Source: Methylovulum psychrotolerans
GTDB taxonomy: Bacteria > Pseudomonadota > Gammaproteobacteria > Methylococcales > Methylomonadaceae
Length of the DNA stretch: 64,000 nucleotides
Reading direction: 5' to 3'
NCBI RefSeq assembly: GCF_002923755.1
Contig: NZ_PGFZ01000002.1
Location: 73,704-137,703 of the forward strand
Part shown: positions 1 to 64,000 of the stretch, piece after piece
Position numbering within the stretch: position 1 is the stretch's first letter
Layout of the letters: every line of letters starts with the position of its first letter
Notes under the pieces: generated by a model
The model's input: the letters and a program-made list of their open reading frames with translations, nothing else
The model's database searches: none
Told to the model about the DNA's origin: nothing
Program-made: the position numbers and the translations under genes

Positions 1-2
1 TC

Positions 3-93
3 AGGGGAGGGAGCTGCCCACCTTAACAAGCCTTAGCTCTCCGCTAATCTTCCCCACTATTTAGAGGTGACTTTATGAAAAACTTGATGATCG
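3..93 (+). repeat. Direct repeat, left copy (partner at 1715-1811)
   Basis: About 90 bases match 1715-1811 on the same strand with scattered differences. Shared blocks are AGGGGAGGGA, ACAAGCCTTA, CCACTATTTAGAGGT and CTTTATGAAAAACTTGAT. The repeat carries a ribosome-binding site (AGAGGT) and an ATG. In this copy the ATG opens a 44-codon frame; in the right copy the frame stops after seven codons. The two copies bracket the AT-rich lipoprotein gene. Confidence 0.75.
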
Positions 94-209
94 AGTATAA
101 GCAAATTCGGTTCGGGTTGTTTGATTCAACTGCATTGTTTATTGATGGCGACAATGTGCTTATCCCAGCGGTATTGGCGGCTTTTACAAAGGTAGAACCG
201 CTAGAGTAA
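75..209 (+). CDS. Small ORF of 44 codons, hypothetical peptide
   Basis: The frame begins MKNLMIEYKQIRFG and ends AAFTKVEPLE. It starts 5 bases after a plausible Shine-Dalgarno sequence (AGAGGTGA). No family is recognised, and there is no clear signal peptide or membrane segment. The start region is duplicated at 1786-1811, where the reading frame is broken, so the gene or its leader was duplicated and one copy decayed. Expression is unproven; the good ribosome-binding site and the duplication are the only support. Confidence 0.35.
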   Translation: MKNLMIEYKQIRFGLFDSTALFIDGDNVLIPAVLAAFTKVEPLE

Positions 210-614
210 CGTATTTCTAGTCGCGTCATGCGTCCATGGCATCGGCATCACGGAATTTACTAACTCCGATTTACCTATTTAAGCGCATTGATTTGGTCAA
301 TGCCGTCATGGTGGTCAACGCAAGACTGTGTGGTTTTGTTTTTTACCATTATAACGTTAAATAGGACTGCCATGCGGATTCTCCAAAGCCTCAGGGACTC
401 ATTTAAGCCGTGCTTGTCGAAGCTGAATTTGATCAAGTTAAATTATGTACGTTGCGTGGAGTATTTGTGAAAATCGAGCAAGGCCACATTGAATACCTAT
501 TAAAATTTTTCTGATTGTGCGCTATTTTTAAACAAAATCAATTAAATACAGTTTTTTTAACATTGAGCATACCCTATAATCCGGTACAATTAGAGTTTTT
601 TAAATTAGGTCGTT
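210..614. other. AT-rich intergenic stretch
   Basis: No convincing gene is visible. A 60-codon plus-strand frame at 288-470 has no ribosome-binding site and no recognisable protein character. The last 100 bases are very AT-rich and probably hold the promoter of the lipoprotein gene at 615; I could not pick out a specific -35/-10 pair. Confidence 0.4.
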
Positions 615-1598
615 ATGAAAGTTATTGTCAATGTGCTTTGTTTTTTTATTGTTGGTTGTTCCTACAAGGCTCCTGATTCGATAAATACTGCTCTTGCAGC
701 GGCTCGGTTTGAACCACTACACTCGAATTTGAGCATTGGAAAGTTAGCAGAAGAAAAAACAGCTAGTGCGGCAAAAAAGCTAGCGAGCGTTTATTTTCAA
801 AAAGCTGATGAAGAAATAAAGCCCTCTAATCCTGGGCATACAAATCATTTGCAAGAAGAGGCTTATGTAGGGAAGGTTAAAGCGGTAATTCATAATTTCT
901 GTTCGCCTATGCTTGATGATTGCGAATCATTTGTGGTATTAAAGTATCTTGATCAAATTTTGCAAGTTTATATTACGTTTCCAAGTTTTCAGCAGTTTTC
1001 AAAAAATGAGATTGCCAAAATCGGGGATTTTATAGCCATTGATTCAAATACCGGGGGTAGTTGTTTTGACTGTGATGGTATTGATGTCTTTAAGTTGGAG
1101 AACGAGAAAATCTTGTCATTGGGATACTTTTCAGCAATAGAAGACGAGTATCTTATTGGCACATATACAGATTTAGCAGGGAACAAGCTTACAAGTAGTG
1201 CTGAAACACCTGCTTGGGGGCTTTATTATACCGAATACAAAGGCCAAATAACTCTTGACGCTGATAAAACATGCAATAGGAGTAAGGGCAGCGTTAATTA
1301 TTCTGAGAAGAAAAACGTGCTACTTAGTGTGATCAATTCAAAGAAAGACAAAAAAAGTAAAAAAATCAAGGAAGATGACTCTGGTGAAGTCGAAAGCTTG
1401 ATTTTATCGGTATTATCTTTTGCCAAATGGTGTGGGTGGGATAAGGAGTTGGTGGATGTGGCAGCGAAGATTAAGGAGGCAGCGGTAATTACGGACTACA
1501 ATAAAATACAGTTACTTAATAAAGAACTAAACAATGTAAAAAAATGGGATGACTCGCATGCCTTAAGGATAATAAAAGCTGGTGGTTTATATGATTGA
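615..1598 (+). CDS. Hypothetical lipoprotein
   Basis: The 327-residue product opens with a short signal peptide and a lipobox (F-I-V-G-C, Cys15), so it should be acylated and placed in the inner or outer membrane facing the periplasm. The rest is soluble and lysine-rich. A cysteine-bearing segment follows near residues 95-160 (NFCSPMLDDCESF, then GGSCFDCDGIDVF), and a very basic stretch (KKDKKSKKIKEDD) lies near residue 245. No domain is recognised. The gene is much richer in A+T than the conserved genes downstream and sits between two diverged direct repeats, both suggestive of lateral acquisition. Start chosen at the ATG after TTAGGTCGTT. Confidence 0.65.
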   Translation: MKVIVNVLCFFIVGCSYKAPDSINTALAAARFEPLHSNLSIGKLAEEKTASAAKKLASVYFQKADEEIKPSNPGHTNHLQEEAYVGKVKAVIHNFCSPMLDDCESFVVLKYLDQILQVYITFPSFQQFSKNEIAKIGDFIAIDSNTGGSCFDCDGIDVFKLENEKILSLGYFSAIEDEYLIGTYTDLAGNKLTSSAETPAWGLYYTEYKGQITLDADKTCNRSKGSVNYSEKKNVLLSVINSKKDKKSKKIKEDDSGEVESLILSVLSFAKWCGWDKELVDVAAKIKEAAVITDYNKIQLLNKELNNVKKWDDSHALRIIKAGGLYD

Positions 1599-2161
1599 TA
1601 CCCTCAAACACCTTATAAAGAGGAGACGTGCAATCCACTATTTCGTAGTCTAAGTCTTTATTAGGCGTGGCGGTTTGTTTTGGGTTATGTAGCTTTTGTC
1701 TAATCTATCGCTCTAGGGGAGGGAGAGATCCGTTCACCTTGACAAGCCTTAATGTTTCGCTAGTCTTTCCCACTATTTAGAGGTAGCTTTATGAAAAACT
1801 TGATCGTCAAGTGATAGGTTTTGCGATGCTGCTCTCGTCTCTGTGCATCCCGAAAATCAGCTATCACAACCTATGCTATAACCAAGGAATAGGCCATTAT
1901 TTTTGAGCCGAGATAGTTTGGGAGTATGGGTATCCAGTCATTTTTTCCGCGCCATCTGTCAAATATTCGCTGGATCCAGTTTGCGGATGGCAGTGGCTAT
2001 CTGGTTTTAACTGACAATCGCAGTGCACTGCTACGGAGATTGGCTTTTTTAGCATACTGGAGATAAAAAGGGTCAAGGCTCTGATTTTTTCTGAGCTAAA
2101 CCCTCGGTGGATTGAATGTAGCAGGCTAGTATTTTGGCAACGCGGTAAAGCAATGCGTCCC
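1599..2161. other. Intergenic stretch with decayed sequence
   Basis: It holds the right copy of the direct repeat (1715-1811). A 46-codon plus-strand frame at 1926-2066 begins MGIQSFFPRHLSNIRW; it reads like a protein fragment but lacks a properly spaced ribosome-binding site and may be a remnant. Nothing else is supported. Confidence 0.35.
1715..1811 (+). repeat. Direct repeat, right copy (partner at 3-93)
   Basis: This diverged copy of the repeat at 3-93 keeps the ribosome-binding site and the codons MKNLI, after which the frame reaches a stop (MKNLIVK*). The interval between the copies is about 1.6 kb and contains the AT-rich lipoprotein gene. Confidence 0.75.
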
Positions 2162-2563
2162 CTACCATTCGACAGGGCTATCATCTGGGCTACTCAGCAG
2201 GTACTTTAATTCCAAGACCCGCTTTTCTACGATCTTAGCTTTATAATCGCCAATAACAATGTTGGCGTAACTGCCCCCGTCCTTGTTGATTTCAATGATA
2301 AAGTCCAAACTGGCATCGCGGTATTTAAGCCATGCCCGTTGGGCTTCTTTGAGTTTCTTCTTTTCGGTGTCGCTCAGCGTTTTCATCGCCTTGCTGTAGA
2401 CGGCGTTCAGTGCTTTGTCCGCCGCCTGATACCGCGCTTCCTGGCATTCCATAATATCCACCGTGCTTTGTGCATTAGCGCAGTCTTGGGCAAGTGCGGG
2501 CGCGGTTAACGTGAGTGCCAAAAAGATGGCTATAGGGATAGGGGCTTTAGGGTTGATACGCAT
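2162..2563 (-). CDS. LprI-like (DUF1311) secreted protein
   Basis: The 133-residue product has a cleavable signal peptide (hydrophobic core IFLALTLTAPALA, cleavage before QDC). The mature part shows the DUF1311/LprI pattern: Cys-x-x-A-x-S-T-x-D-I-M-x-C near the start, then Y-x-x-A-D-x-x-L-N-x-x-Y, and AQRAWLKYRDAS near residues 75-86. Some members of the family inhibit lysozyme in the periplasm; whether this one does is not shown. The gene stands alone and no operon partner is visible. Confidence 0.8.
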   Translation of the reverse strand: MRINPKAPIPIAIFLALTLTAPALAQDCANAQSTVDIMECQEARYQAADKALNAVYSKAMKTLSDTEKKKLKEAQRAWLKYRDASLDFIIEINKDGGSYANIVIGDYKAKIVEKRVLELKYLLSSPDDSPVEW

Positions 2564-2991
2564 GGTGTGTCCTTGTTATGTCCTTTAGAAACCGCTGTAG
2601 CTCACAGGCGATAACTGTGGAGGGGGATGGAATAAAGTTGGGTATGGACAATAACAGTTTGCATGGCGTAAAGATAGTAACGATTACCTATAAAGTAGTG
2701 ATATTTTTACCGCTAAGAAAACCAATTGTTTTTATTAGGTTTGTTGATGAGAAGTAAAAAAACAATGTGGTTTTATCAATAAAAGTCTGCTTTTCGCAAA
2801 AAGCCCCAGCGCGGTTGCCCCCTGCCTCAGTGGCTGTTTAAGTGTGGCTGGCTGGTCGGGGCATGTATTGCAAGCACGGCAATATTTTGCTCGCTAGATG
2901 TGGGGGCGGATAGCGTTATCCGCCCTATTAATTCAGTGGATACTATGATGTTGTCATACGCTAGCCGACGGCGGCAAGCTTGGGAAAGGCT
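2564..2991. other. Intergenic stretch with a GGGCGGATA palindrome
   Basis: The only structure seen is a perfect 9-bp inverted repeat at 2904-2925 (GGGCGGATA, loop GCGT, TATCCGCCC). It resembles the dispersed palindromes common in intergenic DNA of many proteobacteria. No gene is supported. Confidence 0.5.
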
Positions 2992-3168
2992 CTAATCGCT
3001 GTTTGAACTTTTGGGTTTATAGTTGGCCGGGGTTTCGTCCAGTGCCAATTCGGCGGCGGCGATTGGCTGTTCGCTGGTTTCTGCGTAAGCATCGTCAAAA
3101 GGCATGGGGGAGGCTGAAATTAAAATTAATGCGGTGTAACGCGCCAATTTATGGATATGTTTAATCAT
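2992..3168 (-). CDS. Small secreted peptide, hypothetical
   Basis: This 58-codon frame begins MIKHIHKLARYTALILI and contains a typical short signal peptide with a likely cleavage site after DDAYA. The predicted mature peptide is about 29 residues, acidic in its first half (ETSEQPIAAAELALDE) and ending KPKSSNSD. A Shine-Dalgarno sequence (GAGGA) lies 8 bases before the ATG. No family is recognised. The ribosome-binding site and signal peptide make it a better candidate than other short frames in the region. Confidence 0.5.
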   Translation of the reverse strand: MIKHIHKLARYTALILISASPMPFDDAYAETSEQPIAAAELALDETPANYKPKSSNSD

Positions 3169-3470
3169 GATGTAGTCCTCATAAAGAGATGGGATAAGCC
3201 CGATGGCTACTTAGTGATGCAGTAGCTGATAAACAGTAAGCGAGTTTCGTGCCATGACTTTTTAAGTTGCAAACTCAGTAAAATCAAGGGCTGAAGCCTT
3301 GTTGGCGGGGGCTTGGTAAAGGACGGGGCGGTGATTGGTTGCAATAAACCGACGGTATAGGCTCATATCAACAGCACGGGTCGCGTAGGGGCGATGATTG
3401 GCGTAAGCCTGGGGACGCTTTTTGCGCACAGCGCTTTGGGGCCGCCGCCATATTTGGCAGGGTAGGGGCG
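3169..3470. other. Intergenic stretch downstream of nudE
   Basis: A minus-strand open frame (stop at 3262) runs through here out of phase with nudE and could start only at a GTG inside the stretch. It has no ribosome-binding site, so I do not call it. Nothing else is seen. Confidence 0.35.
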
Positions 3471-4040
3471 TTATTGGGTAAGGCTTGCCAAATATTCGCG
3501 TGCCATAAATAACGCGGCGATGGAGCGGGCTTCGGTGCATTCGCCTGTCGCCAAAAGCGTGTTAATATCAGCCAATTGCCAAGCCACCACTTCCAGTTCT
3601 TCCGGTTCGTCGCCGAGCAGTTTTTCGGGGTAGAGGTCTTGGGCGAGAATGATTTCGGTGGTATGTTCCAAATAAGAGGGGGCGAGGGAAAAGGTGCTGA
3701 GATGGTACAGTTGTTTGGCGCCGAAGCCGATTTCTTCTTTTAGTTCACGGTTGGCGGCTTCAAAAAACGATTCGCCGACATCGACTTTGCCTTTAGGCAA
3801 ACCCAGCTCGTAGCGGTGGGTGCCCGCCGAATATTCGCGGATCAGCAGCACAGTGTCGCGGTCTTGCATCGGCACGACCAAGACCGCGCCGTTAGAGCCG
3901 CCCCGTGCCAGGCGTTCATAATGGCGTAACTCGCCGTTGCTAAACTGTATTTCCAGGGCTTCAATCCTGAACAAGCGGCTTTTGGCAACAGTGGTTTGGG
4001 TTAGGATAGTCGGTTTTTCTGCCATCGGGATAATTTTCAA
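3471..4040 (-). CDS. nudE: ADP compounds hydrolase NudE (Nudix)
   Basis: NudE hydrolyses ADP-ribose, Ap3A and similar ADP-linked nucleotides in the cytoplasm. The Nudix box is intact (G-K-V-D-V-G-E-S, then A-A-N-R-E-L-K-E-E-I-G-F), and the flanks AKSRLF, SNGELRHYER and QDLYPEKLLGDEPE match the NudE subfamily. The start is uncertain. A GAGGTG ribosome-binding site is best spaced for the TTG at 4040, while an ATG at 4025 gives MAEKPTIL, closer to the E. coli length. The gene is divergent from yrfG with only about 30 bases between; the two also lie close together in E. coli. Confidence 0.9.
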   Translation of the reverse strand: MKIIPMAEKPTILTQTTVAKSRLFRIEALEIQFSNGELRHYERLARGGSNGAVLVVPMQDRDTVLLIREYSAGTHRYELGLPKGKVDVGESFFEAANRELKEEIGFGAKQLYHLSTFSLAPSYLEHTTEIILAQDLYPEKLLGDEPEELEVVAWQLADINTLLATGECTEARSIAALFMAREYLASLTQ

Positions 4041-4068
4041 GTCAGTCACCTCACTATAACGCACTCTT

Positions 4069-4725
4069 ATGATAGATTGGAATAAAATTGATACGGTTCT
4101 TTTGGATATGGACGGTACTTTACTGGATTTGAATTTCGATAACCACTTTTGGAAGGAATTTGTGCCGCAACGTTATGCCGAGCGGCATGGCTTGACGTTA
4201 ATGGCGGCTAAGGAGCGGCTGATCCCGCAGTTTAAAAGCATGGAAGGGCGTTTGGAGTGGTATTGTCTGGATTATTGGACGCAGGCTTTGCAGTTGGACA
4301 TTGCCGGGCTGAAAGCGGAACTGGCGGGGCTTATTAGCGTGTTGCCGCATGTGGTGGAGTTTTTGACGGCGTTGCGCGGTTCGGCAAAGCAGGTGTTTTT
4401 GGTGACCAATGCCCACCGCGACGGGTTGGACATTAAAATGGCGCAAACCAGTTTGCGGCCTTTTTTTGACGGCATTATCTGCTCGCATGATCTGGGCTTT
4501 GCGAAAGAGCAACCGGAATTTTGGCCGCTATTTCAGCAACAGCAGCCGTTTGCCAAGCAGGCGGCGCTGATGGTTGACGATAATCTGGCCGTGTTGGCGG
4601 CGGCGCGGCAATTCGGTATCGGCCAAGTGGTCGCGGTCGCCAAGCCCGATAGCCGCCAGCCTAAACGCGCTATTGCCGGGTTTCCGGCTATTGAGGATTT
4701 TCGGGAGTTGTTGGCGGGGCTTTAG
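4069..4725 (+). CDS. yrfG: GMP/IMP nucleotidase YrfG, HAD family
   Basis: This 218-residue HAD phosphatase carries motif I as LLDMDGTLLDLNFD (residues 11-24), motif II as FLVTNAH, the lysine in GFAKEQPEFW, and the acidic motif VDDNLAVL. The WYCLDYW segment and the overall pattern match E. coli YrfG, which dephosphorylates GMP and IMP. Its 3' end overlaps rhlB on the opposite strand by 38 bases, so the two transcripts converge. It starts 28 bases from the divergent nudE start. Confidence 0.88.
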   Translation: MIDWNKIDTVLLDMDGTLLDLNFDNHFWKEFVPQRYAERHGLTLMAAKERLIPQFKSMEGRLEWYCLDYWTQALQLDIAGLKAELAGLISVLPHVVEFLTALRGSAKQVFLVTNAHRDGLDIKMAQTSLRPFFDGIICSHDLGFAKEQPEFWPLFQQQQPFAKQAALMVDDNLAVLAAARQFGIGQVVAVAKPDSRQPKRAIAGFPAIEDFRELLAGL

Positions 4726-6064
4726 GCGGATACGGTTTGCTACTGCGCTTGCTCCGGTCGCCGTTAGGCCGGGGCGGGCGCGGCCTTTTAGCGGGGATGA
4801 TAATATCTGCCAGCAAGTCTTTGGTAATGGCTTTGACGGGGATTTTTTGTCCGATATAGCTTTCAATGTCGGGCATGGAATAAGCGTACTGCTCGCAGAC
4901 AAAGCTGATGGCCTCGCCGCTGGCGCCAAAGCGGGCGGTGCGGCCTATCCTATGGACATAATCTTCGACATCTTGCGGCAAGTCGTAATTAAAAACGTGC
5001 GAAACGTCGGCGATATGCAGGCCGCGGGCGGCGACATCGGTGGCGATCAGTAGGGTGATGCGGTTTTCTTGGAAGTCGTTTAGCAGGCGTTGGCGTTTGT
5101 CTTGCGGCACGTCACCGCTTAAGGCGGCGGTTTTGTAGCCATTGGCGTTAAGCGTGTCGTCCAATTGCTCGGCGCACCGTTTGGTGTTGACGAAAATAAT
5201 GCTCCGCAAGGGCTGGTATTGGTTAAGGATGCCGATCAGCAACGGCAGCTTTTGCTCGTTAGAGGGGCAGAACGCGCTTTGGGCGATGGCCTTGGAGGTG
5301 ACTTCTTCGCTTTCGATGCGGATCAGCACCGGATTGTTCATGTGTTCGTAAGCCAATTCGGTCACTTTATAGGACAGGGTGGCGGAAAACAGCATGTTCA
5401 GGCGTTGGTCGGGCGGCGGCATCCGGTGGAGCAAATAGCGGATGTCTTTGATGAAGCCTAAGTCAAACATCCGGTCGGCCTCGTCCATGACGGTGGCTTT
5501 GATATGGTCGAGCGAGAAGATTTTTTGTTTGTAAAAATCAATGACGCGCCCGGGTGTGCCGATGATGATGTCAACATTGGACTTGATCTTTTCGCGCTGT
5601 TTCTCGTAATCGGTGCCACCGTAGACCAGCGCGAATTTTAAATCCAGATGCTTGCTGAGTAAGAGCGCGTCTTTATGGATTTGGATCGCCAACTCGCGGG
5701 TCGGTGCCAACACAAGGGCGCGGGGATTCTGCTTGGTTTTTGGGGGCGTGCTGGCGCGTGGGGCGATGATTTTGGCGTGGGTGTGGCCGTCATCGTCGCC
5801 ATATTCGTCATCGTCCTCTTCATCGTCAGGCTCCGCTTGCCCGTCATTAAGCAGGTGCTGGAACAGCGCCAGTAAAAAGGTCGCGGTTTTGCCGGTACCG
5901 GTTTGCGCTTGGCCGGCAATGTCCTTATCGCGCAGCAGTAAGGGCAGGGCTTTATCTTGGATGGGCGAGCAGAATGTAAAGCCGGCCTCGTTGAGGCTAC
6001 GCAAAATGCTGTCGGATAATTCCAGGTTATTAAAGCGGGTTTCGGTAAGATGTGTCTGTTTCAT
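4688..6064 (-). CDS. rhlB: DEAD-box RNA helicase RhlB
   Basis: RhlB is an ATP-dependent RNA helicase and, in enterobacteria, a degradosome partner of RNase E. The N-terminus (MKQTHLTETRFNNLEL) and Q motif (FCSPIQ) match RhlB. Motif I is AQTGTGKT (residues 53-60), motif II VMDEADRMFD, motif III SAT, motif VI HRIGRTAR. An insertion rich in Asp and Glu sits at about residues 75-112, between motif I and motif Ia (PTRELA), and is not in the E. coli enzyme. The tail is basic and proline-rich (KRPRPPRPNGDRSKRSSK), as expected for RNA binding. It is divergent from trxA and rho, the same neighbours as in E. coli. Confidence 0.9.
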   Translation of the reverse strand: MKQTHLTETRFNNLELSDSILRSLNEAGFTFCSPIQDKALPLLLRDKDIAGQAQTGTGKTATFLLALFQHLLNDGQAEPDDEEDDDEYGDDDGHTHAKIIAPRASTPPKTKQNPRALVLAPTRELAIQIHKDALLLSKHLDLKFALVYGGTDYEKQREKIKSNVDIIIGTPGRVIDFYKQKIFSLDHIKATVMDEADRMFDLGFIKDIRYLLHRMPPPDQRLNMLFSATLSYKVTELAYEHMNNPVLIRIESEEVTSKAIAQSAFCPSNEQKLPLLIGILNQYQPLRSIIFVNTKRCAEQLDDTLNANGYKTAALSGDVPQDKRQRLLNDFQENRITLLIATDVAARGLHIADVSHVFNYDLPQDVEDYVHRIGRTARFGASGEAISFVCEQYAYSMPDIESYIGQKIPVKAITKDLLADIIIPAKRPRPPRPNGDRSKRSSKPYPPKAPPTTPENPQ

Positions 6065-6198
6065 GTGCTATAGGATAACTTAAAAACTGCTCAGGTTAAA
6101 ATACCGCGTTGCTGTTGTCAGAGGTATTGCCTAAAAATTGATTGACTCGCGTTGCTAAGCCCCCTATAGTTTTACCTTTTATTTGTTGGAGAATTAGT

Positions 6199-6525
6199 GT
6201 GAGTGACTCAGTCCTTCATGTAAGTGATAGTGAATTTAACGATACGGTTCTTAAAGCCGCAGGCCCTGTGCTGGTCGATTATTGGGCGGAATGGTGCGGC
6301 CCTTGCAAAATGATTGCTCCGGTTCTTGATGCCATTGCCGAAGAGTACAAAGGTAAGTTGACAGTGGTAAAAATCAATATAGACGAAAATCCGCTGACTC
6401 CACAACGTTACGGTGTGCGTGGTATCCCAACGCTTATGCTGTTCAATGAAGGCGAGGTGGAAGCGACTAAAGTGGGCGCTTTGAGCAAATCAGAGCTGGC
6501 CAAATTTCTCGATAGCAACATCTAG
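6199..6525 (+). CDS. trxA: Thioredoxin TrxA
   Basis: This 108-residue cytoplasmic thioredoxin reduces protein disulfides. It has the active site W-C-G-P-C-K after VDYWAEW and the conserved cis-proline loop R-G-I-P-T-L. The start is the GTG at 6199 ([10 protein letters not shown]), preceded by TTGGAGAATTA; an upstream ATG at 6142 would add 19 residues unlike any thioredoxin. It precedes rho and is divergent from rhlB, the conserved gammaproteobacterial arrangement. Confidence 0.95.
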
Positions 6526-6720
6526 TTTGTCTCTTGACTCAGATCTGTCACAAAAGGTTGGACGGGTCTGAGTGCATCAGTTATACTTACCCCGTGCGGT
6601 GGTCACGCGCACTCAATCACATCATCCGATAGTTACACCCCTGAATTATCATTCAATCCATTCTACTCAAGCAGTTAGGCGCAATAGTCCTGGCAGCTTC
6701 CCTTCGGGTCATCTTTTTTT

Positions 6721-7977
6721 ATGAATCTTACCGAGTTAAAGCTTAAGCAAATCAGTGAAGTTATAGACATCGCCGAGTCTTTGGGACTAGAAAGTGTCGC
6801 CAGGTCACGCAAACAGGATTTAATTTTTGCCATCCTTAAAAAACAGGCAAAAGCAGGCGACGATATTTATGGCGACGGCGTTCTGGAAATTTTACAAGAT
6901 GGTTTTGGGTTTTTACGGACTCCAGGTTGCTCCTATCTTGCCGGCCCCGATGACATTTACGTTTCCCCCAGCCAAATCCGGCGGTTTTCCTTAAAGACGG
7001 GCGATACCATCAGCGGTAAGATCCGTCCCCCTAAAGATAACGAACGTTATTTTGCCATGCTGAAGGTGGAGCAAATCAATTTTGAGCCGCCCGAAAACAC
7101 GAAGAACAAAATTTACTTTTCTAACCTCACGCCTTTGTTTGCCAAAGAGCGTTTTGTGCTTGAGCAGGGTAACGGTACCAGCGAAGATTTGACCGGACGT
7201 ATTATCGACCTGATCGCCCCGATTGGTAAGGGCCAGCGTGGCCTGATTGTGTCGCCGCCGAAAGCGGGTAAGACCATGATCCTGCAAAGCTTGGCGCAGG
7301 CCATTGCCGAACAGAATCCCGAATGTTACCTGATTGTGCTGCTGATTGACGAACGTCCTGAAGAGGTCACGGAAATGGAGCGTTGTGTGCGCGGCGAAGT
7401 CATTTCCAGTACCTTTGACGAGCCTGCTGTGCGCCACGTCCAGGTGGCCGAAATGGTTATCGAAAAAGCCCGCCGTTTGGTCGAGCATAAACACGATGTG
7501 GTCATTTTGTTAGACTCCATCACCCGTTTGGCCCGCGCGTACAATACCGTCGTGCCGTCATCGGGTAAGATTTTGACGGGCGGTGTCGATGCCAATGCCT
7601 TAGAAAAACCGAAACGCTTTTTCGGGGCGGCGCGTAATATCGAGGAAGGCGGCAGTTTGACCATTATCGCCACGGCGCTGGTCGATACCGGCTCCAGAAT
7701 GGATGAGGTCATTTACGAAGAGTTTAAGGGTACGGGTAATATGGAGTTGCATCTGGACCGTAAAATCGCCGAAAAACGCATTTATCCGGCGATTAACATT
7801 AACCGTTCAGGTACCCGGCGCGAAGAGTATTTGGTTGATCCTGACACCTTGCAAAAAACTTGGATTTTGCGCAAAATCCTCCAGCCTATGGACGAAACGG
7901 CCGCATCGGAGTTTTTGATCGGCAAATTGAAGGATTTTATGACCAATGCCGAGTTTTTTGACTCGATGAAGCGTTAA
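6721..7977 (+). CDS. rho: Transcription termination factor Rho
   Basis: The 418-residue product is almost the same length as E. coli Rho (419). It shows the N-terminal RNA-binding cold-shock fold ([16 protein letters not shown]), the Walker A loop SPPKAGKT, Walker [11 protein letters not shown] and the Q/R-loop segment [20 protein letters not shown]. It acts as a hexameric RNA-dependent ATPase that ends transcription. The ATG follows directly on a T-run with no obvious Shine-Dalgarno sequence. The 195-base leader after trxA could be a site of autogenous control, as is known for rho elsewhere; no leader peptide is evident. Confidence 0.96.
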
Positions 7978-7980
7978 GGT

Positions 7981-8340
7981 TTAGCCCAGTTTAAAGCCAG
8001 CAAAGAATCCCGCCGCGCCACTGGCGCCTTTGCTGGTGATGCTCGATAAGCGATGCACTAAAAAATCGCCCGATGATTTGGCGGCATGGGTTGCCGAGCT
8101 GGCGGCCTGTTGCAAATCCGTATCGCTGATATTGACCACCCCGTAGTATTCCGCAGCAAACAACATCACAATAGCCGCACCTGACAGAAATAAGGTCATG
8201 CGGAGCATTTTTTTGGCAAAATAGCCGACTGCCATACCGATGACAAACGGTGCGCCGACATTGTTCATTAAAAACGCCGAAGAGAAAAAATCTGGGGTTA
8301 CTGGGCCTGTGGAGGGGATAAGGGTGCTGGTGGTCGTCAT
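7981..8340 (-). CDS. FUN14 family membrane protein
   Basis: This small membrane protein of about 119 residues has glycine- and alanine-rich segments: NNVGAPFVIGMAVGYFAKK, then LRMTLFLSGAAIVMLFAAEYYGVV, then a C-terminal AAGFFAGFKLG. That pattern fits the FUN14 family, whose bacterial members have no settled function. I prefer the ATG at 8340 (MTTTSTLIPS); a longer frame from 8415 adds a proline-rich head without membrane character. It converges on rho with only three bases between stop codons. Confidence 0.7.
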   Translation of the reverse strand: MTTTSTLIPSTGPVTPDFFSSAFLMNNVGAPFVIGMAVGYFAKKMLRMTLFLSGAAIVMLFAAEYYGVVNISDTDLQQAASSATHAAKSSGDFLVHRLSSITSKGASGAAGFFAGFKLG

Positions 8341-8607
8341 GGTCAAAGCGGATAGGTTAGGGGGTTGGGGCAATGTACTGGGCTTATCCTTGGCAGGATG
8401 ACCCTTAGACCCCACATCTTATAGTAAGTTGCCGATAAGTTAAACACCTGGCGTTTTATAGTGGCCGGACTTGTTAGGCTAGGGTAGGCCGCAAAAAACA
8501 ACTTTCTGAAAAATAATAAGCTATCTCTTATCCCGCCTCGGCTTTTCTGACCGGTATGGCTTCGCAAGAATCCGGCAAATGGGAGGCAATCATGAAACTA
8601 CATGCTA

Positions 8608-8641
8608 TAGTCATATTGTTGTCATATAAAATCAATATGCT
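8608..8641 (+). promoter_or_regulatory. Pho box and -10 upstream of pstS1
   Basis: Two 7-bp half-sites, TAGTCAT (8608-8614) and TTGTCAT (8619-8625), are spaced 11 bp start to start, as PhoB binds. A -10-like TATGCT lies at 8636-8641, exactly 10 bases after the box. This is the class II arrangement in which PhoB replaces -35 recognition. The same geometry recurs at the three other promoters of this region. Confidence 0.85.
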
Positions 8642-8694
8642 GGGCAGGTATTAGTGTCTAAATTGCATCCATTACCTATTGTTGAGAGCCGATA

Positions 8695-9678
8695 ATGAAT
8701 TTATCTTTTAAAACTAAGCCGCTATTGTTGGCAATGAGCTTTGTGTCTTTGTTGGCGGCCAGTGCGGTCGGCCAAGCTGTGCAAACGGTCGAGTCTGGTG
8801 TCCCCGAATACGAAAAAGCCAGTGGTGTTGCCGGCAATTTGTCCAGTGTCGGCTCCGATACCTTGGCGAACCAGATGACTTTATGGGCGGAAGCTTTTAA
8901 CCGCTTTTACCCAAATGTCAACATCCAAATCCAAGCAGCGGGTTCGTCAACCGCGCCGCCAGCGTTGACAGAAGGCACGGCTAATCTGGGGCCGATGAGC
9001 CGTGAAATGAAAGATGAGGAGTTGCACGCGTTTGAAGCGAAATACGGTTACAAACCTACAATGGTTCCTGTGGCGGTTGATGCCTTGGCGGTATTCGTCA
9101 ATAAAGATAACCCCATCAAAGGTTTGTCTGTAGAGCAGGTGGATGCGATTTTTTCCTCAACCCGTAAATGCGGCTATGCCACTGATATCAGTGCGTGGGG
9201 CGATGTTGGCGTGGCGAGTTGGAAGGACAAAAGCATCCAGTTATATGGACGTAACTCAGTATCCGGCACTTATGGTTATTTTAAAGAACACGCGCTCTGT
9301 AAGGGTGACTTTAAAAGTAACGTTAATGAGCAGCCTGGTTCCGCTTCGGTTGTGCAATCGGTGTCCACGTCAATTAACGGCATCGGCTATTCGGGTTTAG
9401 GCTATGTCACATCGGGCATTAAAGCCGTGCCGTTGGCGAAAAAAGGCGCGAAAGGCTTTGTTGCCGCCACGCCTGAAAACGCGTTGGCAGGTAAATATCC
9501 CTTAGCGCGTTATTTGTATGTTTATGTCAACAAAAAACCTAACCAGCCCTTAGCGCCGCTGGAAAACGAATTTATCAAAATGGTGTTGTCTAAAACTGGC
9601 CAAGAGATCGTCATTAAAGACGGTTACATCCCTTTACCCGCAAAAGTTATTAAAAAGGTGCTGGCAACCTTAAAATAA
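8695..9678 (+). CDS. pstS: Phosphate-binding protein PstS (copy 1)
   Basis: This is a periplasmic phosphate receptor of 327 residues that feeds the PstCAB importer. A signal peptide ([19 protein letters not shown]) is followed by the phosphate-binding segments [24 protein letters not shown] and [12 protein letters not shown]. It is very similar to the second copy at 17454, with long identical blocks such as [20 protein letters not shown]. It is transcribed from a Pho box promoter, and a terminator at 9794 separates it from pstC, which should give an excess of receptor transcript over permease. Confidence 0.93.
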
Positions 9679-9793
9679 TTGTCCGCTATGGCTTATAATA
9701 GGCAGATGCTTTAAAAGCCGATAGCATTGGCAGTCCCTTTAAAGGGGTTGCCAAGGGTTATTGAAAGGATAGCCGCGACTTGTTATCGAAGAT

Positions 9794-9831
9794 GGCTGGG
9801 CTTTGTATCGCCAAAGCGCCAGCCGTTTTTT
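9794..9831 (+). terminator. Rho-independent terminator after pstS1
   Basis: A stem of GGCTGG-GCTTTG against CAAAGC-G-CCAGCC, with one bulge and a six-base loop, is followed by a run of seven T. It ends most pstS1 transcripts before the separate pstC promoter at 9841. Confidence 0.8.
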
Positions 9832-9840
9832 TATAAAGCG

Positions 9841-9874
9841 CTGTTATACCACTGTAACATTGTATTTCTATAAT
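9841..9874 (+). promoter_or_regulatory. Pho box and -10 upstream of pstC
   Basis: Half-sites CTGTTAT (9841-9847) and CTGTAAC (9852-9858) are 11 bp apart, and a consensus TATAAT lies at 9869-9874, 10 bases after the box. Transcription would begin at about 9880, only a few bases from the ATG at 9884, so the pstC message may be nearly leaderless, or translation may start at the ATG at 9920. Confidence 0.82.
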
Positions 9875-9883
9875 CGACATTAA

Positions 9884-12157
9884 ATGTCCGAAATAAATAC
9901 CCATACCCACCTCTCCGTTATGCACAAATCATCAAATTCTTTTTATCAAAAATGGCGTTTAGCAAAAGATACCATCGCGCGTTATGGGGTGGTGGCCGGC
10001 GGCATGGGCGTAATTGCGGCGGTGGTGATGATTTTCTTTTATCTGCTGTATGTGGTATTTCCGCTGTTTTTGCCCGCCACGGCAGAATCGGCCAGCCAAT
10101 ATCCTGTACCTGAATCAGCATTGGGTAAGACCTTGTTGTTGGATATGGAAGAGCAAAACCAAGTCGCCGCCCGCTTTACCGACACCGGCAATATCGTGTT
10201 TTTTGATGTCGCCAGCGGTAAAACCTTACTCAAGGCGGCCGTCACCATCCCGGCGGCCAGCCATATCACCAGTTTTGCCCAAGCCACGCCTGTGAACGAG
10301 GGCGCGGTCATTTATGGCCTATCTAATGGCCAAGCGGTTATTGTCAAGCACCAGTATAAAGTCACTTATGCTAATAATGCCAAAGTCATTACCCCATCGA
10401 TAGAGTATCCGATGGGCGACAAGCCGTTGGTCTTGGCCGAAAGCGGTTTGGCCTTGGACAAAATTACTGCCCAAATCAGCGATGGCTCGACGACGGTGGT
10501 GGCAAAAACCGCCCAGCACATTTATTTGAGCAGCTTTCAAAAGGAACAGGCCTTGTTTGCCGACGAAGCGACGCTGACGCGTACTGACGCTATGTTGAAC
10601 GTGCCTTCGGCAGGTGTACAGGACATGCTGATTGACAAGGACGGTAGCCATTTGTATTTGCTCAGTAGCCAAGGCCGTTTAGATTTTTATGATATTGGCG
10701 ATAAAAGTTCGCCTGTCCTTAAGCAAGCACAAAACATTGTCGACGCTAAGCAAAGCATTACTAGTCTGACCTTCCTGAATGGCGACTTGTCGTTATTGGT
10801 GGGCGATTCTAGCGGTTTGGTGGCACAGTGGAGCATGGTCAGGGATGAGTCTAACCGTTCAATGATGCAGAAAATCCGCGCCTTTAAGGTTTCTGATAAG
10901 GCCGTTATTGCGCTAAAATCAGAACAGCGCCGGAAAGGCTTTTTAACCTTAGATGCGACGGGTGAACTGGGCATTTACCATTCAACCGCCGAAAAGCAAT
11001 TGATTAGCGAGCATGTCGCCGACGGATTATCGGCGGTGGCCTTGTCGCCCCGCGCCAATGCGGCTTTGATGGAAGCGGCGGACGGCAAAATCCGTTTTTG
11101 GACGATTGAGAACGAGCACCCGGAAGTGTCGTTAAAGGCGTTATGGCAAAAAGTTTGGTATGAGAGCTACCCTAAACCGGATTATATTTGGCAGTCGTCA
11201 GCCTCTAACAATGACTTTGAGCCTAAATACAGCTTAGTGCCTCTGGTTTTCGGCACCTTGAAAGCGGCTTTTTATGCCATGTTAGTCGCCATGCCTTTGG
11301 CTTTAATGGGGGCGATTTATACTGCTTATTTTATGAATCCGACCATGCGCCAGTACGTCAAGCCCGTCATTGAGCTGATGGGGGCGTTACCGACGGTTAT
11401 TTTAGGGTTTTTGGCAGGGCTGTGGCTGGCGCCTTTTATTGAGGAGCATTTGTCGGGGTTCTTTGCCTTATTTCTGATCGTGCCGATGGCTATTATGGTG
11501 TTTGCCTACTGTTGGCAATTTATGCCCAAACCTTTTTTGGAAAAAATCCCTGAAGGTTCCGATGCCATGTTGTTGGTGCCGGTCATTTTGTTGGCAGGTT
11601 TTTTTGCCTTTTCGGTCAGCACGCCGCTAGAGATCGCTCTATTTCATGGCAGTTTGCGGGATTGGTTTAAAAATGAGCTGGGTATTGGTTACGACCAGCG
11701 CAATGCCTTGGTGGTCGGTGTGGCGATGGGTTTTGCGGTCATCCCCACCATCTTTTCGATTGCCGAAGATGCCATATTCAGTGTGCCTAAACATTTGACG
11801 GTCGGCTCTTTGGCATTAGGGGCAACCCCTTGGCAAACCTTATCGAAAGTCGTGTTACTGACCGCCAGCCCGGGCATTTTTTCGGCGGTCATGATCGGTT
11901 TCGGGCGTGCGGTCGGAGAAACCATGATTGTGTTAATGTCCACCGGCAATACGCCTGTGATGGATCTTAGCGTGTTTCAGGGGATGCGGACATTAGCGGC
12001 AAATATTGCGGTGGAAATGCCGGAATCGGAAGTGGATAGTACGCATTATCGGGTGTTGTTTTTGACTGCTCTGGTGCTGTTTGCCTTCACCTTTATTTTT
12101 AATACGTTGGCGGAGGTCATCCGTCAACGGTTACGCGAAAAATACAGTTCATTATGA
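9884..12157 (+). CDS. pstC: Phosphate ABC permease PstC, long form
   Basis: This 757-residue inner-membrane permease belongs to the long PstC class. A first membrane segment (residues 35-63) is followed by a large periplasmic domain of about 350 residues with beta-propeller-like repeats (DMLIDKDGSHLYLLSSQGRL). The permease domain proper starts near residue 445. It carries the conserved motif GSLALGATPWQTLSKVVLLTA for contact with PstB, then GRAVGETMIVLMSTGN. The stop overlaps the pstA start by 4 bases (ATGA). The initiation codon could be the ATG at 9884 or the one at 9920; neither has a strong ribosome-binding site. Confidence 0.92.
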   Translation: MSEINTHTHLSVMHKSSNSFYQKWRLAKDTIARYGVVAGGMGVIAAVVMIFFYLLYVVFPLFLPATAESASQYPVPESALGKTLLLDMEEQNQVAARFTDTGNIVFFDVASGKTLLKAAVTIPAASHITSFAQATPVNEGAVIYGLSNGQAVIVKHQYKVTYANNAKVITPSIEYPMGDKPLVLAESGLALDKITAQISDGSTTVVAKTAQHIYLSSFQKEQALFADEATLTRTDAMLNVPSAGVQDMLIDKDGSHLYLLSSQGRLDFYDIGDKSSPVLKQAQNIVDAKQSITSLTFLNGDLSLLVGDSSGLVAQWSMVRDESNRSMMQKIRAFKVSDKAVIALKSEQRRKGFLTLDATGELGIYHSTAEKQLISEHVADGLSAVALSPRANAALMEAADGKIRFWTIENEHPEVSLKALWQKVWYESYPKPDYIWQSSASNNDFEPKYSLVPLVFGTLKAAFYAMLVAMPLALMGAIYTAYFMNPTMRQYVKPVIELMGALPTVILGFLAGLWLAPFIEEHLSGFFALFLIVPMAIMVFAYCWQFMPKPFLEKIPEGSDAMLLVPVILLAGFFAFSVSTPLEIALFHGSLRDWFKNELGIGYDQRNALVVGVAMGFAVIPTIFSIAEDAIFSVPKHLTVGSLALGATPWQTLSKVVLLTASPGIFSAVMIGFGRAVGETMIVLMSTGNTPVMDLSVFQGMRTLAANIAVEMPESEVDSTHYRVLFLTALVLFAFTFIFNTLAEVIRQRLREKYSSL

Positions 12158-13809
12158 TAAAAGAATGGTTTAAAACAGGTTCGCCTTGGGTATGGCTAAA
12201 CGCCGCCGCCGTCAGTATCTGTCTTATTATGATTATCTCCGTGCTGGGGCTGGTCGCGGTGCGGGGGGCTAGCCACTTTTGGCCTGCCGAAGTCCTGCAA
12301 TTCAGTTATCAGGATGATGACGGTACGGTACAGCCGATTATTGGCGAACATGTCGACAGCAGCGTTACCCCAGCGGCGATGGCGAAAGCCAATGGCATAA
12401 AAATGGCGGATAATGAAGACGTGCTGATACAGTATCTGATCAAAACCGGCAACCGTGATGTGACCGGCAGCGATTTCCGTTGGATACAGGAACGCCATAT
12501 TAAAAGCCAAGCAGTGCCTGAAGCCATTGTCGTGGTGGAGCGGCGCGAATGGGGTAACTTCTATGGGCATTTGACGGCGGTTAAAGAGAGCGGCAAGGTC
12601 ATCGCTTCAGGTGAGGCGGCTATCTCGGTGGCGTTGCAAAAGCTTGCCGAGACGTTGGTGGTGTTTAAGGACATCGCCCATCTGGAGAAAAAAGAAATCG
12701 GCGCGGTCAACTATGACTTAGAGCGTTTGCGGCTCAAGCAAAAAGGTTTGCAGTTGCGCAACCAATGGGATGCCCAAGCCCAAACCGACTGGGCGGCCGA
12801 AAAAGCCGCCGATGATGCCCAGTACCATGCTTATCAGGCACAGTTACAAGGCCTATACCAAAAAGTCCGGCAACATAGCATCATGGTCAAGGCCGATAAC
12901 GGCAAAGAATTGGAAATCTCCTTGGCAAAAGTGGTCAGGCTGTATCAGCCTAACCAGATGGGGGTGTTCGGCAAAATTGGCCATTATGGCAGTAAGCTGG
13001 TGGAATTTTTGACCGACGATCCGCGCGAAGCCAATACCGAAGGCGGCATTTTTCCGGCCATTTTCGGTACGGTGCTGATGGTGATGATGATGTCGGTTAT
13101 CGTGACCCCATTTGGTGTGATCGCCGCCGTATATTTGCGCGAATATGCCAAGCAAGGCTTTATCACCCGTGTCATCAGGATTGCCGTCAATAACTTGGCG
13201 GGGGTGCCGTCAATTGTCTACGGGGTATTTGGCTTGGGGTTTTTTGTTTACATTTTGGGCGGCAATATCGACCAATTGTTTTTCCCCGAAGCCGCCCCTG
13301 CACCAGTATTCGGTACGCCCGGCCTGTTATGGGCTTCGATTACCTTGGCCTTATTGACCCTGCCGGTGGTCATCGTCTCCACTGAAGAAGGTTTGTCACG
13401 CATCCCTAAAGCCATCCGCGAAGGCAGCTTGGCATTGGGTGCGACCAAACTGGAAACCTTGTGGTTGACGGTGTTGCCGATGGCCAGCCCGGCCATGATG
13501 ACGGGCTTGATCTTAGCGGTGGCGCGGGCGGCGGGTGAGGTGGCGCCGCTGATGCTGGTGGGGGTGGTAAAAATGGCCCCAACCTTGCCATTGGACGGCA
13601 ATTTCCCTTTCCTGCATTTGGACAGAAAGTTTATGCACTTGGGCTTTCATATTTATGATGTCGGCTTTCAAAGCCCCAACGTAGAAGCGGCAAGGCCTTT
13701 GGTTTATGCAACATCATTATTACTGGTCGTGGTGATCTTGGGGCTGAATTTATCAGCTATCCTGATAAGAAATCATCTGCGCGAAAAATATCGGGCCTTA
13801 GAAGGTTAA
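12154..13809 (+). CDS. pstA: Phosphate ABC permease PstA, long form
   Basis: The 551-residue product pairs with PstC as the transmembrane half of the phosphate importer. An N-terminal membrane segment is followed by a periplasmic and coiled region (residues 40-280, including LEKKEIGAVNYDLERLRLKQKG). The permease domain then begins with GGIFPAIFGTVLMVMMMSVIV. The EAA loop is GSLALGATKLETLWLTVLPMA, and AVARAAGEVAPLMLVG follows. The protein is longer than E. coli PstA (296), matching the long PstC. pstB starts 3 bases after its stop, so the genes are co-transcribed. Confidence 0.92.
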   Translation: MIKEWFKTGSPWVWLNAAAVSICLIMIISVLGLVAVRGASHFWPAEVLQFSYQDDDGTVQPIIGEHVDSSVTPAAMAKANGIKMADNEDVLIQYLIKTGNRDVTGSDFRWIQERHIKSQAVPEAIVVVERREWGNFYGHLTAVKESGKVIASGEAAISVALQKLAETLVVFKDIAHLEKKEIGAVNYDLERLRLKQKGLQLRNQWDAQAQTDWAAEKAADDAQYHAYQAQLQGLYQKVRQHSIMVKADNGKELEISLAKVVRLYQPNQMGVFGKIGHYGSKLVEFLTDDPREANTEGGIFPAIFGTVLMVMMMSVIVTPFGVIAAVYLREYAKQGFITRVIRIAVNNLAGVPSIVYGVFGLGFFVYILGGNIDQLFFPEAAPAPVFGTPGLLWASITLALLTLPVVIVSTEEGLSRIPKAIREGSLALGATKLETLWLTVLPMASPAMMTGLILAVARAAGEVAPLMLVGVVKMAPTLPLDGNFPFLHLDRKFMHLGFHIYDVGFQSPNVEAARPLVYATSLLLVVVILGLNLSAILIRNHLREKYRALEG

Positions 13810-13812
13810 AAA

Positions 13813-14646
13813 ATGACAGCACAAGAAATACGCACACACGCAATTGACATCAATTCTGTTTTAAATAACCGGACAAAGCATCAGGGCACCAATGAGGTCA
13901 GTATCAAAGTCGAAGACTTGAAGCTGTTTTATGGGCAAAAACAAGCGTTGTATGGCATTAATATGGAAATGCCCAAGAAAAAAGTCACCGCTTATATTGG
14001 CCCTAGCGGCTGCGGCAAATCTACCTTGTTGCGCTGCATTAACCGCATGAATGATTTGGTCGACAATGTCACCATTGAAGGCAAAATTTTGCTGGATAAT
14101 GAAAATATTTACGACAAAAGCGTTAATGTTGCGGCGCTGCGCCGTCGGGTCGGTATGGTGTTCCAAAAGCCTAACCCTTTCCCTAAGTCTATTTTTGAGA
14201 ATGTCGCTTATGGCCTGCGCATCCAAGGCATTAACGATAAAAGGATACTGGAAGAGACCGTCGAAAACGCCTTGCGCGGCGCGGCGCTTTGGGATGAGAT
14301 GAAAGACCGCCTTAATGACAACGCCTTGGGTATGTCTGGCGGTCAGCAACAGCGCCTAGTGATTGCGCGTGCCATTGCGATTGAGCCGGAAGTGCTGTTG
14401 TTGGACGAGCCGGCTTCGGCGTTGGATCCCATCTCAACCTTGAAGATTGAAGAGCTGATTAATGAGCTGAAAGAAAAATACACTATTGTTATCGTCACCC
14501 ATAATATGCAGCAAGCGGCGCGGGTTTCTGATTATACCGCCTTTATGTATATGGGCGAGTTGATTGAAATGGGCACGACCAGCGAGTTGTTCACTAATCC
14601 GAAAAAGAAACAAACCGAAGACTATATTACAGGCCGCTACGGTTAA
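13813..14646 (+). CDS. pstB: Phosphate ABC ATPase PstB
   Basis: This 277-residue ABC ATPase powers phosphate uptake. Walker A is GPSGCGKST (residues 57-65), the signature is [11 protein letters not shown], Walker B is [13 protein letters not shown], and the H-loop is VTHNMQQ. The characteristic PstB segment [19 protein letters not shown] is present. It is the third gene of the pstCAB-phoU operon. Confidence 0.96.
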
Positions 14647-14660
14647 CTAGGAGCATTTAG

Positions 14661-15374
14661 ATGGATAATAGTAAAATAGGGCAGCACATATCGGGTCAGT
14701 TCAATCGGGAGCTTGAGGATATCCGTAATAAAGTCCTGACCATGGGCGGCTTGGTCGAGCAGCAAATCGAGCTGGCTATCCAGGCTTTTACGACCAATGA
14801 TATGGAAATGGCGGAACTGGTCATCAAACAGGATAACCAAGTTGATGCGATGGAAATGGACGTGGATTTGGAGTGTACACAGATTTTGGCCTTACGCCAG
14901 CCCACCGCTTTTGATTTGCGCTTATTGCTGACCGTCATTAAAATTATCAATGAGTTGGAGATTGTCGGCGATTTGGCGGAACGTATCGCCAAGATGGCTA
15001 TCCAATTATCGGATACCGACACCAGAAATTATCAGTATTATGAGCTTCAGCACATGTCCGATTTGGTCAAGGAAATGCTGCACGGGGCGTTGGATGCGTT
15101 TGCCCGCATGTCGATCGACGATATCACCGCCATTACGGGTAAGGATGAAAATGTCGACCGTGAATACGACAGTATCGTCAGGCAGTTGATTACCCACATG
15201 ATGGAAGACCCGCGCAATATCACCCGGACGTTAAATGTGCTGTGGACTGTCCGCGCTATGGAACGTATCGGCGACCATGCCTGTTATATTTGCGAGCATT
15301 TGATTTTTATGATTAAAGGTGAAGCGGTCAGGCATTTAAGCCAAGAACAATTGGAAGAGAAAATGAAAGGCTAA
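14661..15374 (+). CDS. phoU: Phosphate signalling protein PhoU
   Basis: This 237-residue helical protein has the duplicated PhoU fold. Each half carries the metal-binding E/D-x-x-x-D pattern (IKQDNQVDAMEMDVD and GKDENVDREYDSI). In the known system PhoU links the state of the PstSCAB transporter to the PhoR/PhoB two-component system and represses the Pho regulon when phosphate is ample. It closes the operon 14 bases after pstB. phoR and phoB are not in the window. Confidence 0.95.
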   Translation: MDNSKIGQHISGQFNRELEDIRNKVLTMGGLVEQQIELAIQAFTTNDMEMAELVIKQDNQVDAMEMDVDLECTQILALRQPTAFDLRLLLTVIKIINELEIVGDLAERIAKMAIQLSDTDTRNYQYYELQHMSDLVKEMLHGALDAFARMSIDDITAITGKDENVDREYDSIVRQLITHMMEDPRNITRTLNVLWTVRAMERIGDHACYICEHLIFMIKGEAVRHLSQEQLEEKMKG

Positions 15375-15395
15375 GGCCTTTTTAAGGTCTCGGCC

Positions 15396-15447
15396 CTAAA
15401 ACGCACAAGGCCGCCCATCTTACGGTGGGCGGCCTTGTGCGTTTTAG
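15396..15447. terminator. Bidirectional terminator between phoU and the porin gene
   Basis: A perfect 22-bp stem, beginning CTAAAACGCACAAGG and closed by an 8-base loop (TCTTACGG), lies between the convergent phoU and porin genes. The outer stem supplies A-rich and T-rich arms, so it can end transcripts from both sides. Confidence 0.85.
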
Positions 15448-15474
15448 GTGCTTTGAATGGTGGGAGTTTACTTT

Positions 15475-17067
15475 TTACCAATCCACTTGGGCGCGTAATT
15501 CGACCATATCCAAGTTTGTGCCGTTAAACGCCAAGGCTCTGGCGTTAGTGTTGCCGGTGGTGTTCATGTCCAGCACATGGATATAGTTAGCCATCATGCG
15601 CATGTGGGAATTAGGATACCAGTTTAACGCGGCTTTTGCCGTTTGCGCCGAACCGCCTTTGATGAGGTTGTCGGTCAGGTTCAGGTTATCGTAACCGAAG
15701 GCCACTTCCCATGCGCCCCAGCCGTTTTTCATGTCGAAGTTATGGGCGGGTTTAATACGGTCCCATGCGCCGGTTTTCGCCTTGTAAGCGCGTGACTCGC
15801 CCGTCATGAAATAGCTGACATAGCCATAGTAGCCGTCTAGGGTTTCGCCGTTGCCGTAGCCTGTGCCGTTGATATTGGTTTGTAAGTATTCGGCTTGTGC
15901 AGAAAACGATTTGTAGACAAACGCCGATTCGGCGGCAAAGCGGGTGATGCCGCTGACTTGCCTAAAGCCCGCCGCACCGGGTGTGCCGCTGGTCAAATTG
16001 CCTGTGGTCAGCAGGGCAGTACGGTCGACGTTGCCGTCGGGCGTGGCGGTAAAAGTCATGCCGCCATTGTTGAATGTGCCGTTACCCAGATAGTTGTTGT
16101 TGACTGAGCGGTAAGAGCCGGATGCGCCGATATGCAAAAACTTTCTCTCGCTGTGCAGCCAAGGGCGGCCCACTAAGCGTCCGGTAATGTCCCAGCCGGT
16201 ATCGCCGCTGCCATTGTTACGGTTATTGTTGCCGTTGGTGTTGACCGAGGTGTTGTAAGCCCAGCCGCCGCCGACCGGCTCGGTTTGTACCGCTGTCATT
16301 AAGGCAAAGCGTTCTTGGACGTAATTGGCGCCGAAACCGACTTTATAGGCGTTGGGGTTGTCCGAAAAAGAGTTGACCGCCATGTTACGTTCGATGAAAG
16401 TCAAATAACGGTTGCTGGTGGCCTCTTCTAAGCTGAACGGCTCTTTAAACTGGCCAAATTTGACCGCAAACGGGTCGAACAACTTCCAGTTGATATAGGC
16501 ATCGGTAATGCCGGCGGCTGCCGTGCCATTGCCACGGCTAAAATCATATTCAAATTTATAGTCGTAATTTTTAAAAAATGTCCCCTCGATACCGATACGG
16601 GCACGGCGGATGTTGGTGCTGTCCGCCAGTTGGTTGGTGGTGGCGGTGGCGGCGTTAGCTGCCGGATTGTTGCCGTCGACATTCACTTGCGAGTCAACTT
16701 GCAGGCGCCCGGTCAGGGCGGCTTTAAAATTACCGTCCTTGCTTTCAAATTCCAAGCCTTTTTCGCCTAGTTTGACTTCCGCCGCGTCTTTTTTCTGTTC
16801 AAAAACGTGTTCTTTCAATACGGCAATGTCATTCGTCTTTTGCTCCAAATCCCGCCGCAACGCTTCTAACTCTTTGGGGTCTGCTGCCGGAGCGGCGGCG
16901 GGTTCTTCGACTTTAGTGAACGAACCCAGTTTGGTGCGGTTAGCGCCGGGCTCGGCATAGAGCTGTTTGGTTTTGTTGTCCATGTAGAGATCAAGTGCCA
17001 TTGCCTGAAATGATGCGCTGACACCTAGTGCCGTAACGGCAGCGAGGGTAAGTTTAGAAAAGGTCAT
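15475..17067 (-). CDS. Phosphate-selective porin, OprO/OprP family
   Basis: This outer-membrane porin of about 530 residues should let phosphate or polyphosphate cross the outer membrane for PstS. The signal peptide is LTLAAVTALGVSASFQAMA. A predicted coiled coil follows (KELEALRRDLEQKTNDIAVL), as in trimeric OprO/P-like porins. The beta-barrel domain has alternating strands (FKAALTGRLQVDSQVNVDG, RIGIEGTFFKNYDYKFEYDF) and ends VELRAQVDW. The start at 17067 (MTFSKL) is preferred: the more upstream ATG at 17103 coincides with the -10 hexamer of the promoter. A double Pho box upstream puts it under PhoB control. Confidence 0.88.
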   Translation of the reverse strand: MTFSKLTLAAVTALGVSASFQAMALDLYMDNKTKQLYAEPGANRTKLGSFTKVEEPAAAPAADPKELEALRRDLEQKTNDIAVLKEHVFEQKKDAAEVKLGEKGLEFESKDGNFKAALTGRLQVDSQVNVDGNNPAANAATATTNQLADSTNIRRARIGIEGTFFKNYDYKFEYDFSRGNGTAAAGITDAYINWKLFDPFAVKFGQFKEPFSLEEATSNRYLTFIERNMAVNSFSDNPNAYKVGFGANYVQERFALMTAVQTEPVGGGWAYNTSVNTNGNNNRNNGSGDTGWDITGRLVGRPWLHSERKFLHIGASGSYRSVNNNYLGNGTFNNGGMTFTATPDGNVDRTALLTTGNLTSGTPGAAGFRQVSGITRFAAESAFVYKSFSAQAEYLQTNINGTGYGNGETLDGYYGYVSYFMTGESRAYKAKTGAWDRIKPAHNFDMKNGWGAWEVAFGYDNLNLTDNLIKGGSAQTAKAALNWYPNSHMRMMANYIHVLDMNTTGNTNARALAFNGTNLDMVELRAQVDW

Positions 17068-17102
17068 AGTTTGCGGTGGGTTTGTTATCAAAAATTTGCG
17101 CA

Positions 17103-17158
17103 AGCATAGAGCCTTAATATGACGAATATATGACGAATATGTTACAGTTATATGACAA
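17103..17158 (-). promoter_or_regulatory. Tandem double Pho box and -10 for the porin gene
   Basis: Read on the minus strand, four half-sites follow each other every 11 bp: TTGTCAT (17158-17152), CTGTAAC (17147-17141), TCGTCAT (17136-17130) and TCGTCAT (17125-17119). A -10-like TATGCT lies at 17108-17103, again exactly 10 bases beyond the last half-site. Two PhoB dimers could bind side by side, suggesting strong induction. Confidence 0.88.
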
Positions 17159-17377
17159 TAGGAAGGGGTGGGGTTTTGTTTTAATGAAAATTATTTTATA
17201 AACAAAGTGTTATATTTTATTTTCAAATAAGGATATGTGATAGCCTTATTTGAAAATGATAAAATATTGATTTATATGCAAAGATTGACTTATAAGAAAA
17301 GAGGCCTGGCTCATTTTCCATAGGCTTTAATCTATTGAAAACAAATAGAAAATATTATGCTGAAAATGTCTTTGTTA

Positions 17378-17411
17378 TTGTCATAATTCTGTCATATAAA
17401 AACTCTATCCT
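17378..17411 (+). promoter_or_regulatory. Pho box and -10 upstream of pstS2
   Basis: Half-sites TTGTCAT (17378-17384) and CTGTCAT (17389-17395) are spaced 11 bp and sit close to the enterobacterial consensus. A -10-like TATCCT occupies 17406-17411, 10 bases after the box. The 220 bases between this promoter and the divergent porin promoter are AT-rich and hold no gene. Confidence 0.88.
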
Positions 17412-17453
17412 TCGCGCTGTATTCACATAATTATTTTTTTTCGAGAATTGACG

Positions 17454-18437
17454 ATGACGTTATTTTTTAAAACCAAGTCACTAATTTGTGCGATGGGCCT
17501 TAGTTATCTTGCTTTAACCGCTGGCACAGCGGGGGCGGTGCAGTCGGTGGATGCCGCCTTGCCTGACTACCAAAAGGCAACAGGCATTTCCGGCAATTTG
17601 TCCAGTGTCGGTTCCGACACCTTGGCAAACTTAATGACCTTATGGGCGGAGGAATTTAACCGTGCCTACCCGAATGTCAACATTCAGATCCAAGCGGCGG
17701 GTTCGTCAACCGCTCCCCCGGCTTTGACCGAAGGTACCGCTAATTTGGGGCCGATGAGCCGCGAAATGAAAGAAGACGAGTTGGAAGCGTTTGAAGATAA
17801 ATATGGCTATAAACCGACCGCGATTCCGGTTGCCATAGATGCTTTGGCGGTTTTGGTCAATAAAGATAACCCTATTAAAGGCTTGGCGATTGAGCAAGTC
17901 GATGCCATTTTTTCCAGCACCCATAAGTGCGGTTATGAAAAAGATATCGAAAATTGGGGCGATGTCGGCGTGGCGGCATGGGCCAGCAAAACCATCCAGC
18001 TCTATGGCCGTAACTCGGTATCCGGCACTTACGGTTACTTTAAGGAACATGCTTTGTGTAAGGGCGATTTCAAAAGCAACGTCAACGAGCAGCCAGGTTC
18101 GGCTTCGGTCGTCCAATCTGTCACTTCATCCGCGAACGGCATAGGTTATTCGGGTATGGGCTATACCACCTCCGGTGTCAAAATGGTGCCGTTGGCGAAA
18201 AAAGCCGGCCAGCCTTTTGTTGAAGCCACGCCCGAAAATGCCATTAACGGCAGTTATCCGCTAACCCGTTATTTGTTTGTGTACGTCAACAAAAAACCTA
18301 ACGAGCCGTTGCCGCCTTTAGAGAATGAGTTTATTAAAATGGTCTTGTCTAAAACAGGCCAGAATGTGGTCATTAAAGATGGTTATATTCCTTTGCCGGC
18401 GAAAATTGTCAGCAAAATTGTCGCCTCTTTAAAATAG
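17454..18437 (+). CDS. pstS: Phosphate-binding protein PstS (copy 2)
   Basis: This second periplasmic phosphate receptor has 327 residues from the ATG at 17454, the same length as copy 1. A TTG six bases upstream is in frame but less well placed. The signal peptide ends near AGTAGA. Ligand-binding segments match copy 1 ([36 protein letters not shown]). Differences cluster in the signal peptide and in surface segments. It has its own Pho box and a strong terminator, so it is a monocistronic PhoB-regulated gene outside the pst operon. Whether its affinity differs from copy 1 cannot be seen. Confidence 0.93.
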
Positions 18438-18456
18438 CCAATAGCTGTTTTTGCGG

Positions 18457-18494
18457 AAAAAGGCGGGCAACCTTGAGGTTGCCCGCCTTTTTTT
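18457..18494 (+). terminator. Rho-independent terminator after pstS2
   Basis: A perfect 11-bp stem, GGCGGGCAACC with loop TTGA and GGTTGCCCGCC, is flanked by an A-run before it and a run of seven T after it. Confidence 0.92.
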
Positions 18495-18558
18495 GTGTTA
18501 TAGCGTCCAGCGTTAAGCAAACGGCAGGCTAAGCGTTGGTGCAGGTGGTTAGGCTATT

Positions 18559-18587
18559 GTGCAATGGCTAAAAGCCATTGCACTCCG
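18559..18587. repeat. Dispersed palindrome, GTGCAATGG family
   Basis: GTGCAATGGCT, loop AAA, AGCCATTGCAC, then TCCG. It is related to copies at 25825-25927, 28016-28108 and 42599-42633. All lie at gene ends or between genes. Confidence 0.8.
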
Positions 18588-18629
18588 TTTTAAGGATGCG
18601 CATAAAATAATGCCATCGCCTAAAGGTGC

Positions 18630-19466
18630 TTATTGGTCAAAACCTATCCAATCCCAGATCCGGTGTGAGAAGGTCATGTTTTTAAATTCCGGTACGGGTG
18701 GGCCGTCTGGGTAGTTTTGCTCATAAATGCGTTTGGCATCATTGGCTTGGTCTTTCTGGCCCAGTTCGGTATAAGCGTCCTGCATCACCAGTAAAGCATA
18801 AGGGACGGCAGGGGTGCGCTGGTAGTTCTCAATAACGCCGGAAGCGCGGTTGGCGGCGGCTATATAAGCTTTGCGCTTCATATAATACCGCGCAACGTGG
18901 ACTTCGTGCATCGCCATATTATTTTTCAGGGCGATCATCCGTAGCCGCGCGTCGGCCAGATAGCGGCTGCCTGGGTAGCGGCGGATCAGTTCTTCAAAAT
19001 TGCGGTAAGCTTCCCGCGCACTGCCCGGGTCGCGTTGCGAAGTGTCGGTGGGCAGAAAGCGGTCAACAAAGCCGATGTCGCGGTTATAATTGACCAAGCC
19101 TTTTAGATAATAGGCATAATCGACATGCGGATTGCGCGGATTCATTTTGATGAAGCGGTCGGCGGCAGCGATTGCGGCCTCAGGCTCACTATTTTTGAAA
19201 TACGCGTAAGCAATATCCAACTGGGTTTGGGCGGACGATTCACCAAACGGATAGCGCGATTCTAAGGCTTCATAGATTTTGATGGCTTTGTCATAAGCAC
19301 CTGAATCCATTGATTTTTGCGCTTCGGTACGGAATTTTTCCGCGTTCCAGCCATTATATTCGTTTTCTGGATTCTCTTCTGCGGCTTTATCGCCGAACAG
19401 GCTGCATCCCTGCAAAGATAGCCCTAAACAGCAGATGATAAAAATTTTTATAAAAATTAATCGCAT
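18630..19466 (-). CDS. bamD: Outer membrane assembly lipoprotein BamD
   Basis: BamD is the essential lipoprotein of the BAM complex, which folds beta-barrel proteins into the outer membrane. The 278-residue product has a signal peptide with lipobox L-Q-G-C and then tetratricopeptide repeats: SGAYDKAIKIYEALESRYPFG, NSEPEAAIAAADRFIKMNP, AREAYRNFEELIRRYPGS. FVDRFLPTDTSQRDPG is a BamD hallmark. It is divergent from rluD, a conserved arrangement. Confidence 0.95.
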   Translation of the reverse strand: MRLIFIKIFIICCLGLSLQGCSLFGDKAAEENPENEYNGWNAEKFRTEAQKSMDSGAYDKAIKIYEALESRYPFGESSAQTQLDIAYAYFKNSEPEAAIAAADRFIKMNPRNPHVDYAYYLKGLVNYNRDIGFVDRFLPTDTSQRDPGSAREAYRNFEELIRRYPGSRYLADARLRMIALKNNMAMHEVHVARYYMKRKAYIAAANRASGVIENYQRTPAVPYALLVMQDAYTELGQKDQANDAKRIYEQNYPDGPPVPEFKNMTFSHRIWDWIGFDQ

Positions 19467-19584
19467 AGTTCTAACGACACGTTGTAATATTAGGGGTTTT
19501 TCTCGCTGGATTGACGCGATAGAGTAGAGTCAGCTCAGTAATCCGTGAGTATAACTTAACAAAAGGTTATTCAGAAAATTTGTT

Positions 19585-20529
19585 ATGACAAAATTGACAG
19601 CAGAAGTCCCTTATGAATTAGCCGGGATGCGCTTAGACCAAGCGTTGGCGGAATTGTTTTCCGAGTATTCGCGCAGTAAATTGCAGATTTGGATCAAAGC
19701 CGGGCGCGTTCAGGTCAACGGTGTGGCCCTTAAGGCGAAAGATAAATTGGAAGGCGGCGAAGAGATTGCCTTAGATGCCGAGCCGGAGGTGGTGATTACC
19801 TCGGAGCCGGAAAACATCCCGTTAGACATCGTTTATGAAGACGATAGCATCCTGATCGTCAATAAGCCCGCCGGGCTGGTCGTCCATCCGGCGGTCGGCA
19901 ATTGGCGCGGCACCTTGGTCAACGCCTTGTTGCACCATGAGCCGAATTTGGAGACCTTGCCGCGGGCGGGGATTGTCCACCGCATCGATAAAGAAACCAG
20001 CGGTTTGCTGATGATCGCCAAGACCTTGCAGGCGCATAACAGCCTGACCGAGCAATTGCAGGCGCGGACCATCCACCGCGAATATCTGGCGGTCACGCGC
20101 GGGCGTATGACCGCAGGCGGCACGGTTGACGAGCCGATAGCCCGGCATCCTTCCGACCGCAAGCGTTATATTGTCAAAGAGTCGGGCAAGTTTGCCGTGA
20201 CCCACTATCGGGTGGTGCAGCGCTTTACCCGCCATACCTTAATCCAGGTCAAGCTGGAGACAGGCCGTACCCATCAAATTCGGGTGCACATGGCGCATAT
20301 CCGGTTTCCTTTGATCGGCGACCCTGTGTATGGCGGGCGTTTCCAAATGCCGCCCGATTGCAACGAACGCTTGGAGTTGGCTTTACGCGGTTTTAAGCGT
20401 CAAGCTCTACATGCGGCAAAATTGGGCTTGCAGCATCCCGTTACGGATGCGTATATGGAATGGGCGCAGCCGATGCCGGACGATATGACTGAGTTAGTCG
20501 GGGCTTTGGCGGACAATGAGCAAGAATAA
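19585..20529 (+). CDS. rluD: 23S rRNA pseudouridine synthase RluD
   Basis: RluD makes pseudouridines in helix 69 of 23S rRNA. The 314-residue product has an N-terminal S4 RNA-binding domain (MRLDQALAELFSEYSRSKLQIWIKAGRVQVNG) and the RluA-family catalytic motif HRIDKETSGLLMIAK with the catalytic Asp. LETGRTHQIRVHMAHIRFPLIGDP follows. It overlaps pgeF by 14 bases, implying translational coupling. Confidence 0.94.
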   Translation: MTKLTAEVPYELAGMRLDQALAELFSEYSRSKLQIWIKAGRVQVNGVALKAKDKLEGGEEIALDAEPEVVITSEPENIPLDIVYEDDSILIVNKPAGLVVHPAVGNWRGTLVNALLHHEPNLETLPRAGIVHRIDKETSGLLMIAKTLQAHNSLTEQLQARTIHREYLAVTRGRMTAGGTVDEPIARHPSDRKRYIVKESGKFAVTHYRVVQRFTRHTLIQVKLETGRTHQIRVHMAHIRFPLIGDPVYGGRFQMPPDCNERLELALRGFKRQALHAAKLGLQHPVTDAYMEWAQPMPDDMTELVGALADNEQE

Positions 20530-21250
20530 GTCTTGGCTAAGCCCGGATTGGCCTGCTCCTGCCCAGATACGCGCCGCTACGACCTTGCGCACTGGCGGAT
20601 TTAGTTTGCCGCCTTATGCCAGCCTTAACCCCGCCCTGCATGTCGGTGACGATGCCGGAACGGTCACGCAAAACCGCCAGCACATTAGGGCGATGCTGGC
20701 CTTACCTGCCGAGCCGGTGTGGTTGGCGCAAACCCATAGCGACCAAGTGGTTGATGCTGCGATAGTCAGTGGCGTGGTGTCTGCCGATGCCAGTTTTACT
20801 GACCAAGCGGGCGTGGTATGCGCGGTGTTGACCGCCGATTGCTTGCCTGTGTTGGTGTGTTCGGCGGACGGGCAAAAAGTCGCCGCCATCCATGCCGGAT
20901 GGCGGGGCTTGGCGGCAGGCATTATCAGCAAGACAATTGCCGCGTTACAGACGACTGATGTGCTGGTATGGTTAGGGCCGGCTATAGGGCCGGCTTGCTT
21001 TGAAGTCGGCGACGAGGTGCGGGCGGCATTTGTGGCGAAAGACCCTGCTAACGGGGCTGAATTTACCGCCCAAGGCGGCGATAAATGGTTGGCCGATATT
21101 TACGGCTTAGCACGGCGAGAATTGGCGGCTTTGGGTGTTAGCCACGTCTATGGCGGCGGTTTGTGTACCGTTACCGATGCCAGCCGCTTTTATTCTTTCC
21201 GCCGCGAGCCAGTGACCGGGCGCATGGCGAGCTTAATCTGGAGAATTTGA
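20516..21250 (+). CDS. pgeF: Purine nucleoside phosphorylase/laccase-domain protein PgeF (YfiH)
   Basis: This YfiH-family protein has 244 residues. The metal-binding Cys and His residues are in LTADCLPVLVC and AAIHAGWRGLAAGI, and LGPAIGPACFEVGDEV follows. Members act on purine nucleosides and were earlier described as polyphenol oxidases; E. coli PgeF also edits cell-wall precursors. The rluD-pgeF order is conserved in Gammaproteobacteria. Confidence 0.88.
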   Translation: MSKNKSWLSPDWPAPAQIRAATTLRTGGFSLPPYASLNPALHVGDDAGTVTQNRQHIRAMLALPAEPVWLAQTHSDQVVDAAIVSGVVSADASFTDQAGVVCAVLTADCLPVLVCSADGQKVAAIHAGWRGLAAGIISKTIAALQTTDVLVWLGPAIGPACFEVGDEVRAAFVAKDPANGAEFTAQGGDKWLADIYGLARRELAALGVSHVYGGGLCTVTDASRFYSFRREPVTGRMASLIWRI

Positions 21251-21255
21251 CAGTA

Positions 21256-22095
21256 GTGAATTTATTGTTATTGATTATTATTTTTACCGCTGTCGGCGGT
21301 TTATTAAGCGTGTTGGCGGCGGCGGTGTTCTTGCTGTTGCCGGATAGGCACAGGGCGGCGGTGTTGCCGCACGGCATCAGTTTTGCCATTGGCGCGTTAT
21401 TGACGGTCGCCTTTTATGGCCTGATCCCCGAAGCGTTTGCTAAAGTGGGCGCTGAGCAGTTCCAAACCTTGTCGGCGACGATTTTGGCGGGTATTTTAGG
21501 CTTTTTTGTCCTGGAAAAGTTATTGATTTGGCGGCATTGCCATTCGGGCAGCTGTGAGGCGCACGGTGACGAAGAGGCACACCACGCACATGAAGCGCAT
21601 GACCATAGCCACAATCATGGGCATGGCGCAAAATCGGCAGGGGCGCTGATTATTTTGGGTGACAGCATCCATAATTTTGTTGACGGTATTTTAATCGCCG
21701 CCGCTTTTTTGACTGACGTGCAGTTGGGCATCGTCTCCAGCCTGGCGGTTGCCGCCCATGAAATCCCCCAAGAAGTCGGTGATTTTGCCATTTTATTGGA
21801 AAGCGGCTATTCCAAAAGCAAAGCCCTTTTTTATAATATCCTGGCGAGTTTATCGACCGTTTTCGGCGGTGTCTTGGCGTATTACAGCCTAGAAGACCTG
21901 CATGACAGCTTGCCGTATTTTCTTGCCCTGGCGGCCTCCAGCTTCATTTATATCGCCGTGGCGGATTTAATCCCGTCATTGCATAAAAAAACCGACATGA
22001 AGGCTTCTTTAGAGCAGATTGCTTTGATTGCTGCCGGGGTGTTGGTGATTGGCTATTTACACAGCGTCGTCCATCATTTTGAGGCGGCGGGCTAG
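21256..22095 (+). CDS. ZIP family metal transporter
   Basis: This inner-membrane divalent-metal transporter of about 279 residues has eight predicted membrane segments. The two metal-site helices read DSIHNFVDGILIAA and AVAAHEIPQEVGDFAILL. Between segments III and IV lies a histidine-rich cytoplasmic loop (CHSGSCEAHGDEEAHHAH, then HDHSHNHGHGAK), typical of zinc handling. The best start is the GTG at 21256, which follows TGGAGA and overlaps nothing but the end of pgeF's ribosome-binding region. The specific metal is not determined. Confidence 0.85.
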   Translation: MNLLLLIIIFTAVGGLLSVLAAAVFLLLPDRHRAAVLPHGISFAIGALLTVAFYGLIPEAFAKVGAEQFQTLSATILAGILGFFVLEKLLIWRHCHSGSCEAHGDEEAHHAHEAHDHSHNHGHGAKSAGALIILGDSIHNFVDGILIAAAFLTDVQLGIVSSLAVAAHEIPQEVGDFAILLESGYSKSKALFYNILASLSTVFGGVLAYYSLEDLHDSLPYFLALAASSFIYIAVADLIPSLHKKTDMKASLEQIALIAAGVLVIGYLHSVVHHFEAAG

Positions 22096-22118
22096 AGGCC
22101 ATTAGCGATGGTTTGCCT

Positions 22119-22147
22119 GGGAGCGCGGTCAAGATGCCCGCGCTCCC
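22119..22147. repeat. Inverted repeat between convergent genes, possible terminator
   Basis: GGGAGCGCGG, a nine-base loop, CCGCGCTCCC, between the ends of the ZIP and pgm genes. The loop side (AAGATGCCCGCGCTCC) is shared with the palindrome at 36073. There is no strong T-run, so a termination role is uncertain. Confidence 0.6.
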
Positions 22148-22163
22148 GAAAAACCGTTGCGGT

Positions 22164-23816
<1,653 letters not shown>

Positions 23817-23866
23817 TTAATCGGATGCCGAAGGGCGTTTATTGTTTTTGTGAGTTTAGAAGCTAT

Positions 23867-24409
23867 ATGTTACGAATATTTTCATTAGTCTGTTGCAGTT
23901 TTTTTTCTGTGGTCGTTTCGGCAAACGATGATGTATGGTTGTTGGTCGATACTAAAGCGCGTAAAATCGAAGTCAAAAAAGGGGAGCATACCATTGAAAC
24001 CATTGATAAGATTGCCATAGGCCGGGGCGGGGCGGGAACGAAAGCTTATCGTGGCGATAATATCACCCCCCACGGCAGTTACAAAATTGGTTGGGTTGGC
24101 GAAAAATCTTCATTTCGGCGCTTTTTTGGTTTAACCTATCCCTCTGTTGACGATGCCCAAAAAGCCTTTCAGCGCCATGTCATAGACGAGCCTACCTATT
24201 ATAGAATTGTGTCCGCGCACATGAACAACGAAATACCCCCACAGAATACGCCATTAGGCGGCCAAATCGGCATTCATGGCTTGGGTAGCGCGGATGAAAG
24301 AGTCCATACGCTTTTTGATTGGACACACGGCTGTATCGCACTGACTAACGGCCAAATTGACCATTTAAGCCAGCTTGTCGATACAGGAACAGTGGTAAAG
24401 ATAAAATAA
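23867..24409 (+). CDS. L,D-transpeptidase (YkuD domain), secreted
   Basis: This periplasmic enzyme of 180 residues starts at the ATG at 23867, which opens a signal peptide (MLRIFSLVCCSFFSVVVSA). The YkuD domain covers nearly all the mature protein, with the catalytic motif IGIHGLG, then DWTHGCIALTN containing the catalytic Cys. Such enzymes cross-link peptidoglycan or attach lipoproteins to it. It lies just upstream of an Lpp-like lipoprotein gene on the same strand, which supports a tethering role. Confidence 0.85.
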   Translation: MLRIFSLVCCSFFSVVVSANDDVWLLVDTKARKIEVKKGEHTIETIDKIAIGRGGAGTKAYRGDNITPHGSYKIGWVGEKSSFRRFFGLTYPSVDDAQKAFQRHVIDEPTYYRIVSAHMNNEIPPQNTPLGGQIGIHGLGSADERVHTLFDWTHGCIALTNGQIDHLSQLVDTGTVVKIK

Positions 24410-24492
24410 AGCTGGAAAATGCAGTAATCGGTGATAAAATTACACTCAGGTGTAAGATTTTTTTGTAATAACTTTATATTTAGGAAAATGAT

Positions 24493-24771
24493 ATGAAAAG
24501 AGTAGTGAAATTATCAATGGTCGCATTGGCTGTTAGCATGGTTGTCGGTTGCGCAAGCAGTTCAGACATCGACGGTCTGCAATCACAAATCGACAGCTTG
24601 AAAACATCTGTTGCCCAAGCTTCTTCTGACGCTTCTAGCGCAATGTCTGCTGCTAACGACGCTTCTTCAAGAGCTGCTGCCGCTGAATCTGCCGCTAACC
24701 GTGCCGCTCAATACGCACAAGAAACTAGCAGCAAATTGGACAGCATGTTCAAAAAAACGATGATGAAATAA
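24493..24771 (+). CDS. Lpp/OprI-like outer-membrane lipoprotein
   Basis: The 92-residue product has lipobox V-V-G-C (Cys20). A long alanine-rich helix with heptad character follows (SSAMSAANDASSRAAAAESAANRAAQYAQ), like the trimeric Lpp/OprI proteins. The last residue is lysine (KKTMMK), the position used for covalent attachment to peptidoglycan in Lpp. It is followed by a strong terminator and is probably highly expressed. The upstream L,D-transpeptidase is a candidate attachment enzyme. Confidence 0.85.
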   Translation: MKRVVKLSMVALAVSMVVGCASSSDIDGLQSQIDSLKTSVAQASSDASSAMSAANDASSRAAAAESAANRAAQYAQETSSKLDSMFKKTMMK

Positions 24772-24792
24772 GCCATCGGTTTATGGCTTCAT

Positions 24793-24828
24793 AAAAAAGC
24801 CCGATGGTTTTGCCATCGGGCTTTTTTT
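24793..24828. terminator. Terminator after the Lpp-like gene
   Basis: GCCCGATGG, loop TTTTG, CCATCGGGC, with an A-run before and a run of seven T after. It serves the lipoprotein gene and possibly the convergent rdgC. Confidence 0.92.
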
Positions 24829-24839
24829 ATGCCGGGTGC

Positions 24840-25748
24840 TTAACCGGCTTGTTCACCGCCGAACAATTCCACCAAACGTGGCAGAAACTGTCCCAACTCC
24901 AGTGACATAATCGCAAAATCGGCATCAAAGCGTTCCGCCTCGTTATCGGCTTGCACATCCGCCGCTTGGTCTTGGACTAAGTCCAAAAAGCGCAGGCGTT
25001 TGATGGCCAGATGTTCATCGACAATAAACGCCAGCCGATCCGCCCAATTGACCGCCAGCTTAATCACTTGCTTGCCGGTATCCAAATGGTTTTTAATTTC
25101 CGGCAAAGCCAGGTCATGGCGCTTACAGCGGATAATGCCGCCCGCCTCTTCGGGCGAACGCAATTCGCATTCGTCTTCAACCGTCAGGTCATCAGGCGTT
25201 TGTTGGCTGCTTAACCATTCCGTCAGTACGGCTGTCGGTTTGTTGACGGTATTCAGTGGCACGGCAGGCAGAGAGCCTAAGCATTTGCGCAATAGGCTAA
25301 GCAGGTCTTCCGCCGCCTTAGCCGAAGCTGCATCGACAATCACCCAGCCGCCTTGCGGGTCGATATAAGCATAGGTTTTGCGCGAAAAGGTGAAGGCTTT
25401 GGGCAACAGCTCAAAAATCAGCTCATCCTTAATCGTTGTGCGGTCTTTTTTGCTCAATTTCCGGCCTTGTTTGTCTTCGGCATCGGAAATTTTTTCTTGG
25501 AGCAGTTCGTTAACCACCGAGGCAGGCAAGACCCGCTCTTCTTTTTTGCCGCACAGCATCATAAAGCCATTGCTGCTATGGACTAACTGCTGCCCGCTTT
25601 TGCCGAGCGGCGCCGTCCAGCCAAACGCAAACTCTTCATGCGGCCCGCAAGGACGGAACGCTAAAGCCTCCAGCTTCTGCTCCAGCTCTTCGGATGATAA
25701 GGTAAAGGCTTCTGTAAGACGAAAAATGCTAAGATTTTTAAACCACAT
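24840..25748 (-). CDS. rdgC: Recombination-associated protein RdgC
   Basis: RdgC is a ring-shaped DNA-binding protein that restrains RecA. The 302-residue product is the usual length. MWFKNLSIFRL, LSSEELEQKLEALAFRPCGP, FGWTAPLG and the C-terminal FDADFAIMSLELGQFLP all match the family. It is monocistronic, facing the Lpp-like gene. Confidence 0.95.
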   Translation of the reverse strand: MWFKNLSIFRLTEAFTLSSEELEQKLEALAFRPCGPHEEFAFGWTAPLGKSGQQLVHSSNGFMMLCGKKEERVLPASVVNELLQEKISDAEDKQGRKLSKKDRTTIKDELIFELLPKAFTFSRKTYAYIDPQGGWVIVDAASAKAAEDLLSLLRKCLGSLPAVPLNTVNKPTAVLTEWLSSQQTPDDLTVEDECELRSPEEAGGIIRCKRHDLALPEIKNHLDTGKQVIKLAVNWADRLAFIVDEHLAIKRLRFLDLVQDQAADVQADNEAERFDADFAIMSLELGQFLPRLVELFGGEQAG

Positions 25749-25824
25749 GGCGAGATGAATTTCCTGTAAAAATAATGACCGTGTATTATCGCAAATTTAA
25801 CCGCGCGTACCGGAAAATTTTATA

Positions 25825-25927
25825 GTGGAGTGCAAAGGTCTTCAGACTTTGCCACGATGGCTCAAGGCCATAGGGGCCACAGCCTAAAAATGCTTATCGT
25901 GCAATGGCTGAAGACCATTGCACTCCG
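25825..25927. repeat. Dispersed palindromes, GTGCAATGG family (composite)
   Basis: Two hairpins lie side by side: GTGGAGTGCAAAGGTC...GACTTTGCCAC at 25825-25855, and GTGCAATGG, loop CTGAAGA, CCATTGCAC at 25899-25923. GGAGTGC and GCACTCCG mark the outer edges, as in the copy at 28016. Confidence 0.8.
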
Positions 25928-25953
25928 ATTTAACGGGCTTTTAATTTATCCGT

Positions 25954-26481
25954 ATGACTAAACACACCGCTTTCCCCCCCATCGCCGACCCGTACGCGAC
26001 TGTATTGGTTTTAGGTTCCATGCCCGGTGCAGCTTCCTTACAGGCGCAGCAATATTACGCCCATCCCAGAAACGCTTTTTGGCCGATTATGGCGGCATTA
26101 TTCGGCGAATTGCCGCCAGACTATGCGCAGCGGCAAACGTTGCTAAAAAACCAGAAAATGGCGGTTTGGGACGTATTGCGCAAGGCGGCGCGTAAGGGCA
26201 GTTTGGATGCGAATATCGACCCTAACAGTATTGAGGTTAACGATTTTTTAGGCTTTTACCGCCAACATCCCTCTATTGTCCGGGTGTTTTTTAATGGCGG
26301 TATGGCTGAAAAAATTTATCGGCAACGGGTTTTGCCGATGTTAGGGGAGGATTTTTGCCATTTGCACTATCAGCGCCTGCCCTCCACCAGCCCTGCTTAC
26401 GCCACTTTGGCGGTAGCGGAAAAAATCGCCGCTTGGCAAGCGATTAAACCGATGGCAATGGCTGAGACTGTGATAAAGTAG
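25954..26481 (+). CDS. DNA-deoxyinosine (hypoxanthine) glycosylase, UDG superfamily
   Basis: The 175-residue repair enzyme matches the hypoxanthine-DNA glycosylase branch of the uracil-DNA glycosylase superfamily. The signature LGSMPGAASLQAQQYYAH runs straight into PRNAFWP at residues 21-45, and the C-terminal catalytic region reads LPSTSPAYA. It should remove deaminated adenine from DNA. It is followed closely by darP, though no functional link is known. Confidence 0.85.
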   Translation: MTKHTAFPPIADPYATVLVLGSMPGAASLQAQQYYAHPRNAFWPIMAALFGELPPDYAQRQTLLKNQKMAVWDVLRKAARKGSLDANIDPNSIEVNDFLGFYRQHPSIVRVFFNGGMAEKIYRQRVLPMLGEDFCHLHYQRLPSTSPAYATLAVAEKIAAWQAIKPMAMAETVIK

Positions 26482-26530
26482 GGTGTTTTACCGTCGGTTC
26501 TGCCGGCACACGGGTGGTTATTGATTGGCT

Positions 26531-27154
26531 ATGAACGAAGAAAACGAAGACGATTATGAATACGAATATGACGAAAACGGCGAGATTGTCTACTACGCCA
26601 TCCGTCCTAACAAAACGCAGTTAAAAAAAGAAATTTCGGCGCTGTTTGAATTGGGCGAAAAAATGTCCGCGCTTTCGCCTGCGCAACTGGCGAGCTTGGA
26701 GTTGCCTGACAATATCCATAAATCCATAGCGCAAGTGTCGGGGATGCCGCTGAAAGGGGCACGCAAACGTCTGCTGAAATATATCGCGGGGCAATTTTAC
26801 AAAATCGATGTGCAGGAATTTACCGATAAATTGGCGCGTCTGGAAAACAAAAGTGCCCATGCGACCAGGGAGCATCATATTGTTGAACGCTGGCGGGAAC
26901 GCTTGCTGACCGAGGGTAATGAGGCCTTAAGCGAATTGCTGGACGACTATCCCCATGCCGACCGCCAACAGGTAAGGCAACTGATCCGCAACGCCCAAAA
27001 AGAAACCGAGTTGGGCAAACCGCCCAAAACCTCGCGCCTGCTGTACCGCTACCTAAAAAGCCTGTTCGCGTTTGATGGCGATGCCGACGATGCTTTGGAT
27101 AGGCCAGACCCGTCTTATGAGGAAGACGATGTGGATGAAGAAGAAGACGGGTAA
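26531..27154 (+). CDS. darP: Ribosome-associated protein DarP (YjgA)
   Basis: This 207-residue DUF615 protein takes part in maturation of the 50S ribosomal subunit in E. coli. The acidic N-terminus (MNEENEDDYEYEYDENGEI) leads into the family core: RPNKTQLKKEISALFELGE, LPDNIHKSI, GARKRLLKYIAGQ. The C-terminus reads RQLIRNAQKE, then SRLLYRYLKSLF. The start is the ATG at 26531, two codons inside a TTG-initiated longer frame. Confidence 0.9.
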   Translation: MNEENEDDYEYEYDENGEIVYYAIRPNKTQLKKEISALFELGEKMSALSPAQLASLELPDNIHKSIAQVSGMPLKGARKRLLKYIAGQFYKIDVQEFTDKLARLENKSAHATREHHIVERWRERLLTEGNEALSELLDDYPHADRQQVRQLIRNAQKETELGKPPKTSRLLYRYLKSLFAFDGDADDALDRPDPSYEEDDVDEEEDG

Positions 27155-27164
27155 AACCTGCCTG

Positions 27165-27821
27165 CTAAAAAGGAATTTTAAGGATCATTGTTCTTTCATG
27201 GATTTCAATATGACCTTTTTGGCTTAAATCTTTCAGCACTTTATTAATCATTTCGCGTGATGCGCCGACCATACTGGCAAGCTCTTGCTGGGTGGGGCGG
27301 CGTTGGATGAAAAAATTGCCGTGTTCATCCCTGACGGCCAATTTATACAAAACTTGCACTGTGCGTTCATGGACATTCGATAATGCCAGATGTTTGACTT
27401 TTTGGGTGAGCTGGCGGACTTTTTCCGATAAGTCGGCTAAGAGGTTTAGCGTCACATCCGGGTGTTCGGTCAGCCAGAGGGTAAAGTCGACTTTAGAGAT
27501 GACCCCACAGACCGTTTTTTCTAAGGTGATGACCGACGCAGAGCGCGGCTCATTTGCCAGCAGAGCCAGCTCGCCAAAATATGACCCGGTTTCTTGGGTC
27601 ACTAAAGTCACTTCCCGCCCGCCGTTGTCACTGGTAAAAATCTTTACCTTACCCGAAATGATGATATACAGCGAGTCTGTTTCATCTTTTTCGGTAATGA
27701 TGATGGTTTGCTTAGGGAATGTGCAACACTTCGCCTTTAACGCCAGTGACTCAATGGCTTCATTAGGTAACAAGGAGAGAAACGCGACTTTTTTTAAGCC
27801 TAATAAAGCATCTTGCTGCAT
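27165..27821 (-). CDS. Crp/Fnr family transcription regulator
   Basis: The 218-residue product has an N-terminal cyclic-nucleotide-binding domain with the phosphate-binding cassette FGELALLANEPRSASV. The Glu, Arg and Ser that contact cAMP in E. coli CRP are present. A C-terminal winged helix follows (PTQQELASMVGASREMINKVLKDL). No cysteine cluster of the Fnr type is seen, so cAMP or another cyclic nucleotide is the likely signal. A CHASE2 nucleotide cyclase gene lies 5 kb away, a possible source; that is inference. Confidence 0.88.
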   Translation of the reverse strand: MQQDALLGLKKVAFLSLLPNEAIESLALKAKCCTFPKQTIIITEKDETDSLYIIISGKVKIFTSDNGGREVTLVTQETGSYFGELALLANEPRSASVITLEKTVCGVISKVDFTLWLTEHPDVTLNLLADLSEKVRQLTQKVKHLALSNVHERTVQVLYKLAVRDEHGNFFIQRRPTQQELASMVGASREMINKVLKDLSQKGHIEIHERTMILKIPF

Positions 27822-28015
27822 GGTAAATATTCCTGATTTGATATATGGTGGCGATTATAGACGCACGAACGCCAAAAAGAAAATGAAACGTTAACAGTGC
27901 AAAGGGCGATGATAACAGAAAAACACTTGCTTAGAGAAGCTTGTTAAGTTGAATTGCTAAAGTGCGGATAACAGGCTATTAGATGGGGAAATTAAAGTGC
28001 TTTAGCAACGTTCAA

Positions 28016-28108
28016 CGGAGTGCAATGGTCTTTAGATATTGTCCGACGGGTCAAGCTAAGGGCGGGAGGTTAAAGCCCTCGTACAAAGGCTAAAGGCCTT
28101 TGCACTCC
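28016..28108. repeat. Dispersed palindromes, GTGCAATGG family (composite)
   Basis: The left edge is CGGAGTGCAATGG at 28016-28028. The right part is GTACAAAGGC, loop TAAA, GGCCTTTGCAC, then TCC (28081-28108). The middle (GGGCGGGAGGTTAAAGCCC) differs from the 25825 copy. The rest of the 331-base interval between 27822 and 28152 holds no gene that I can support. Confidence 0.78.
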
Positions 28109-28152
28109 ATCGGATAGGCTTTTTAATAATCGGGTAACCGTGGGTTGAGCGG

Positions 28153-28476
28153 TTACCAGCAGTAGATGTTGCCGTTTATTAAAACGCAGGTTAATAGTTT
28201 TACGTTGGCGGATGTGCTGCCAAGTTTGGCCGCTGCGGCGTTGTCTGATAAGGCGATTGCCGATGCGGGTAAGGCGTTGGTGGTGAAGGTGCTGATGCTG
28301 GGGATTGGGTTTTGCGGGTCGGCTAGAGATTCGGTGTCGTTATCGGCTTGGGAGGGGGAGACTAACAGGGTCGGTTCGCCTTTGCTGTTGAAGGTAAGGA
28401 CGTAGGCGATGTCTGTGCTTTGCGCATCCTTAGCCAGTTTGGCAACGGTGCTTTTGCTTAAGACGCGGTGGTTCAT
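28153..28476 (-). CDS. Small protein with C-terminal YCW motif (copy 2)
   Basis: This product of about 107 residues starts at the ATG at 28476 (MNHRVLSKSTVAKLAKDAQ); a longer frame opens at 28512. No known family is recognised. The C-terminus TCVLINGNIYCW ends at the stop and aligns with TCIVLNGVMYCW in the gene at 28941, while the rest is only loosely similar. The middle is rich in Ser, Ala and Pro. There is no signal peptide from this start. The conserved tail with two Cys, preceded by a variable body, recalls peptide precursors, but no maturation enzyme is seen nearby. A short frame (28430-28600) overlaps its 5' end in another phase. Confidence 0.5.
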   Translation of the reverse strand: MNHRVLSKSTVAKLAKDAQSTDIAYVLTFNSKGEPTLLVSPSQADNDTESLADPQNPIPSISTFTTNALPASAIALSDNAAAAKLGSTSANVKLLTCVLINGNIYCW

Positions 28477-28600
28477 AGTTGGGGGTTGCAAAAATCCCTG
28501 CGGTGCTGGCATTATACGCGCCTAATAGGGAGAAGGTTGTGCCGATGAAGGTTTTTTTTACGGCTGTGCTTACATGACGGTATTCAGGGTAGGTGGTCAT
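28430..28600 (-). CDS. Short ORF overlapping the copy-2 YCW gene
   Basis: This 56-codon frame begins MTTYPEYRHVSTAVKKTF. It has a good ribosome-binding site (GGAG, 8 bases before the ATG) and a hydrophobic stretch (IGTTFSLLGAYNASTAGIF). It overlaps the start of the YCW copy-2 frame in a different phase. A single +1 shift at a run of five C in the overlap would join GIFATP to MNHRVLSK, giving one protein with a hydrophobic head. It could be a translated upstream frame, the 5' part of a frameshifted gene, or a sequencing indel. Confidence 0.4.
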   Translation of the reverse strand: MTTYPEYRHVSTAVKKTFIGTTFSLLGAYNASTAGIFATPNYEPPRLKQKHRCQTG

Positions 28601-28940
28601 GTTGCTTTCTCCAAATCTACGGGCTGGTCGGGTGGTTAAGGTTTGTCGGAGTTCGCTAAGTGTCGCTTTCTCGTTTACGTTGCGTCCCGTTTCTCTGCGG
28701 TGAGAGACGGCATTCCCACGCGTGCGGTGCGTGGGAGCGTTTATAGCAGGGCAGTAGCATTAAAATCAAATCAAATTTGATAGAAGCGAATCCACGGAGA
28801 TAAAATATGGGAATTGAGATTGCACTGTCTTTAGCTCTGAATTCTCGTGTCGAAATAATGCGCTACGATACAGTAGATTAAGATTGTGAAATCCCGTATT
28901 CCGTTTTGCACCTATGGGTTACTATCCAAGTCTTTGGTTT
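28601..28940. other. Intergenic stretch between the two YCW genes
   Basis: A palindromic unit around 28700-28735 (CATTCCCACGCGTGCGGTGCGTGGGAGCG) resembles dispersed intergenic repeats of proteobacteria. A 24-codon plus-strand frame at 28807-28881 (MGIEIALSLALNSRV) has a fair ribosome-binding site (CGGAG), but I cannot support it further. Confidence 0.4.
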
Positions 28941-29231
28941 TTACCAACAGTACATAACGCCATTTAGTACAATACATGTTTTTTGAGTTGCACCGGTTAT
29001 GCTTTGTTCAGATGGCGGGGCATATGAGAAAATCGTCAGTTGTTGTGGGTTTATCCAGTCCTTTTCTGGAATGTAGCTATGTTCTTCAGGTTTGTTTTCT
29101 TCATTTGCGTAGAGAAAATAAACATTTTCTTCGTCGGCTGAAGCGATGACGGTTTGCGGAACATTACCGTCCATTTGGCCTGCTAAGGCTTTTTTTGATT
29201 CTTCTGATAATTTTTCAACTGTAATTGTCAT
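28941..29231 (-). CDS. Small protein with C-terminal YCW motif (copy 1)
   Basis: The 96-residue acidic product begins MTITVEKLSEESKKALAGQM and ends TCIVLNGVMYCW at the stop codon. The start is supported by a strong ribosome-binding site (TAAGGAACC) three bases before the ATG. It follows the FecR-TPR-barrel gene by 24 bases on the same strand, so it is very probably co-transcribed. The N-terminal segment and the exact C-terminal motif are shared in outline with the gene at 28153. No family is recognised. The two cysteines of the tail could form a disulfide or be modified. Confidence 0.6.
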   Translation of the reverse strand: MTITVEKLSEESKKALAGQMDGNVPQTVIASADEENVYFLYANEENKPEEHSYIPEKDWINPQQLTIFSYAPPSEQSITGATQKTCIVLNGVMYCW

Positions 29232-29255
29232 AATGGTTCCTTAGGAATTGAGTGA

Positions 29256-32200
29256 TTAAAAGTTAAAAGTAAAGCGGGCCATAAAGGTTTGCGCTGGGGT
29301 AATATCAGACGTGCGTATTTCATTGGTTTGATACGCGCGGTCTCTGAATTTGAAGCGGTTATCCAGCAGGTTATCGGCCTCTAAACTGAATATGCCGTAT
29401 TGTTTGGGCAGGCGATAACCGATAGCGGCATCAACCAGATAAAAATCGGTGCTAAAGCTTGGGTCGCCACCTGGTAGTGTGTCCACCCGTTGGTTGATAT
29501 AAGTGCCGCGTAATTCGGCAAAGACACCAACTTTATGAAAAAAGCGTAAGCTAGTCGGCAGGTAGGCTGTGGCAACAGCTTTTGGGGAATTGATGCCTGT
29601 CGCATGAAAGTCCTCATAACGGAACCCCGAATTCATCAGCCAGTGTTCATGGATGATCCAGTTTACATAAAAACGGTACAGATTTTCGGTGCGTGGATCG
29701 GATATAAAAGAATGGTTGCTGATAATAGGGTTATTTAATTCACGAGCATAAATTTCTACACCTGTATACCAATTTTTGGCTGGATGATAATCCATGCCTA
29801 TAGCATATTGTGTGGACTTTGTACCGTTGTAATCGTCAAAAAATTGATTAAACCCGGCAATTTGCATGGGTTGCAATTGTTGGTTGACAATAATTGGCGA
29901 TTTTAATGTGTCGAAAACCGCTAATCTGAATAATAGTTCTTTATTAAATTGCCAAAGCAAGCCGAATTTAGGGTTTGCCCGTTCAATGGCTAAGCTACTT
30001 GCTTGGCTATCATTGTAGCTGTCATAGCTTAAGCCCCCTGTTGCGGTCAGATTGTCCAGTAATTTGATATTGGAATAGGCATAACCGAAATTTTGGGTAT
30101 CGTTAGTGTTGGTTAGTTGGCAACCTAAGGCCATGCAAATAAAAGGGTTGTTTGAATAAAATTGACTTTGAATATCATAGGTATATCGACCGCCACCTGC
30201 TGTTAAGTTAAATCGTTCATATTCGAGTAAATAAGCCGACTCTAACTGATAACCGCTATTTTTTGCTGAACTGCTCAGATAAGAAAAGCTATTCAAAAAC
30301 TCATTCCGATTAGCATAAATAAACGAAGTCAACCATTTAGAATGCTGGGTAGGCGCAAAGGTTGCCCCTAGCCGATAAGTATCCTGTCCCAATTTCCGCC
30401 GATAATCGGCGTTAAAGTCCGACATATCGCCTTTTTGTTGCAAATCGCCATGCTCGGTATCCCTGCGCCGATATTCCGCTTGGACATTAAATTTAGGCGA
30501 GAACTCATACTGGGCAAAGGCGTTATACAGATCATGTTTAATGTCATTATTTGCCCGATAGCCGTCATTCTCATAATGCAACTGGCCAAAGCTGTAAGAG
30601 AGTTTATTGGCGATCCCCGACAGCACGGCTTCGTTGCCAATCAGGTTGTTGGAGCCGTAGCTGGTGGTGTTGGTGATGCGGTAGTTATCGCGCTCAAAGA
30701 CTTTATTGTATTCGTTAAAACCCACTTCCGCAGGGCCGACGCTTTTGGGGATGTTAAGGTCGGTGTAGGCCAAGCGCGGTTGCACGGGATTAAGGTTGAC
30801 CGATTGCAGGAGTTGCGATTGCAATAAGGCACTGGCGCGGGTGACTTCTTGGCGCGGTTGGTTGGCGCTACTGTCCGATAGCAGGCGTTGCGCCGAATAG
30901 TTGCCGGGGTCTAGGGCCAGGGATTTTATGGCTTGGCGGTTGGCGACATCGTTAAAGCCTAAGTCATTGTAAATGCGGCCTAAGCCTGTACCGCGCACGG
31001 CGGCATCTTGGTCCAGCAAGAAACGTGAGCGGTAGACGGCGCGGTTGTCATTTAAGTCCATGGCTTGCTGCATATCGTGCAGGGCGGCGACGGGGCGGTT
31101 AGTCGATTGCTTTAAGATGGCATCGTAAAACCAGGGGGTCGGGTCTTTGCTGTCGTTGGCTTTGGCCAGTTTAAATTCGGTTTCGGCGTAGTCGGGGTTG
31201 CGCAGTTCAAAATGGGCTTTGCCCAGATAGCTGCGGATAACGGCGTTGTTGGGGTCGAGGTTGGCGGCGGTTTCCAGCTTTTGCTTGCCTGACTCCAGTT
31301 TGCCGGTACGAATGTCGGTCAGTGCCGAACCTAACCAAGCTAATGGATCGGAAGAGTCTATGCTAATGGCTTGCTGAAAGGCTTCTTGGGCAAATTGGGT
31401 GTTGACTTGCGCCAGATAAGCAAAACCTAACACGGTTTGGGTGCGGGCCAGAGCCGGGTCGGCGTTACGCGCTTGTTGGGCGGCTGCTAGGCCTTGGTCG
31501 CGTTCGCCTAAGGACAGTTGCAGTTCAGAAATTCTGGCCAAGACCAGGGCGCTGGTGGGTTCCTGTTGCAAAGCGGCTTGGGCGGCTTGCAGGGCTTCCG
31601 GCAGTTTAAATAAGGCTTGGTAAGCGTAAGATAGGGCAAGTAGGGCGGCACTGGATTTGACGTTGTTGCCCACGGCTTTTTGCGCCAGTGCCAAGGCTTC
31701 ATCTTGGCGGTTTTTGCTGACCGCGATAATGGCTTGTAAGGCGAAAGCTTCGCTGTTTTTGGGGTCACGTTCTAAGATCTGGCCGATGAGCTGTTGGGCT
31801 TCGTCGGCACGCCCGACGCTTAATAACAAAGACGCTTTTGTCGCTAAAAAGCCGTTGTCCTGTTGGTTGCTGGGTATGGCGGTATCAAAATTTTCCAGTA
31901 ATTGGCTTTTGACGGTTTGTTGCTGGGACGGCGACGTGTTGGGGGCGAGAAATTTTTTATAATCCAGCAGCGGCGGATAGTATAAAGCCCATTGCACGGC
32001 ATCTTCGGATTTGATGAGCAGGGCTTGCAAATAGGGCTTTTTGCCTTGAGGAGTAACACCAATAAAGCCGGGTTTGATTTGGGCGCTGCCCATTGCGTTA
32101 TAGGCACGGACTTGCCCATCAAAGACGGTAACGGCAGTTTGTCCGCTGTTAACGCTGACCAAAAATTCGGTGCCTTCATGCACGGCGTTGACAAAGGGGG

Positions 32201-32576
32201 TTTGCACTTCTAGGTTTTGCGGTTGGCGGCTACGGAAGAAGGCGGTGCCTTCGCGCAGGTAAGCTAGCCATTTTGGAGTATCGTCGAAGGGTGGCGGAAA
32301 AATCAGCGTAGTGGCTTGCTCTAGGGTGATGACCGACTCGTTGCGCATTTGTAAGGTGGCGCGGCTGTGTTTGCCGGTGCGGATTTTATCGCCCGGACAA
32401 AGTTCATTGTGCGCTTCGATGTTTAACCAGGTATTGCTGTCGGGCTGTTGGCTCTCGACTTTACCTTGTGCGGAGACGATTTGTGCGACCGACTGCCCAC
32501 AATTGAGGGCCGCTTGTGTACTTAAGGGTACAAGCAGCGCAATGACAATGTAAGAATAGCGGACTTTCTGGCGCAT
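29256..32576 (-). CDS. FecR-TPR-outer-membrane beta-barrel fusion protein
   Basis: This 1106-residue protein starts at the ATG at 32576, which opens a signal peptide (YIVIALLVPLSTQA); the longer frame from 32681 adds an unlikely head. Residues about 30-165 form a FecR-like domain (GDKIRTGKHSRATLQMRNES, then TPFVNAVHEGTEFLVSV). About 220-560 are tetratricopeptide repeats (NSEAFALQAIIAVSKNRQDE). From about 620 to the end is a beta-barrel-like region of amphipathic strands, ending in Phe (FMARFTFNF) like outer-membrane proteins. It probably spans the outer membrane with its FecR and TPR parts in the periplasm. It lies between the cyclase and YCW genes; a sensing or secretion role is inference. 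Confidence 0.75.
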   Translation of the reverse strand: MRQKVRYSYIVIALLVPLSTQAALNCGQSVAQIVSAQGKVESQQPDSNTWLNIEAHNELCPGDKIRTGKHSRATLQMRNESVITLEQATTLIFPPPFDDTPKWLAYLREGTAFFRSRQPQNLEVQTPFVNAVHEGTEFLVSVNSGQTAVTVFDGQVRAYNAMGSAQIKPGFIGVTPQGKKPYLQALLIKSEDAVQWALYYPPLLDYKKFLAPNTSPSQQQTVKSQLLENFDTAIPSNQQDNGFLATKASLLLSVGRADEAQQLIGQILERDPKNSEAFALQAIIAVSKNRQDEALALAQKAVGNNVKSSAALLALSYAYQALFKLPEALQAAQAALQQEPTSALVLARISELQLSLGERDQGLAAAQQARNADPALARTQTVLGFAYLAQVNTQFAQEAFQQAISIDSSDPLAWLGSALTDIRTGKLESGKQKLETAANLDPNNAVIRSYLGKAHFELRNPDYAETEFKLAKANDSKDPTPWFYDAILKQSTNRPVAALHDMQQAMDLNDNRAVYRSRFLLDQDAAVRGTGLGRIYNDLGFNDVANRQAIKSLALDPGNYSAQRLLSDSSANQPRQEVTRASALLQSQLLQSVNLNPVQPRLAYTDLNIPKSVGPAEVGFNEYNKVFERDNYRITNTTSYGSNNLIGNEAVLSGIANKLSYSFGQLHYENDGYRANNDIKHDLYNAFAQYEFSPKFNVQAEYRRRDTEHGDLQQKGDMSDFNADYRRKLGQDTYRLGATFAPTQHSKWLTSFIYANRNEFLNSFSYLSSSAKNSGYQLESAYLLEYERFNLTAGGGRYTYDIQSQFYSNNPFICMALGCQLTNTNDTQNFGYAYSNIKLLDNLTATGGLSYDSYNDSQASSLAIERANPKFGLLWQFNKELLFRLAVFDTLKSPIIVNQQLQPMQIAGFNQFFDDYNGTKSTQYAIGMDYHPAKNWYTGVEIYARELNNPIISNHSFISDPRTENLYRFYVNWIIHEHWLMNSGFRYEDFHATGINSPKAVATAYLPTSLRFFHKVGVFAELRGTYINQRVDTLPGGDPSFSTDFYLVDAAIGYRLPKQYGIFSLEADNLLDNRFKFRDRAYQTNEIRTSDITPAQTFMARFTFNF

Positions 32577-32688
32577 AGTTATTGTTATTATAGCTGACTG
32601 AAAGAGGTGCGGCGTTTGTTTCCCCCGAAACAAAATCAACTGCACTTTTTTGCTGGCTAATTGAAGCATATCACTGCCCATATTACAA

Positions 32689-34971
32689 CTAAAAGCTCAG
32701 TGTGGTGACATTGATAATCATGGGTAATTGATTATCGACGGATTTTTCTGGCAATTTTGTGGTGTTCTCCAAGTAGCGCAGGAAGAAGCCGCTAGGGCCA
32801 TCATTAGGAAATTGTTCGGTTATTTTGCTAAAAGCTTGCCGCGCGGGCAGCCATTGGTGGTCTTGGAAGAGGGCTAGGGCTTTGGCAAAGGCAGCCGTTA
32901 AGGCGCGGTCGCGGTCGCTCGCTTGTTGCTGGGTCGCCATCAGTTCAAAAATATGTACGGGTTTGGCTTTGCCTTTTAAGATAAATAAGCCGACATCACG
33001 CAGGAAAAAATCGTCTAAGTCGGCAATGACCGCGGCATTAACCAAAATATGAGTGCCTAGTTGTTTGTTAAGGGCTTCAATTCTTGAAGCGGTATTGACC
33101 GGATCGCCTATTGCCCGATAGATCAGCCGGCCTGTAAAGCCGGTATGGCCAATGCTGATTTCGCCGCAGGCCAAACCAAAGCGGGTGATTAAGGGATAGG
33201 GCTGATCTTGGTTAAACGCTGCCAAGTTCTGTTTAATGGTCAGTGCCGCTTGGCAGGCGTTACTACGCGCTTGCTGATTATGGTCGGCGTGGGCCCATAC
33301 GGCATACATGCCATCGCCTGCCAGATCGGTGACAAACCCGCCGTGTTGGTTGACCAGCGGAAAGACGGTCTGGTAATAGGTGTTCATTAGGTCAATTAAG
33401 GCCTTGGGCTTTAAGGCTTCGGACAATTGGGTGTAGTCGCAGACATCGGTAGCCAGACAGACACCTTGAGTCAGTTTACCGCTGGTGTCCATGATCATGG
33501 TATCGGGCTGGTGCGGAATGTTATCGACCACTTCTTTGGGCAGTAGTTTATGCAATGCCAACTGCATTTTGGTTTTGGTACGGTTGGTGTGGCGAAAGTG
33601 GATAACCGAGGCGGCGGTCAGCACTAAGGGCATTTGTAGGGCGAGGGGAATAGTTAACGGTAGCCAGATAGCGGCGGTGACAAATTCGTAGTAGGCGAAA
33701 TAAGTGTATGCTGCTCCTGAGGCCAAAATGACGGTGATGGCGAGGCGGTAAGAGCGTATCACGCAGTAAGCCGATAGCAGCATACCCCAGCCTAGCAACA
33801 GGAGAAACTGATAGGCGCTTCTTAAGGGCTTTAGCCAAGTATTATCAATGAGATTGCCTAAGGCGGTGGCAGCAAGGTCAATCGGGCTGGTGGTTTGGTT
33901 ATGGGCGTGTGAATAGACGGTGTAGTAGCCTTGGGCTTTTTCGGGTTCGATGCTTTCGGAGAAGCCGACCAAGACGATTCTGTCGCGTAAGGTATCGGGC
34001 GGTAGGCCGTTGAGGGCCTGATAAAACGGAATGGTTGTAATTTTGCCGACATTGCCGTAGTGGTTGTAATAGAGGCTTTTATGGTCGGCCAAATTTAGCC
34101 AAGCGGCTAAGAGGCGTTGCTGTTGGGCAGGTACGGCGGCTTGGTTAAGCAGGTGTTGCCAGTGGTCGGGGTTGGTCGCCTGTAAGGCCAACGCATCGCG
34201 GAGTTTTTCTAGGTCTTCGGATAGAGTGTGCTGTTTGGCCAGTTCGGCAAAGCTGGGCGGCAACTGCGTGGCTAGAGGAGATTGGGCGATAGCCAGTAAG
34301 GTCAGAAGGTTGGGATAGGCTTTTTTAAGGACATAACATTGAAAAATAAAGTCGGGGAAGGTTCTAAGGCCGGCGCTTTCTTTGTCAACCCAAAATTGTT
34401 TGACGGTGGAAGCCCCTTTAGGTAAGGGGAAGGGTGCGGCACTGAGCGCGGCGTTGTTAATAAGCTCAATGGATTCCATCAGGGTTTCTGTGCTGGGAGC
34501 AGCGCCACCGCTTGATGGGTTAAGCGTCTTATATTTGATGTAGCTGCCTAAAATAACATTGTTGTCGCGGGCAATGGCAGTCGCCAGTTGTTGGTCGGTT
34601 ATTGCATTAATGGGTTTGCCAAAAAAGATATTGAGGGCGATCAACGTCGGATGCTGTTGGTTGATCTGGTCGATCAATTGCGCATAATATTCGCGCGGCC
34701 AGTCTGTTGGATCGTCAGCGAGTTTGAAAAAATCCGCTGAGGTTTGGTCGACACTGATGATAACAATATCTTGCGGCGGTGCGGTTTCGCCGCGCAGAGC
34801 AAACAGCCAAGCCAAGCCACCTTCTTCTTCAAGGGTTTCACCCAGCGGCGTTAAGCACAAAACCGCACCTACTAGGCCTATCGCTACGGAGAGCAGGCAC
34901 AGTTTGGAGGATTTGACAAAAACGCGGTTAAGGGGGGAGCTACCGCTTAAAATCGGCCAGGTAGAGATCAT
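32689..34971 (-). CDS. CHASE2-domain adenylate/guanylate cyclase
   Basis: This inner-membrane sensor cyclase has 760 residues. One N-terminal membrane helix (CLLSVAIGLVGAVLCL) is followed by a periplasmic CHASE2 domain (about 45-370, with IVIISVDQTSADFF and LRDRIVLVGFSE). Three membrane helices come next (about 385-460), and then a class III cyclase domain: CLATDVCDYTQLSEAL with the metal Asp, TDLAGDGMYAVW, and GDPVNTASRIEALN. Substrate specificity (ATP or GTP) is not settled by inspection. It heads a minus-strand run with the FecR-TPR-barrel and YCW genes. Confidence 0.88.
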   Translation of the reverse strand: MISTWPILSGSSPLNRVFVKSSKLCLLSVAIGLVGAVLCLTPLGETLEEEGGLAWLFALRGETAPPQDIVIISVDQTSADFFKLADDPTDWPREYYAQLIDQINQQHPTLIALNIFFGKPINAITDQQLATAIARDNNVILGSYIKYKTLNPSSGGAAPSTETLMESIELINNAALSAAPFPLPKGASTVKQFWVDKESAGLRTFPDFIFQCYVLKKAYPNLLTLLAIAQSPLATQLPPSFAELAKQHTLSEDLEKLRDALALQATNPDHWQHLLNQAAVPAQQQRLLAAWLNLADHKSLYYNHYGNVGKITTIPFYQALNGLPPDTLRDRIVLVGFSESIEPEKAQGYYTVYSHAHNQTTSPIDLAATALGNLIDNTWLKPLRSAYQFLLLLGWGMLLSAYCVIRSYRLAITVILASGAAYTYFAYYEFVTAAIWLPLTIPLALQMPLVLTAASVIHFRHTNRTKTKMQLALHKLLPKEVVDNIPHQPDTMIMDTSGKLTQGVCLATDVCDYTQLSEALKPKALIDLMNTYYQTVFPLVNQHGGFVTDLAGDGMYAVWAHADHNQQARSNACQAALTIKQNLAAFNQDQPYPLITRFGLACGEISIGHTGFTGRLIYRAIGDPVNTASRIEALNKQLGTHILVNAAVIADLDDFFLRDVGLFILKGKAKPVHIFELMATQQQASDRDRALTAAFAKALALFQDHQWLPARQAFSKITEQFPNDGPSGFFLRYLENTTKLPEKSVDNQLPMIINVTTLSF

Positions 34972-35365
34972 GGGTATGGGTTTTTGGCATCCATTGTTTA
35001 ACTGGTCTTCATTTTGGCAAATAAAAAGAGCCGTGTCTGTTGAAAATTACCATTTTTGGAAAAAAAATTGAGCTTTTCTGAATTTTTTTTCGGGTTGGTT
35101 GGCAAATGTAGCTGGAGCAGTGGTTATTAGCCGCTATACTGATGTGCTTTTATTTTTGTCTGGATGGGGCAGAAAAAGCTTTTGCCGATGCCAAGGGAAG
35201 GACAATTTATAAGTCGGGGCGGTGGCTTGAAATTGGCCTGCTCTTACAGCGTTTTGTGGGCAATTTCAGGTATCATAAGGCTTATAAAACCAAAACCAAA
35301 ACCTAACATTTCATATACTGGTTCCTGCATTCAGCTAGCGCCAGCCCCACTTGGAGATTGTAGAT
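34972..35365. other. Intergenic stretch between divergent cyclase and Uma2 genes
   Basis: It is AT-rich with several A- and T-runs around 35055-35095, and presumably contains the two divergent promoters. An open frame from 35164 to 35388 has no ribosome-binding site and no protein-like character. No repeat or RNA gene is recognised. Confidence 0.4.
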
Positions 35366-36046
35366 ATGGCATTACACGCTTATTTTGATTATGCAGGCAT
35401 CCCGATGTCTGAAAAAGATTATCTGGCGACTGAACCGGGTTCGGATGTCCGGCGCGAATATATCGATGGGCAGGTTTATGCCATGGCCGGACCCAGCATC
35501 AACCATAATATTTTATCTTTAAATATAGCCAGTGAATTCAGAAACCATTTGAAGGGTAAGCCTTGCACCGCGTTTATGTCTGACATTAAAGTGCCGTTGA
35601 AGGTTAGCGTCGGGCATGATTATGTTTACCCTGATGTTGTCGTTGATTGCACAAAAGTGCAGGGACAGAGTTATTTCTCGAACGCCCCGACTTTAATTGT
35701 CGAGGTGTTGTCGCAATCGACCAGAAAGGCCGATCTTACCACCAAGCTGTTAAGGTATATCAATCTGCCGTCTTTGCAGGAATATGTGGTGATTGAGCAA
35801 GATTTCGTCCAAGTACAAGTGCTGCGCAAAAGCAATGCTTGGAAGCCAGATTATTATTATTTGGGCGATTTGGCGGTTTTTGAGTCGATAGCCTTAACGC
35901 TGGCTGTTGAAGCGATTTATGAGCAAGTGGATAATCAGGATATGGCCCAGTATTTGATGGAAAAACAAGCGATTGCAGACGCTGTTGCAATAGGGGGGGC
36001 GGTGGAGCCCGCCGCTGCGAATGGCCTTATTGGCGGCTTGGTTTAG
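35366..36046 (+). CDS. Uma2 family (DUF820) putative nuclease
   Basis: The product has 226 residues, and GGAG lies 9 bases before the ATG. The Uma2 fold belongs to the PD-(D/E)XK nuclease group. Here MSEKDYLATE is followed by RREYIDGQVYAMAGPS, then YVYPDVVVDC (the acidic active-site position), TLIVEVLSQSTRKADLTTKL and LQEYVVIEQD. The physiological role of Uma2 proteins is unclear; many belong to multicopy families in cyanobacteria and methylotrophs. It stands alone. Confidence 0.85.
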   Translation: MALHAYFDYAGIPMSEKDYLATEPGSDVRREYIDGQVYAMAGPSINHNILSLNIASEFRNHLKGKPCTAFMSDIKVPLKVSVGHDYVYPDVVVDCTKVQGQSYFSNAPTLIVEVLSQSTRKADLTTKLLRYINLPSLQEYVVIEQDFVQVQVLRKSNAWKPDYYYLGDLAVFESIALTLAVEAIYEQVDNQDMAQYLMEKQAIADAVAIGGAVEPAAANGLIGGLV

Positions 36047-36072
36047 GAAGGGCGGTTGGTTTGGCCGCTGGG

Positions 36073-36089
36073 GCGGGCAAGATGCCCGC
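36073..36089. repeat. Short palindrome, GCGGGCA
   Basis: GCGGGCA, loop AGA, TGCCCGC, followed by GCTCC. It shares the string AAGATGCCCGCGCTCC with the inverted repeat at 22119-22147, so it is a dispersed intergenic element. Confidence 0.65.
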
Positions 36090-36122
36090 GCTCCTTTTAG
36101 GTTTGCCTTAGTTAAAGGCGGT

Positions 36123-36437
36123 TTAGTCTTTGGTGGCTTCGGTGTCGGCGAGTTGTAGGGCGGTGGTGCTGTTCCAGTCTGAAAACGGGAACGGGACAAT
36201 TTCGGTCGAGAAGGTCAAAAACAGCAGGATATGGTAGCTGTAAAGCGACAGGCTGCGCCCAAAGCTAAGGACGTTGGGGTTGGGTTTGCCGGTCAGCAGG
36301 GAAGAGGCGACTTGCAGGATGACGACTGTCCATACCAGGAGGCGGATAAGTTCGCCGATCACGGCGAAAATCAGCATAAAGAAAATACGTTTCCAAGTGC
36401 TAAGCTGCTTTAAGTTGCTGTTGATTTGTTCGTCCAT
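36123..36437 (-). CDS. DUF4389 membrane protein
   Basis: The 104-residue product has two membrane segments (KRIFFMLIFAVIGELIRLLV and SYHILLFLTFSTEIVPFPF). The sequence LTGKPNPNVLSFGRSLSLY and the closing PFPFSDW are the DUF4389 signature. Function unknown. It lies 6 bases downstream of the DUF2333 gene, the usual partner in Gammaproteobacteria, so the two form an operon. Confidence 0.8.
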   Translation of the reverse strand: MDEQINSNLKQLSTWKRIFFMLIFAVIGELIRLLVWTVVILQVASSLLTGKPNPNVLSFGRSLSLYSYHILLFLTFSTEIVPFPFSDWNSTTALQLADTEATKD

Positions 36438-36443
36438 ATACGG

Positions 36444-37466
36444 TTAACCTCGGTTCATAATGTCACGCAAATCCAACGCGGCGGCGTTGGCACGGGCGAT
36501 GTAGTTAGCCATCGTCAAGGAGTAGTTGGCAAACAGGCCATAACCGCCGCCGTCTAGGATCATCGGGCTTAAGATAGGCTCTAAGGAGTTTTCCAAGGAT
36601 TTGATCATAATGTCGACGGTACGCATGGCGCGTTTGTCGAGCAGGATGTCTTTAAAGTCATGCTTGATGGCCCGCAGGATATGCAATAACGCCCAGCCCG
36701 CCCCACGCGCTTCATAAAAGACGTTATCAATTTCCATCCAAGGGATTCTGGCGACGTTGGCATCTTTTTCGTTAAGGTCTATATCGACTTGGGTAAGCCC
36801 TGGGCCAAAGTTGTTGCCTGAGTTGTTGGCGGTCAGGCGGGTGGATAAGCCGCCCAAACGTTTGATGACAACTTCGGTGTATTGCCACAGATTGTCGGCG
36901 CGGGAATAAAACTGTGCCTGCTTGACGTTGCCGCCGTAGTGTTGCAGGCGGGTCATGTATTTATGTAGGGCTTCCACGCCTTTTTCATATTCGGCTTCGG
37001 TGGACGGTAAGGCCCAAGAGTCATTCTCAAAATAAAAGTACGGTTCGGCGGTCGCCAAATCAGGGTCTTCGGCCGATTGTGACTGGTCGCGGGCGAAGTG
37101 GTTCCGTAACGCTGAGGTGGCATCGCGCAACATGACCAATGCGCCAAATTCCCAGCTAGGGACGTTGTCGAGCAGTACGCCCGGTGGGCCTACGTCATTG
37201 GTGATGTAGCCGCCGGGCTTGTGCAGCAGCACTTCGGCTATATGTGCCAAGGTGTTGGTGTAGACGTAGCCGACCGGCATATTTTCGGTGTCGTGGGTTT
37301 CTTTGGCGCGGGTTTCCGCTTCATCCAAGATATTGAACTGCCCAGGCTCGCTTCCCCACCAAGCACCTAAAACTATCAGGACTACCATGACAATGGCGAT
37401 AAACACACCAAAGCCCCAAAGTATGCCTCTAGATTTTACATCTTGCGTTGTATTATTCGCCGCCAT
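36444..37466 (-). CDS. DUF2333 family membrane-anchored protein
   Basis: The 340-residue product has one N-terminal membrane helix (LWGFGVFIAIVMVVLIVLGAW) and a large periplasmic domain. Family marks are TNTLAHIAEVLLHKPGGY, DNVPSWEFGALVMLRD, and QFYSRADNLWQYTEVV near the middle. The function is unknown. It is co-transcribed with the DUF4389 gene and lies 190 bases downstream of xerC. Confidence 0.85.
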   Translation of the reverse strand: MAANNTTQDVKSRGILWGFGVFIAIVMVVLIVLGAWWGSEPGQFNILDEAETRAKETHDTENMPVGYVYTNTLAHIAEVLLHKPGGYITNDVGPPGVLLDNVPSWEFGALVMLRDATSALRNHFARDQSQSAEDPDLATAEPYFYFENDSWALPSTEAEYEKGVEALHKYMTRLQHYGGNVKQAQFYSRADNLWQYTEVVIKRLGGLSTRLTANNSGNNFGPGLTQVDIDLNEKDANVARIPWMEIDNVFYEARGAGWALLHILRAIKHDFKDILLDKRAMRTVDIMIKSLENSLEPILSPMILDGGGYGLFANYSLTMANYIARANAAALDLRDIMNRG

Positions 37467-37657
37467 TTTTCAGTACCTTTGCAGAAGTATGCGCATTAAA
37501 ACGGATTGCCTGGTTGGCTTCCGGTTTAATTTGCCAGTATCGGCAGGCCTCTATGCCTTGAATCGATACCCGCTTAAAAGAAAGTTCTTTCTTTATGTTA
37601 AAAATAGGCTACATGGTAGCAGGTTTTTTGGGTTTTTGCTTATCGGGGCGGTCAATA

Positions 37658-38563
37658 TTACGGTTTTTTTTTCGCTCTTGGGTGGGCTTTATCATAAATA
37701 TCAGCAAGATGCTGAAAGTCTAAATGGGTATAAATTTGGGTGGTGCTAATGTTGCTATGGCCTAGCAGTTCCTGGACACCACGCAAGTCTTGGCTGGCTT
37801 CAAGCAAATGGCTGGCAAAGGAATGCCGGAGCATGTGCGGATGCACGGCTTCGGCAATGCCTTTTTTCTGACACCAGACCTTTAGCCTCAGTTCAATATT
37901 GCGTTGCCCTAAACGGCTCCCCTTGGCGGCGATAAACAGGGCGCTGTCTTCGGGTTTGGCGTATTTTTGCCGTTGTGGCAACCAATTTTCCAGGGCGGCG
38001 ATGGCTTTGCCGCCGATGGGCAGGTAGCGTGCCTTGTCGCCTTTACCGGCGCGTACCCGCAGCGAGTGGTCGCCTAGGTCGATATCTTCTAAGTTGAGCG
38101 CCGACAGTTCGCTCAGCCGTAAGCCGGAGGAGTAAAACAGCTCAAACATGGCGAGGTCGCGGACTTCCAGGATGGAACTGGTGCCGGCTTCGAGCAGGCC
38201 TTTAACTTGGTCGACATCAAGGGTTTTGGGCAGTTTACGCGCTTGTTTAGGGGCTTTGACGTGCTGTGCCGGATTGATGTTGGCGTATTGGTGTTGCAGC
38301 AGGTAGTGGTAAAAGCTTCGGATGGCGGAGAGTTCGCGCTGTAGGCTTTTACTGGCGATGCCTTGGCGATGGCGGCCGGCGATATGGGCACGGATGTCGG
38401 CGGCCTGTACGTCGCGCCATTGGGTAATGGCTTTGTCTGTGCAATAGCGGTACAGATTGGCCATGTCCAGTTGGTAGCTTTTGACGGTATGGCGGGAAGC
38501 ACGTTTCTCTTCGGCCAGCTGCGTGAAAAAGGCCGCCAGTTGCTGTTCGGCATCCGTGTGCAT
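37658..38563 (-). CDS. xerC: Tyrosine recombinase XerC
   Basis: XerC acts with XerD at the chromosomal dif site to resolve dimers. The 301-residue product has the N-terminal SAM-like domain (HTVKSYQLDMANLYRYC) and the catalytic domain with Arg in SSGLRLSELSAL, His-x-x-Arg in HMLRHSFASHLL, His in LLGHSNISTTQ and the nucleophile Tyr in IYTHLD. Its ATG overlaps the stop of the dapF-DUF484 gene (TGATG). This is the gammaproteobacterial dapF-DUF484-xerC operon, here with the first two genes fused. Confidence 0.94.
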   Translation of the reverse strand: MHTDAEQQLAAFFTQLAEEKRASRHTVKSYQLDMANLYRYCTDKAITQWRDVQAADIRAHIAGRHRQGIASKSLQRELSAIRSFYHYLLQHQYANINPAQHVKAPKQARKLPKTLDVDQVKGLLEAGTSSILEVRDLAMFELFYSSGLRLSELSALNLEDIDLGDHSLRVRAGKGDKARYLPIGGKAIAALENWLPQRQKYAKPEDSALFIAAKGSRLGQRNIELRLKVWCQKKGIAEAVHPHMLRHSFASHLLEASQDLRGVQELLGHSNISTTQIYTHLDFQHLADIYDKAHPRAKKKP

Positions 38564-40077
38564 CAGGAGGCTTTGAGCAGGGCGATAAAGCGGGTGCCGA
38601 CCAGTTCGCTCATTTGTTTTAAAAATAAATGTCCCATGCCTTCGACAAAACGGTCTTCTTCACGGCTACCGATGGCGAGTATGCCTTCCAGTTCGGTAAA
38701 CATCATCGGGATAATGGCGCAGGATTTTACATCGGCGGCGACGGCTTCGCCAAACAGTACCCGCGCTTGTGCCAAGGTTGGCCGTCCGCAGCCGGGTTGT
38801 TGGGTGGACAATTCTTTGATAAACGGTTTCAGTTTTTCGCTGTGCGGGGTGATAAATAGCTCGTCTAAGTGAGGGTGGCCGCCTTCTTTGATGATTCTGA
38901 TGGCGACAAAATCGGTCAGGAAATATTCGCACAGGGCGATATTGAGGTTTTTGACGGCATCGGCCAGGGTGGTGGCATCCAATAAGGCCAAAGACAGTTT
39001 GTGCATACGCATGATGGAGGTATCGTTATCACGCGCTATGTCGATCAGCTCGGTCAGCTGGTTTTCCATTTCGTGATGGCGGCTACGGAATATTTCCAGT
39101 TGTTTGGAAATCAGCGACACGGCGTTGCCGCTGGGGTGGGGGATGTGAATTTGTTCTAGCAAGTTAAGGTGTTCATTGAAAAATTCGGGGTGTTTTTGTA
39201 GGTAACGTTCGACTTGGCCTTCTGACAGTTCCGATAGGTAGGGTTCGTTCGTCAGGCTGATGTTGCCGTCGAATACGGAAATGGCAGGGCCGGTCATTAA
39301 GACCGGTTCGCCCCGTCCGTCCCAGTGGATTTTGAGAGTGCCGCCCGGCAGTTCGACGCTGACATTGTGGTCGAGCAGATGCTGTTCTATGCCGATGACG
39401 ACCGCCGCGCAGGCGCCGCTGCCACAGGCCAAGGTTTCCGCCGCGCCGCGTTCGTAGACCCGCAGTTTGATATGTTGGCGGTCCAGCACCTGCATAAAGC
39501 CGATGTTGGCGCGGGCAGGGAAGACGGGGTGGCTTTCTAAGGCGGCGCCGATGTCTTTGACTTGCGCGGTGCGGATGTCGTTGACTTGGATGACGGCGTG
39601 GGGATTACCCATAGAGACCGCGCCAAAGGCTTTTTCGGTATCGTTTACCGCGACGGTATAAAACTTGGATTCCTGTTCCGCTTGTAGGGGGATTTCGTGG
39701 GGGGCGTGGCGTGGCACCCCCATATTGACGGTAATGAGGCCGTCATCGTCAAAATAGAGAGTCAGTTGTCCACAGTCGGTATCGACACAAATGGCGGCTT
39801 TATCGGACAAACCTTTGTCACGGACAAAGCGGGCAAAGCAACGGGCGCCATTACCGCACTGTGAGACTTCGCCACCGTCAGCGTTAAAGATGCGGTATTT
39901 AAAATCGGCGTTGGCATTGATGGGCGGCTCCACCAGCAGCAATTGGTCGAAACCAATGCCGAAATGGCGGTCTGACATAAAGCGTATTTGTTCCGGCGTT
40001 AAGCTAATGGTTTGAGAGATGGCATCAATGACTACAAAATCATTGCCCAACCCTTGCATTTTTGTAAAGTTAATCAT
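38563..40077 (-). CDS. dapF: Diaminopimelate epimerase fused to DUF484 protein
   Basis: One open frame of 504 residues joins two proteins that are normally separate. Residues 1 to about 276 are DapF, which converts LL- to meso-diaminopimelate for lysine and peptidoglycan: [18 protein letters not shown], the catalytic cysteines in SQCGNGARC and [12 protein letters not shown], and the usual end GPAISVFDG. From about residue 285 the DUF484 protein follows at once ([23 protein letters not shown], then [14 protein letters not shown]) and runs through a GAF-like domain. There is no stop or start codon pair between them. DUF484 has no settled function. Confidence 0.93.
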
Positions 40078-40209
40078 CGTTTATCCATCATTTACGGGTA
40101 GGTGGAAGCTTTTGGATGTGTCGTTATGGGCGGTCAGTCCGTTTGTTAAAGTGGGACTTTAGAAAATTGGTAAGCTAATGTAAAGGTACTATGTCACTTT
40201 TTAAGGTTT

Positions 40210-41118
40210 TTATTTTTTGCCGACCACATAAACCCCTGCCAGTACCAAAAAAGTGCCGGCTATTTGCAGGGCGGTAATGGCTTCTGCCAAGACAAAGTGC
40301 GCCAGCGCTAAGGTGGCGATGGGGCCTATGGTGCTGATGATGGAAGCCGAACTTGCGCCAATTTTGCGGATACCGGCATTCATTAAAAACGCGGGCAGTA
40401 CGGTTGAGAAAATCGCCATCAGCAAAGCCAAGCCATAAATTTTTAACGGCCACTGGGTCAGTTCCAAGCCGTGGCTTAAGCCAAAATGCACTAAGGTCGC
40501 CAAACTGGCGACGGTCATGGTGTAAGCGGTAAAACGTGCGGCACCGATACTGTGCGTCATGACACCGCTGCCCATGGTAAATAAGGCGAAGACAATAGCG
40601 CTGCCCAGCACTAAGGCTGAGCCTAACCAAATAGCTTGATTGGTGAGTGACAGTTGTTCGATAAACACCAGCAACATCCCCGCATAGCTTAAGGTTAGCG
40701 CCACGCCGACGCGTAAGGTGATATGGCGCCGATAAAATAGGGCTGAAAAAAGTACAACCAAGGTCGGGTATAAGAAGAGGATAACCCGTTCTAACCCGGC
40801 GGAAATGCTTTGCAGGCCAAGGAAGTCTAAGTAGCTGGCAATATAATAACCCATTAAGCCTAAGGCAGTGATGGTTAGCCATTGTTTGCGGGTCATGGCG
40901 GCTTGTGTGGTCTGTTGTTGCCAGCCTGCGACGAGCAGAAAGAACGGTAGGGAAAATGCCATGCGCAAGGCCATTAGGCTAATGGCATCGATTGGGGTGT
41001 CTTCGGCGTAGGCGAGCTTAATCAGGATGGCTTTTGCGGAAAAACCAAAAGCACCCAATAGCACCAGCGTGAAGCCAAGCAGGTGCTGGCGGCGTTCGGT
41101 GGCAGCGGTCTCAATCAA
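40210..41118 (-). CDS. EamA/DMT family transporter
   Basis: This inner-membrane protein of 302 residues has about ten hydrophobic helices in two EamA repeats (LLGFTLVLLGAFGFSAKAI; SIISTIGPIATLALAHFVLAEA). The family exports metabolites such as amino acids; the substrate here cannot be told. Its start overlaps the end of the kinase-like gene upstream by 8 bases, so the two are probably translated together. Confidence 0.85.
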   Translation of the reverse strand: MIETAATERRQHLLGFTLVLLGAFGFSAKAILIKLAYAEDTPIDAISLMALRMAFSLPFFLLVAGWQQQTTQAAMTRKQWLTITALGLMGYYIASYLDFLGLQSISAGLERVILFLYPTLVVLFSALFYRRHITLRVGVALTLSYAGMLLVFIEQLSLTNQAIWLGSALVLGSAIVFALFTMGSGVMTHSIGAARFTAYTMTVASLATLVHFGLSHGLELTQWPLKIYGLALLMAIFSTVLPAFLMNAGIRKIGASSASIISTIGPIATLALAHFVLAEAITALQIAGTFLVLAGVYVVGKK

Positions 41119-42175
41119 GGGTGGCCTTATCGGGTGTCAGTTGTTTAATTAATGCGCTGAGTGCGGCCTGTTGGGCGGCGACTGAGGCGCAGAGCCGGAA
41201 TTGTGCTTGGGCGCGGTGCAGGTTTTGTTCGGGTGCAGATACTTTAAAGTAGCGGTTGCCTTGCAGGTAGTCGGTATAAAACCGCAAGCCCAGTTCAAAC
41301 GGCAATAATTCGATGGCAGCATACAGGTAGGCGTAGTCGTCGGGGCTGAAAAATGCCCCCGCTTCGCTAAGGTAGCCTGTTAAAATCGCCGCGCCGATGT
41401 CCAGGTTAAAGTGGTCAGTAACGGGGTCGTGGCAGCATGAGCGTAGGCAGTCGCCAATATCATAATGCACCAAGCCAGGTTTGACGGTATCTAAGTCTAT
41501 CAGGCTGACAATACTGGCGGTGTCTTTAGCAAACAAAAAATTATTCAGTTTAGGGTCGCCATGGATGACCCGTAAATATAGGCGACCTTGTTGTTGGGCG
41601 GTTTCTAAGCGGTCGGCACGGTCTTGAAAGTTGCTGATGAAGTCGGCACAAAACGGGTCGGTTCCGCAGGTTTGGCTGCTAATGTTATGATAATGGTTTA
41701 AATAAGTCGGGGTGATGTGGAAACCCGGCAAGGTGTCGTGCAGGCTTAAGGGGTTAAGGTTGCTGAGCAGGCGATGGAAATGCCCCAACGCGTAGCCAGT
41801 TTGTCTGGCATCGTCTAGGTTGCGTAGGGACTCCAGGCTTTGGGTATTGGCGATAAAGCTTTGCGCCCGCCACAAGCCGCCTTGGCTATCTTGGACATGG
41901 CTTTCGCCAGCCGCCGTGTACACGATGGCGGGGATTTGCAGCCGTGCCCCAGGCTGTTGCCGGATATGCTTGCTGAGTACCGATAAGTTGGCGTTAATCA
42001 GCAAAGGCTGGGGGAATACCTGTTGGTTGATGCGTTGTAAGACAAAGTGCCGCCCATCCGTAGTGCTGACTAAAAAAGTGTCGTTAATTAGGCCATTGCC
42101 CAACGGCGCAAGGGCGCAGGCGGACGCGTCAAATTGGCGGGCAATGTGGTGGGGGAGGCTGGTTTCTGTCGTCAT
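41111..42175 (-). CDS. Phosphotransferase family (APH-like) small-molecule kinase
   Basis: The 354-residue product has the aminoglycoside-phosphotransferase/choline-kinase fold. The nucleotide loop region is LGNGLINDTFLV, the ATP-site segment HFVLQRINQQVFP, the catalytic loop LRVIHGDPKLNNFLF and the metal Asp LIDLDTVKPGLVHYDIGD. The pattern resembles bacterial N-acetylhexosamine 1-kinase-like proteins, but the substrate is not certain. It is the first gene of a two-gene unit with the EamA transporter. Confidence 0.8.
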   Translation of the reverse strand: MTTETSLPHHIARQFDASACALAPLGNGLINDTFLVSTTDGRHFVLQRINQQVFPQPLLINANLSVLSKHIRQQPGARLQIPAIVYTAAGESHVQDSQGGLWRAQSFIANTQSLESLRNLDDARQTGYALGHFHRLLSNLNPLSLHDTLPGFHITPTYLNHYHNISSQTCGTDPFCADFISNFQDRADRLETAQQQGRLYLRVIHGDPKLNNFLFAKDTASIVSLIDLDTVKPGLVHYDIGDCLRSCCHDPVTDHFNLDIGAAILTGYLSEAGAFFSPDDYAYLYAAIELLPFELGLRFYTDYLQGNRYFKVSAPEQNLHRAQAQFRLCASVAAQQAALSALIKQLTPDKATLD

Positions 42176-42349
42176 GGTAACTAATTTAACTTATTTGCGG
42201 CTTGGCGTTAAGTGTTAGTTTTTGGTTTAAGGGAGGCGAGGCGGGTTATTGTTGGGTTTTGGGTGGCTTGGCGGCTAAAAAGGGCGGTTGGGTAGGGTAT
42301 ATTGGCCGACAAAAACAATGCCATATTAAGCCAAAAAGAGGATAACACA

Positions 42350-42619
42350 ATGCAAATCCCCGCCGAATTGGATAGTCAGCATTTGGAAAAGTTAGGGGTG
42401 CTGGAGCAGACACTCAAAAAAAATACGTCTGAGTTAATCGCTTTCGCTATTGATGAAATAGATAAGGCGAGGTACATGCCAATGGAAGGTGAAAGGGTTT
42501 TAGCAATTTTGCAAAAAACAGGTTATTTAGGCGGTATGCCGGATGTCACTGATTTATCGGAAAATTATAAAGACTACTTGGCTTGGGATGATAAGGGGCT
42601 ACCGTGCAAAGGTCTTTAG
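42350..42619 (+). CDS. Orphan antitoxin-like protein, 3' end formed by a repeat
   Basis: The 89-residue product starts after AGAGGATAACACA. The N-terminal half (LEKLGVLEQTLKKNTSELIAFAIDEI) has helix-turn-helix-like character. ILQKTGYLGG and the later DLSENYKDYL resemble the C-terminal region of antitoxins found beside PIN-type toxins. The last codons (GLPCKGL, then stop) lie inside the palindrome at 42599-42633, and no toxin gene follows. The repeat seems to have replaced the normal end of the gene and the toxin. Probably a remnant of a toxin-antitoxin pair. Confidence 0.6.
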   Translation: MQIPAELDSQHLEKLGVLEQTLKKNTSELIAFAIDEIDKARYMPMEGERVLAILQKTGYLGGMPDVTDLSENYKDYLAWDDKGLPCKGL

Positions 42620-42633
42620 CCTTTGCACGGTAG
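42599..42633. repeat. Dispersed palindrome, GTGCAAAGG family
   Basis: A perfect 14-bp stem, CTACCGTGCAAAGG, loop TCTTTAG, CCTTTGCACGGTAG. The stop codon of the preceding antitoxin-like gene lies in the loop. Related to the copies at 18559, 25825 and 28016. Confidence 0.82.
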
Positions 42634-42663
42634 CCTAAACGGGCGTGTCGGTGTTAGGCTTTG

Positions 42664-43275
42664 TTACGGCTGTGTCAGTTTACCCGCCACCAACGCCAAT
42701 AACTGCCTTAACGCTTGCCCGCGATGGCTGAGGGCGTTTTTCAGTTCCGCAGGCAGTTGTGCGGATGAGCATTGTTGCTCCGCCACCCAAAACACCGGAT
42801 CGTAACCAAAGCCGCGTTCGCCGACAGGCTGGCGCAAGATGTGTCCTTCCCATACGCCTTGGGCGATGAGGGGGCAAGGGTCTTCGGCGTGTTGCAGCAG
42901 GGCGAGGACGCAGACAAACCTTGCCGTGCGCTGCCCGTCCGGTACGTCCGCCAAGGCGCTGAGCAGTTTTTGCACATTGTCTTGGTCGCTGGCCGCTTCA
43001 CCCGCATAACGCGCCGAGCGGACACCGGGCGCACCGTGTAAGGCATCGACGATCAGCCCGGAATCGTCGGCAATGGCGGGCAGGCCGGATTGTAAGGCGG
43101 CGTTACGCGCTTTTAATAGTGCGTTTTCAACAAACGTGCAGCCGGTTTCGGGGCATTCGGCGACGTTAAACGCCGCTTGCGGCACAATGACTTGCCCCGC
43201 CAAAATGGCTTGGATTTCGCGGATTTTTCCGGCATTGCCGCTGGCTAAAACAATTTGTTGGCCTAGGGGGAACAT
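42664..43275 (-). CDS. rdgB: XTP/dITP pyrophosphatase RdgB
   Basis: This house-cleaning enzyme removes non-canonical purine nucleotides (dITP, XTP). The 203-residue product has the HAM1/RdgB motifs [16 protein letters not shown] at the start, the acidic site [19 protein letters not shown], and [10 protein letters not shown]. Its ATG overlaps the rph stop (TAATG), so it is coupled to rph. Confidence 0.94.
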
Positions 43276-43997
43276 TAACGGTAGGCCTCCAGCACCTGAC
43301 GTTGTTTTTCCATCAATTGGTTGATGCCGCCGCCTGCTAAGATCAGCATGGCATCCAATTCGTCTTTGCGGAAGGCGTGGCCTTCGGCGGTGCCTTGCAC
43401 TTCGATGAAGGCGCCGGCATCGTTCATTACCACGTTCATATCGGTTTCGGCGTTACTGTCTTCGGCATAGTCCAAATCCAAAACTGGGATACCGTTAAAA
43501 ATGCCGACCGAAATCGAGGCAACTTGGCCGTATAAGGGGTTGGATTTGATTTGCTTGCGTTTCATCATGGTTTTGACCGCCAATGATAAGGCGACAAAGC
43601 CGCCGGTAATCGCCGCCGTGCGGGTACCGCCGTCCGCTTGCAAAACGTCGCAGTCGATGGTCAGGGTGTGTTCGCCTAAGGCCTTTAAATCAACCGCCGC
43701 GCGTAAGGAACGGCCAATCAGGCGCTGAATTTCCAGTGTCCGCCCGCCTTGTCTGCCGTTACTGGCTTCGCGCCCCATGCGGCTGTGCGTGGAGCGGGGT
43801 AACATGCCGTATTCGGCGGTTATCCAGCCTTCGCCCTTGCCTTTTAAAAAGCGCGGTACACTACGGTCAACACTGGCGGTGCATAGTACACGGGTATCAC
43901 CAAATTCAACTAACACCGAGCCTTCTGCATGTTTGGTATAGCCACAGGTAAATGTTATCTCGCGCAGTTGATCGGGATTGCGTCCGCTTGGTCTCAT
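43275..43997 (-). CDS. rph: Ribonuclease PH
   Basis: This phosphorolytic 3' exoribonuclease trims tRNA precursors. It has 240 residues from the ATG at 43997 ([14 protein letters not shown]); an upstream frame from 44069 adds 24 residues not found in the family. Motifs present: [44 protein letters not shown], and the phosphate-site region [15 protein letters not shown]. It is divergent from yicC, as in E. coli. Confidence 0.95.
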
Positions 43998-44192
43998 AAG
44001 TTTTGTTCCGCCAAAATGAAAACCGCACAGTATACCTGAATTGGCGGTAATTCTGATGTAAATACACAAAGCGTTAAGAAAGTTAATCGGCCTATCTGCT
44101 GTTTACAAGCTAATCATAGTATAGTTGCACCTAAAATGGCGCGGCTTACAGATGTGCCTACCTTACATAACCCCATTCGCATTAGGTGAAAA

Positions 44193-45056
44193 ATGATAAA
44201 AAGTATGACGGCTTATGCCAGCCAGGAGGCGGAAATAGGAAGCTTGACCATTAATTGTGAATTGCGTTCGGTCAACCACCGCTATTGTGATGTCACAGTC
44301 AAGTTGCCGGAACGTTTACGGAGTGTAGAAGCCGACTTGCGCAGTCTGATTGCCGAAAAAGTTAGCCGTGGTAAGGTCGAATGTACGGTCAGTTATAAGA
44401 AAGCCAACGATGGGGCGGGTTTTAGCGTCAATTTGCAGGCGGTATCGACCTTGTTGGCAGCGACCGAGCAAATCGAGCAACTGATGCCGGCGGCGTTGTC
44501 GTTCTCGGCTTTGGATATTTTGGCGTTTCCGGGTATCCAACAAGAGCCGGATGTTGACCGCGAGGCATTGAATGCAGGCATTAAGCGCTTGCTTAAACAA
44601 ACCTTGGCGATCTTTTTGGAAGTCCGCCAGCGCGAAGGCGCGCAGTTGAAGATACTGATTGAAGAGCGTTGTTCAAAAATGCAGGGCTTTGTCGTCTCCG
44701 CCAGCGGGCGGATGCCGGAAGTGTTGCGCCTGATCCGTAACCGCCTGAAAGACCGGGTTGTCGAGTTGGTCGCGCAACCGGATTTTGACCGCTTGGAGCA
44801 GGAGTTGGTCATTCTGACGCAAAAGCTCGACATCACCGAAGAGCTGGACCGCTTAGACACCCATATCAGCGAAGTTTTGCGGGTGTTGAAGCAGCCCGAA
44901 CCCGTCGGCAGGCGTTTGGATTTTTTAATGCAGGAACTGAACCGTGAGGCCAATACCTTAGGGTCAAAGTCGGCGGATAAGGAAATGACCCAGATTGCGA
45001 TTGAGTTGAAGGTGCTGATTGAGCAGATGCGGGAGCAAATCCAAAACATTGAGTGA
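44193..45056 (+). CDS. yicC: YicC family endoribonuclease-like protein
   Basis: The 287-residue product begins MIKSMTAYASQEAEIGSLTI, continues with ELRSVNHRYCDVTVKLPERL and ends with the conserved RRLDFLMQELNREANTLGSKS and AIELKVLIEQMREQIQNIE. YicC proteins have been linked to RNA cleavage or decay in stationary phase. The gene is divergent from rph in the standard gammaproteobacterial order. Confidence 0.92.
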   Translation: MIKSMTAYASQEAEIGSLTINCELRSVNHRYCDVTVKLPERLRSVEADLRSLIAEKVSRGKVECTVSYKKANDGAGFSVNLQAVSTLLAATEQIEQLMPAALSFSALDILAFPGIQQEPDVDREALNAGIKRLLKQTLAIFLEVRQREGAQLKILIEERCSKMQGFVVSASGRMPEVLRLIRNRLKDRVVELVAQPDFDRLEQELVILTQKLDITEELDRLDTHISEVLRVLKQPEPVGRRLDFLMQELNREANTLGSKSADKEMTQIAIELKVLIEQMREQIQNIE

Positions 45057-45065
45057 TGTTTCAGG

Positions 45066-45184
45066 TGGTGTCATGTGGTGTCAAAATACTTTTAAGACTT
45101 TGAAAATAAGGTATTGTTCGTGTCAGGTTGTTGCATATAGTGTCATTTAACCGCACAATTGGTGTGTACCCAAGCGTGTACCCA
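45066..45184. repeat. Short tandem repeats upstream of the toxin-antitoxin pair
   Basis: TGGTGTCA occurs at 45066-45073 and 45076-45083 (10-bp period), and related GTGTCA words follow further on. GTGTACCCA occurs at 45164-45172 and 45176-45184 (12-bp period). They lie between yicC and vapB. They could be operator sites for the antitoxin or the edge of an integrated segment; the sequence does not decide. Confidence 0.45.
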
Positions 45185-45276
45185 ACACCGGATTGAGTGC
45201 AGTTTGACTGGTACACAGGGGCGGGTGCTGAACCCGCCAACAAACCCAAACACAAAACCCCAACGGAGCCAAAGCC

Positions 45277-45513
45277 ATGATGACCTTAGAGCTTGATGAC
45301 GATACTGCCCGATTATTGCATCAACTGATGGAACGCGAACACACGGGCGCGGTGCAATTGATCAGGCAAGCCCTTGCTGACTATTTGGGCGCGAAGCAAA
45401 CCGAGCCGCCGCCGGAACTGATGGCGGACATCATAAGCACGCTTCCTAAGCTGCCTTCCTTTGCTGGAGACCCTTTGACCATTCAACAGGCCATGCGCGA
45501 TGAATGGCGTTAA
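45277..45513 (+). CDS. VapB-type antitoxin, ribbon-helix-helix
   Basis: This 78-residue protein has an N-terminal ribbon-helix-helix-like DNA-binding region (MMTLELDDDTARLLHQLMER, then GAVQLIRQALADYL). Its C-terminal tail (PSFAGDPLTIQQAMRDEWR) would wrap the toxin. It overlaps the toxin gene by 14 bases, the classic coupling of antitoxin and toxin. Such antitoxins usually repress their own operon; tandem short repeats lie upstream. Confidence 0.78.
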   Translation: MMTLELDDDTARLLHQLMEREHTGAVQLIRQALADYLGAKQTEPPPELMADIISTLPKLPSFAGDPLTIQQAMRDEWR

Positions 45514-45859
45514 CTATTTGCTGGACACTAATATTATCCTTGGTATGTACCAACACAGCGCGGCAGTGATTGCCTTAATGCAAAGCAAGCAAGTAGGTAT
45601 TAGCCAATGCGCCTACAGTACCGTCACCCGTATGGAGCTATTGGGCTTTGTTGGCATAACAGAGCATGAGGAGCGGACGGTTAAGGCCTTGCTGGACAGG
45701 ATGACCTACCTAAGCCTAAGCCCCGCCATTGAGGAGCTGACCATCCAGTTCCGGCGGCAACACCGTACAAAACTGCCCGACAGCATTATTGCCGCCACAG
45801 CACAAGCCCACAGCCTTGAGCTGTTGACGTTGGACAAGGCTTTGCAGGCGAAGCTGTAA
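45500..45859 (+). CDS. vapC: VapC-type PIN-domain toxin
   Basis: The 119-residue product is a PIN-domain RNase. Acidic active-site residues are seen at Asp9 (YLLDTNIIL), Glu46 (RMELLGF), Asp94 (LPDSIIAATA) and Asp112 (LLTLDKAL). With the upstream antitoxin it forms a complete type II module. Some VapC toxins cut initiator tRNA or rRNA; the target here is unknown. Confidence 0.85.
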   Translation: MNGVNYLLDTNIILGMYQHSAAVIALMQSKQVGISQCAYSTVTRMELLGFVGITEHEERTVKALLDRMTYLSLSPAIEELTIQFRRQHRTKLPDSIIAATAQAHSLELLTLDKALQAKL

Positions 45860-45921
45860 AGCGGATATTAAAAACACGGTGCATTATTACCCGTCTATTC
45901 GTTAAAAATTGAGACTTAATC

Positions 45922-46551
45922 ATGACTTATCCTACCACCCTGTTACCCCAGTTAATCGAAGCCGTTGCCAATGCCATTGACGAAAATGCCGAGGCGGTGG
46001 CGGCGTTGGATCAGGCGATTGGTGATGGCGACCATGTGATTAATCTCCAGCGCGGGCTGGCGGCTTTGCTGGCGCAGCGCGAGGAATTGGGTTTGTTGAC
46101 GTGGTCGGCGGCGTGGCAAAAGATGGGTATGACCTTGATGTCGACGGTGGGTGGTGCGTCGGGGTCTTTGTTGGGGACGTTGTTTCTGGAGATGGCGAAA
46201 GCGGCGGCAGACCAGGCCTTGGATTTAAAGGGCTTTGCTGTCGTGTTTGCGCAGGGGGTTGAGGCGATGAAGCGGCGCGGCAAATCTGAGGCAGGCGAGA
46301 AAACCATGCTGGATGTTTTGGTGCCAGTGGCGGTTTATCTCCAGTCGGATGCCTGTACCGCCGCCGAGGGGTTAACCGGGGTGCAGGCGGTCGCTATAGC
46401 GGGGGTAGAGTCTACCCGCGCGATGTTGGCGACCAAGGGGCGGGCGGCGTTTTTGGCGGAACGTTCGGTCGGCCATATCGATGCGGGCGCAAAGTCCTGC
46501 CAGTTGATGATTTGCGCCATTAGCGCGGTGTTGTCAGCAGCCCCAACGTAA
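45922..46551 (+). CDS. dhaL: Dihydroxyacetone kinase ADP-binding subunit DhaL
   Basis: This 209-residue DAK2-domain protein carries the nucleotide and metal residues: LDQAIGDGDHVINLQRG (Asp ligands), STVGGASGSLLGTLF (nucleotide loop) and GEKTMLDVL. DhaL phosphorylates dihydroxyacetone bound to DhaK. It converges on dhaK with an 18-base overlap of 3' ends, unlike the usual same-strand operon. No DhaM phosphotransfer subunit is in the window, so ATP versus PEP use is unresolved. Confidence 0.9.
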   Translation: MTYPTTLLPQLIEAVANAIDENAEAVAALDQAIGDGDHVINLQRGLAALLAQREELGLLTWSAAWQKMGMTLMSTVGGASGSLLGTLFLEMAKAAADQALDLKGFAVVFAQGVEAMKRRGKSEAGEKTMLDVLVPVAVYLQSDACTAAEGLTGVQAVAIAGVESTRAMLATKGRAAFLAERSVGHIDAGAKSCQLMICAISAVLSAAPT

Positions 46552-47523
46552 CTGGGCGGTATGGACGGGTGCGTCCCAGAGCCGCAGCATTTCGTCATCG
46601 AGCAAAGTTAGGGTGATGGAGCAACCTGCCATGTCTAGGGACGTGGTGTAGTTACCGACTAAGGAACGGACGATGTTGACACCTTGCTGTTGCCAATGTT
46701 CGGCGGCTAAGGCGTAGATCAGATACAACTCCATCAGCGGTGTGGCCCCAAAGCCATTGATGTGCAACAACGCTTGGGCGTTGGCTTGGGGTTTTAAGTC
46801 GTCGTCAATGTGTGCCGCCAGTTGCGCGGTAATCGCGCTGGCGGTAGTCAGCGGTAAGGTGGCGCGGCCATGTTCGCCATGAATGCCGACGCCCATTTCC
46901 ATTTCCTGCTCGCCTAACGTAAAGGTCGGGTTGCCTAGGGCGGGTACGGTGCAACTGCTCAGGGCTACGCCCATAGAGGCGGTGTTTTGGTTGACGCGCT
47001 CGCCCAAGGCTTTGCACGCCGCCAAGTCGGCGCCTTGCTCGGCGGCGGCCCCGACGATTTTTTCCACGATTAAGGTGCCTGCGACACCGCGCCGCCCAGT
47101 GCTTTGGCTTTTGGGTATGGCGACATCATCATTTACCAATACAGTCGCGTTCGGGCTGTCCAGCAGTTCGGCGGCAATTTCAAAATTCATCACGTCACCC
47201 GCGTAATTCTTGACGATAAATAATACCCCGCCGCCCGTGTCGACCGCTTGCGCCGCCGCCAGCATTTGGTCGGGGGTAGGGGAGGTAAAGATTTGCCCAG
47301 GACAGGCGGCATCGAGCATTCCTAAGCCGACCAAGCCGGTATGCAACGGTTCGTGACCGGAGCCGCCGCCGGAGATCAAGGCGACTTTGCCTACCTGCTT
47401 GGGCTGTTTGCGGCGGATAACATAAGGCGGGGCGCTTAATTCGATGATGTCGGCATGTGCCAAGGCAAAGCCGCCGAGGCTTTCGGTAAGCAAGGTGTCG
47501 GTTGCGTTTAGAAATTTCTTCAT
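46534..47523 (-). CDS. dhaK: Dihydroxyacetone kinase substrate-binding subunit DhaK
   Basis: The 329-residue DAK1 protein binds dihydroxyacetone as a hemiaminal on a histidine, seen here in MGVGIHGEHGR. GGGSGHEPLHTG lies near residue 50, and KNYAGDVMNFEIAAEL follows. The product dihydroxyacetone phosphate enters the triose phosphate pool, which the nearby fba and tal genes also use. It is transcribed toward dhaL and is followed upstream by a HAD phosphatase gene on the same strand, with 26 bases between. Confidence 0.92.
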   Translation of the reverse strand: MKKFLNATDTLLTESLGGFALAHADIIELSAPPYVIRRKQPKQVGKVALISGGGSGHEPLHTGLVGLGMLDAACPGQIFTSPTPDQMLAAAQAVDTGGGVLFIVKNYAGDVMNFEIAAELLDSPNATVLVNDDVAIPKSQSTGRRGVAGTLIVEKIVGAAAEQGADLAACKALGERVNQNTASMGVALSSCTVPALGNPTFTLGEQEMEMGVGIHGEHGRATLPLTTASAITAQLAAHIDDDLKPQANAQALLHINGFGATPLMELYLIYALAAEHWQQQGVNIVRSLVGNYTTSLDMAGCSITLTLLDDEMLRLWDAPVHTAQLRWGC

Positions 47524-47549
47524 GGCGGTCGCCTTGGCGAGGTTGGGGG

Positions 47550-48383
47550 TTAAGCGGCTAAGGTTTTTAAGGCCTCGGTGACGGCGCGGATGTCCGCCAT
47601 GACCCAGGTCGGGCCGTAATCTGAGGCTTCCAAGTCGGCTTGGGTCGATACGCCTGTTAAGACCATCAGGCTGCGGATACCCGTCCGCACTGCGCCTAAA
47701 ATGTCGGTTTCCAGGCGGTCGCCTATCGCGACGGTTTCGGCTGGGTCGGTGCCGAGTAAGGCCATGGCTTGTTGATAAATGATCGGTTCCGGTTTACCGA
47801 TGATAGTCGGGCTGACACCGGTCGCCGCTTGCAGGGCGGCCAAAATCGCGCCGTTACCGTGGGTGATGCCGTATTCGGTGGGTAGGGTGGTGTCGGCATT
47901 GGTGCCGATGAATTTAGCCCCGGCACGGATGTTAAGGCTGGCGGTGGCGAGTTTATCCCAACTAAGGGTTTGGTCTTTGCCGCAGACGACAATATCCGCG
48001 CCTTCGCCTGGGGTTTTGGCGCTGTTAAGCTGGTAGAGTCCGGTCAAGGTAAAGCCGCATTGGCGTAGCGGTTCGCTCGCGCCCGCTTCGCCAAGCACGA
48101 AGACGCGGGTAGTGGCAGGGTCTTCATGCTGGCTCAAGTAGAGGGCGGTGGCCATGCCGGAGGTTAAGATTTCATTTTCGGTGACGGTTACGCCCATTTT
48201 CGCCAGTTTGTTAACATATTGGGGCGGGGTCAGGCTGGCGTTGTTGGTGGCAAGAATAAAACGGAAGTTTTGGGCGCGTAGCGTTTGGAAAAAATCCGTC
48301 AGGCCGGGGATGGCTTGGTCGCCGTGCCACAAAACCCCGTCCATGTCAATGATAAGGGCGCGGATATTGATAAAGGGTTCCAT
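47550..48383 (-). CDS. HAD-IIA family sugar/glycerol phosphatase
   Basis: This cytoplasmic phosphatase of about 277 residues, NagD/PGP type, has motif I ALIIDMDGVLWHGD, motif II LATNNAS, the cap domain in the middle, the lysine in IGKPEPIIY and motif III VAIGDRLETDI. The family includes phosphatases for phosphoglycolate, glycerol 3-phosphate and nucleotides. Its position just upstream of dhaK suggests a triose or glycerol phosphate substrate; that is inference. The start is the ATG at 48383 (MEPFINI), with GAGA before it. Confidence 0.85.
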   Translation of the reverse strand: MEPFINIRALIIDMDGVLWHGDQAIPGLTDFFQTLRAQNFRFILATNNASLTPPQYVNKLAKMGVTVTENEILTSGMATALYLSQHEDPATTRVFVLGEAGASEPLRQCGFTLTGLYQLNSAKTPGEGADIVVCGKDQTLSWDKLATASLNIRAGAKFIGTNADTTLPTEYGITHGNGAILAALQAATGVSPTIIGKPEPIIYQQAMALLGTDPAETVAIGDRLETDILGAVRTGIRSLMVLTGVSTQADLEASDYGPTWVMADIRAVTEALKTLAA

Positions 48384-48683
48384 ACAGGGTCTCAAATGAA
48401 AGGGCTTTTAGTTAGCCGCCTAGTATAAAAGGTTTATTGTCAATTGGCATCTTTAAATAGTGCCGAAAAGAGGCGGTTTTCGCAGTGCGGTGGGGGCTTG
48501 GCGTTAGCCGTAGTCCGCTTAACTAGAGTGTTTGCTAGGCGGTCTTAGGCTTACGGGGCTGTTGCTGGGCGGGCGGAAATAAGGAGGTGGAGATATTAAT
48601 TGTAAAATAATGATTTTGTATGATATTTTTATGGGGTCGCGTAAGCGGGCGGCGGCGTTAATTGGGCATTAAGCATTGGGGCA

Positions 48684-48713
48684 TTGACATATATGCCTAT
48701 TCTACTTTACAGT
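48684..48713 (+). promoter_or_regulatory. Likely promoter of hps-phi
   Basis: A perfect -35 hexamer TTGACA (48684-48689) is followed 17-18 bases later by TTACAG/TACAGT (48707-48713) as a weak -10. The region from 48384 to 48775 contains no gene, and the leader is AT-rich. Another promoter closer to the gene cannot be excluded. Confidence 0.45.
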
Positions 48714-48775
48714 TACGTCCGCAAAACAATTATGCAACAAACTATAATTATTAATAACCCTTCGGAGCACATATC

Positions 48776-49423
48776 ATGGCTAGACCATTAATTCAGATGG
48801 CATTGGATTCATTAGATTTCGACGCAACCGTTGCGCTTGCTGAGCAAGTTGCACCACACGTTGACATTTTTGAAATCGGAACTCCATGCATCAAACACAA
48901 CGGCGTTAACCTGGTTAAAGCATTGAGAGCTAAATTCCCAGACAAGCTGATCTTGGTTGACCTTAAAACTATGGACGCTGGCGAATACGAAGCAACGCCA
49001 TTTTATGCTGCTGGCGCAGACATTTGTACAGTTCTGGGTGTTTCCGGTCTGGCAACTTGCATGGGTGTTATCAAAGCGGCTAACGCCTTCGGCGCAGAAG
49101 CCCAAATCGACTTGATCAACGTTGAAGACAAAGTTGCTTGCGCACGCGCAACATTTGAAGCTGGCGCCCACATCATGGGTATCCACACAGGTCTGGACGC
49201 ACAAGCGGCCGGCCACACACCTTTCTCTGACCTGAACGACATCGCCAGATTAGGCTTGAACGTCAGAATTTCAGTTGCTGGCGGTATCAAAGCGGCAACC
49301 GTACAAGACGTTGTCAAATCAGGTGCAAACATCATCGTTGTTGGCGCGGCTATCTATGGCGCTCCATCTCCTGCTGAAGCTGCCCGTGAAATCCGTGAAT
49401 TGGTTGACGCAACTGAGGTATAA
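48776..49423 (+). CDS. hps: 3-Hexulose-6-phosphate synthase
   Basis: This is the key formaldehyde-fixing enzyme of the RuMP pathway: formaldehyde plus ribulose 5-phosphate gives D-arabino-3-hexulose 6-phosphate. The 215-residue product is an orotidine-decarboxylase-like barrel. The active-site pattern is Asp62-x-Lys64-Thr-x-Asp67 (LVDLKTMDAGEYEA), with FEIGTPCIKHNG before it and SVAGGIKAAT, IIVVGAAIYGA after it. Codon use looks strongly biased (repeated GCT, GGC, AAC, GTT), fitting very high expression. It lies 2 bases before phi, with which it forms an operon. Confidence 0.96.
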   Translation: MARPLIQMALDSLDFDATVALAEQVAPHVDIFEIGTPCIKHNGVNLVKALRAKFPDKLILVDLKTMDAGEYEATPFYAAGADICTVLGVSGLATCMGVIKAANAFGAEAQIDLINVEDKVACARATFEAGAHIMGIHTGLDAQAAGHTPFSDLNDIARLGLNVRISVAGGIKAATVQDVVKSGANIIVVGAAIYGAPSPAEAAREIRELVDATEV

Positions 49424-49425
49424 GA

Positions 49426-49959
49426 ATGCACCAGCAACTTGTCATAGAAAAGATTTCAAGCATTCTTGAAGCCACAGACGGCACATACGATGTAAAGTTG
49501 ACTCAATTGCTCGACAGCGCCAAACGCATTTTTATCGCGGGTGCCGGCCGCTCCAAGCTTGTCGGTAATTTCTTTGCTATGAGATTGGTGCATGGTGGTT
49601 ACGATGTAAGCGTCGTAGGTGAGATTGTCACACCGAGCATAAAAGCCGGTGATTTGTTGATCATTATCTCCGGTTCTGGGGAAACTGAGCAATTAGTGGC
49701 ATTTACTAAAAGTGCTAAAAAGATAGGCGCTAACATCGTGTTGATTTCCGCTAAGGATTCATCAACTATCGGTGATATGGCGGATGCAGTGTTTCAAATT
49801 GGCCGTGCCGAGCAATACGGAAAAGTGTTTGGTATGCCAATGGGTACTGTGTTTGAACTGTCCACTTTATTATTTTTAGAATCGACTGTATCCCATATCA
49901 TTCATGAAAAAGGAATTCCTGAAGAGATTATGAGAGAAAGGCACGCTAACTTAGAATAA
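49426..49959 (+). CDS. phi: 6-Phospho-3-hexuloisomerase
   Basis: The enzyme turns the HPS product into fructose 6-phosphate. The 177-residue SIS-domain protein has IFIAGAGRSKLVGNFFAMRL (residues 35-54) and the phosphosugar loop IISGSGETEQLV, then VLISAKDSSTI and GMPMGTVFEL. In some methylotrophs hps and phi are fused; here they are separate and adjacent. A strong hairpin with a T-run follows it. Confidence 0.95.
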   Translation: MHQQLVIEKISSILEATDGTYDVKLTQLLDSAKRIFIAGAGRSKLVGNFFAMRLVHGGYDVSVVGEIVTPSIKAGDLLIIISGSGETEQLVAFTKSAKKIGANIVLISAKDSSTIGDMADAVFQIGRAEQYGKVFGMPMGTVFELSTLLFLESTVSHIIHEKGIPEEIMRERHANLE

Positions 49960-49965
49960 TGCCAA

Positions 49966-49998
49966 GGGAACGGGTTAGTTATACCCGTTCCCGTTTTA
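49966..49998 (+). terminator. Terminator between phi and tkt
   Basis: GGGAACGGGT, a short loop, ACCCGTTCCC, then GTTTTATTT. It closes the hps-phi unit or limits read-through into tkt, so the enzymes of the cluster need not be made in equal amounts. Confidence 0.82.
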
Positions 49999-50085
49999 TT
50001 TGCATAATAACAAAATAATTTTCCTGGCAAGGCCTTGTTATGGCTGTTGTCACTGATAAGTAATTTAAATAGTAAGGAGAACAAT

Positions 50086-52080
50086 ATGACTTCGCGCCGA
50101 GAATTAGCGAACGCCATACGCGCTTTGAGCATGGATGCTGTACAAAAAGCAAACTCTGGTCACCCAGGGGCACCAATGGGCATGGCGGATATCGCCGAAG
50201 TTCTCTGGAATGACTTCATGACCCATAATCCGACCAACCCAAAATGGTCGAATCGTGATCGTTTTGTTCTCTCAAATGGTCATGGCTCAATGCTGATCTA
50301 CTCCCTGTTGCATCTGACAGGTTATGATCTGCCGATTGACGAGCTGAAAAGATTCCGTCAGTTGCATTCTAAAACCCCCGGACACCCAGAATACGGTTAC
50401 GCGCCTGGCATAGAAACCACCACTGGGCCATTAGGCCAAGGTATTACTAATGCTGTCGGTATGGCGATTGCCGAAAAAGCTCTGGCCGCGCAATTTAACC
50501 GTGACGGGCATACTGTCGTTGATCACAACACCTACGTCTTTTTAGGTGACGGCTGTCTGATGGAAGGCATTTCCCATGAAGCCTGTTCGTTAGCCGGTAC
50601 TTTAGGTTTGGGCAAACTGGTGGCGTTTTGGGATGACAACGGCATTTCTATCGACGGTCATGTTGATGGATGGTTTACGGATAATACCCCACAACGTTTC
50701 GAGGCTTATGGCTGGCATGTGATTGCCGATGTCGACGGCCACGATTCTGATGCTCTCTACAAAGCGATTGAGTTGGCAAAAGCTGTTACCGGCAAACCGA
50801 CCTTAATTTGCTGCAAAACCACTATCGGTTTTGGTTCGCCCAATAAATCCGGTTCCCATGCTTGCCACGGCGCACCGTTAGGTGATGCCGAAATCAATCT
50901 GACTAAGGCGGCATTAGGTTGGGATTACGGTGCTTTTGAAGTGCCTGAACACGTTTATGCCGGCTGGGATGCCAAAGAAAAAGGTGCGCACGCCGAACAG
51001 GCGTGGAATGAAAAATTCCAAGCGTATCAAGCGGAATATCCTGAGTTGGCGGCGGAATACCAACGCCGTATGGCAGGTGATTTGCCGACAGATTGGGCTG
51101 AAGGCGCGGACGCGTTTGTCAGTGCCGTGAACGCTGAAGCCAAAACCACTGCTACCCGTTTATCCTCTTTAGCGTCTATCGAAGGTTACGCGAAATTATT
51201 GCCGGAAATTTTTGGCGGTTCTGCTGACTTAGGTTGCTCTAACATGACGGAGTGGACAGGTTATAAGCCTATGCGGGCCGATAAGCCCAATGCCAACTAT
51301 GTCAATTACGGTGTCCGTGAGTTCGGGATGTCCGCGATTATGAACGGCGTGGCCTTACACGGCGGTTTGGTGCCTTTCGGTGCGACCTTCCTGATGTTCT
51401 CTGAGTATGCGCGTAACGCGGTCAGAATGGCTTCTTTAATGAAAATCCGTTCTATCTTCGTTTACACCCACGACTCTATCGGTTTAGGTGAAGACGGCCC
51501 GACCCACCAGCCTGTCGAACAAACGGCGACCCTGCGGTTAATTCCGGGTATGCACGTTTGGCGTACTTGTGACGCAGTCGAAACCGCTGTCGCTTGGCGT
51601 GCCGCGATTGAACGTAAAGACGGCCCTTCGGTACTGGTGTTTTCACGCCAAAACTTGCCGCATGTTCCGCGTACTGATGCACAAATTAGTGCCATCACCC
51701 GTGGCGGGTATATCTTGGTTGATAGCGAAGGTACACCTGACGCGATTATTATCGCGACCGGTTCAGAAGTTGAGCTGGCTGTGAAGGCGGCGGAACAGTT
51801 AAAAGCCTCAGGTAAGAACATCCGTGTCGTTTCCATGCCATCGACCAACATTTTTGATGCCCAAGATGCGGCTTATAAAGAGTCCGTATTGCCTTCTTCT
51901 GTAACCCAACGCGTTGCCGTTGAAGCAGGCGTGACCGATGGTTGGTGGAAGTATGTCGGCACCAATGGAAGAATTGTCGGTATTGATCATTTCGGTGAAT
52001 CAGCACCCGCAGGGCAACTGTTTAAAGAGTTCGGTTTTACTGTTGAAAATGTAGTTCTAAATGTAGAAGCGGTACTTTAA
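50086..52080 (+). CDS. tkt: Transketolase
   Basis: This thiamine-diphosphate enzyme rearranges sugar phosphates to regenerate ribulose 5-phosphate in the RuMP cycle. It has 664 residues from the ATG at 50086, preceded by TAAGGAGAACAAT; the longer frame from 50035 is not needed. Motifs: His26 in [33 protein letters not shown], the cofactor motif GDGCLMEG...DDNGISIDG, and [16 protein letters not shown] in the second domain. It is the first gene of a unit that continues into the two repeat-protein genes. Confidence 0.96.
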
Positions 52081-52168
52081 AACTAAAATTAAGCCGTTGC
52101 CGCAGCACCGGGCAACAAGCAGCTTGGTGTTGGCAATGGCTTTTAGACTATTTGCATAGCTTACTCAT

Positions 52169-52224
52169 GGAGGGTAAGCCCTAAGTAAGATAAATGGCTA
52201 TTTATCCTCCTTAGGCCCACCCTC
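52169..52224 (+). promoter_or_regulatory. Long intercistronic stem-loop between tkt and the repeat genes
   Basis: An inner perfect hairpin (GATAAAT, loop GGCT, ATTTATC, 52188-52205) sits inside an outer imperfect stem of GGAGGGTAAGCCCTAAG (52169) with CTTAGGCCCACCCTC (52210). There is no terminal T-run, so it is better read as an mRNA-processing or attenuation element than as a full terminator. Confidence 0.55.
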
Positions 52225-52252
52225 TATTTCTTCCGACTTAAAGGTGAACAAC

Positions 52253-52945
52253 GTGAAAAAAAATAATCTTATAAATGGTTTGTTTGCGACCTTATTGATT
52301 GCTAGTCCGCTAGCAGGTGCAGATCAGAAATACCCTGCGGCAGACTTCCAACCACAAGTCGTTTTTCAAGATAACGATTTGATAGCCAAAAGTGGTTCAG
52401 CCAGCAAACCTGCGGCAAAAGTTGCAGAGGCTTCTGCCAGCAATGAAGTGGATGCGAAATATCCGGCCGCCAACTTTCAGCCACAAGTTGTCTATAGTGA
52501 CCCTAACTATAAACCCGGTGCCGTTGCACCTGCTAAGGCCAGTAAATCAGAAAGCGTCAGCGAAAGTGCTGCTGTAGAGACCCCAATTGAAAGCACCAGC
52601 GTCGCTGCTGCCGCTAAAGAAGAGTCACAATCCACTTACTTGATCGGCCTGATTGCTTTAGGCTTGGTCGGCGGCTTCCTGTTTAAAGGCCAAACCAAAT
52701 GCAGCGGTAAAAAAGCGGCGGCTAGCCCTGCTCCTGCTCCCGTCGCTAAAGGCGGTTTGACAGGCGTATCCAGATACTTAAATAAAGTGTCCGGTACTGG
52801 CGTTTCCAGATACTTGGAAAAACAAGTTAAAGCCGCGCCTTCTACAGGTGTTGCCAAATATCTTGCCAAACAAGTGACTGTCGCCAAATCAACAGCGGCA
52901 GGTGCGGCGACTGGCGTTGAAAAATACATGCGTAACCGGGGATAA
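52253..52945 (+). CDS. Membrane-anchored TGV-repeat protein 1 (unknown)
   Basis: The product of about 230 residues starts at the GTG at 52253, seven bases after AAAGGTGA; another in-frame GTG lies at 52244. A signal peptide (GLFATLLIASPLAGA) is followed by two copies of K-Y-P-A-A-[DN]-F-Q-P-Q-V-V-[FY] (near residues 23 and 66) and a Ser/Ala-rich linker. A membrane helix follows (YLIGLIALGLVGGFLF, near residues 132-148). The tail carries four repeats: LTGVSRYLNK, TGVSRYLEKQ, TGVAKYLAKQ and TGVEKYMRNRG at the very end. The predicted topology puts the first repeats in the periplasm and the TGV tail in the cytoplasm. It lies between tkt and TGV-repeat protein 2, 3 bases from the latter. No family recognised. 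Confidence 0.85.
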   Translation: MKKNNLINGLFATLLIASPLAGADQKYPAADFQPQVVFQDNDLIAKSGSASKPAAKVAEASASNEVDAKYPAANFQPQVVYSDPNYKPGAVAPAKASKSESVSESAAVETPIESTSVAAAAKEESQSTYLIGLIALGLVGGFLFKGQTKCSGKKAAASPAPAPVAKGGLTGVSRYLNKVSGTGVSRYLEKQVKAAPSTGVAKYLAKQVTVAKSTAAGAATGVEKYMRNRG

Positions 52946-52948
52946 GCA

Positions 52949-53764
52949 ATGAACCAAAATTACTTGAGTGGATTTTTTTTCCCCGCTGTGGCTGGCTTAT
53001 TCTTTTTTATGAAACGGCACGATGATGAAGGGACGCATGTGGAAACTCACATTGCTGCGCCTGTCTATGCTGCCGATGCAAGTGGTCTGACTGGCGTTGC
53101 GAGATATTTGGAAAGCCAAAGACGGCTTTTAGAGGCGGATAAAGAAGAAGCGGAGTCACTCGAAGAACAAAGAAATACTCAAGTGATTACGGGCGTGGCT
53201 AAATATTTAGAAAAAGCCCAACAAACGCCTGTTAGCGGTGTTACCCGCTACATGCTGAAAAAGTCACTGGCGGAAAAAAACGCCCCAAAGCCAGCCGCTA
53301 AACTGCAATTGACCGGTGTTGCCAAATATTTAAGCAACCAAAAAGACGCACCTGTGTTGAGCGGCGTGGCAAAGTATCTGAAAAAACAAGAGAGCCTGCC
53401 GCCCGCAACGAAAGTCGCTAAGTATATGGCCAAACAAGCCTTGGCAGCGAAACAGGCAAAACCAGCCGTTATTCATATTGAACTAACGGGCGTGGAAAAG
53501 TATCTTAAGCAACAGGAAGATCTGCCGCAATTGAGTAAGGTCGCTAAGTACATGAGAAAGCAGGCGTTGCTGGCTAAATTAGAAAAGCCTGCCGCCGTGG
53601 CAAAACCTAAATTGACAGGCGTTGCCAAATACTTACAAAACCAGGACAGTCTGCCTAAAATTAGCCGTGTAACTAAATACATGGCAAGACAAGCATTGGC
53701 AAACAAAAATAAAATTGAAATGATTGAAACAGGTGTCGATAAATATATGAGGAATCGTGCCTAG
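52949..53764 (+). CDS. Membrane-anchored TGV-repeat protein 2 (unknown)
   Basis: The 271-residue product has an N-terminal hydrophobic anchor (YLSGFFFPAVAGLFFFM) followed by basic KRH, which favours a cytoplasmic body. Eleven copies of [TS]-x-V-x-[KR]-Y-[LM] fill the rest. From about residue 100 they alternate: a TGV or SGV unit ending YLxxQ (TGVAKYLSNQ, TGVEKYLKQQ, TGVAKYLQNQ), then a KV or RV unit ending YMxxQAL (TKVAKYMAKQALAAK, SKVAKYMRKQALLAK, SRVTKYMARQALANK). The linkers are charged and proline-containing. It ends TGVDKYMRNRA, nearly the end of protein 1. It is strongly basic. Probably co-transcribed with tkt and protein 1. Function unknown; scaffold or anchor for enzymes is inferred from context. 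Confidence 0.87.
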   Translation: MNQNYLSGFFFPAVAGLFFFMKRHDDEGTHVETHIAAPVYAADASGLTGVARYLESQRRLLEADKEEAESLEEQRNTQVITGVAKYLEKAQQTPVSGVTRYMLKKSLAEKNAPKPAAKLQLTGVAKYLSNQKDAPVLSGVAKYLKKQESLPPATKVAKYMAKQALAAKQAKPAVIHIELTGVEKYLKQQEDLPQLSKVAKYMRKQALLAKLEKPAAVAKPKLTGVAKYLQNQDSLPKISRVTKYMARQALANKNKIEMIETGVDKYMRNRA

Positions 53765-53798
53765 TTTTTAACTTTCAGATGATTGATGTGTGGAATAG

Positions 53799-53825
53799 AC
53801 AAACAGCATCTTAGGTGCTGTTTGT
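53799..53825 (+). terminator. Terminator-like hairpin after the repeat genes
   Basis: ACAAACAGCATC, loop TTA, GGTGCTGTTTGT with one mismatch, followed by TGTTTGT. The T-run is weak, so termination is likely but may be partial. tal begins 120 bases further on and may have its own promoter. Confidence 0.6.
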
Positions 53826-53944
53826 TGTTTGTGGCGTTGTGAATTCTAGCCCGCCCCCCAGTAGCTGGCATAACGCTTTAAAATACAGACGCTTTCCCAT
53901 CCGGCTATTTAAAAAATTTTTACTATTATAAGAAGGCACTATTT

Positions 53945-54940
53945 ATGGCAAAAAATTTACTTGAGCAACTTAGAGAGTTCACTGTTATTGTCGCAGATAC
54001 TGGAGACATTCAAGCGATTGAAACAGTTAAACCTCAAGATGCGACAACTAACCCCTCTTTGATCACTGCGGCGGCACAAATGCCACAATATCAAGGCATT
54101 GTTGACGATACCCTGACAGGTGCAAGAGCAACTTTAGGTGCGGATGCCACTTCCGCTCAAGTCGTTTCTTTGGCGTTTGACCGTTTGGCTGTTTCTTTTG
54201 GTCTGAAAATCTTGGAAATTATTCCTGGCCGGGTTTCTACCGAAGTTGACGCACGTCTGTCTTTCGACACGGATGCAACTATTGCTAAAGGCCGTGAACT
54301 GATCGCCCAATACGAAGCGGCGGGCATTGCGCGTGAGCGTATTTTGATTAAAATAGCGTCAACTTGGGAAGGTATCCAAGCCGCCGCCGTTTTAGAAAAA
54401 GAAGGCATCCATTGTAACCTGACCTTGTTGTTCGGTCTGCACCAAGCGGTTGCTTGTGCCGAAAACGGTATCACCTTGATCTCGCCTTTCGTAGGCCGTA
54501 TCCTTGACTGGTACAAAAAAGACACAGGCCGTGATTCTTACCCTGCGGCGGAAGATCCAGGCGTATTGTCGGTCACTGAAATCTATAACTACTACAAAAA
54601 GTTCGGTTACAAAACTGAAGTTATGGGCGCAAGCTTCCGTAACATCGGCGAAATCACCGAATTGGCCGGTTCTGACTTGTTGACTATCGCCCCTTCTTTG
54701 TTGGCTGAATTGCAAGCGACTGAAGGCGAACTGCCACGCAAATTAGACCCAGCGCACGCGGCGACCTTGTCTATCGAAAAAATCAATGTCACTAAAGAGC
54801 TGTTTGATACCATGCACGCTGCAAACCGTATGGCGACTGACAAGCTGGCAGAAGGCATCAACGGCTTTACCGTTGCCTTAGAAGCTTTAGAAAAACTGTT
54901 GGCTGAGCGCTTGGCAACATTAGAAGAAGTGGCTGCCTAA
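53945..54940 (+). CDS. tal: Transaldolase
   Basis: This 331-residue class I aldolase-like enzyme is of the TalB type. It transfers dihydroxyacetone units between sugar phosphates to regenerate the formaldehyde acceptor. Motifs: [18 protein letters not shown] near the start, the Schiff-base lysine at Lys136 in [16 protein letters not shown], and [16 protein letters not shown]. In place of the E. coli ending it has a slightly longer tail ([18 protein letters not shown]). AGAAGG lies 9 bases before the ATG. Confidence 0.95.
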
Positions 54941-54954
54941 GTATTCACTGCGTA

Positions 54955-54996
54955 GGTCGTTTATGCGCTATCGGCGATAAGCGGCCTAGATTTTTT
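54955..54996 (+). terminator. Terminator-like hairpin after tal
   Basis: TAGGTCGTTTAT pairs with ATAAGCGGCCTA, including two G-U pairs, and is followed by GATTTTTT. It lies between tal and fba and would uncouple them. Confidence 0.6.
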
Positions 54997-55032
54997 CGGG
55001 CTTATTTATCAAAATTTAGGACTCTTACTTCA

Positions 55033-56112
55033 ATGTCACAAAAAATTTCAGATGTCGTCAAGCCAGGTGTAGTTACAGGCGACGATGTACAAAAAGTCTT
55101 TGCCATCGCCAAAGAAAATAAATTTGCTTTGCCAGCGGTTAACGTTATCGGTACCGGTTCTATCAACGCGGTATTAGAAGCGGCGGCCAAAGTTAAGTCG
55201 GCGGTTATTGTCCAGTTCTCTAACGGCGGCGCACAATTCGTCGCAGGTAAGGGGCTGAAATTAGCCGGTCAACAACAAGCTATTTTGGGTGCGATTTCAG
55301 GTGCGCAACATGTGCATAATGTCGCGGAAGCTTATGGTGTGCCGGTTATTTTGCACACTGACCATGCCGCTAAAAATCTGTTGCCTTGGATCGATGGTCT
55401 GTTAGATGCAGGCGAAAAACATTTTGCCCAAACCGGTAAGCCACTGTTCAGTTCACACATGTTGGACTTGTCGGAAGAAAGCTTGGAAGAAAACATCGAA
55501 ATTTGCGGCCAATACTTAGCGCGCATGGCCAAAATGGGCATGACCTTGGAAATTGAATTGGGCGTGACTGGCGGTGAAGAAGACGGTGTCGATAACAGCG
55601 GCATGGATCATTCCATGTTGTACACCCAACCGGAAGATGTGGCTTATGCTTACGAGCATTTGAGCAAAATCAGTGACCGTTTCACTATCGCGGCTTCTTT
55701 CGGTAACGTCCACGGCGTTTATTCGCCAGGCAACGTTAAGCTGACTCCGAGCATTTTGGATAACTCACAAAAATATGTGTCCGAAAAATACGGCGTTCCG
55801 GCTAATAGCTTGAATTTCGTGTTCCACGGCGGTTCCGGTTCGTCTCCTGAAGAAATCAGCGAATCTATCAGCTATGGCGTTATCAAAATGAACATTGATA
55901 CCGATACCCAATGGGCGGCATGGGACGGCATCAGACAGTATTACCTGAAAAATGAAGGTTATTTGCAAGGCCAAATCGGCAACCCAGACGGTGCCGACAA
56001 ACCGAACAAAAAATTCTATGACCCACGGGTTTGGCAACGCGCCAGCGAAGTGAGCATCGTTACCCGTTTGGAACAAGCGTTCCAAGATTTGAACGCGGTT
56101 AACAGCTTGTAA
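55033..56112 (+). CDS. fbaA: Class II fructose-1,6-bisphosphate aldolase
   Basis: This zinc-dependent aldolase has 359 residues, the same length as E. coli FbaA. Zinc and active-site segments: VILHTDHAAKNLLPWIDGLL, LEIELGVTGGEEDGVDNSG, FGNVHGVYSPGNVKLTP, FVFHGGSGSSPEEI and VIKMNIDTDTQWA. It splits fructose bisphosphate to triose phosphates, which feed biosynthesis and the rearrangement phase of the RuMP cycle. It ends in a strong terminator. Phosphofructokinase is not in the window. Confidence 0.95.
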   Translation: MSQKISDVVKPGVVTGDDVQKVFAIAKENKFALPAVNVIGTGSINAVLEAAAKVKSAVIVQFSNGGAQFVAGKGLKLAGQQQAILGAISGAQHVHNVAEAYGVPVILHTDHAAKNLLPWIDGLLDAGEKHFAQTGKPLFSSHMLDLSEESLEENIEICGQYLARMAKMGMTLEIELGVTGGEEDGVDNSGMDHSMLYTQPEDVAYAYEHLSKISDRFTIAASFGNVHGVYSPGNVKLTPSILDNSQKYVSEKYGVPANSLNFVFHGGSGSSPEEISESISYGVIKMNIDTDTQWAAWDGIRQYYLKNEGYLQGQIGNPDGADKPNKKFYDPRVWQRASEVSIVTRLEQAFQDLNAVNSL

Positions 56113-56131
56113 GCTTTTTCGTCCTGCCCTT

Positions 56132-56165
56132 AAAAAAGCCGATGCGTTTGCATCGGCTTTTTTTT
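56132..56165. terminator. Terminator after fba
   Basis: GCCGATGC, loop GTTT, GCATCGGC, with six A before and eight T after. It lies between the convergent fba and yfbR genes and can serve both. Confidence 0.92.
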
Positions 56166-56202
56166 GGCTAAAATTTGTCGGAGGCTTTATATGCCCACCA
56201 TT

Positions 56203-56808
56203 TCAATAGGTCTTCATTAAACCGTCTAAGGTCAAGCCGCAACTGGGCGCGAACACCCGCATAAAAAACGCCACTTCTTGTTGGTCGGATTCGGCAATCC
56301 TTAACGCCAGATGCTCGGCGGCAATTTCAAATTCTAAATTACCCGCTTTCAGTTCGGCTTGGCATTTAAGGTAAGCGGAAATTTTGTCTGCGGCTTTGAT
56401 GATTTTTATGTGTTCTTCCGGCAGGTGCTCATGACAAATCAGTGGCCTAAAATCCTCGCGGATTTCGCTAGGCAATAGGTGTAACAATTCCATTTCTGCC
56501 TGTTTTTCAATCTCCTTATACGCGTTGCGGATTTCTTCGGAATAATATTTGATGGGGGTGGGTAAATCCCCGGTGATGACTTCGGTGATGTCATGGTACA
56601 AGGCCGCCGTGGCAATGGCGTTGGCATCAACTTGGCCATTAAAGTAACGGTTTTTAATCAGCGCTAAGGTGTGGGCAATGACCGACACTTCCCAACTGTG
56701 TTCCATGACATTTTCTTCATGGGCGTTGCGTTTCAGTCCCCAACGCTTAATCCATCTTAAGCGGGTCAAATAGGCGTAAAAACTGCTGGTCAGGGTATTT
56801 TCTTTCAT
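56203..56808 (-). CDS. yfbR: 5'-deoxynucleotidase YfbR
   Basis: This 201-residue HD-domain phosphohydrolase acts on deoxyribonucleoside 5'-monophosphates. Metal residues appear in VMEHSWEVSVIAHTLAL (His, Glu), ALYHDITEVITGDLPTP (His-Asp) and KAADKISAYLKCQAE (Asp). The N-terminus FYAYLTRLRWIKRWGLKRN is typical of YfbR. It is transcribed alone. Confidence 0.92.
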   Translation of the reverse strand: MKENTLTSSFYAYLTRLRWIKRWGLKRNAHEENVMEHSWEVSVIAHTLALIKNRYFNGQVDANAIATAALYHDITEVITGDLPTPIKYYSEEIRNAYKEIEKQAEMELLHLLPSEIREDFRPLICHEHLPEEHIKIIKAADKISAYLKCQAELKAGNLEFEIAAEHLALRIAESDQQEVAFFMRVFAPSCGLTLDGLMKTY

Positions 56809-56925
56809 GGTTTACCGGCGGTGGAAAAAACAGTTTCCCATAATAAAGGGATTGTTCAGCGAATTAAAGCCATATCTGCTATCTTGTCAGTTTAGCGTCC
56901 TTTTTTTCTAATTGATTAATATACT

Positions 56926-57831
56926 ATGTTGATTCAGTGGTACCCCGGCCATATGCACAAGGCCAGTAAAGAAATTAAAGCCATTCTCCCTGAGATTGAT
57001 TTGATTATAGAAGTGCTTGATGCACGCATCCCTTTTAGCAGCCAAAACCCCATGATAGGCAAGTTGCGTGGCGATAAGCCCTGCATTAAGGTGCTGAATA
57101 AAAGCGACCTTGCCGACCCGGAACTGACTCTACACTGGCAGGATTATCTGGAGCAAGAGCAGGGCGTAAAAACGCTGGCGGTGACTTCCGGCCAGCCGGA
57201 GAAAATCCGCCAGATTACCGCCTTGTGCCATAAGATGGTGACTAAGCGGGCAGGTGAGCAAATCCATGCCTTGATTATGGGTATCCCGAATGTCGGCAAA
57301 TCGACCTTAATTAATATCTTGGCCGCCCGCACGATCGCCAAAACGGGTAACGAGCCCGCCATTACTAAAATGCTCCAACGCATCGATATAGGCAATGGCA
57401 TTATCCTGTTAGATAGCCCAGGGATGCTGTGGGCAAATCTGGAGAACAAAAACACCGGCTACCGCTTGGCGACGACCGGGGCTATCAAAGATACCGCCAT
57501 TCAGCACGATGACATTGCCGCCTTCTTGGCGGAATTTTTGTTGCAGCACTATCCAGAAACTGTCAAAGCCCGTTTTCAATTAACGCAATTGCCCGAACAT
57601 GAAGCCGGGCTATTGGAGGTGATCGGCAAGCAGCGCGGTTGCTTGCGGGCAGGCGGAAAAATCGACGGCGATAAAGTGGCGAAAATTATTTTGTCGGAAT
57701 TCCGTACGGGTACTTTAGGGAAAATGACCATGGAAACGCCCGCAATGATGGTGCAAGAGCTGGCCGAGTTAGAGATTATCCGCGCCGAGAAGGCGGCTAA
57801 GAAGCTGTTGAGGAAGCAAAAGCGTAAGTAG
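56926..57831 (+). CDS. ylqF: Ribosome biogenesis GTPase YlqF/RbgA
   Basis: This 301-residue circularly permuted GTPase helps late assembly of the large ribosomal subunit. The motif order is permuted: G4 LNKSDLADP precedes G1 GIPNVGKSTLIN and G3 LLDSPGMLW. MLIQWYPGHMHKASKEIK at the start is the family hallmark, and the tail is basic (AAKKLLRKQKRK). Confidence 0.93.
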   Translation: MLIQWYPGHMHKASKEIKAILPEIDLIIEVLDARIPFSSQNPMIGKLRGDKPCIKVLNKSDLADPELTLHWQDYLEQEQGVKTLAVTSGQPEKIRQITALCHKMVTKRAGEQIHALIMGIPNVGKSTLINILAARTIAKTGNEPAITKMLQRIDIGNGIILLDSPGMLWANLENKNTGYRLATTGAIKDTAIQHDDIAAFLAEFLLQHYPETVKARFQLTQLPEHEAGLLEVIGKQRGCLRAGGKIDGDKVAKIILSEFRTGTLGKMTMETPAMMVQELAELEIIRAEKAAKKLLRKQKRK

Positions 57832-58271
57832 GTTTTTCTCTTGTCCACGAAAAGCACTAAAGACACAAAAAACAAAATAGTTGCCTTTCTTGGATTTGGC
57901 TACCGGGCTCTATATGTTTATGGCCAGCTTCGGATTCTATGCTTTAAACCCATACTCCTCTGTCACGATGTCCGCTTTTTTTGCCGATTTTGTTGGACTT
58001 ATGACAACCTTAAGCGATTCCCCGTTATGCTAATGGTTTTGGTAGAATGTCCATTAAGTTCCTTACTAATTGATTTTACTGACTATTAATTAAAATATTA
58101 CAGGTTGGCCTTATTATTGAATGTGTTTTTGCTTTAACGCGCTGAGGCCAATGGTGGGCGGCTTTTCTGCGCCCTTGTGTGGCTGTTTTATGCTGACTTT
58201 AAGGGTTGGCATTACGGTCATCGCCTAAACAGCTGCGTCAATGTACGAAGATTTTTCTTAAGGACTGCCTG
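57832..58271. other. Intergenic stretch downstream of ylqF
   Basis: It opens with a low-complexity A-rich string of the kind often repeated between genes (CACGAAAAGCACTAAAGACA). An 82-codon frame at 57841-58089 starts from a non-ATG codon without a ribosome-binding site, and I do not support it. No RNA gene or palindrome is recognised. Confidence 0.4.
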
Positions 58272-58763
58272 ATGACAAACATTTCGCCCAATGCCGCAAG
58301 TATTGGCCAATTCCACCGCTATATCGCCGAACGGAAGTTGCTGTTGCGAAAACATTACGAACAATTGCTGGCTTATGATCTTTCTCGGCAACAATGGGAC
58401 GGCTGTTTTCAGCGTAATGTCTTAGTGGTTTTGACTCAGGCTTATGACGAGGCGTTGGCTTATTTGCAAATTTTGCCGTTTGATAGCAGTGCCGTGCCTA
58501 TAAACCGGGGCTTATCGGAATTAAGCAAACAGGTGCTAACGGTTTTCGATGGTTTTGTCGATGAGTTTTTGCTGTTTGTCGTCGATAAGCACCGTACTTC
58601 CTGCGCATTGTCCAATTTCCCCAGCGAGCATAAGCCCGACAAGGCCTACGTTAATGCCGTCAGGCATGATATTGCCGGGCTGTGGCAAAACTTTGCTTTA
58701 GCCGTGAATGCGTATATTTTGGACTCGGTGCCGCCTTCTATTCTAGGAGAAGATAGCCTATGA
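58272..58763 (+). CDS. Hypothetical helical protein
   Basis: The 163-residue soluble product begins MTNISPNAASIGQFHRYI and looks mainly helical (AERKLLLRKHYEQLLAYDLS, RQHD-like VRHDIAGLWQNFALAVNAY). No family is recognised. AAGGA lies 8 bases before the ATG at 58272. Its stop overlaps the GST start by 4 bases (ATGA), so it heads a tight operon with the GST, hemerythrin and AlkB genes. Several histidines are spread along it, but no known metal motif is evident. Confidence 0.7.
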   Translation: MTNISPNAASIGQFHRYIAERKLLLRKHYEQLLAYDLSRQQWDGCFQRNVLVVLTQAYDEALAYLQILPFDSSAVPINRGLSELSKQVLTVFDGFVDEFLLFVVDKHRTSCALSNFPSEHKPDKAYVNAVRHDIAGLWQNFALAVNAYILDSVPPSILGEDSL

Positions 58764-59380
58764 AATTGTATATGACACCGGGTTCTTGTTCGACAGGCAT
58801 CCATATTTTATTGGAAGAATTGGATTTGGTTTTTGAGGCTTATCTGGTCAATCTTATGGCCGGGGACCACACCCAACCAGATTATCTTGCCCTTAACCCT
58901 AAGGCAACAATCCCGACGCTGGTGCGCAATGACGGCACTGCCCTGACCGAATTCCAAGCCATTGCCTATTGGTTGGCGCGTAGCTACCCTAAAGCCCAGC
59001 TCTTGCCTGGCGATGCGGACGGCGATGCCCGCGCCCTTGAGCTAATGGCTTATGTGGTCGGTACGGTACATGGGCAAGGCTTTGTGCGGCTGTTCACTAC
59101 CGACAAATTTGCTATCAACACCGCCGATAGTGAGGCGGTTAAAGCCCAAGGTTGGGTCATTGCCGAACAGGCGTTTGCGGTCATTAATGCGGCATTACCG
59201 CCGCAAGGCTACGCGCTGGGCGCGTTCAGCATTGCCGATGCAGCTTTGTTTTATGTCGAGTTTTGGGCGGACAAAATAGGTATGGCGTTGCCGGAACATT
59301 GTTTGGCGCATTATCGGCTGATGCTGACGCGTCCGGTGGTCAGGCGGGTATTGCAGGAAGAAGGCTATCGGGTTGGTTAA
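58760..59380 (+). CDS. Glutathione S-transferase family protein
   Basis: The 206-residue cytoplasmic protein has the thioredoxin-like N-terminal domain MKLYMTPGSCSTGIHILLEE (with the Ser/Cys region of beta-class enzymes). LALNPKATIPTLV follows with the cis-proline, then TEFQAIAYWLA, and the helical domain has FSIADAALFYVEFW. It probably conjugates or reduces electrophiles with glutathione. It overlaps the unknown gene upstream and is followed 26 bases later by the hemerythrin gene. Confidence 0.9.
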   Translation: MKLYMTPGSCSTGIHILLEELDLVFEAYLVNLMAGDHTQPDYLALNPKATIPTLVRNDGTALTEFQAIAYWLARSYPKAQLLPGDADGDARALELMAYVVGTVHGQGFVRLFTTDKFAINTADSEAVKAQGWVIAEQAFAVINAALPPQGYALGAFSIADAALFYVEFWADKIGMALPEHCLAHYRLMLTRPVVRRVLQEEGYRVG

Positions 59381-59406
59381 GCATTTTTTAGGTTTAGGGG
59401 AATACG

Positions 59407-59799
59407 ATGGCTTTGCTTGAAAACTCAGCGACACTGAACGTGGCGTACGGGCCGATTGATGAGGATCACGCGGCGTTTATCGGTTTGCTTAACGCCTTAG
59501 CCAGTGCCGATAATGCCGCTTTTCCGGCGTTGTTCCAGCAGTTATATGAACATACCGAGCAGCATTTTGCCAGGGAAGACCAATGGATGGCGGAGTTTGC
59601 CTATTCTGGGATTGCCGACCATAAAGGTGAGCATCAGCGGGTGTTGGGGGAATTTAAACAATTCAAGTCGCGGGTGGATAAAGGCTTGATTGTGTTTGGG
59701 CGTTCGTTTGTTAAAGAGCGTTTGCCGCAATGGTTAGCGCTGCATATCACGACGATGGATATGGCCTTAGCAACGCATATTAACAACCGCCCAAGCTAA
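59407..59799 (+). CDS. Bacteriohemerythrin
   Basis: This 130-residue four-helix protein has the full di-iron ligand set: His21 (DEDH), His49, His53 and Glu57 (YEHTEQHFARED), His72 and His76 (DHKGEH), and His113 with Asp118 (LHITTMD). Such proteins bind oxygen. In methanotrophs bacteriohemerythrin has been proposed to deliver oxygen to particulate methane monooxygenase. The gene is in an operon with alkB, whose ATG overlaps its stop (TAATG). Confidence 0.92.
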   Translation: MALLENSATLNVAYGPIDEDHAAFIGLLNALASADNAAFPALFQQLYEHTEQHFAREDQWMAEFAYSGIADHKGEHQRVLGEFKQFKSRVDKGLIVFGRSFVKERLPQWLALHITTMDMALATHINNRPS

Positions 59800-60407
59800 T
59801 GGATACGGGGCAGAGGGTGCAGTGTCCCGAATTGGTGTTGACGGAAGGCTTTTACGATGCTGACGATAGTGGGCGGCTGTATCGGTTGTTACGCGACGGA
59901 CACGCTTGGCCGGATAACCGCTATTGTGTTGCGGGGCGGCAATTTGTCCTGCCCCGGTTACAAACCTGGCATGCCGATGCCGGGATACGTTACAGTTATA
60001 GCAATAATTTGTTGCAGACCCGGCCTTGGACGGCGTTGTTGTCGGAGATTAAGGCCAAGGTCGAGGCGTATGTAAACTACCCGTTCAATTCGGTTTTGGT
60101 CAATTGCTATCGGGATGGCAACGATTATGTCGGCTGGCATGCGGATAATGAGCGGGAGTTAGGCGAACAGCCTGTTATAGCCTCCTTAACGTTAGGCGCG
60201 GCGCGGCCTTTGCAATTTCGCCATAAAAAGACCTTGGCACAGGGGCAGATTGTTTTACCTAGCGGCAGCTTGCTGGTGATGCAACCGAATTTCCAACACC
60301 ATTGGTTACACAGCGTCCCTATGGATGCAAATCTTCGTGAGGGGCGGATTAATTTGACTTTCCGTAGGGTGGTGGTGCCTGATGGCCGTGACAGCCTATC
60401 AGGCTAA
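59799..60407 (+). CDS. alkB: AlkB-type Fe(II)/2-oxoglutarate dioxygenase
   Basis: The 202-residue product removes alkyl groups from DNA or RNA bases. Iron ligands lie in YVGWHADNERELG (His-x-Asp) and in HHWLHSVP (distal His). The 2-oxoglutarate Arg is in REGRINLTFRRV, and LVNCYRDGNDYVGWH and IASLTLGAARPLQFRHK match the ABH2/ABH3-like branch. It shares an operon with a GST and a hemerythrin, consistent with defence against alkylating by-products or formaldehyde-rich metabolism; that is inference. Confidence 0.9.
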   Translation: MDTGQRVQCPELVLTEGFYDADDSGRLYRLLRDGHAWPDNRYCVAGRQFVLPRLQTWHADAGIRYSYSNNLLQTRPWTALLSEIKAKVEAYVNYPFNSVLVNCYRDGNDYVGWHADNERELGEQPVIASLTLGAARPLQFRHKKTLAQGQIVLPSGSLLVMQPNFQHHWLHSVPMDANLREGRINLTFRRVVVPDGRDSLSG

Positions 60408-60487
60408 GGAACGTGCATAAAATTAAGTAGGCGTTCTAAGTAGGTGTTCATATATTTTTTAACGTTTAATGTTGGTAGCTCTGTAAC

Positions 60488-60800
60488 CCCCTCCCAGCCT
60501 CCCCCTTGCCAGGGCATAAGTATCTACACAAGTTTAATTATTTTAAAAACAATATGTTATATAGAGATTCTTGCAGATAGCGGCTAGATTTTTAGTTCTT
60601 TGACCAGAGAAATCCGGCTTAAAACAGCAATTATCTATATGAAATAACGCAATTATTTACTTAACATAATGATTTTTAATACATAAACTTGTGTAGATAC
60701 TTATGCTTGCCAGGGGGAGGGGCTTGTTCCCCTGATTTTCGCCTGTATGACGGGGAAAATGCTCCCTCCCCTGCGAAGGGGAGGGCTGGGGTGGGGTTGA
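60488..60800. repeat. Dispersed CCCTCCC/GGGAGGG intergenic repeat, interrupted
   Basis: The left part has CCCCCTCCCAGCCTCCCCC. The right part has GGGGGAGGGGCTTG, CTCCCTCCCCTGCGAAGGGG and GAGGGCTGGGGTGGGG. Together they form a G/C-rich palindromic unit like those scattered in many proteobacterial genomes. It is split by the MITE-like element at 60514-60706. Nothing coding is seen from 60408 to 60951. Confidence 0.6.
60506..60714. mobile_element. MITE-like element with 8-bp target duplication
   Basis: A 193-bp AT-rich segment (60514-60706) has perfect 23-bp terminal inverted repeats, starting GCATAAGTATCTACACAAG at the left and ending in its exact reverse complement at the right. It is bounded on both sides by the direct repeat TTGCCAGG (60506-60513 and 60707-60714), the expected 8-bp target-site duplication. 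It has no coding capacity, so it must have been moved in trans. The insertion interrupts a G/C-rich dispersed repeat. The family of the parent transposase is not assigned. Confidence 0.9.
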
Positions 60801-60864
60801 ATTCACGAATGTTAAAAGACTTTTGCACCACTACTTATTGCACGGGATTCTAGGTCTTTGGGCG

Positions 60865-60920
60865 AAGCCGAAGAGCCGCTCCCTTCGGCTCCGCTCAGGG
60901 AACGGCTCTTCGTCCCTACA
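60865..60920. repeat. Inverted repeat, AAGAGCCG/CGGCTCTT
   Basis: GAAGAGCCG and CGGCTCTTC bracket a short spacer containing CCCTTCGGCTCCGCTCAGGG. It lies between alkB and the convergent flavodoxin gene and could act as a terminator on either strand, but has no clear T-run. Confidence 0.55.
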
Positions 60921-60951
60921 ACGGATTTTATTTCGTGCGCGTTCCTAAGCG

Positions 60952-61506
60952 TTAATGAGATTGCGGCAATTTTTCCAGCAATGCCGGTTTGATTTGTTCC
61001 AGCCAAGTGATGATCCGGTCTTTGGTCAGTTCCGGTTGGTTATGGTGGTCTAACACCAAACCGACAAAGTGCTGGTCGATAACAGCATGGGAATGGGTGA
61101 AATGATAGCCTTCTGTCCCCCAGCGTCCGATCACTTCGGCACCATAAGACACCATATAGTGGTATAAATGGATTAATGAGCTGGCGAAGCGGTCATAGTA
61201 TTTTTGCTGGTTGCCTAAACCAAATAACGCCACCCGTTTTCCCGACAAATCGGCCTCATCTAGGCGGAATAAAAACTCTTCCCAGTTGCCTTCTTCACTG
61301 CCTGTGGTTCTGCCCGGCAATTCACCGACCCCGTAACTGGGCACACCTAAAATCAAGGCTTGGTATTGCAATAAGTCCGCGACTCTTGCCTGATTGACAT
61401 TGACTGGCGCATCGGCAATACCGTCGCCTAACACCCGGTACATGACTTGGGCCATCGCAGCGGTCAGGCCTTTTTCAGTACCATAAAATATGCCGATTTT
61501 ATCCAT
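60952..61506 (-). CDS. Flavodoxin, long-chain type
   Basis: This FMN-binding electron carrier has about 184 residues from the ATG at 61506 (MDKIGIFYGTEKG), preceded by CAGGAGC. The phosphate-binding loop is FYGTEKGLTAAMAQ. The first FMN loop is VPSYGVGELPGRTTGSEEGNW with the conserved Trp, and the second is GLGNQQKYYDRFASS. The loop insertion near residues 120-145 marks the long-chain class. It probably donates electrons to a reductase; no partner gene is adjacent. Confidence 0.88.
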   Translation of the reverse strand: MDKIGIFYGTEKGLTAAMAQVMYRVLGDGIADAPVNVNQARVADLLQYQALILGVPSYGVGELPGRTTGSEEGNWEEFLFRLDEADLSGKRVALFGLGNQQKYYDRFASSLIHLYHYMVSYGAEVIGRWGTEGYHFTHSHAVIDQHFVGLVLDHHNQPELTKDRIITWLEQIKPALLEKLPQSH

Positions 61507-61539
61507 AATAAGCTCCTGTTGGTTGATGATTAGGCGCAA

Positions 61540-61869
61540 GCAATATTTAAACCATCCGCATTAAGGGCTGAAAAAGGTTGGTTGTCACTGTGTTTGGGCT
61601 ATTGGGCATCTGGCGGGCGGTAGCGGCATTGGTGCTATTGCCGACAATCCGGTTTTAAAGACGGTGGCTTTATGACAAAGCCGCCATGCCCTGCAAAATT
61701 GCTGACAGTGCCTTTCTCCGCTTGGCACGGGTTAAAAACGGCTTAGAGCGGGTTATTAATGACTTATCCGCTCAATACCCAGCCGGATTTTCGATTTCTC
61801 AGTGGCTTTTAGGCGATGGCATAATAATTGATGTGGGTATGGGTATTATCTATTGGGAAGTGAAGTGCT
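61540..61869. other. Intergenic stretch between the flavodoxin and ApaH-like genes
   Basis: A short hairpin, GGTGGCTTT, ATGAC, AAAGCCGCC (61663-61685), is present without a T-run. A frame from 61686 that runs into the next gene has no ribosome-binding site and is not called. Confidence 0.4.
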
Positions 61870-62664
61870 ATGACCACCTATGCGATCGGCAGTGTAAAAG
61901 GCGATTATCAAGCGTTATTGGCGTTGCTGGAGAAAATACAGTTTAATCCTGATAACGATTGCTTATGGTTTACCGGGAATTTGCTCAATGGCGGGCCGCA
62001 GTCGCTGGAGGTGCTCCGGTTTGTGAAAGGCTTGGGGAAAAAAGCCGTGACGGTTTTGGGTGATCAGGAATTGCATGTCTTGACCGTTGCGACCGGACTG
62101 AGGCAACCGGAAGCGGGTGATACCTTAGATGAAATCCTCGCGGCACCGGATCGGGAGGTGTTGTTGAAATGGCTGCGTGGCCGTCCGTTGATCCATCATG
62201 ATGCCAAGCTTAATTTTACGCTGGTCCATGCGGGTATCCCGGCTGAATGGACATTTAGCCAAGCCCTGACCTTTGCCTATGAGGCCGAATCGCAACTGGC
62301 TTTTGGCAATTACGCGACCTTGTTAGAACATCAAGGGCAAGACCAATCGCGTTGGCATCCTAAGCTGACGGGCTGGAAACGGCTACGCTTTATTATGAAC
62401 GCCTATACCCTGATGAAGTACAGTAACCGGCAAGGCAAGCTAGATTTTTGTACGCGCGGGTCGGTCGCCACGCAAACCGAAGGGTTAGTGCCTTGGTATC
62501 GGCTACCCAACCGGATGACCGCCGAGTTGAACATCATTTTTGCGGATGATGCGGATTTTATGGATGCGGATTTTCCGGGCATTTACCCGTTGCCGACCCA
62601 AGCGTGGTTGTCGGCGCTGGCTCTGTCGGCGACACCTGAAAAAATCAGCGTTGCTTGTGGTTAG
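61870..62664 (+). CDS. ApaH-like protein lacking metal ligands (pseudoenzyme)
   Basis: The 264-residue product aligns along its length with diadenosine tetraphosphatase ApaH (TYAIGSVKGDYQALLALLEKIQF, LEVLRFVKGLGKKAVTVLGD, LVHAGIPAEW, LRFIMNAYTLMKY). Most metallophosphoesterase ligands are replaced. GDxHG has become GSVKG (Ser8, Lys10), GDLxxRGP has become GNLLNGGP (Asn37), and GNHD/E has become GDQE (residues 64-67). The distal GH motif is absent. Only the His in VHAG (His120) remains. The frame is intact, so this looks like a maintained but probably inactive ApaH relative, perhaps binding nucleotides or a partner. It is not named apaH here because activity is doubtful. Confidence 0.85.
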   Translation: MTTYAIGSVKGDYQALLALLEKIQFNPDNDCLWFTGNLLNGGPQSLEVLRFVKGLGKKAVTVLGDQELHVLTVATGLRQPEAGDTLDEILAAPDREVLLKWLRGRPLIHHDAKLNFTLVHAGIPAEWTFSQALTFAYEAESQLAFGNYATLLEHQGQDQSRWHPKLTGWKRLRFIMNAYTLMKYSNRQGKLDFCTRGSVATQTEGLVPWYRLPNRMTAELNIIFADDADFMDADFPGIYPLPTQAWLSALALSATPEKISVACG

Positions 62665-62704
62665 GGGTTCCTTTGCCGCTCCCCGTTTGTTTGGCTGCTG
62701 CGGT

Positions 62705-63529
62705 TTATGCCTTGCTCTGTCGGCGTTTTTCTTGGATGGCATTGGCATTGGCTAATAAGTGCAGGGTTTCCTGCCAATAACTGTTGCATAAGCCAATAAA
62801 ATGGTGTTTTTCAGGGTTATCAGGAAGCTGTTCTAAGCGGCTCAGGTTTGCCAGGTCAGGGAGAGTGTTTTGGTAAGCCGATAGCGTTTGTTTGTATTGG
62901 TAGCGGTCTTGCTGGGGGATAACGATGGGCGGAAAGCCGCATTGGAGTACGGGCAGGTTGGCGAGCAGTCTTGCCATGCGGCCATTGCCATCGAAAAACG
63001 GGTGGATGCTGACTAAGCTAAGATGTAAGTCCGCGTAGGCCGCCGCCGCTTGGGTAGCAGTATGGCTAACCGCGCAATAGGCGGTTAAGGCATCTAGCCA
63101 TTGGGCCATTAAGCTGTCGATATAGTGTGGTGCGGGGTATTCCCGCCATGCTTGCCGATTATCCGCGCCAATATAGCTGGTATAGTTGGTTTGCGTCTTC
63201 CAATTGCCGATAGGCTGGTCAATGTCCCTGACCCGTTCGGTCATTACCGTTTCGTGCAGGTGAAACAGGTCTTGACGGTTAAACGGGGCGGGCGGACGGC
63301 TTAACAGGCCGTAAATGAGGACTATGGCTTTGGCATGGCCATAGATTTCGTTATGGTCTTTAAGAGGCTTGCCTTGAATGGTGAGGCCTTCTTCAAGGAT
63401 AAAGCCAGTTTCCCCTAAGGTCAGGCTATTGCCTTCAAGCGAAGTGGAGTTATGCGTCCACAAATCGCGGATTTGCGCCAGCAATATGGTTTTGATGTCG
63501 TGATCGAGATGATTGTAAAAATAAGCCAT
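62705..63529 (-). CDS. Fic family AMP-transferase-like protein
   Basis: The 274-residue product has an intact Fic core, HPFFDGNGRMARLLAN (His176 to Arg184), with FNRQDLFHLHETVM upstream. An inhibitory helix of the S/T-x-x-x-E-G/N type is at residues 28-33 (STSLEGN), N-terminal to the core as in class II Fic proteins. Such proteins usually attach AMP to a target hydroxyl and are self-inhibited. The target is unknown. No separate antitoxin gene is seen. Confidence 0.92.
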   Translation of the reverse strand: MAYFYNHLDHDIKTILLAQIRDLWTHNSTSLEGNSLTLGETGFILEEGLTIQGKPLKDHNEIYGHAKAIVLIYGLLSRPPAPFNRQDLFHLHETVMTERVRDIDQPIGNWKTQTNYTSYIGADNRQAWREYPAPHYIDSLMAQWLDALTAYCAVSHTATQAAAAYADLHLSLVSIHPFFDGNGRMARLLANLPVLQCGFPPIVIPQQDRYQYKQTLSAYQNTLPDLANLSRLEQLPDNPEKHHFIGLCNSYWQETLHLLANANAIQEKRRQSKA

Positions 63530-63561
63530 TATAAGGGGCCAAGCTCAATAGGGGGAGTTGC

Positions 63562-64000
63562 TCAACGCCCCTCAAAATAATCCTTACGCAAAAAGAACCG
63601 GTATAACAGCGACCCGGCGATAAAGCCGCCCAGATGCGCCCACCAAGCCACATCGACGGTGACGTTATCAAAGATAATCGAGGTGGTGGCGTTGTGCAGT
63701 TGCAGCAATATCCACAAGCCTAAGAAAGAAATGGCCGGGACGTGGATGACGATGGGCAAGAAAAATAACGGAATCCAGACAATCACCCGCTCCAGCGGAT
63801 ACAGGAAGAAATAGGCGGCCAATACCCCGGCAATCGCCCCCGACGCGCCGACGACCGGAATGGTCAGGTTAGGGTCAAAAAACCATTGTAACGCGCTCGC
63901 AAACAGGCCGCAGATCAGGTAAAACAGCAAAAACCGCCACCGCCCCATACGGTCTTCGACGTTATCGGCAAAAATCCATAAGAACCACATGTTCATCAAT
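63562..64000 (-). CDS. Rhomboid family intramembrane serine protease (partial)
   Basis: The C-terminal 145 residues or so of a rhomboid protease; the 5' end lies beyond the window. The nucleophile Ser is in VVGASGAIAGVLAAYF and the catalytic His in AWWAHLGGFIAG. The segment NMWFLWIFADNVEDRMG at the window edge is the usual loop after the first membrane helices, so the ATGs seen there are internal. It acts in the inner membrane. The substrate is unknown. Confidence 0.9.
   Translation of the reverse strand, partial: LMNMWFLWIFADNVEDRMGRWRFLLFYLICGLFASALQWFFDPNLTIPVVGASGAIAGVLAAYFFLYPLERVIVWIPLFFLPIVIHVPAISFLGLWILLQLHNATTSIIFDNVTVDVAWWAHLGGFIAGSLLYRFFLRKDYFEGR

Follow-up and report, generated by a model that had tools for sequence, protein, structure and literature searches.

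Gene organization of the locus

The window, by which we mean the whole 64,000-nucleotide stretch of DNA that was analysed, carries a gene cluster that lies entirely on the minus strand, with a cyclase gene 5' of the gene for a large outer-membrane protein (hereafter the barrel gene) and a Crp-family regulator gene 3' of the second of two small genes, copies A and B:

32689..34971, minus strand, CHASE2-domain adenylate/guanylate cyclase (Pfam CHASE2 5e-28, Guanylate_cyc 2e-13)
29256..32576, minus strand, outer-membrane protein with a signal peptide (by inspection), FecR domain, TPR repeats and TonB-receptor-type beta-barrel (Pfam FecR, TPR, PF00593)
28941..29231, minus strand, copy A, a 96-aa small protein with tail TCIVLNGVMYCW (open reading frame; two further genomes have orthologues 3' of this barrel gene; SD-like AAGGA upstream)
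28941..28979, minus strand, tail of copy A including the stop codon, CxxxNGxxxCW (sequence, tail pattern)
28153..28476, minus strand, copy B, a 107-aa paralogue with tail TCVLINGNIYCW (open reading frame; profile match; no SD-like run before the ATG)
28153..28191, minus strand, tail of copy B including the stop codon (sequence, tail pattern)
27165..27821, minus strand, Crp-family regulator with a cNMP-binding domain (Pfam cNMP_binding 3e-22, HTH_Crp_2)

A first-pass annotation of this DNA had reported two open reading frames with a shared ending flush with the stop codon, and both are confirmed: copies A and B each terminate in TC[IV]xx[IL]NGxxYCW. A degenerate DNA pattern for this tail matches the window twice, at A and at B, and not once in 100 shuffles, and in the Methylovulum psychrotolerans genome the tail pattern occurs in two places, both of them members of the small-protein family. 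At codon positions 1, 2 and 3 the two copies differ by 58, 35 and 65 nucleotides, respectively (4, 1 and 6 in the tail), so that the third position is the most different, which fits selection on the protein.

Copy A starts 24 nt past the stop codon of the barrel gene. The sequence upstream of copy B holds nothing SD-like, and this copy may be weakly expressed or in decay. An N-terminal export signal is absent from the window copies and their nearest relatives, with neither a lipobox nor a hydrophobic N-terminus under a simple rule, and the open frame of copy A, at 99 codons, leaves no room for one. Proteins of the window group begin with a helix-like leader, LSxxATxEILG, and have a Cys-rich variable end.

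Several other elements lie close to copy B. An imperfect 33-nt inverted repeat (79%) occupies window positions 28017-28108, between the Crp gene and copy B; a palindromic GC-rich element, CCCACGC...GCGTGGG, REP-like by eye, lies in the gap between A and B at about 28709-28738; and copy B has a short open reading frame (28430-28600, minus strand) across its start and a TATAAT-like sequence about 35 nt before its ATG. No Rfam family was matched, by the inverted repeat or otherwise, Crp-like sites were not enriched in the window and none lay near the operon, and promoter prediction gave nothing useful.

The barrel protein is a 1141-aa open reading frame, within the size of about 1100-1200 aa of NsrA-type receptors. 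The frame reaches 32681, and an alignment with L075 favours the ATG at 32576 as the probable start. The PF00593 match covers the last 479 aa, and a Pfam scan of the full protein at E 1 returned no plug family. A search of solved structures returned nothing beyond a weak match to a TonB receptor (4aiq, E 0.0019), and the AlphaFold model, at pLDDT 31, is unreliable.

The tail and its close relatives

A profile search of 311 genomes of the order recovered the small-protein family in three, the window genome and two more, all of one genus. A scan of about 85,000 species with the tail pattern, which demands Y or F before CW and hence excludes the LICW form of one relative, gave 61 matches, among them one genuine open reading frame, that of Methylovulum sp. 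STA_76. The other matches outside Methylovulum were rejected as chance occurrences, since they were out of frame, read-through or closed very short frames. Each of the two relatives sits immediately 3' of this barrel gene in its own genome. The tail of all four close members reads C-x3-NG-x3-C-W, with N-G midway between the two cysteines, and this exact tail is confined to one genus (four proteins in three genomes).

The similarity among A, B and the two relatives extends from the tail into a common body. Hidden Markov models built from other species score the full proteins at 28.4 bits for A and 29.2 for B, against at most 10.5 and 6.8 in 1000 shuffles; with the last 16 residues removed, the scores are 18.5 and 13.9, still above every shuffle (9.4 and 8.6). 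By these profile comparisons the bodies of A and B are diverged homologues and not unrelated. The earlier description of the bodies as dissimilar is correct only in part, and that of a variable body with a conserved Cys-containing tail is borne out.

Two cysteines placed opposite one another on either side of a two-residue NG turn have the geometry of a disulfide-closed beta-hairpin. Such a C-terminal hairpin fits the CxxxNGxxxC spacing best, which favours the disulfide-closed C-terminus among the readings first offered for the tail, the bond itself being a prediction. AlphaFold draws strands at residues 86-89 and 92-95 of copy A, but at pLDDT 42 (below 50) this model is unreliable.

Small proteins downstream of barrel genes in Gammaproteobacteria

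That one copy adjoins the FecR-TPR-barrel gene, as noted in the first-pass annotation, proved to be the key clue, and it holds well beyond this genome. The barrel gene is present in 83 of the 311 genomes of the order and in 38 of 303 sampled throughout the class, and is rare outside the class. At all 95 barrel loci a small open reading frame (median 116 aa) lies just 3' on the same strand, usually within 100 nt. These frames were picked by a mechanical nearest-start rule, some picks probably being wrong, and since the rule also found a small frame after many control genes, its bare presence is weak evidence. The signal is the cysteine-bracketed end: a C-x(4-16)-C motif within 8 residues of the stop codon occurs in 57 of the 95 frames, compared with 7 of 92 that this rule picked behind other genes of those stretches (Fisher 5e-15) and 7 of 129 ordinary proteins (Fisher 1e-19), although both values overstate certainty, as related (Methylomonas-like) loci are not independent.

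The cysteine-bracketed ends are often centred on NG, GG or DG, and the tails are very diverse, as in CYVYINGVIYCVPC, CKVGGKWVTCKGPC, CNTFYLNGDQYEIC, CRTYVNRITGREYEKCW, CLLFNLGGSLVNICW and GSCYELIFDGLNYYLIEVPC. About 40% of the downstream frames fail the strict cysteine rule, some of them ending GSHY...PLPH with no cysteine. Five loci from other gammaproteobacterial families (L195, L198, L204, L213 and L214) have a tail devoid of the Cys pair, GSHYxxIxxxGxxYxIPLPH, which ends in Pro-His or similar, and at L144, L162, L169, L170 and L179 the proteins are versions of about 61-70 aa that contain hardly anything besides one hydrophobic segment and a Cys-rich end, for example CGVSCPKGEKLAPGSFSCIPC. 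Closely linked pairs of barrel genes mostly have one small gene for each barrel. In L153, L162 and L178 two barrel genes lie close together, with different small proteins downstream where these could be picked (the pick for the second barrel of L162 is ambiguous), and these pairs are possible receptor-partner duplications.

Profile comparisons link these tail families across Gammaproteobacteria as homologues. The window group (A3) aligns with a lipoprotein group from other families (A4) over 66 columns that include both hairpin regions (hhalign 91%, E 9e-7), and a controlled re-run scored 34, whereas 100 column-shuffled profiles reached no more than 14.6. Members of A4 run ...IVDxxGxxIxP...GS[HC]YxxIxxxGxxYxIPLPH, and this group in turn matches the Methylomonas-type lipoproteins (A8) through the N-terminal half, lipobox included (score 35 against 16 in shuffles). 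The window group and A8 show no direct similarity in profile comparison, and the link between them runs via A4 only. Under the simple rule, 57 of the 95 small proteins carry a lipobox, a hydrophobic N-terminus or both, as is the case for most families other than the window group. None of the small-protein groups is covered by a Pfam or NCBIfam model; the only match that was not weak is LPAM_1, the general lipoprotein attachment site, and all others fall below curated cut-offs. The first-pass annotation had counted restriction of the tail to the two window genes, or its inclusion in a larger known domain, as results that would speak against it. The former nearly holds for the exact motif and fails for the general feature; no domain of the latter kind was found.

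The small proteins diverge far faster than the barrels; in one example, barrels that are 63-66% identical have partners that can barely be aligned. Barrel and small-protein similarities are correlated (Mantel r 0.65), but no residual correlation exists for barrel pairs below 45% identity, so that the correlation is driven by close pairs and indicates co-inheritance, without being proof of co-evolution.

A probable module for cyclic-nucleotide signalling

Among the 58 full-length barrel loci, a CHASE2 cyclase is encoded on the same strand in 40, a Crp regulator in 24 and either of the two in 42, the remaining 16 having neither on that strand within the stretch examined. Twelve loci are ordered Crp-barrel-small-cyclase, an arrangement in which the small gene sits inside the gene run. 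The module consists of a CHASE2 cyclase, a FecR-TPR-TonB-type barrel protein, a hairpin protein and a Crp regulator. The pairing itself is a genomic result, and we consider it quite probable that copies A and B are a cognate component of the module. For the full statement, in which they serve an NsrA-like receptor in control of cAMP synthesis as its cognate ligand or gate, we judge the chances to be about even.

In the mechanism that we propose, the small protein would act in the periplasm or at the outer membrane, where the window copies are presumed to reside. Its C-terminus would form a hairpin of two strands joined by an NG turn, with a disulfide linking the two cysteines, and the plugless barrel would take up or display this hairpin, in what we suppose to be direct contact, as a ligand or gate built into the system. 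The TPR/FecR part would pass occupancy to the CHASE2 sensor, which may then alter cAMP (or cGMP) synthesis and, through it, Crp-dependent transcription, the presumed direction of control. The specific role of ligand or gate acting via the hairpin is a tentative assignment that we hold at somewhat less than even.

The main rivals of the ligand or gate reading are an assembly factor and a secreted self-signal. An accessory factor in barrel assembly or folding, comparable to LptE or BamE and itself without a part in signalling, would account for the one-to-one pairing with an outer-membrane barrel and for the lipobox or hydrophobic N-terminus in 57 of the 95 proteins. Assembly factors are usually conserved, however, whereas these proteins are hypervariable, with a lipobox missing from the window group, and we regard such a role as unlikely. 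Slightly less likely still is a released hairpin that the barrel of neighbouring cells would detect, so that cAMP would be fed through a private peptide channel. The much faster divergence of the small proteins than of the barrels, with which they are nevertheless co-inherited, agrees with such a signal, as does the perception of a protein signal by the comparable receptor NsrA (PMC7529298), but no protease, exporter or cleavage motif was identified beside the genes, and the many relatives that are lipoproteins would stay membrane-bound.

The tail had also been likened to a sorting tail and to a peptide precursor. As a sorting tail it would be expected on other proteins, yet it was not found on unrelated ones and travels with one operon position; a peptide precursor finds no support in the cluster, where no maturation, peptidase or transporter gene was seen, although the small protein could conceivably be a processed ligand. 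The more specific case of a RiPP precursor, a ribosomally made and post-translationally modified peptide with a C-terminal core, draws on the missing signal peptide, the helix-like leader and the Cys-rich variable end of the window group. We consider it very improbable, given that neither Pfam nor NCBIfam yielded a leader or precursor family, that the window cluster has Crp, barrel and cyclase genes as neighbours but no maturase, and that the homologues from elsewhere are lipoproteins sharing the two-hairpin core. Least credible of all are chance or drifting non-essential frames downstream of the barrel: the restricted exact motif and the SD-less copy B are compatible with them, but the enrichment against two controls and the profile tests contradict them, and so does the bias towards the third codon position.

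Hardly any ligand is known for the receptors that act on CHASE2 cyclases, and the small partner co-encoded by nearly every gammaproteobacterial relative examined is a testable candidate for a receptor ligand or gate. Such a partner would add an overlooked small-protein family to cyclic-nucleotide signalling, methanotrophs included, and the module is hosted by many water- and soil-dwelling bacteria. A bolder extension, which we hold to be rather doubtful, would see in these proteins a hitherto undescribed, hypervariable family of hairpin ligands that the cells encode themselves, one to suit each outer-membrane receptor, and that form private cAMP signalling channels across Gammaproteobacteria.

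Comparison with known systems

Parts of the module recur in systems with other outputs or partners. A FecR domain joined to a TonB-receptor-type barrel recalls the FecIRA-type TonB-dependent transducers; unlike these, the window protein has no plug match, combines FecR, barrel and TPRs in one polypeptide, and is linked to a cyclase, not to an ECF sigma factor. In the Burkholderia BiofilmReg operon, a LysM-FecR protein is likewise paired with a CHASE2 sensor, but this is a histidine kinase, no barrel is present and a DUF4136 protein takes the place of the hairpin protein (PMC5192318). In Campylobacterota, a FecR outer-membrane protein clusters with CHASE2 adenylate cyclases, a phosphodiesterase and a TPR protein, so that a CHASE2 cyclase is again paired with FecR and TPR, though FecR and TPR are in separate proteins, a phosphodiesterase is present and the passage describing the cluster reports no small hairpin protein (PMC9239204). 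On a Neorhizobium plasmid, the gene for a 1217-aa FecR-TPR protein, whose FecR-TPR part is 23.5% identical to the window barrel protein, overlaps a CHASE2-cyclase gene, and a small gene would not fit between the two. In the open-access papers searched we found no description of the small hairpin protein, although an earlier account may exist elsewhere.

Receptor, cyclase and regulator together are reminiscent of the NsrA / CyaK, CyaD1/D2 / Clr system of Sinorhizobium meliloti, which likewise unites a large outer-membrane barrel, CHASE2 cyclases and a CRP-family regulator, a likeness of architecture and published description. There, the barrel protein NsrA in the outer membrane detects a protein signal and depends on the CHASE2 cyclase CyaK, a ribosomal protein being the candidate for one signal (PMC7529298); the barrel portion of NsrA spans about aa 600-1200, and cAMP acts via the CRP-family Clr (PMC7529298; PMC13001267). 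A small hairpin protein, as in the window module, is not described for this system. From these precedents in S. meliloti, Campylobacterota and Burkholderia, together with the Neorhizobium locus, we read the window cluster, by analogy and from its genes, as an NsrA-like trans-envelope cyclic-nucleotide pathway (cAMP or cGMP), and if the small proteins are indeed hairpin ligands, they would be the built-in counterpart of the protein signal that NsrA senses.

Follow-up and report, generated by a model that had tools for sequence, protein, structure and literature searches.

Paired TGV-repeat proteins encoded in the RuMP gene cluster of Methylovulum psychrotolerans are candidate linkers of RuMP enzymes

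In the 64-kb stretch of DNA that was analyzed (the window), two genes, P1 and P2, are located 3 bases apart between the transketolase and transaldolase genes of a RuMP cluster. The window comes from a genome of 5.2 Mb whose closest named relatives belong to Methylovulum, including M. miyakonense HT12. A preliminary description had placed two adjacent genes there, and both were found in that position with hps, phi, tkt, tal and fba as neighbors (Table 1). The GTG start codon of P1 at position 52253 agrees with an AAAGG ribosome site at positions 52240-52244.

Table 1. Coordinates of P1, P2, their sequence features and the conserved neighboring genes in the window.
Feature	Position	Strand	Remarks
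P1	52253..52945	+	230 aa: signal-peptide-like start, 2 periplasmic repeats, a single transmembrane stretch and 4 TGV motifs in a cytoplasmic tail
P1 signal-peptide-like N-terminus	52253..52321	+	residues 1-23; from sequence, conserved across A1 and A3
P1 periplasmic repeat 1, KYPAADFQPQVVFQD	52328..52372	+	
P1 periplasmic repeat 2, KYPAANFQPQVVYSD	52457..52501	+	
P1 transmembrane stretch	52628..52684	+	residues 126-144, from hydropathy (1.67) and charge
P1 TGV motifs	52760..52930	+	starts 52760, 52796, 52844, 52910
P2	52949..53764	+	271 aa: hydrophobic N-terminus, 11 TGV motifs
P2 TGV motifs	53090..53749	+	starts 53090, 53189, 53234, 53312, 53360, 53408, 53486, 53534, 53615, 53663, 53729
hps (3-hexulose-6-phosphate synthase)	48776..49423	+	proposed main partner of the TGV proteins
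phi (6-phospho-3-hexuloisomerase)	49426..49959	+	conserved neighbor
tkt (transketolase)	50035..52080	+	conserved neighbor
tal (transaldolase)	53945..54940	+	conserved neighbor
fba (fructose-bisphosphate aldolase)	55033..56112	+	conserved neighbor

The preliminary description had assigned one membrane anchor to each protein, with the repeats facing the cytoplasm. For P1 both statements agree with the sequence, which displays a signal-peptide-like start and a transmembrane stretch followed by positive charges, placing the TGV tail in the cytoplasm. For P2 the case for an anchor is weak, since the best 19-residue hydropathy is only 1.19 and the N-terminus carries no transmembrane stretch in most other genera. 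Judged by sequence, P2 is not generally membrane-anchored across genera. The periplasmic part of P1 relatives contains up to three repeats of the form YPAA[DN]FQPxVxYxD, two of which are present in the P1 of the window.

A six-frame scan of the 64-kb window for the motif [TS][GKR]Vx[KR]Y[LM] recovered the 4 copies in P1 and the 11 copies in P2 that had been described, and no further copy outside the two genes in any frame. The P2 set consists of 8 strict [TS]-G-V copies and 3 variants (TKV, SKV and SRV) in which K or R replaces G. The near-identical last residues of the pair are likewise as first described (TGVEKYMRNRG and TGVDKYMRNRA). In composition-preserving shuffles, 0.0001-0.0004 motif copies were expected per protein, with a maximum of 1 in 20,000 shuffles. 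Synonymous codons differ among the motif copies, and comparison of P2 with four Methylovulum relatives gave dN/dS values of 0.011-0.022 for the motifs versus 0.12-0.19 for the linkers, that is, approximately tenfold stronger purifying selection on the motif. Thus, selection acts on the protein, and a recent DNA repeat expansion is ruled out as the origin of the motifs by the codon diversity and the dN/dS values.

The number of motifs ranges from 2 to 18 per protein across the relatives, with mostly 2 to 5 in those of P1 and about 4 to 18 in P2 across genera. From 869 copies in 148 proteins we obtained the consensus [T/S]-G-V-A-[K/R]-Y-[L/M]-x-K-Q, in which the seven core positions were partly fixed by the search pattern itself. 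V and Y are nearly invariant, again in part because the pattern required them. The most frequent spacings between these copies are 16, 20, 22 and 15 residues.

Structure prediction gave no confident fold for either protein. The model of P1 is too uncertain to be read (mean pLDDT 54.6). The AlphaFold model of P2 has no fixed overall fold (pTM 0.17), although all 11 motifs begin a short helix at the residue after T. The TGV motifs are therefore predicted to be docking peptides of helical form, strung along a flexible chain, and this beads-on-a-string anatomy supports the flexible repeat tail suggested in the preliminary description.

The tails of both proteins are basic in the window, with net charges of +13 for P1 and +18 for P2, as would suit repeats that bind nucleic acid, polyphosphate or lipid head groups and have no specific enzyme partner. 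However, the net charge ranges between -10 and +33 among the relatives and is -9 or -10 in some proteins with an intact motif, and the near-invariance of V and Y, even if partly imposed by the search pattern, does not suit such binding either. Binding of polyanions is disfavored by the charge, and we consider it very improbable.

That the pair belongs to no described family, as first proposed, agrees with all searches. Matches in Pfam and NCBIfam were low-complexity or sub-threshold, apart from a match of P2 to U1snRNP70_N that exceeded the cut-off; this match is also of low complexity and not credible for a bacterial protein. The PDB contained no matches to the P1 and P2 profiles, and no published account of TGV proteins was found in the literature searched, which lay mostly outside subscription journals. 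Relatives were absent from viral contigs, and phage carriage is thereby ruled out. The two proteins represent a family that has not been described in these sources; as putative multivalent enzyme linkers, they would be of a known kind.

We compared the surroundings of the TGV genes across genomes, using inferred family names: Methylomonadaceae (f1), Methylococcaceae (f4), Cycloclasticus-like (f7), Methylophaga-like (f10) and Methylophilaceae-like (f206). Throughout the Methylococcales the TGV proteins adjoin hps, tkt or tal, with varying gene orders. The order in Methylomonadaceae is hps-phi-tkt-P1-(P2)-tal-fba, whereas P1 mostly adjoins hps in Methylococcaceae. In a scan of the collection, tkt precedes and tal follows P1 at the 31 loci with P1 in the cluster, wherever the contig extends far enough. 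Outside the order, the Methylophaga-like genomes display hps-TGV-tal-hps-phi. RuMP modules duplicated in tandem each contain a TGV gene of their own (L037, L038, L145, L151). At two of these loci (L037 in G021 and L038 in G029), tandem hps-phi-tkt-TGV modules with identical enzyme identities precede the full cluster and represent a recent amplification. In the available text of two publications, the RuMP duplication of Methylococcus is described with no mention of a TGV-type gene (PMC517821, PMC8527097).

Two further features of the neighborhoods were observed. Genes similar to dhaK and dhaL and a HAD-type phosphatase-like gene, all named from sequence only, adjoin hps in the window (45922-48395), and this conserved neighborhood recurs beside hps in many of the genomes compared (L181-L183, L034, L041, L044, L046 and L048), the Methylophaga-like family included. 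Genomes of two families share one stretch with the same proteins (L045 in G052:C1 and L046 in G038:C285), an indication that one of the assemblies includes a contaminating contig.

The distribution of the TGV proteins follows that of HPS. The P1 profile matched 169 of the 201 genomes of the order and HPS 170 of 201; among the matches listed, 163 genomes had both, 6 had P1 only and 7 had HPS only. The number of TGV-positive genomes is somewhat lower than 169, because in family f6 the P1 profile matches are largely confined to the periplasmic part, and the single f6 protein examined over its full length (L138) is devoid of TGV motifs. This protein (from G058) and its counterpart in f2 (L139, from G044) have kept the periplasmic part, with no TGV motif in their tails and no RuMP genes in the vicinity. 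The TGV system is present in all sampled genomes of the main methanotroph family.

Among 369 gammaproteobacterial genomes, an HPS of at least 70% identity is present in six (G000, G029, G039, G211, G368 and G570), which are the same six that contain TGV arrays. The preliminary description had stated beforehand that homologues in non-methylotrophs would count against it; none of the remaining genomes in this sample contained a TGV array, an outcome in favor of the description. Weak profile matches in G439, G218 and G536 (E 0.001-0.006), with no motif in the stretches examined, were taken as chance. The Methylophaga-like genomes have HPS and TGV arrays but no member of the AMO/PMO family, and conversely the AMO family is present while HPS and TGV are absent in f8 and in one Cycloclasticus-like genome. 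Thus, the TGV proteins track the RuMP pathway and are ruled out as a marker of methane oxidation. With conserved linkage and co-occurrence with HPS, the tie to the RuMP genes is stronger than originally proposed.

The association is one-sided. Several RuMP methanotrophs have no TGV system (G057, G064, G080, G088 and others, including some Methylococcaceae with HPS), and TGV proteins were not found in 80 genomes from the family of G915, which itself is HPS-positive. The system is thus not essential to the pathway. Replacement by an HPS-PHI fusion in the TGV-less genomes is ruled out, since their HPS is unfused.

The HPS enzymes associated with TGV proteins cluster in the HPS tree, with 5 changes as compared to 21.5 in shuffles. 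Of 118 columns conserved in these enzymes, L58, E70, E108 and R164 are the most often changed in TGV-less lineages, and it is at precisely these four that the HPS of G057 differs. When seven control TGV lineages are each considered as a unit, all four columns are unchanged. All four residues are intact in 62 of 62 TGV-adjacent HPS and in 3 of 3 HPS-PHI fusions, as compared to 0 of 18 HPS from TGV-less genomes, a count that describes the contrast by which the columns were picked and is not a test of it. Two enzymes were left out of the 62 versus 18 count, L270 (G065, KEQQ) and L272 (G075, KLEK); in the genome of the latter the profile match is weak, and the contig examined shows no TGV gene. 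More independent support is provided by the g39 lineage, placed inside the TGV clade, and by the Methylophaga-like genomes, where the TGV-adjacent copy of HPS retains the four residues and the other copy carries K58 and K164.

Such sharing of sites never arose when sites were chosen at random, either uniformly or weighted by variability. Residue tracking is far less evident for PHI and TAL in controls with fewer lineages, where PHI displayed one site common to at least three lineages and TAL none of three. The HPS pattern partly follows phylogeny. By homology from known active-site positions, residues 58, 108 and 164 presumably lie before strands beta3, beta5 and beta7, on the floor of the barrel, where the four residues could possibly form an internal network. 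These patterns point to HPS, rather than transketolase or transaldolase, as the clearest candidate and most likely partner of the TGV motifs.

Homologues had been expected beside hps-phi or tkt-tal, which is what we found across the Methylococcales and in the Methylophaga-like family; some TGV paralogues, however, are located away from RuMP genes, although only in genomes of these lineages. One class has about 4 to 6 motifs, a Cys/His-rich C-terminus and changing neighbors (L047, L052, L059, L062, L063 and L155), with the conserved end TQCQAxTxKGTQCxN...CxQH...FKPY. Assignment of this tail to DUF5763 (PF19067) was rejected, with only 7.9 bits in one of the six against a cut-off of 26.3. In two Methylophaga-like genomes, a TGV array is inserted in a multi-Hpt CheA-type hybrid kinase (L231 in G211:C20; L184/L175 in G368:C10), which we take, from its sequence, to be of the ChpA/PilL kind. 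One of these kinases contains TSVERYIQQQ six times.

Because of such proteins, a different function of the motif stays alive, namely that it is an address to a cellular hub (a membrane domain, the pole or the intracytoplasmic membranes) that binds no RuMP enzyme, with the RuMP genes adjoining since the hub matters there. Its occurrence in the ChpA/PilL-like kinase and in the Cys/His-tailed proteins would be expected of an address, but the restriction of TGV arrays to genomes of RuMP lineages, their presence in Methylophaga-like genomes devoid of AMO/PMO and the HPS residues that track them would not. We regard the hub as unlikely.

Since the motif arrays occur, among the gammaproteobacteria sampled, only where the RuMP pathway occurs, the TGV proteins probably constitute a natural scaffold of RuMP enzymes. 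Specifically, we put at roughly even odds (about 0.5), from sequence evidence, that P1 and P2 are a multivalent linker that docks RuMP enzymes, most likely HPS, with P1 tying them to the membrane. Each TGV motif would be a short helical docking peptide on flexible linkers that binds these enzymes; P2, soluble or peripheral, would cluster them, and P1 would tether the cluster to the cytoplasmic or an intracytoplasmic membrane, while its periplasmic repeats may touch a partner on that side of the membrane. The advantage would lie in rapid trapping of toxic formaldehyde. HPS is reportedly membrane-bound in Methylococcus; the literature searched contained no such report, and it forms no part of this argument. 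The linker is supported by the RuMP linkage in varied gene orders, the co-occurrence with HPS, the selection on the motif, the predicted helices and the HPS residues. The RuMP bacteria without TGV proteins, the Cys/His-tailed class, the CheA-type kinase and the choice of HPS residues by contrast count against it.

Such a linker would work like CsoS2, the Rubisco and shell scaffold of alpha-carboxysomes, or EPYC1, the Rubisco linker of the Chlamydomonas pyrenoid, yet be a member of neither family, as no homology was found. CsoS2 is similarly long and largely disordered, with repeated short motifs and a gene beside those of carbon-assimilation enzymes, but the TGV motif differs, the pathway is RuMP and not Rubisco, and P1 spans the membrane. 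No CsoS2 model was among the Pfam and NCBIfam matches of P1 and P2 at E up to 10, and their neighbors are hps, phi, tkt, tal and fba rather than Rubisco or shell genes. EPYC1 shares with the predicted P2 the short helical docking motifs spaced along a disordered chain, but is algal, has another enzyme and motif and no membrane anchor, and a sequence relation was not found.

Another known protein, CP12, is small and disordered and acts on Calvin cycle enzymes. It resembles the TGV proteins in size, disorder and the tie of the gene product to a carbon-assimilation cycle, but has no repeat array and contains redox cysteines, whereas P2 has no cysteine. By analogy, the TGV proteins could be disordered regulators or chaperones that switch or stabilize HPS and gather no pathway. 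The RuMP linkage and the HPS covariation would look the same as for a scaffold, and the structure predictions, largely of disorder, would suit a regulator. However, a member that spans the membrane and as many as 18 nearly equivalent copies fit gathering better than switching, so that we find a regulator rather improbable.

To our knowledge, it is not settled how toxic formaldehyde is dealt with in RuMP methanotrophs after it is produced and before it is fixed. A natural scaffold, if confirmed, would be relevant to this question. It would also provide synthetic methylotrophy with a transferable docking tag and extend the multivalent enzyme linkers beyond Rubisco. With a motif of ten residues and four residues of HPS to work on, the idea can be tested directly. 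Mdh-Hps-Phi assemblies have been engineered to join formaldehyde production and fixation (PMC8879981); those are artificial fusions, whereas the TGV proteins are natural and unfused to enzymes.

A tentative extension, which we think doubtful, is that P1 bridges the envelope, with the periplasmic YPAADFQP repeats docking methanol- or methane-oxidizing enzymes and the cytoplasmic TGV helices, together with P2, gathering HPS and other RuMP enzymes. If so, formaldehyde would pass from a periplasmic source to a cytoplasmic sink inside one assembly. The periplasmic repeats might instead be the working part of proteins with a structural role in the envelope or the intracytoplasmic membranes, with an incidental RuMP linkage. 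P1 spans the membrane, and the repeats are also found by themselves in small secreted proteins, as well as in the P1-like f6 proteins that have no TGV motifs. This structural role is nevertheless improbable, as the Methylophaga-like TGV proteins have neither a periplasmic part nor AMO/PMO in their genomes and are still encoded between hps and tal. The secreted proteins with the repeats alone are short (about 84-138 aa) and contain two or three YPAANFQPKVxY repeats and no TGV motifs (L186, L132, L133, L134 and, in the genome of the window itself, L185 at G000:C9:17181), and two of them adjoin an NMT1-type ABC transporter.
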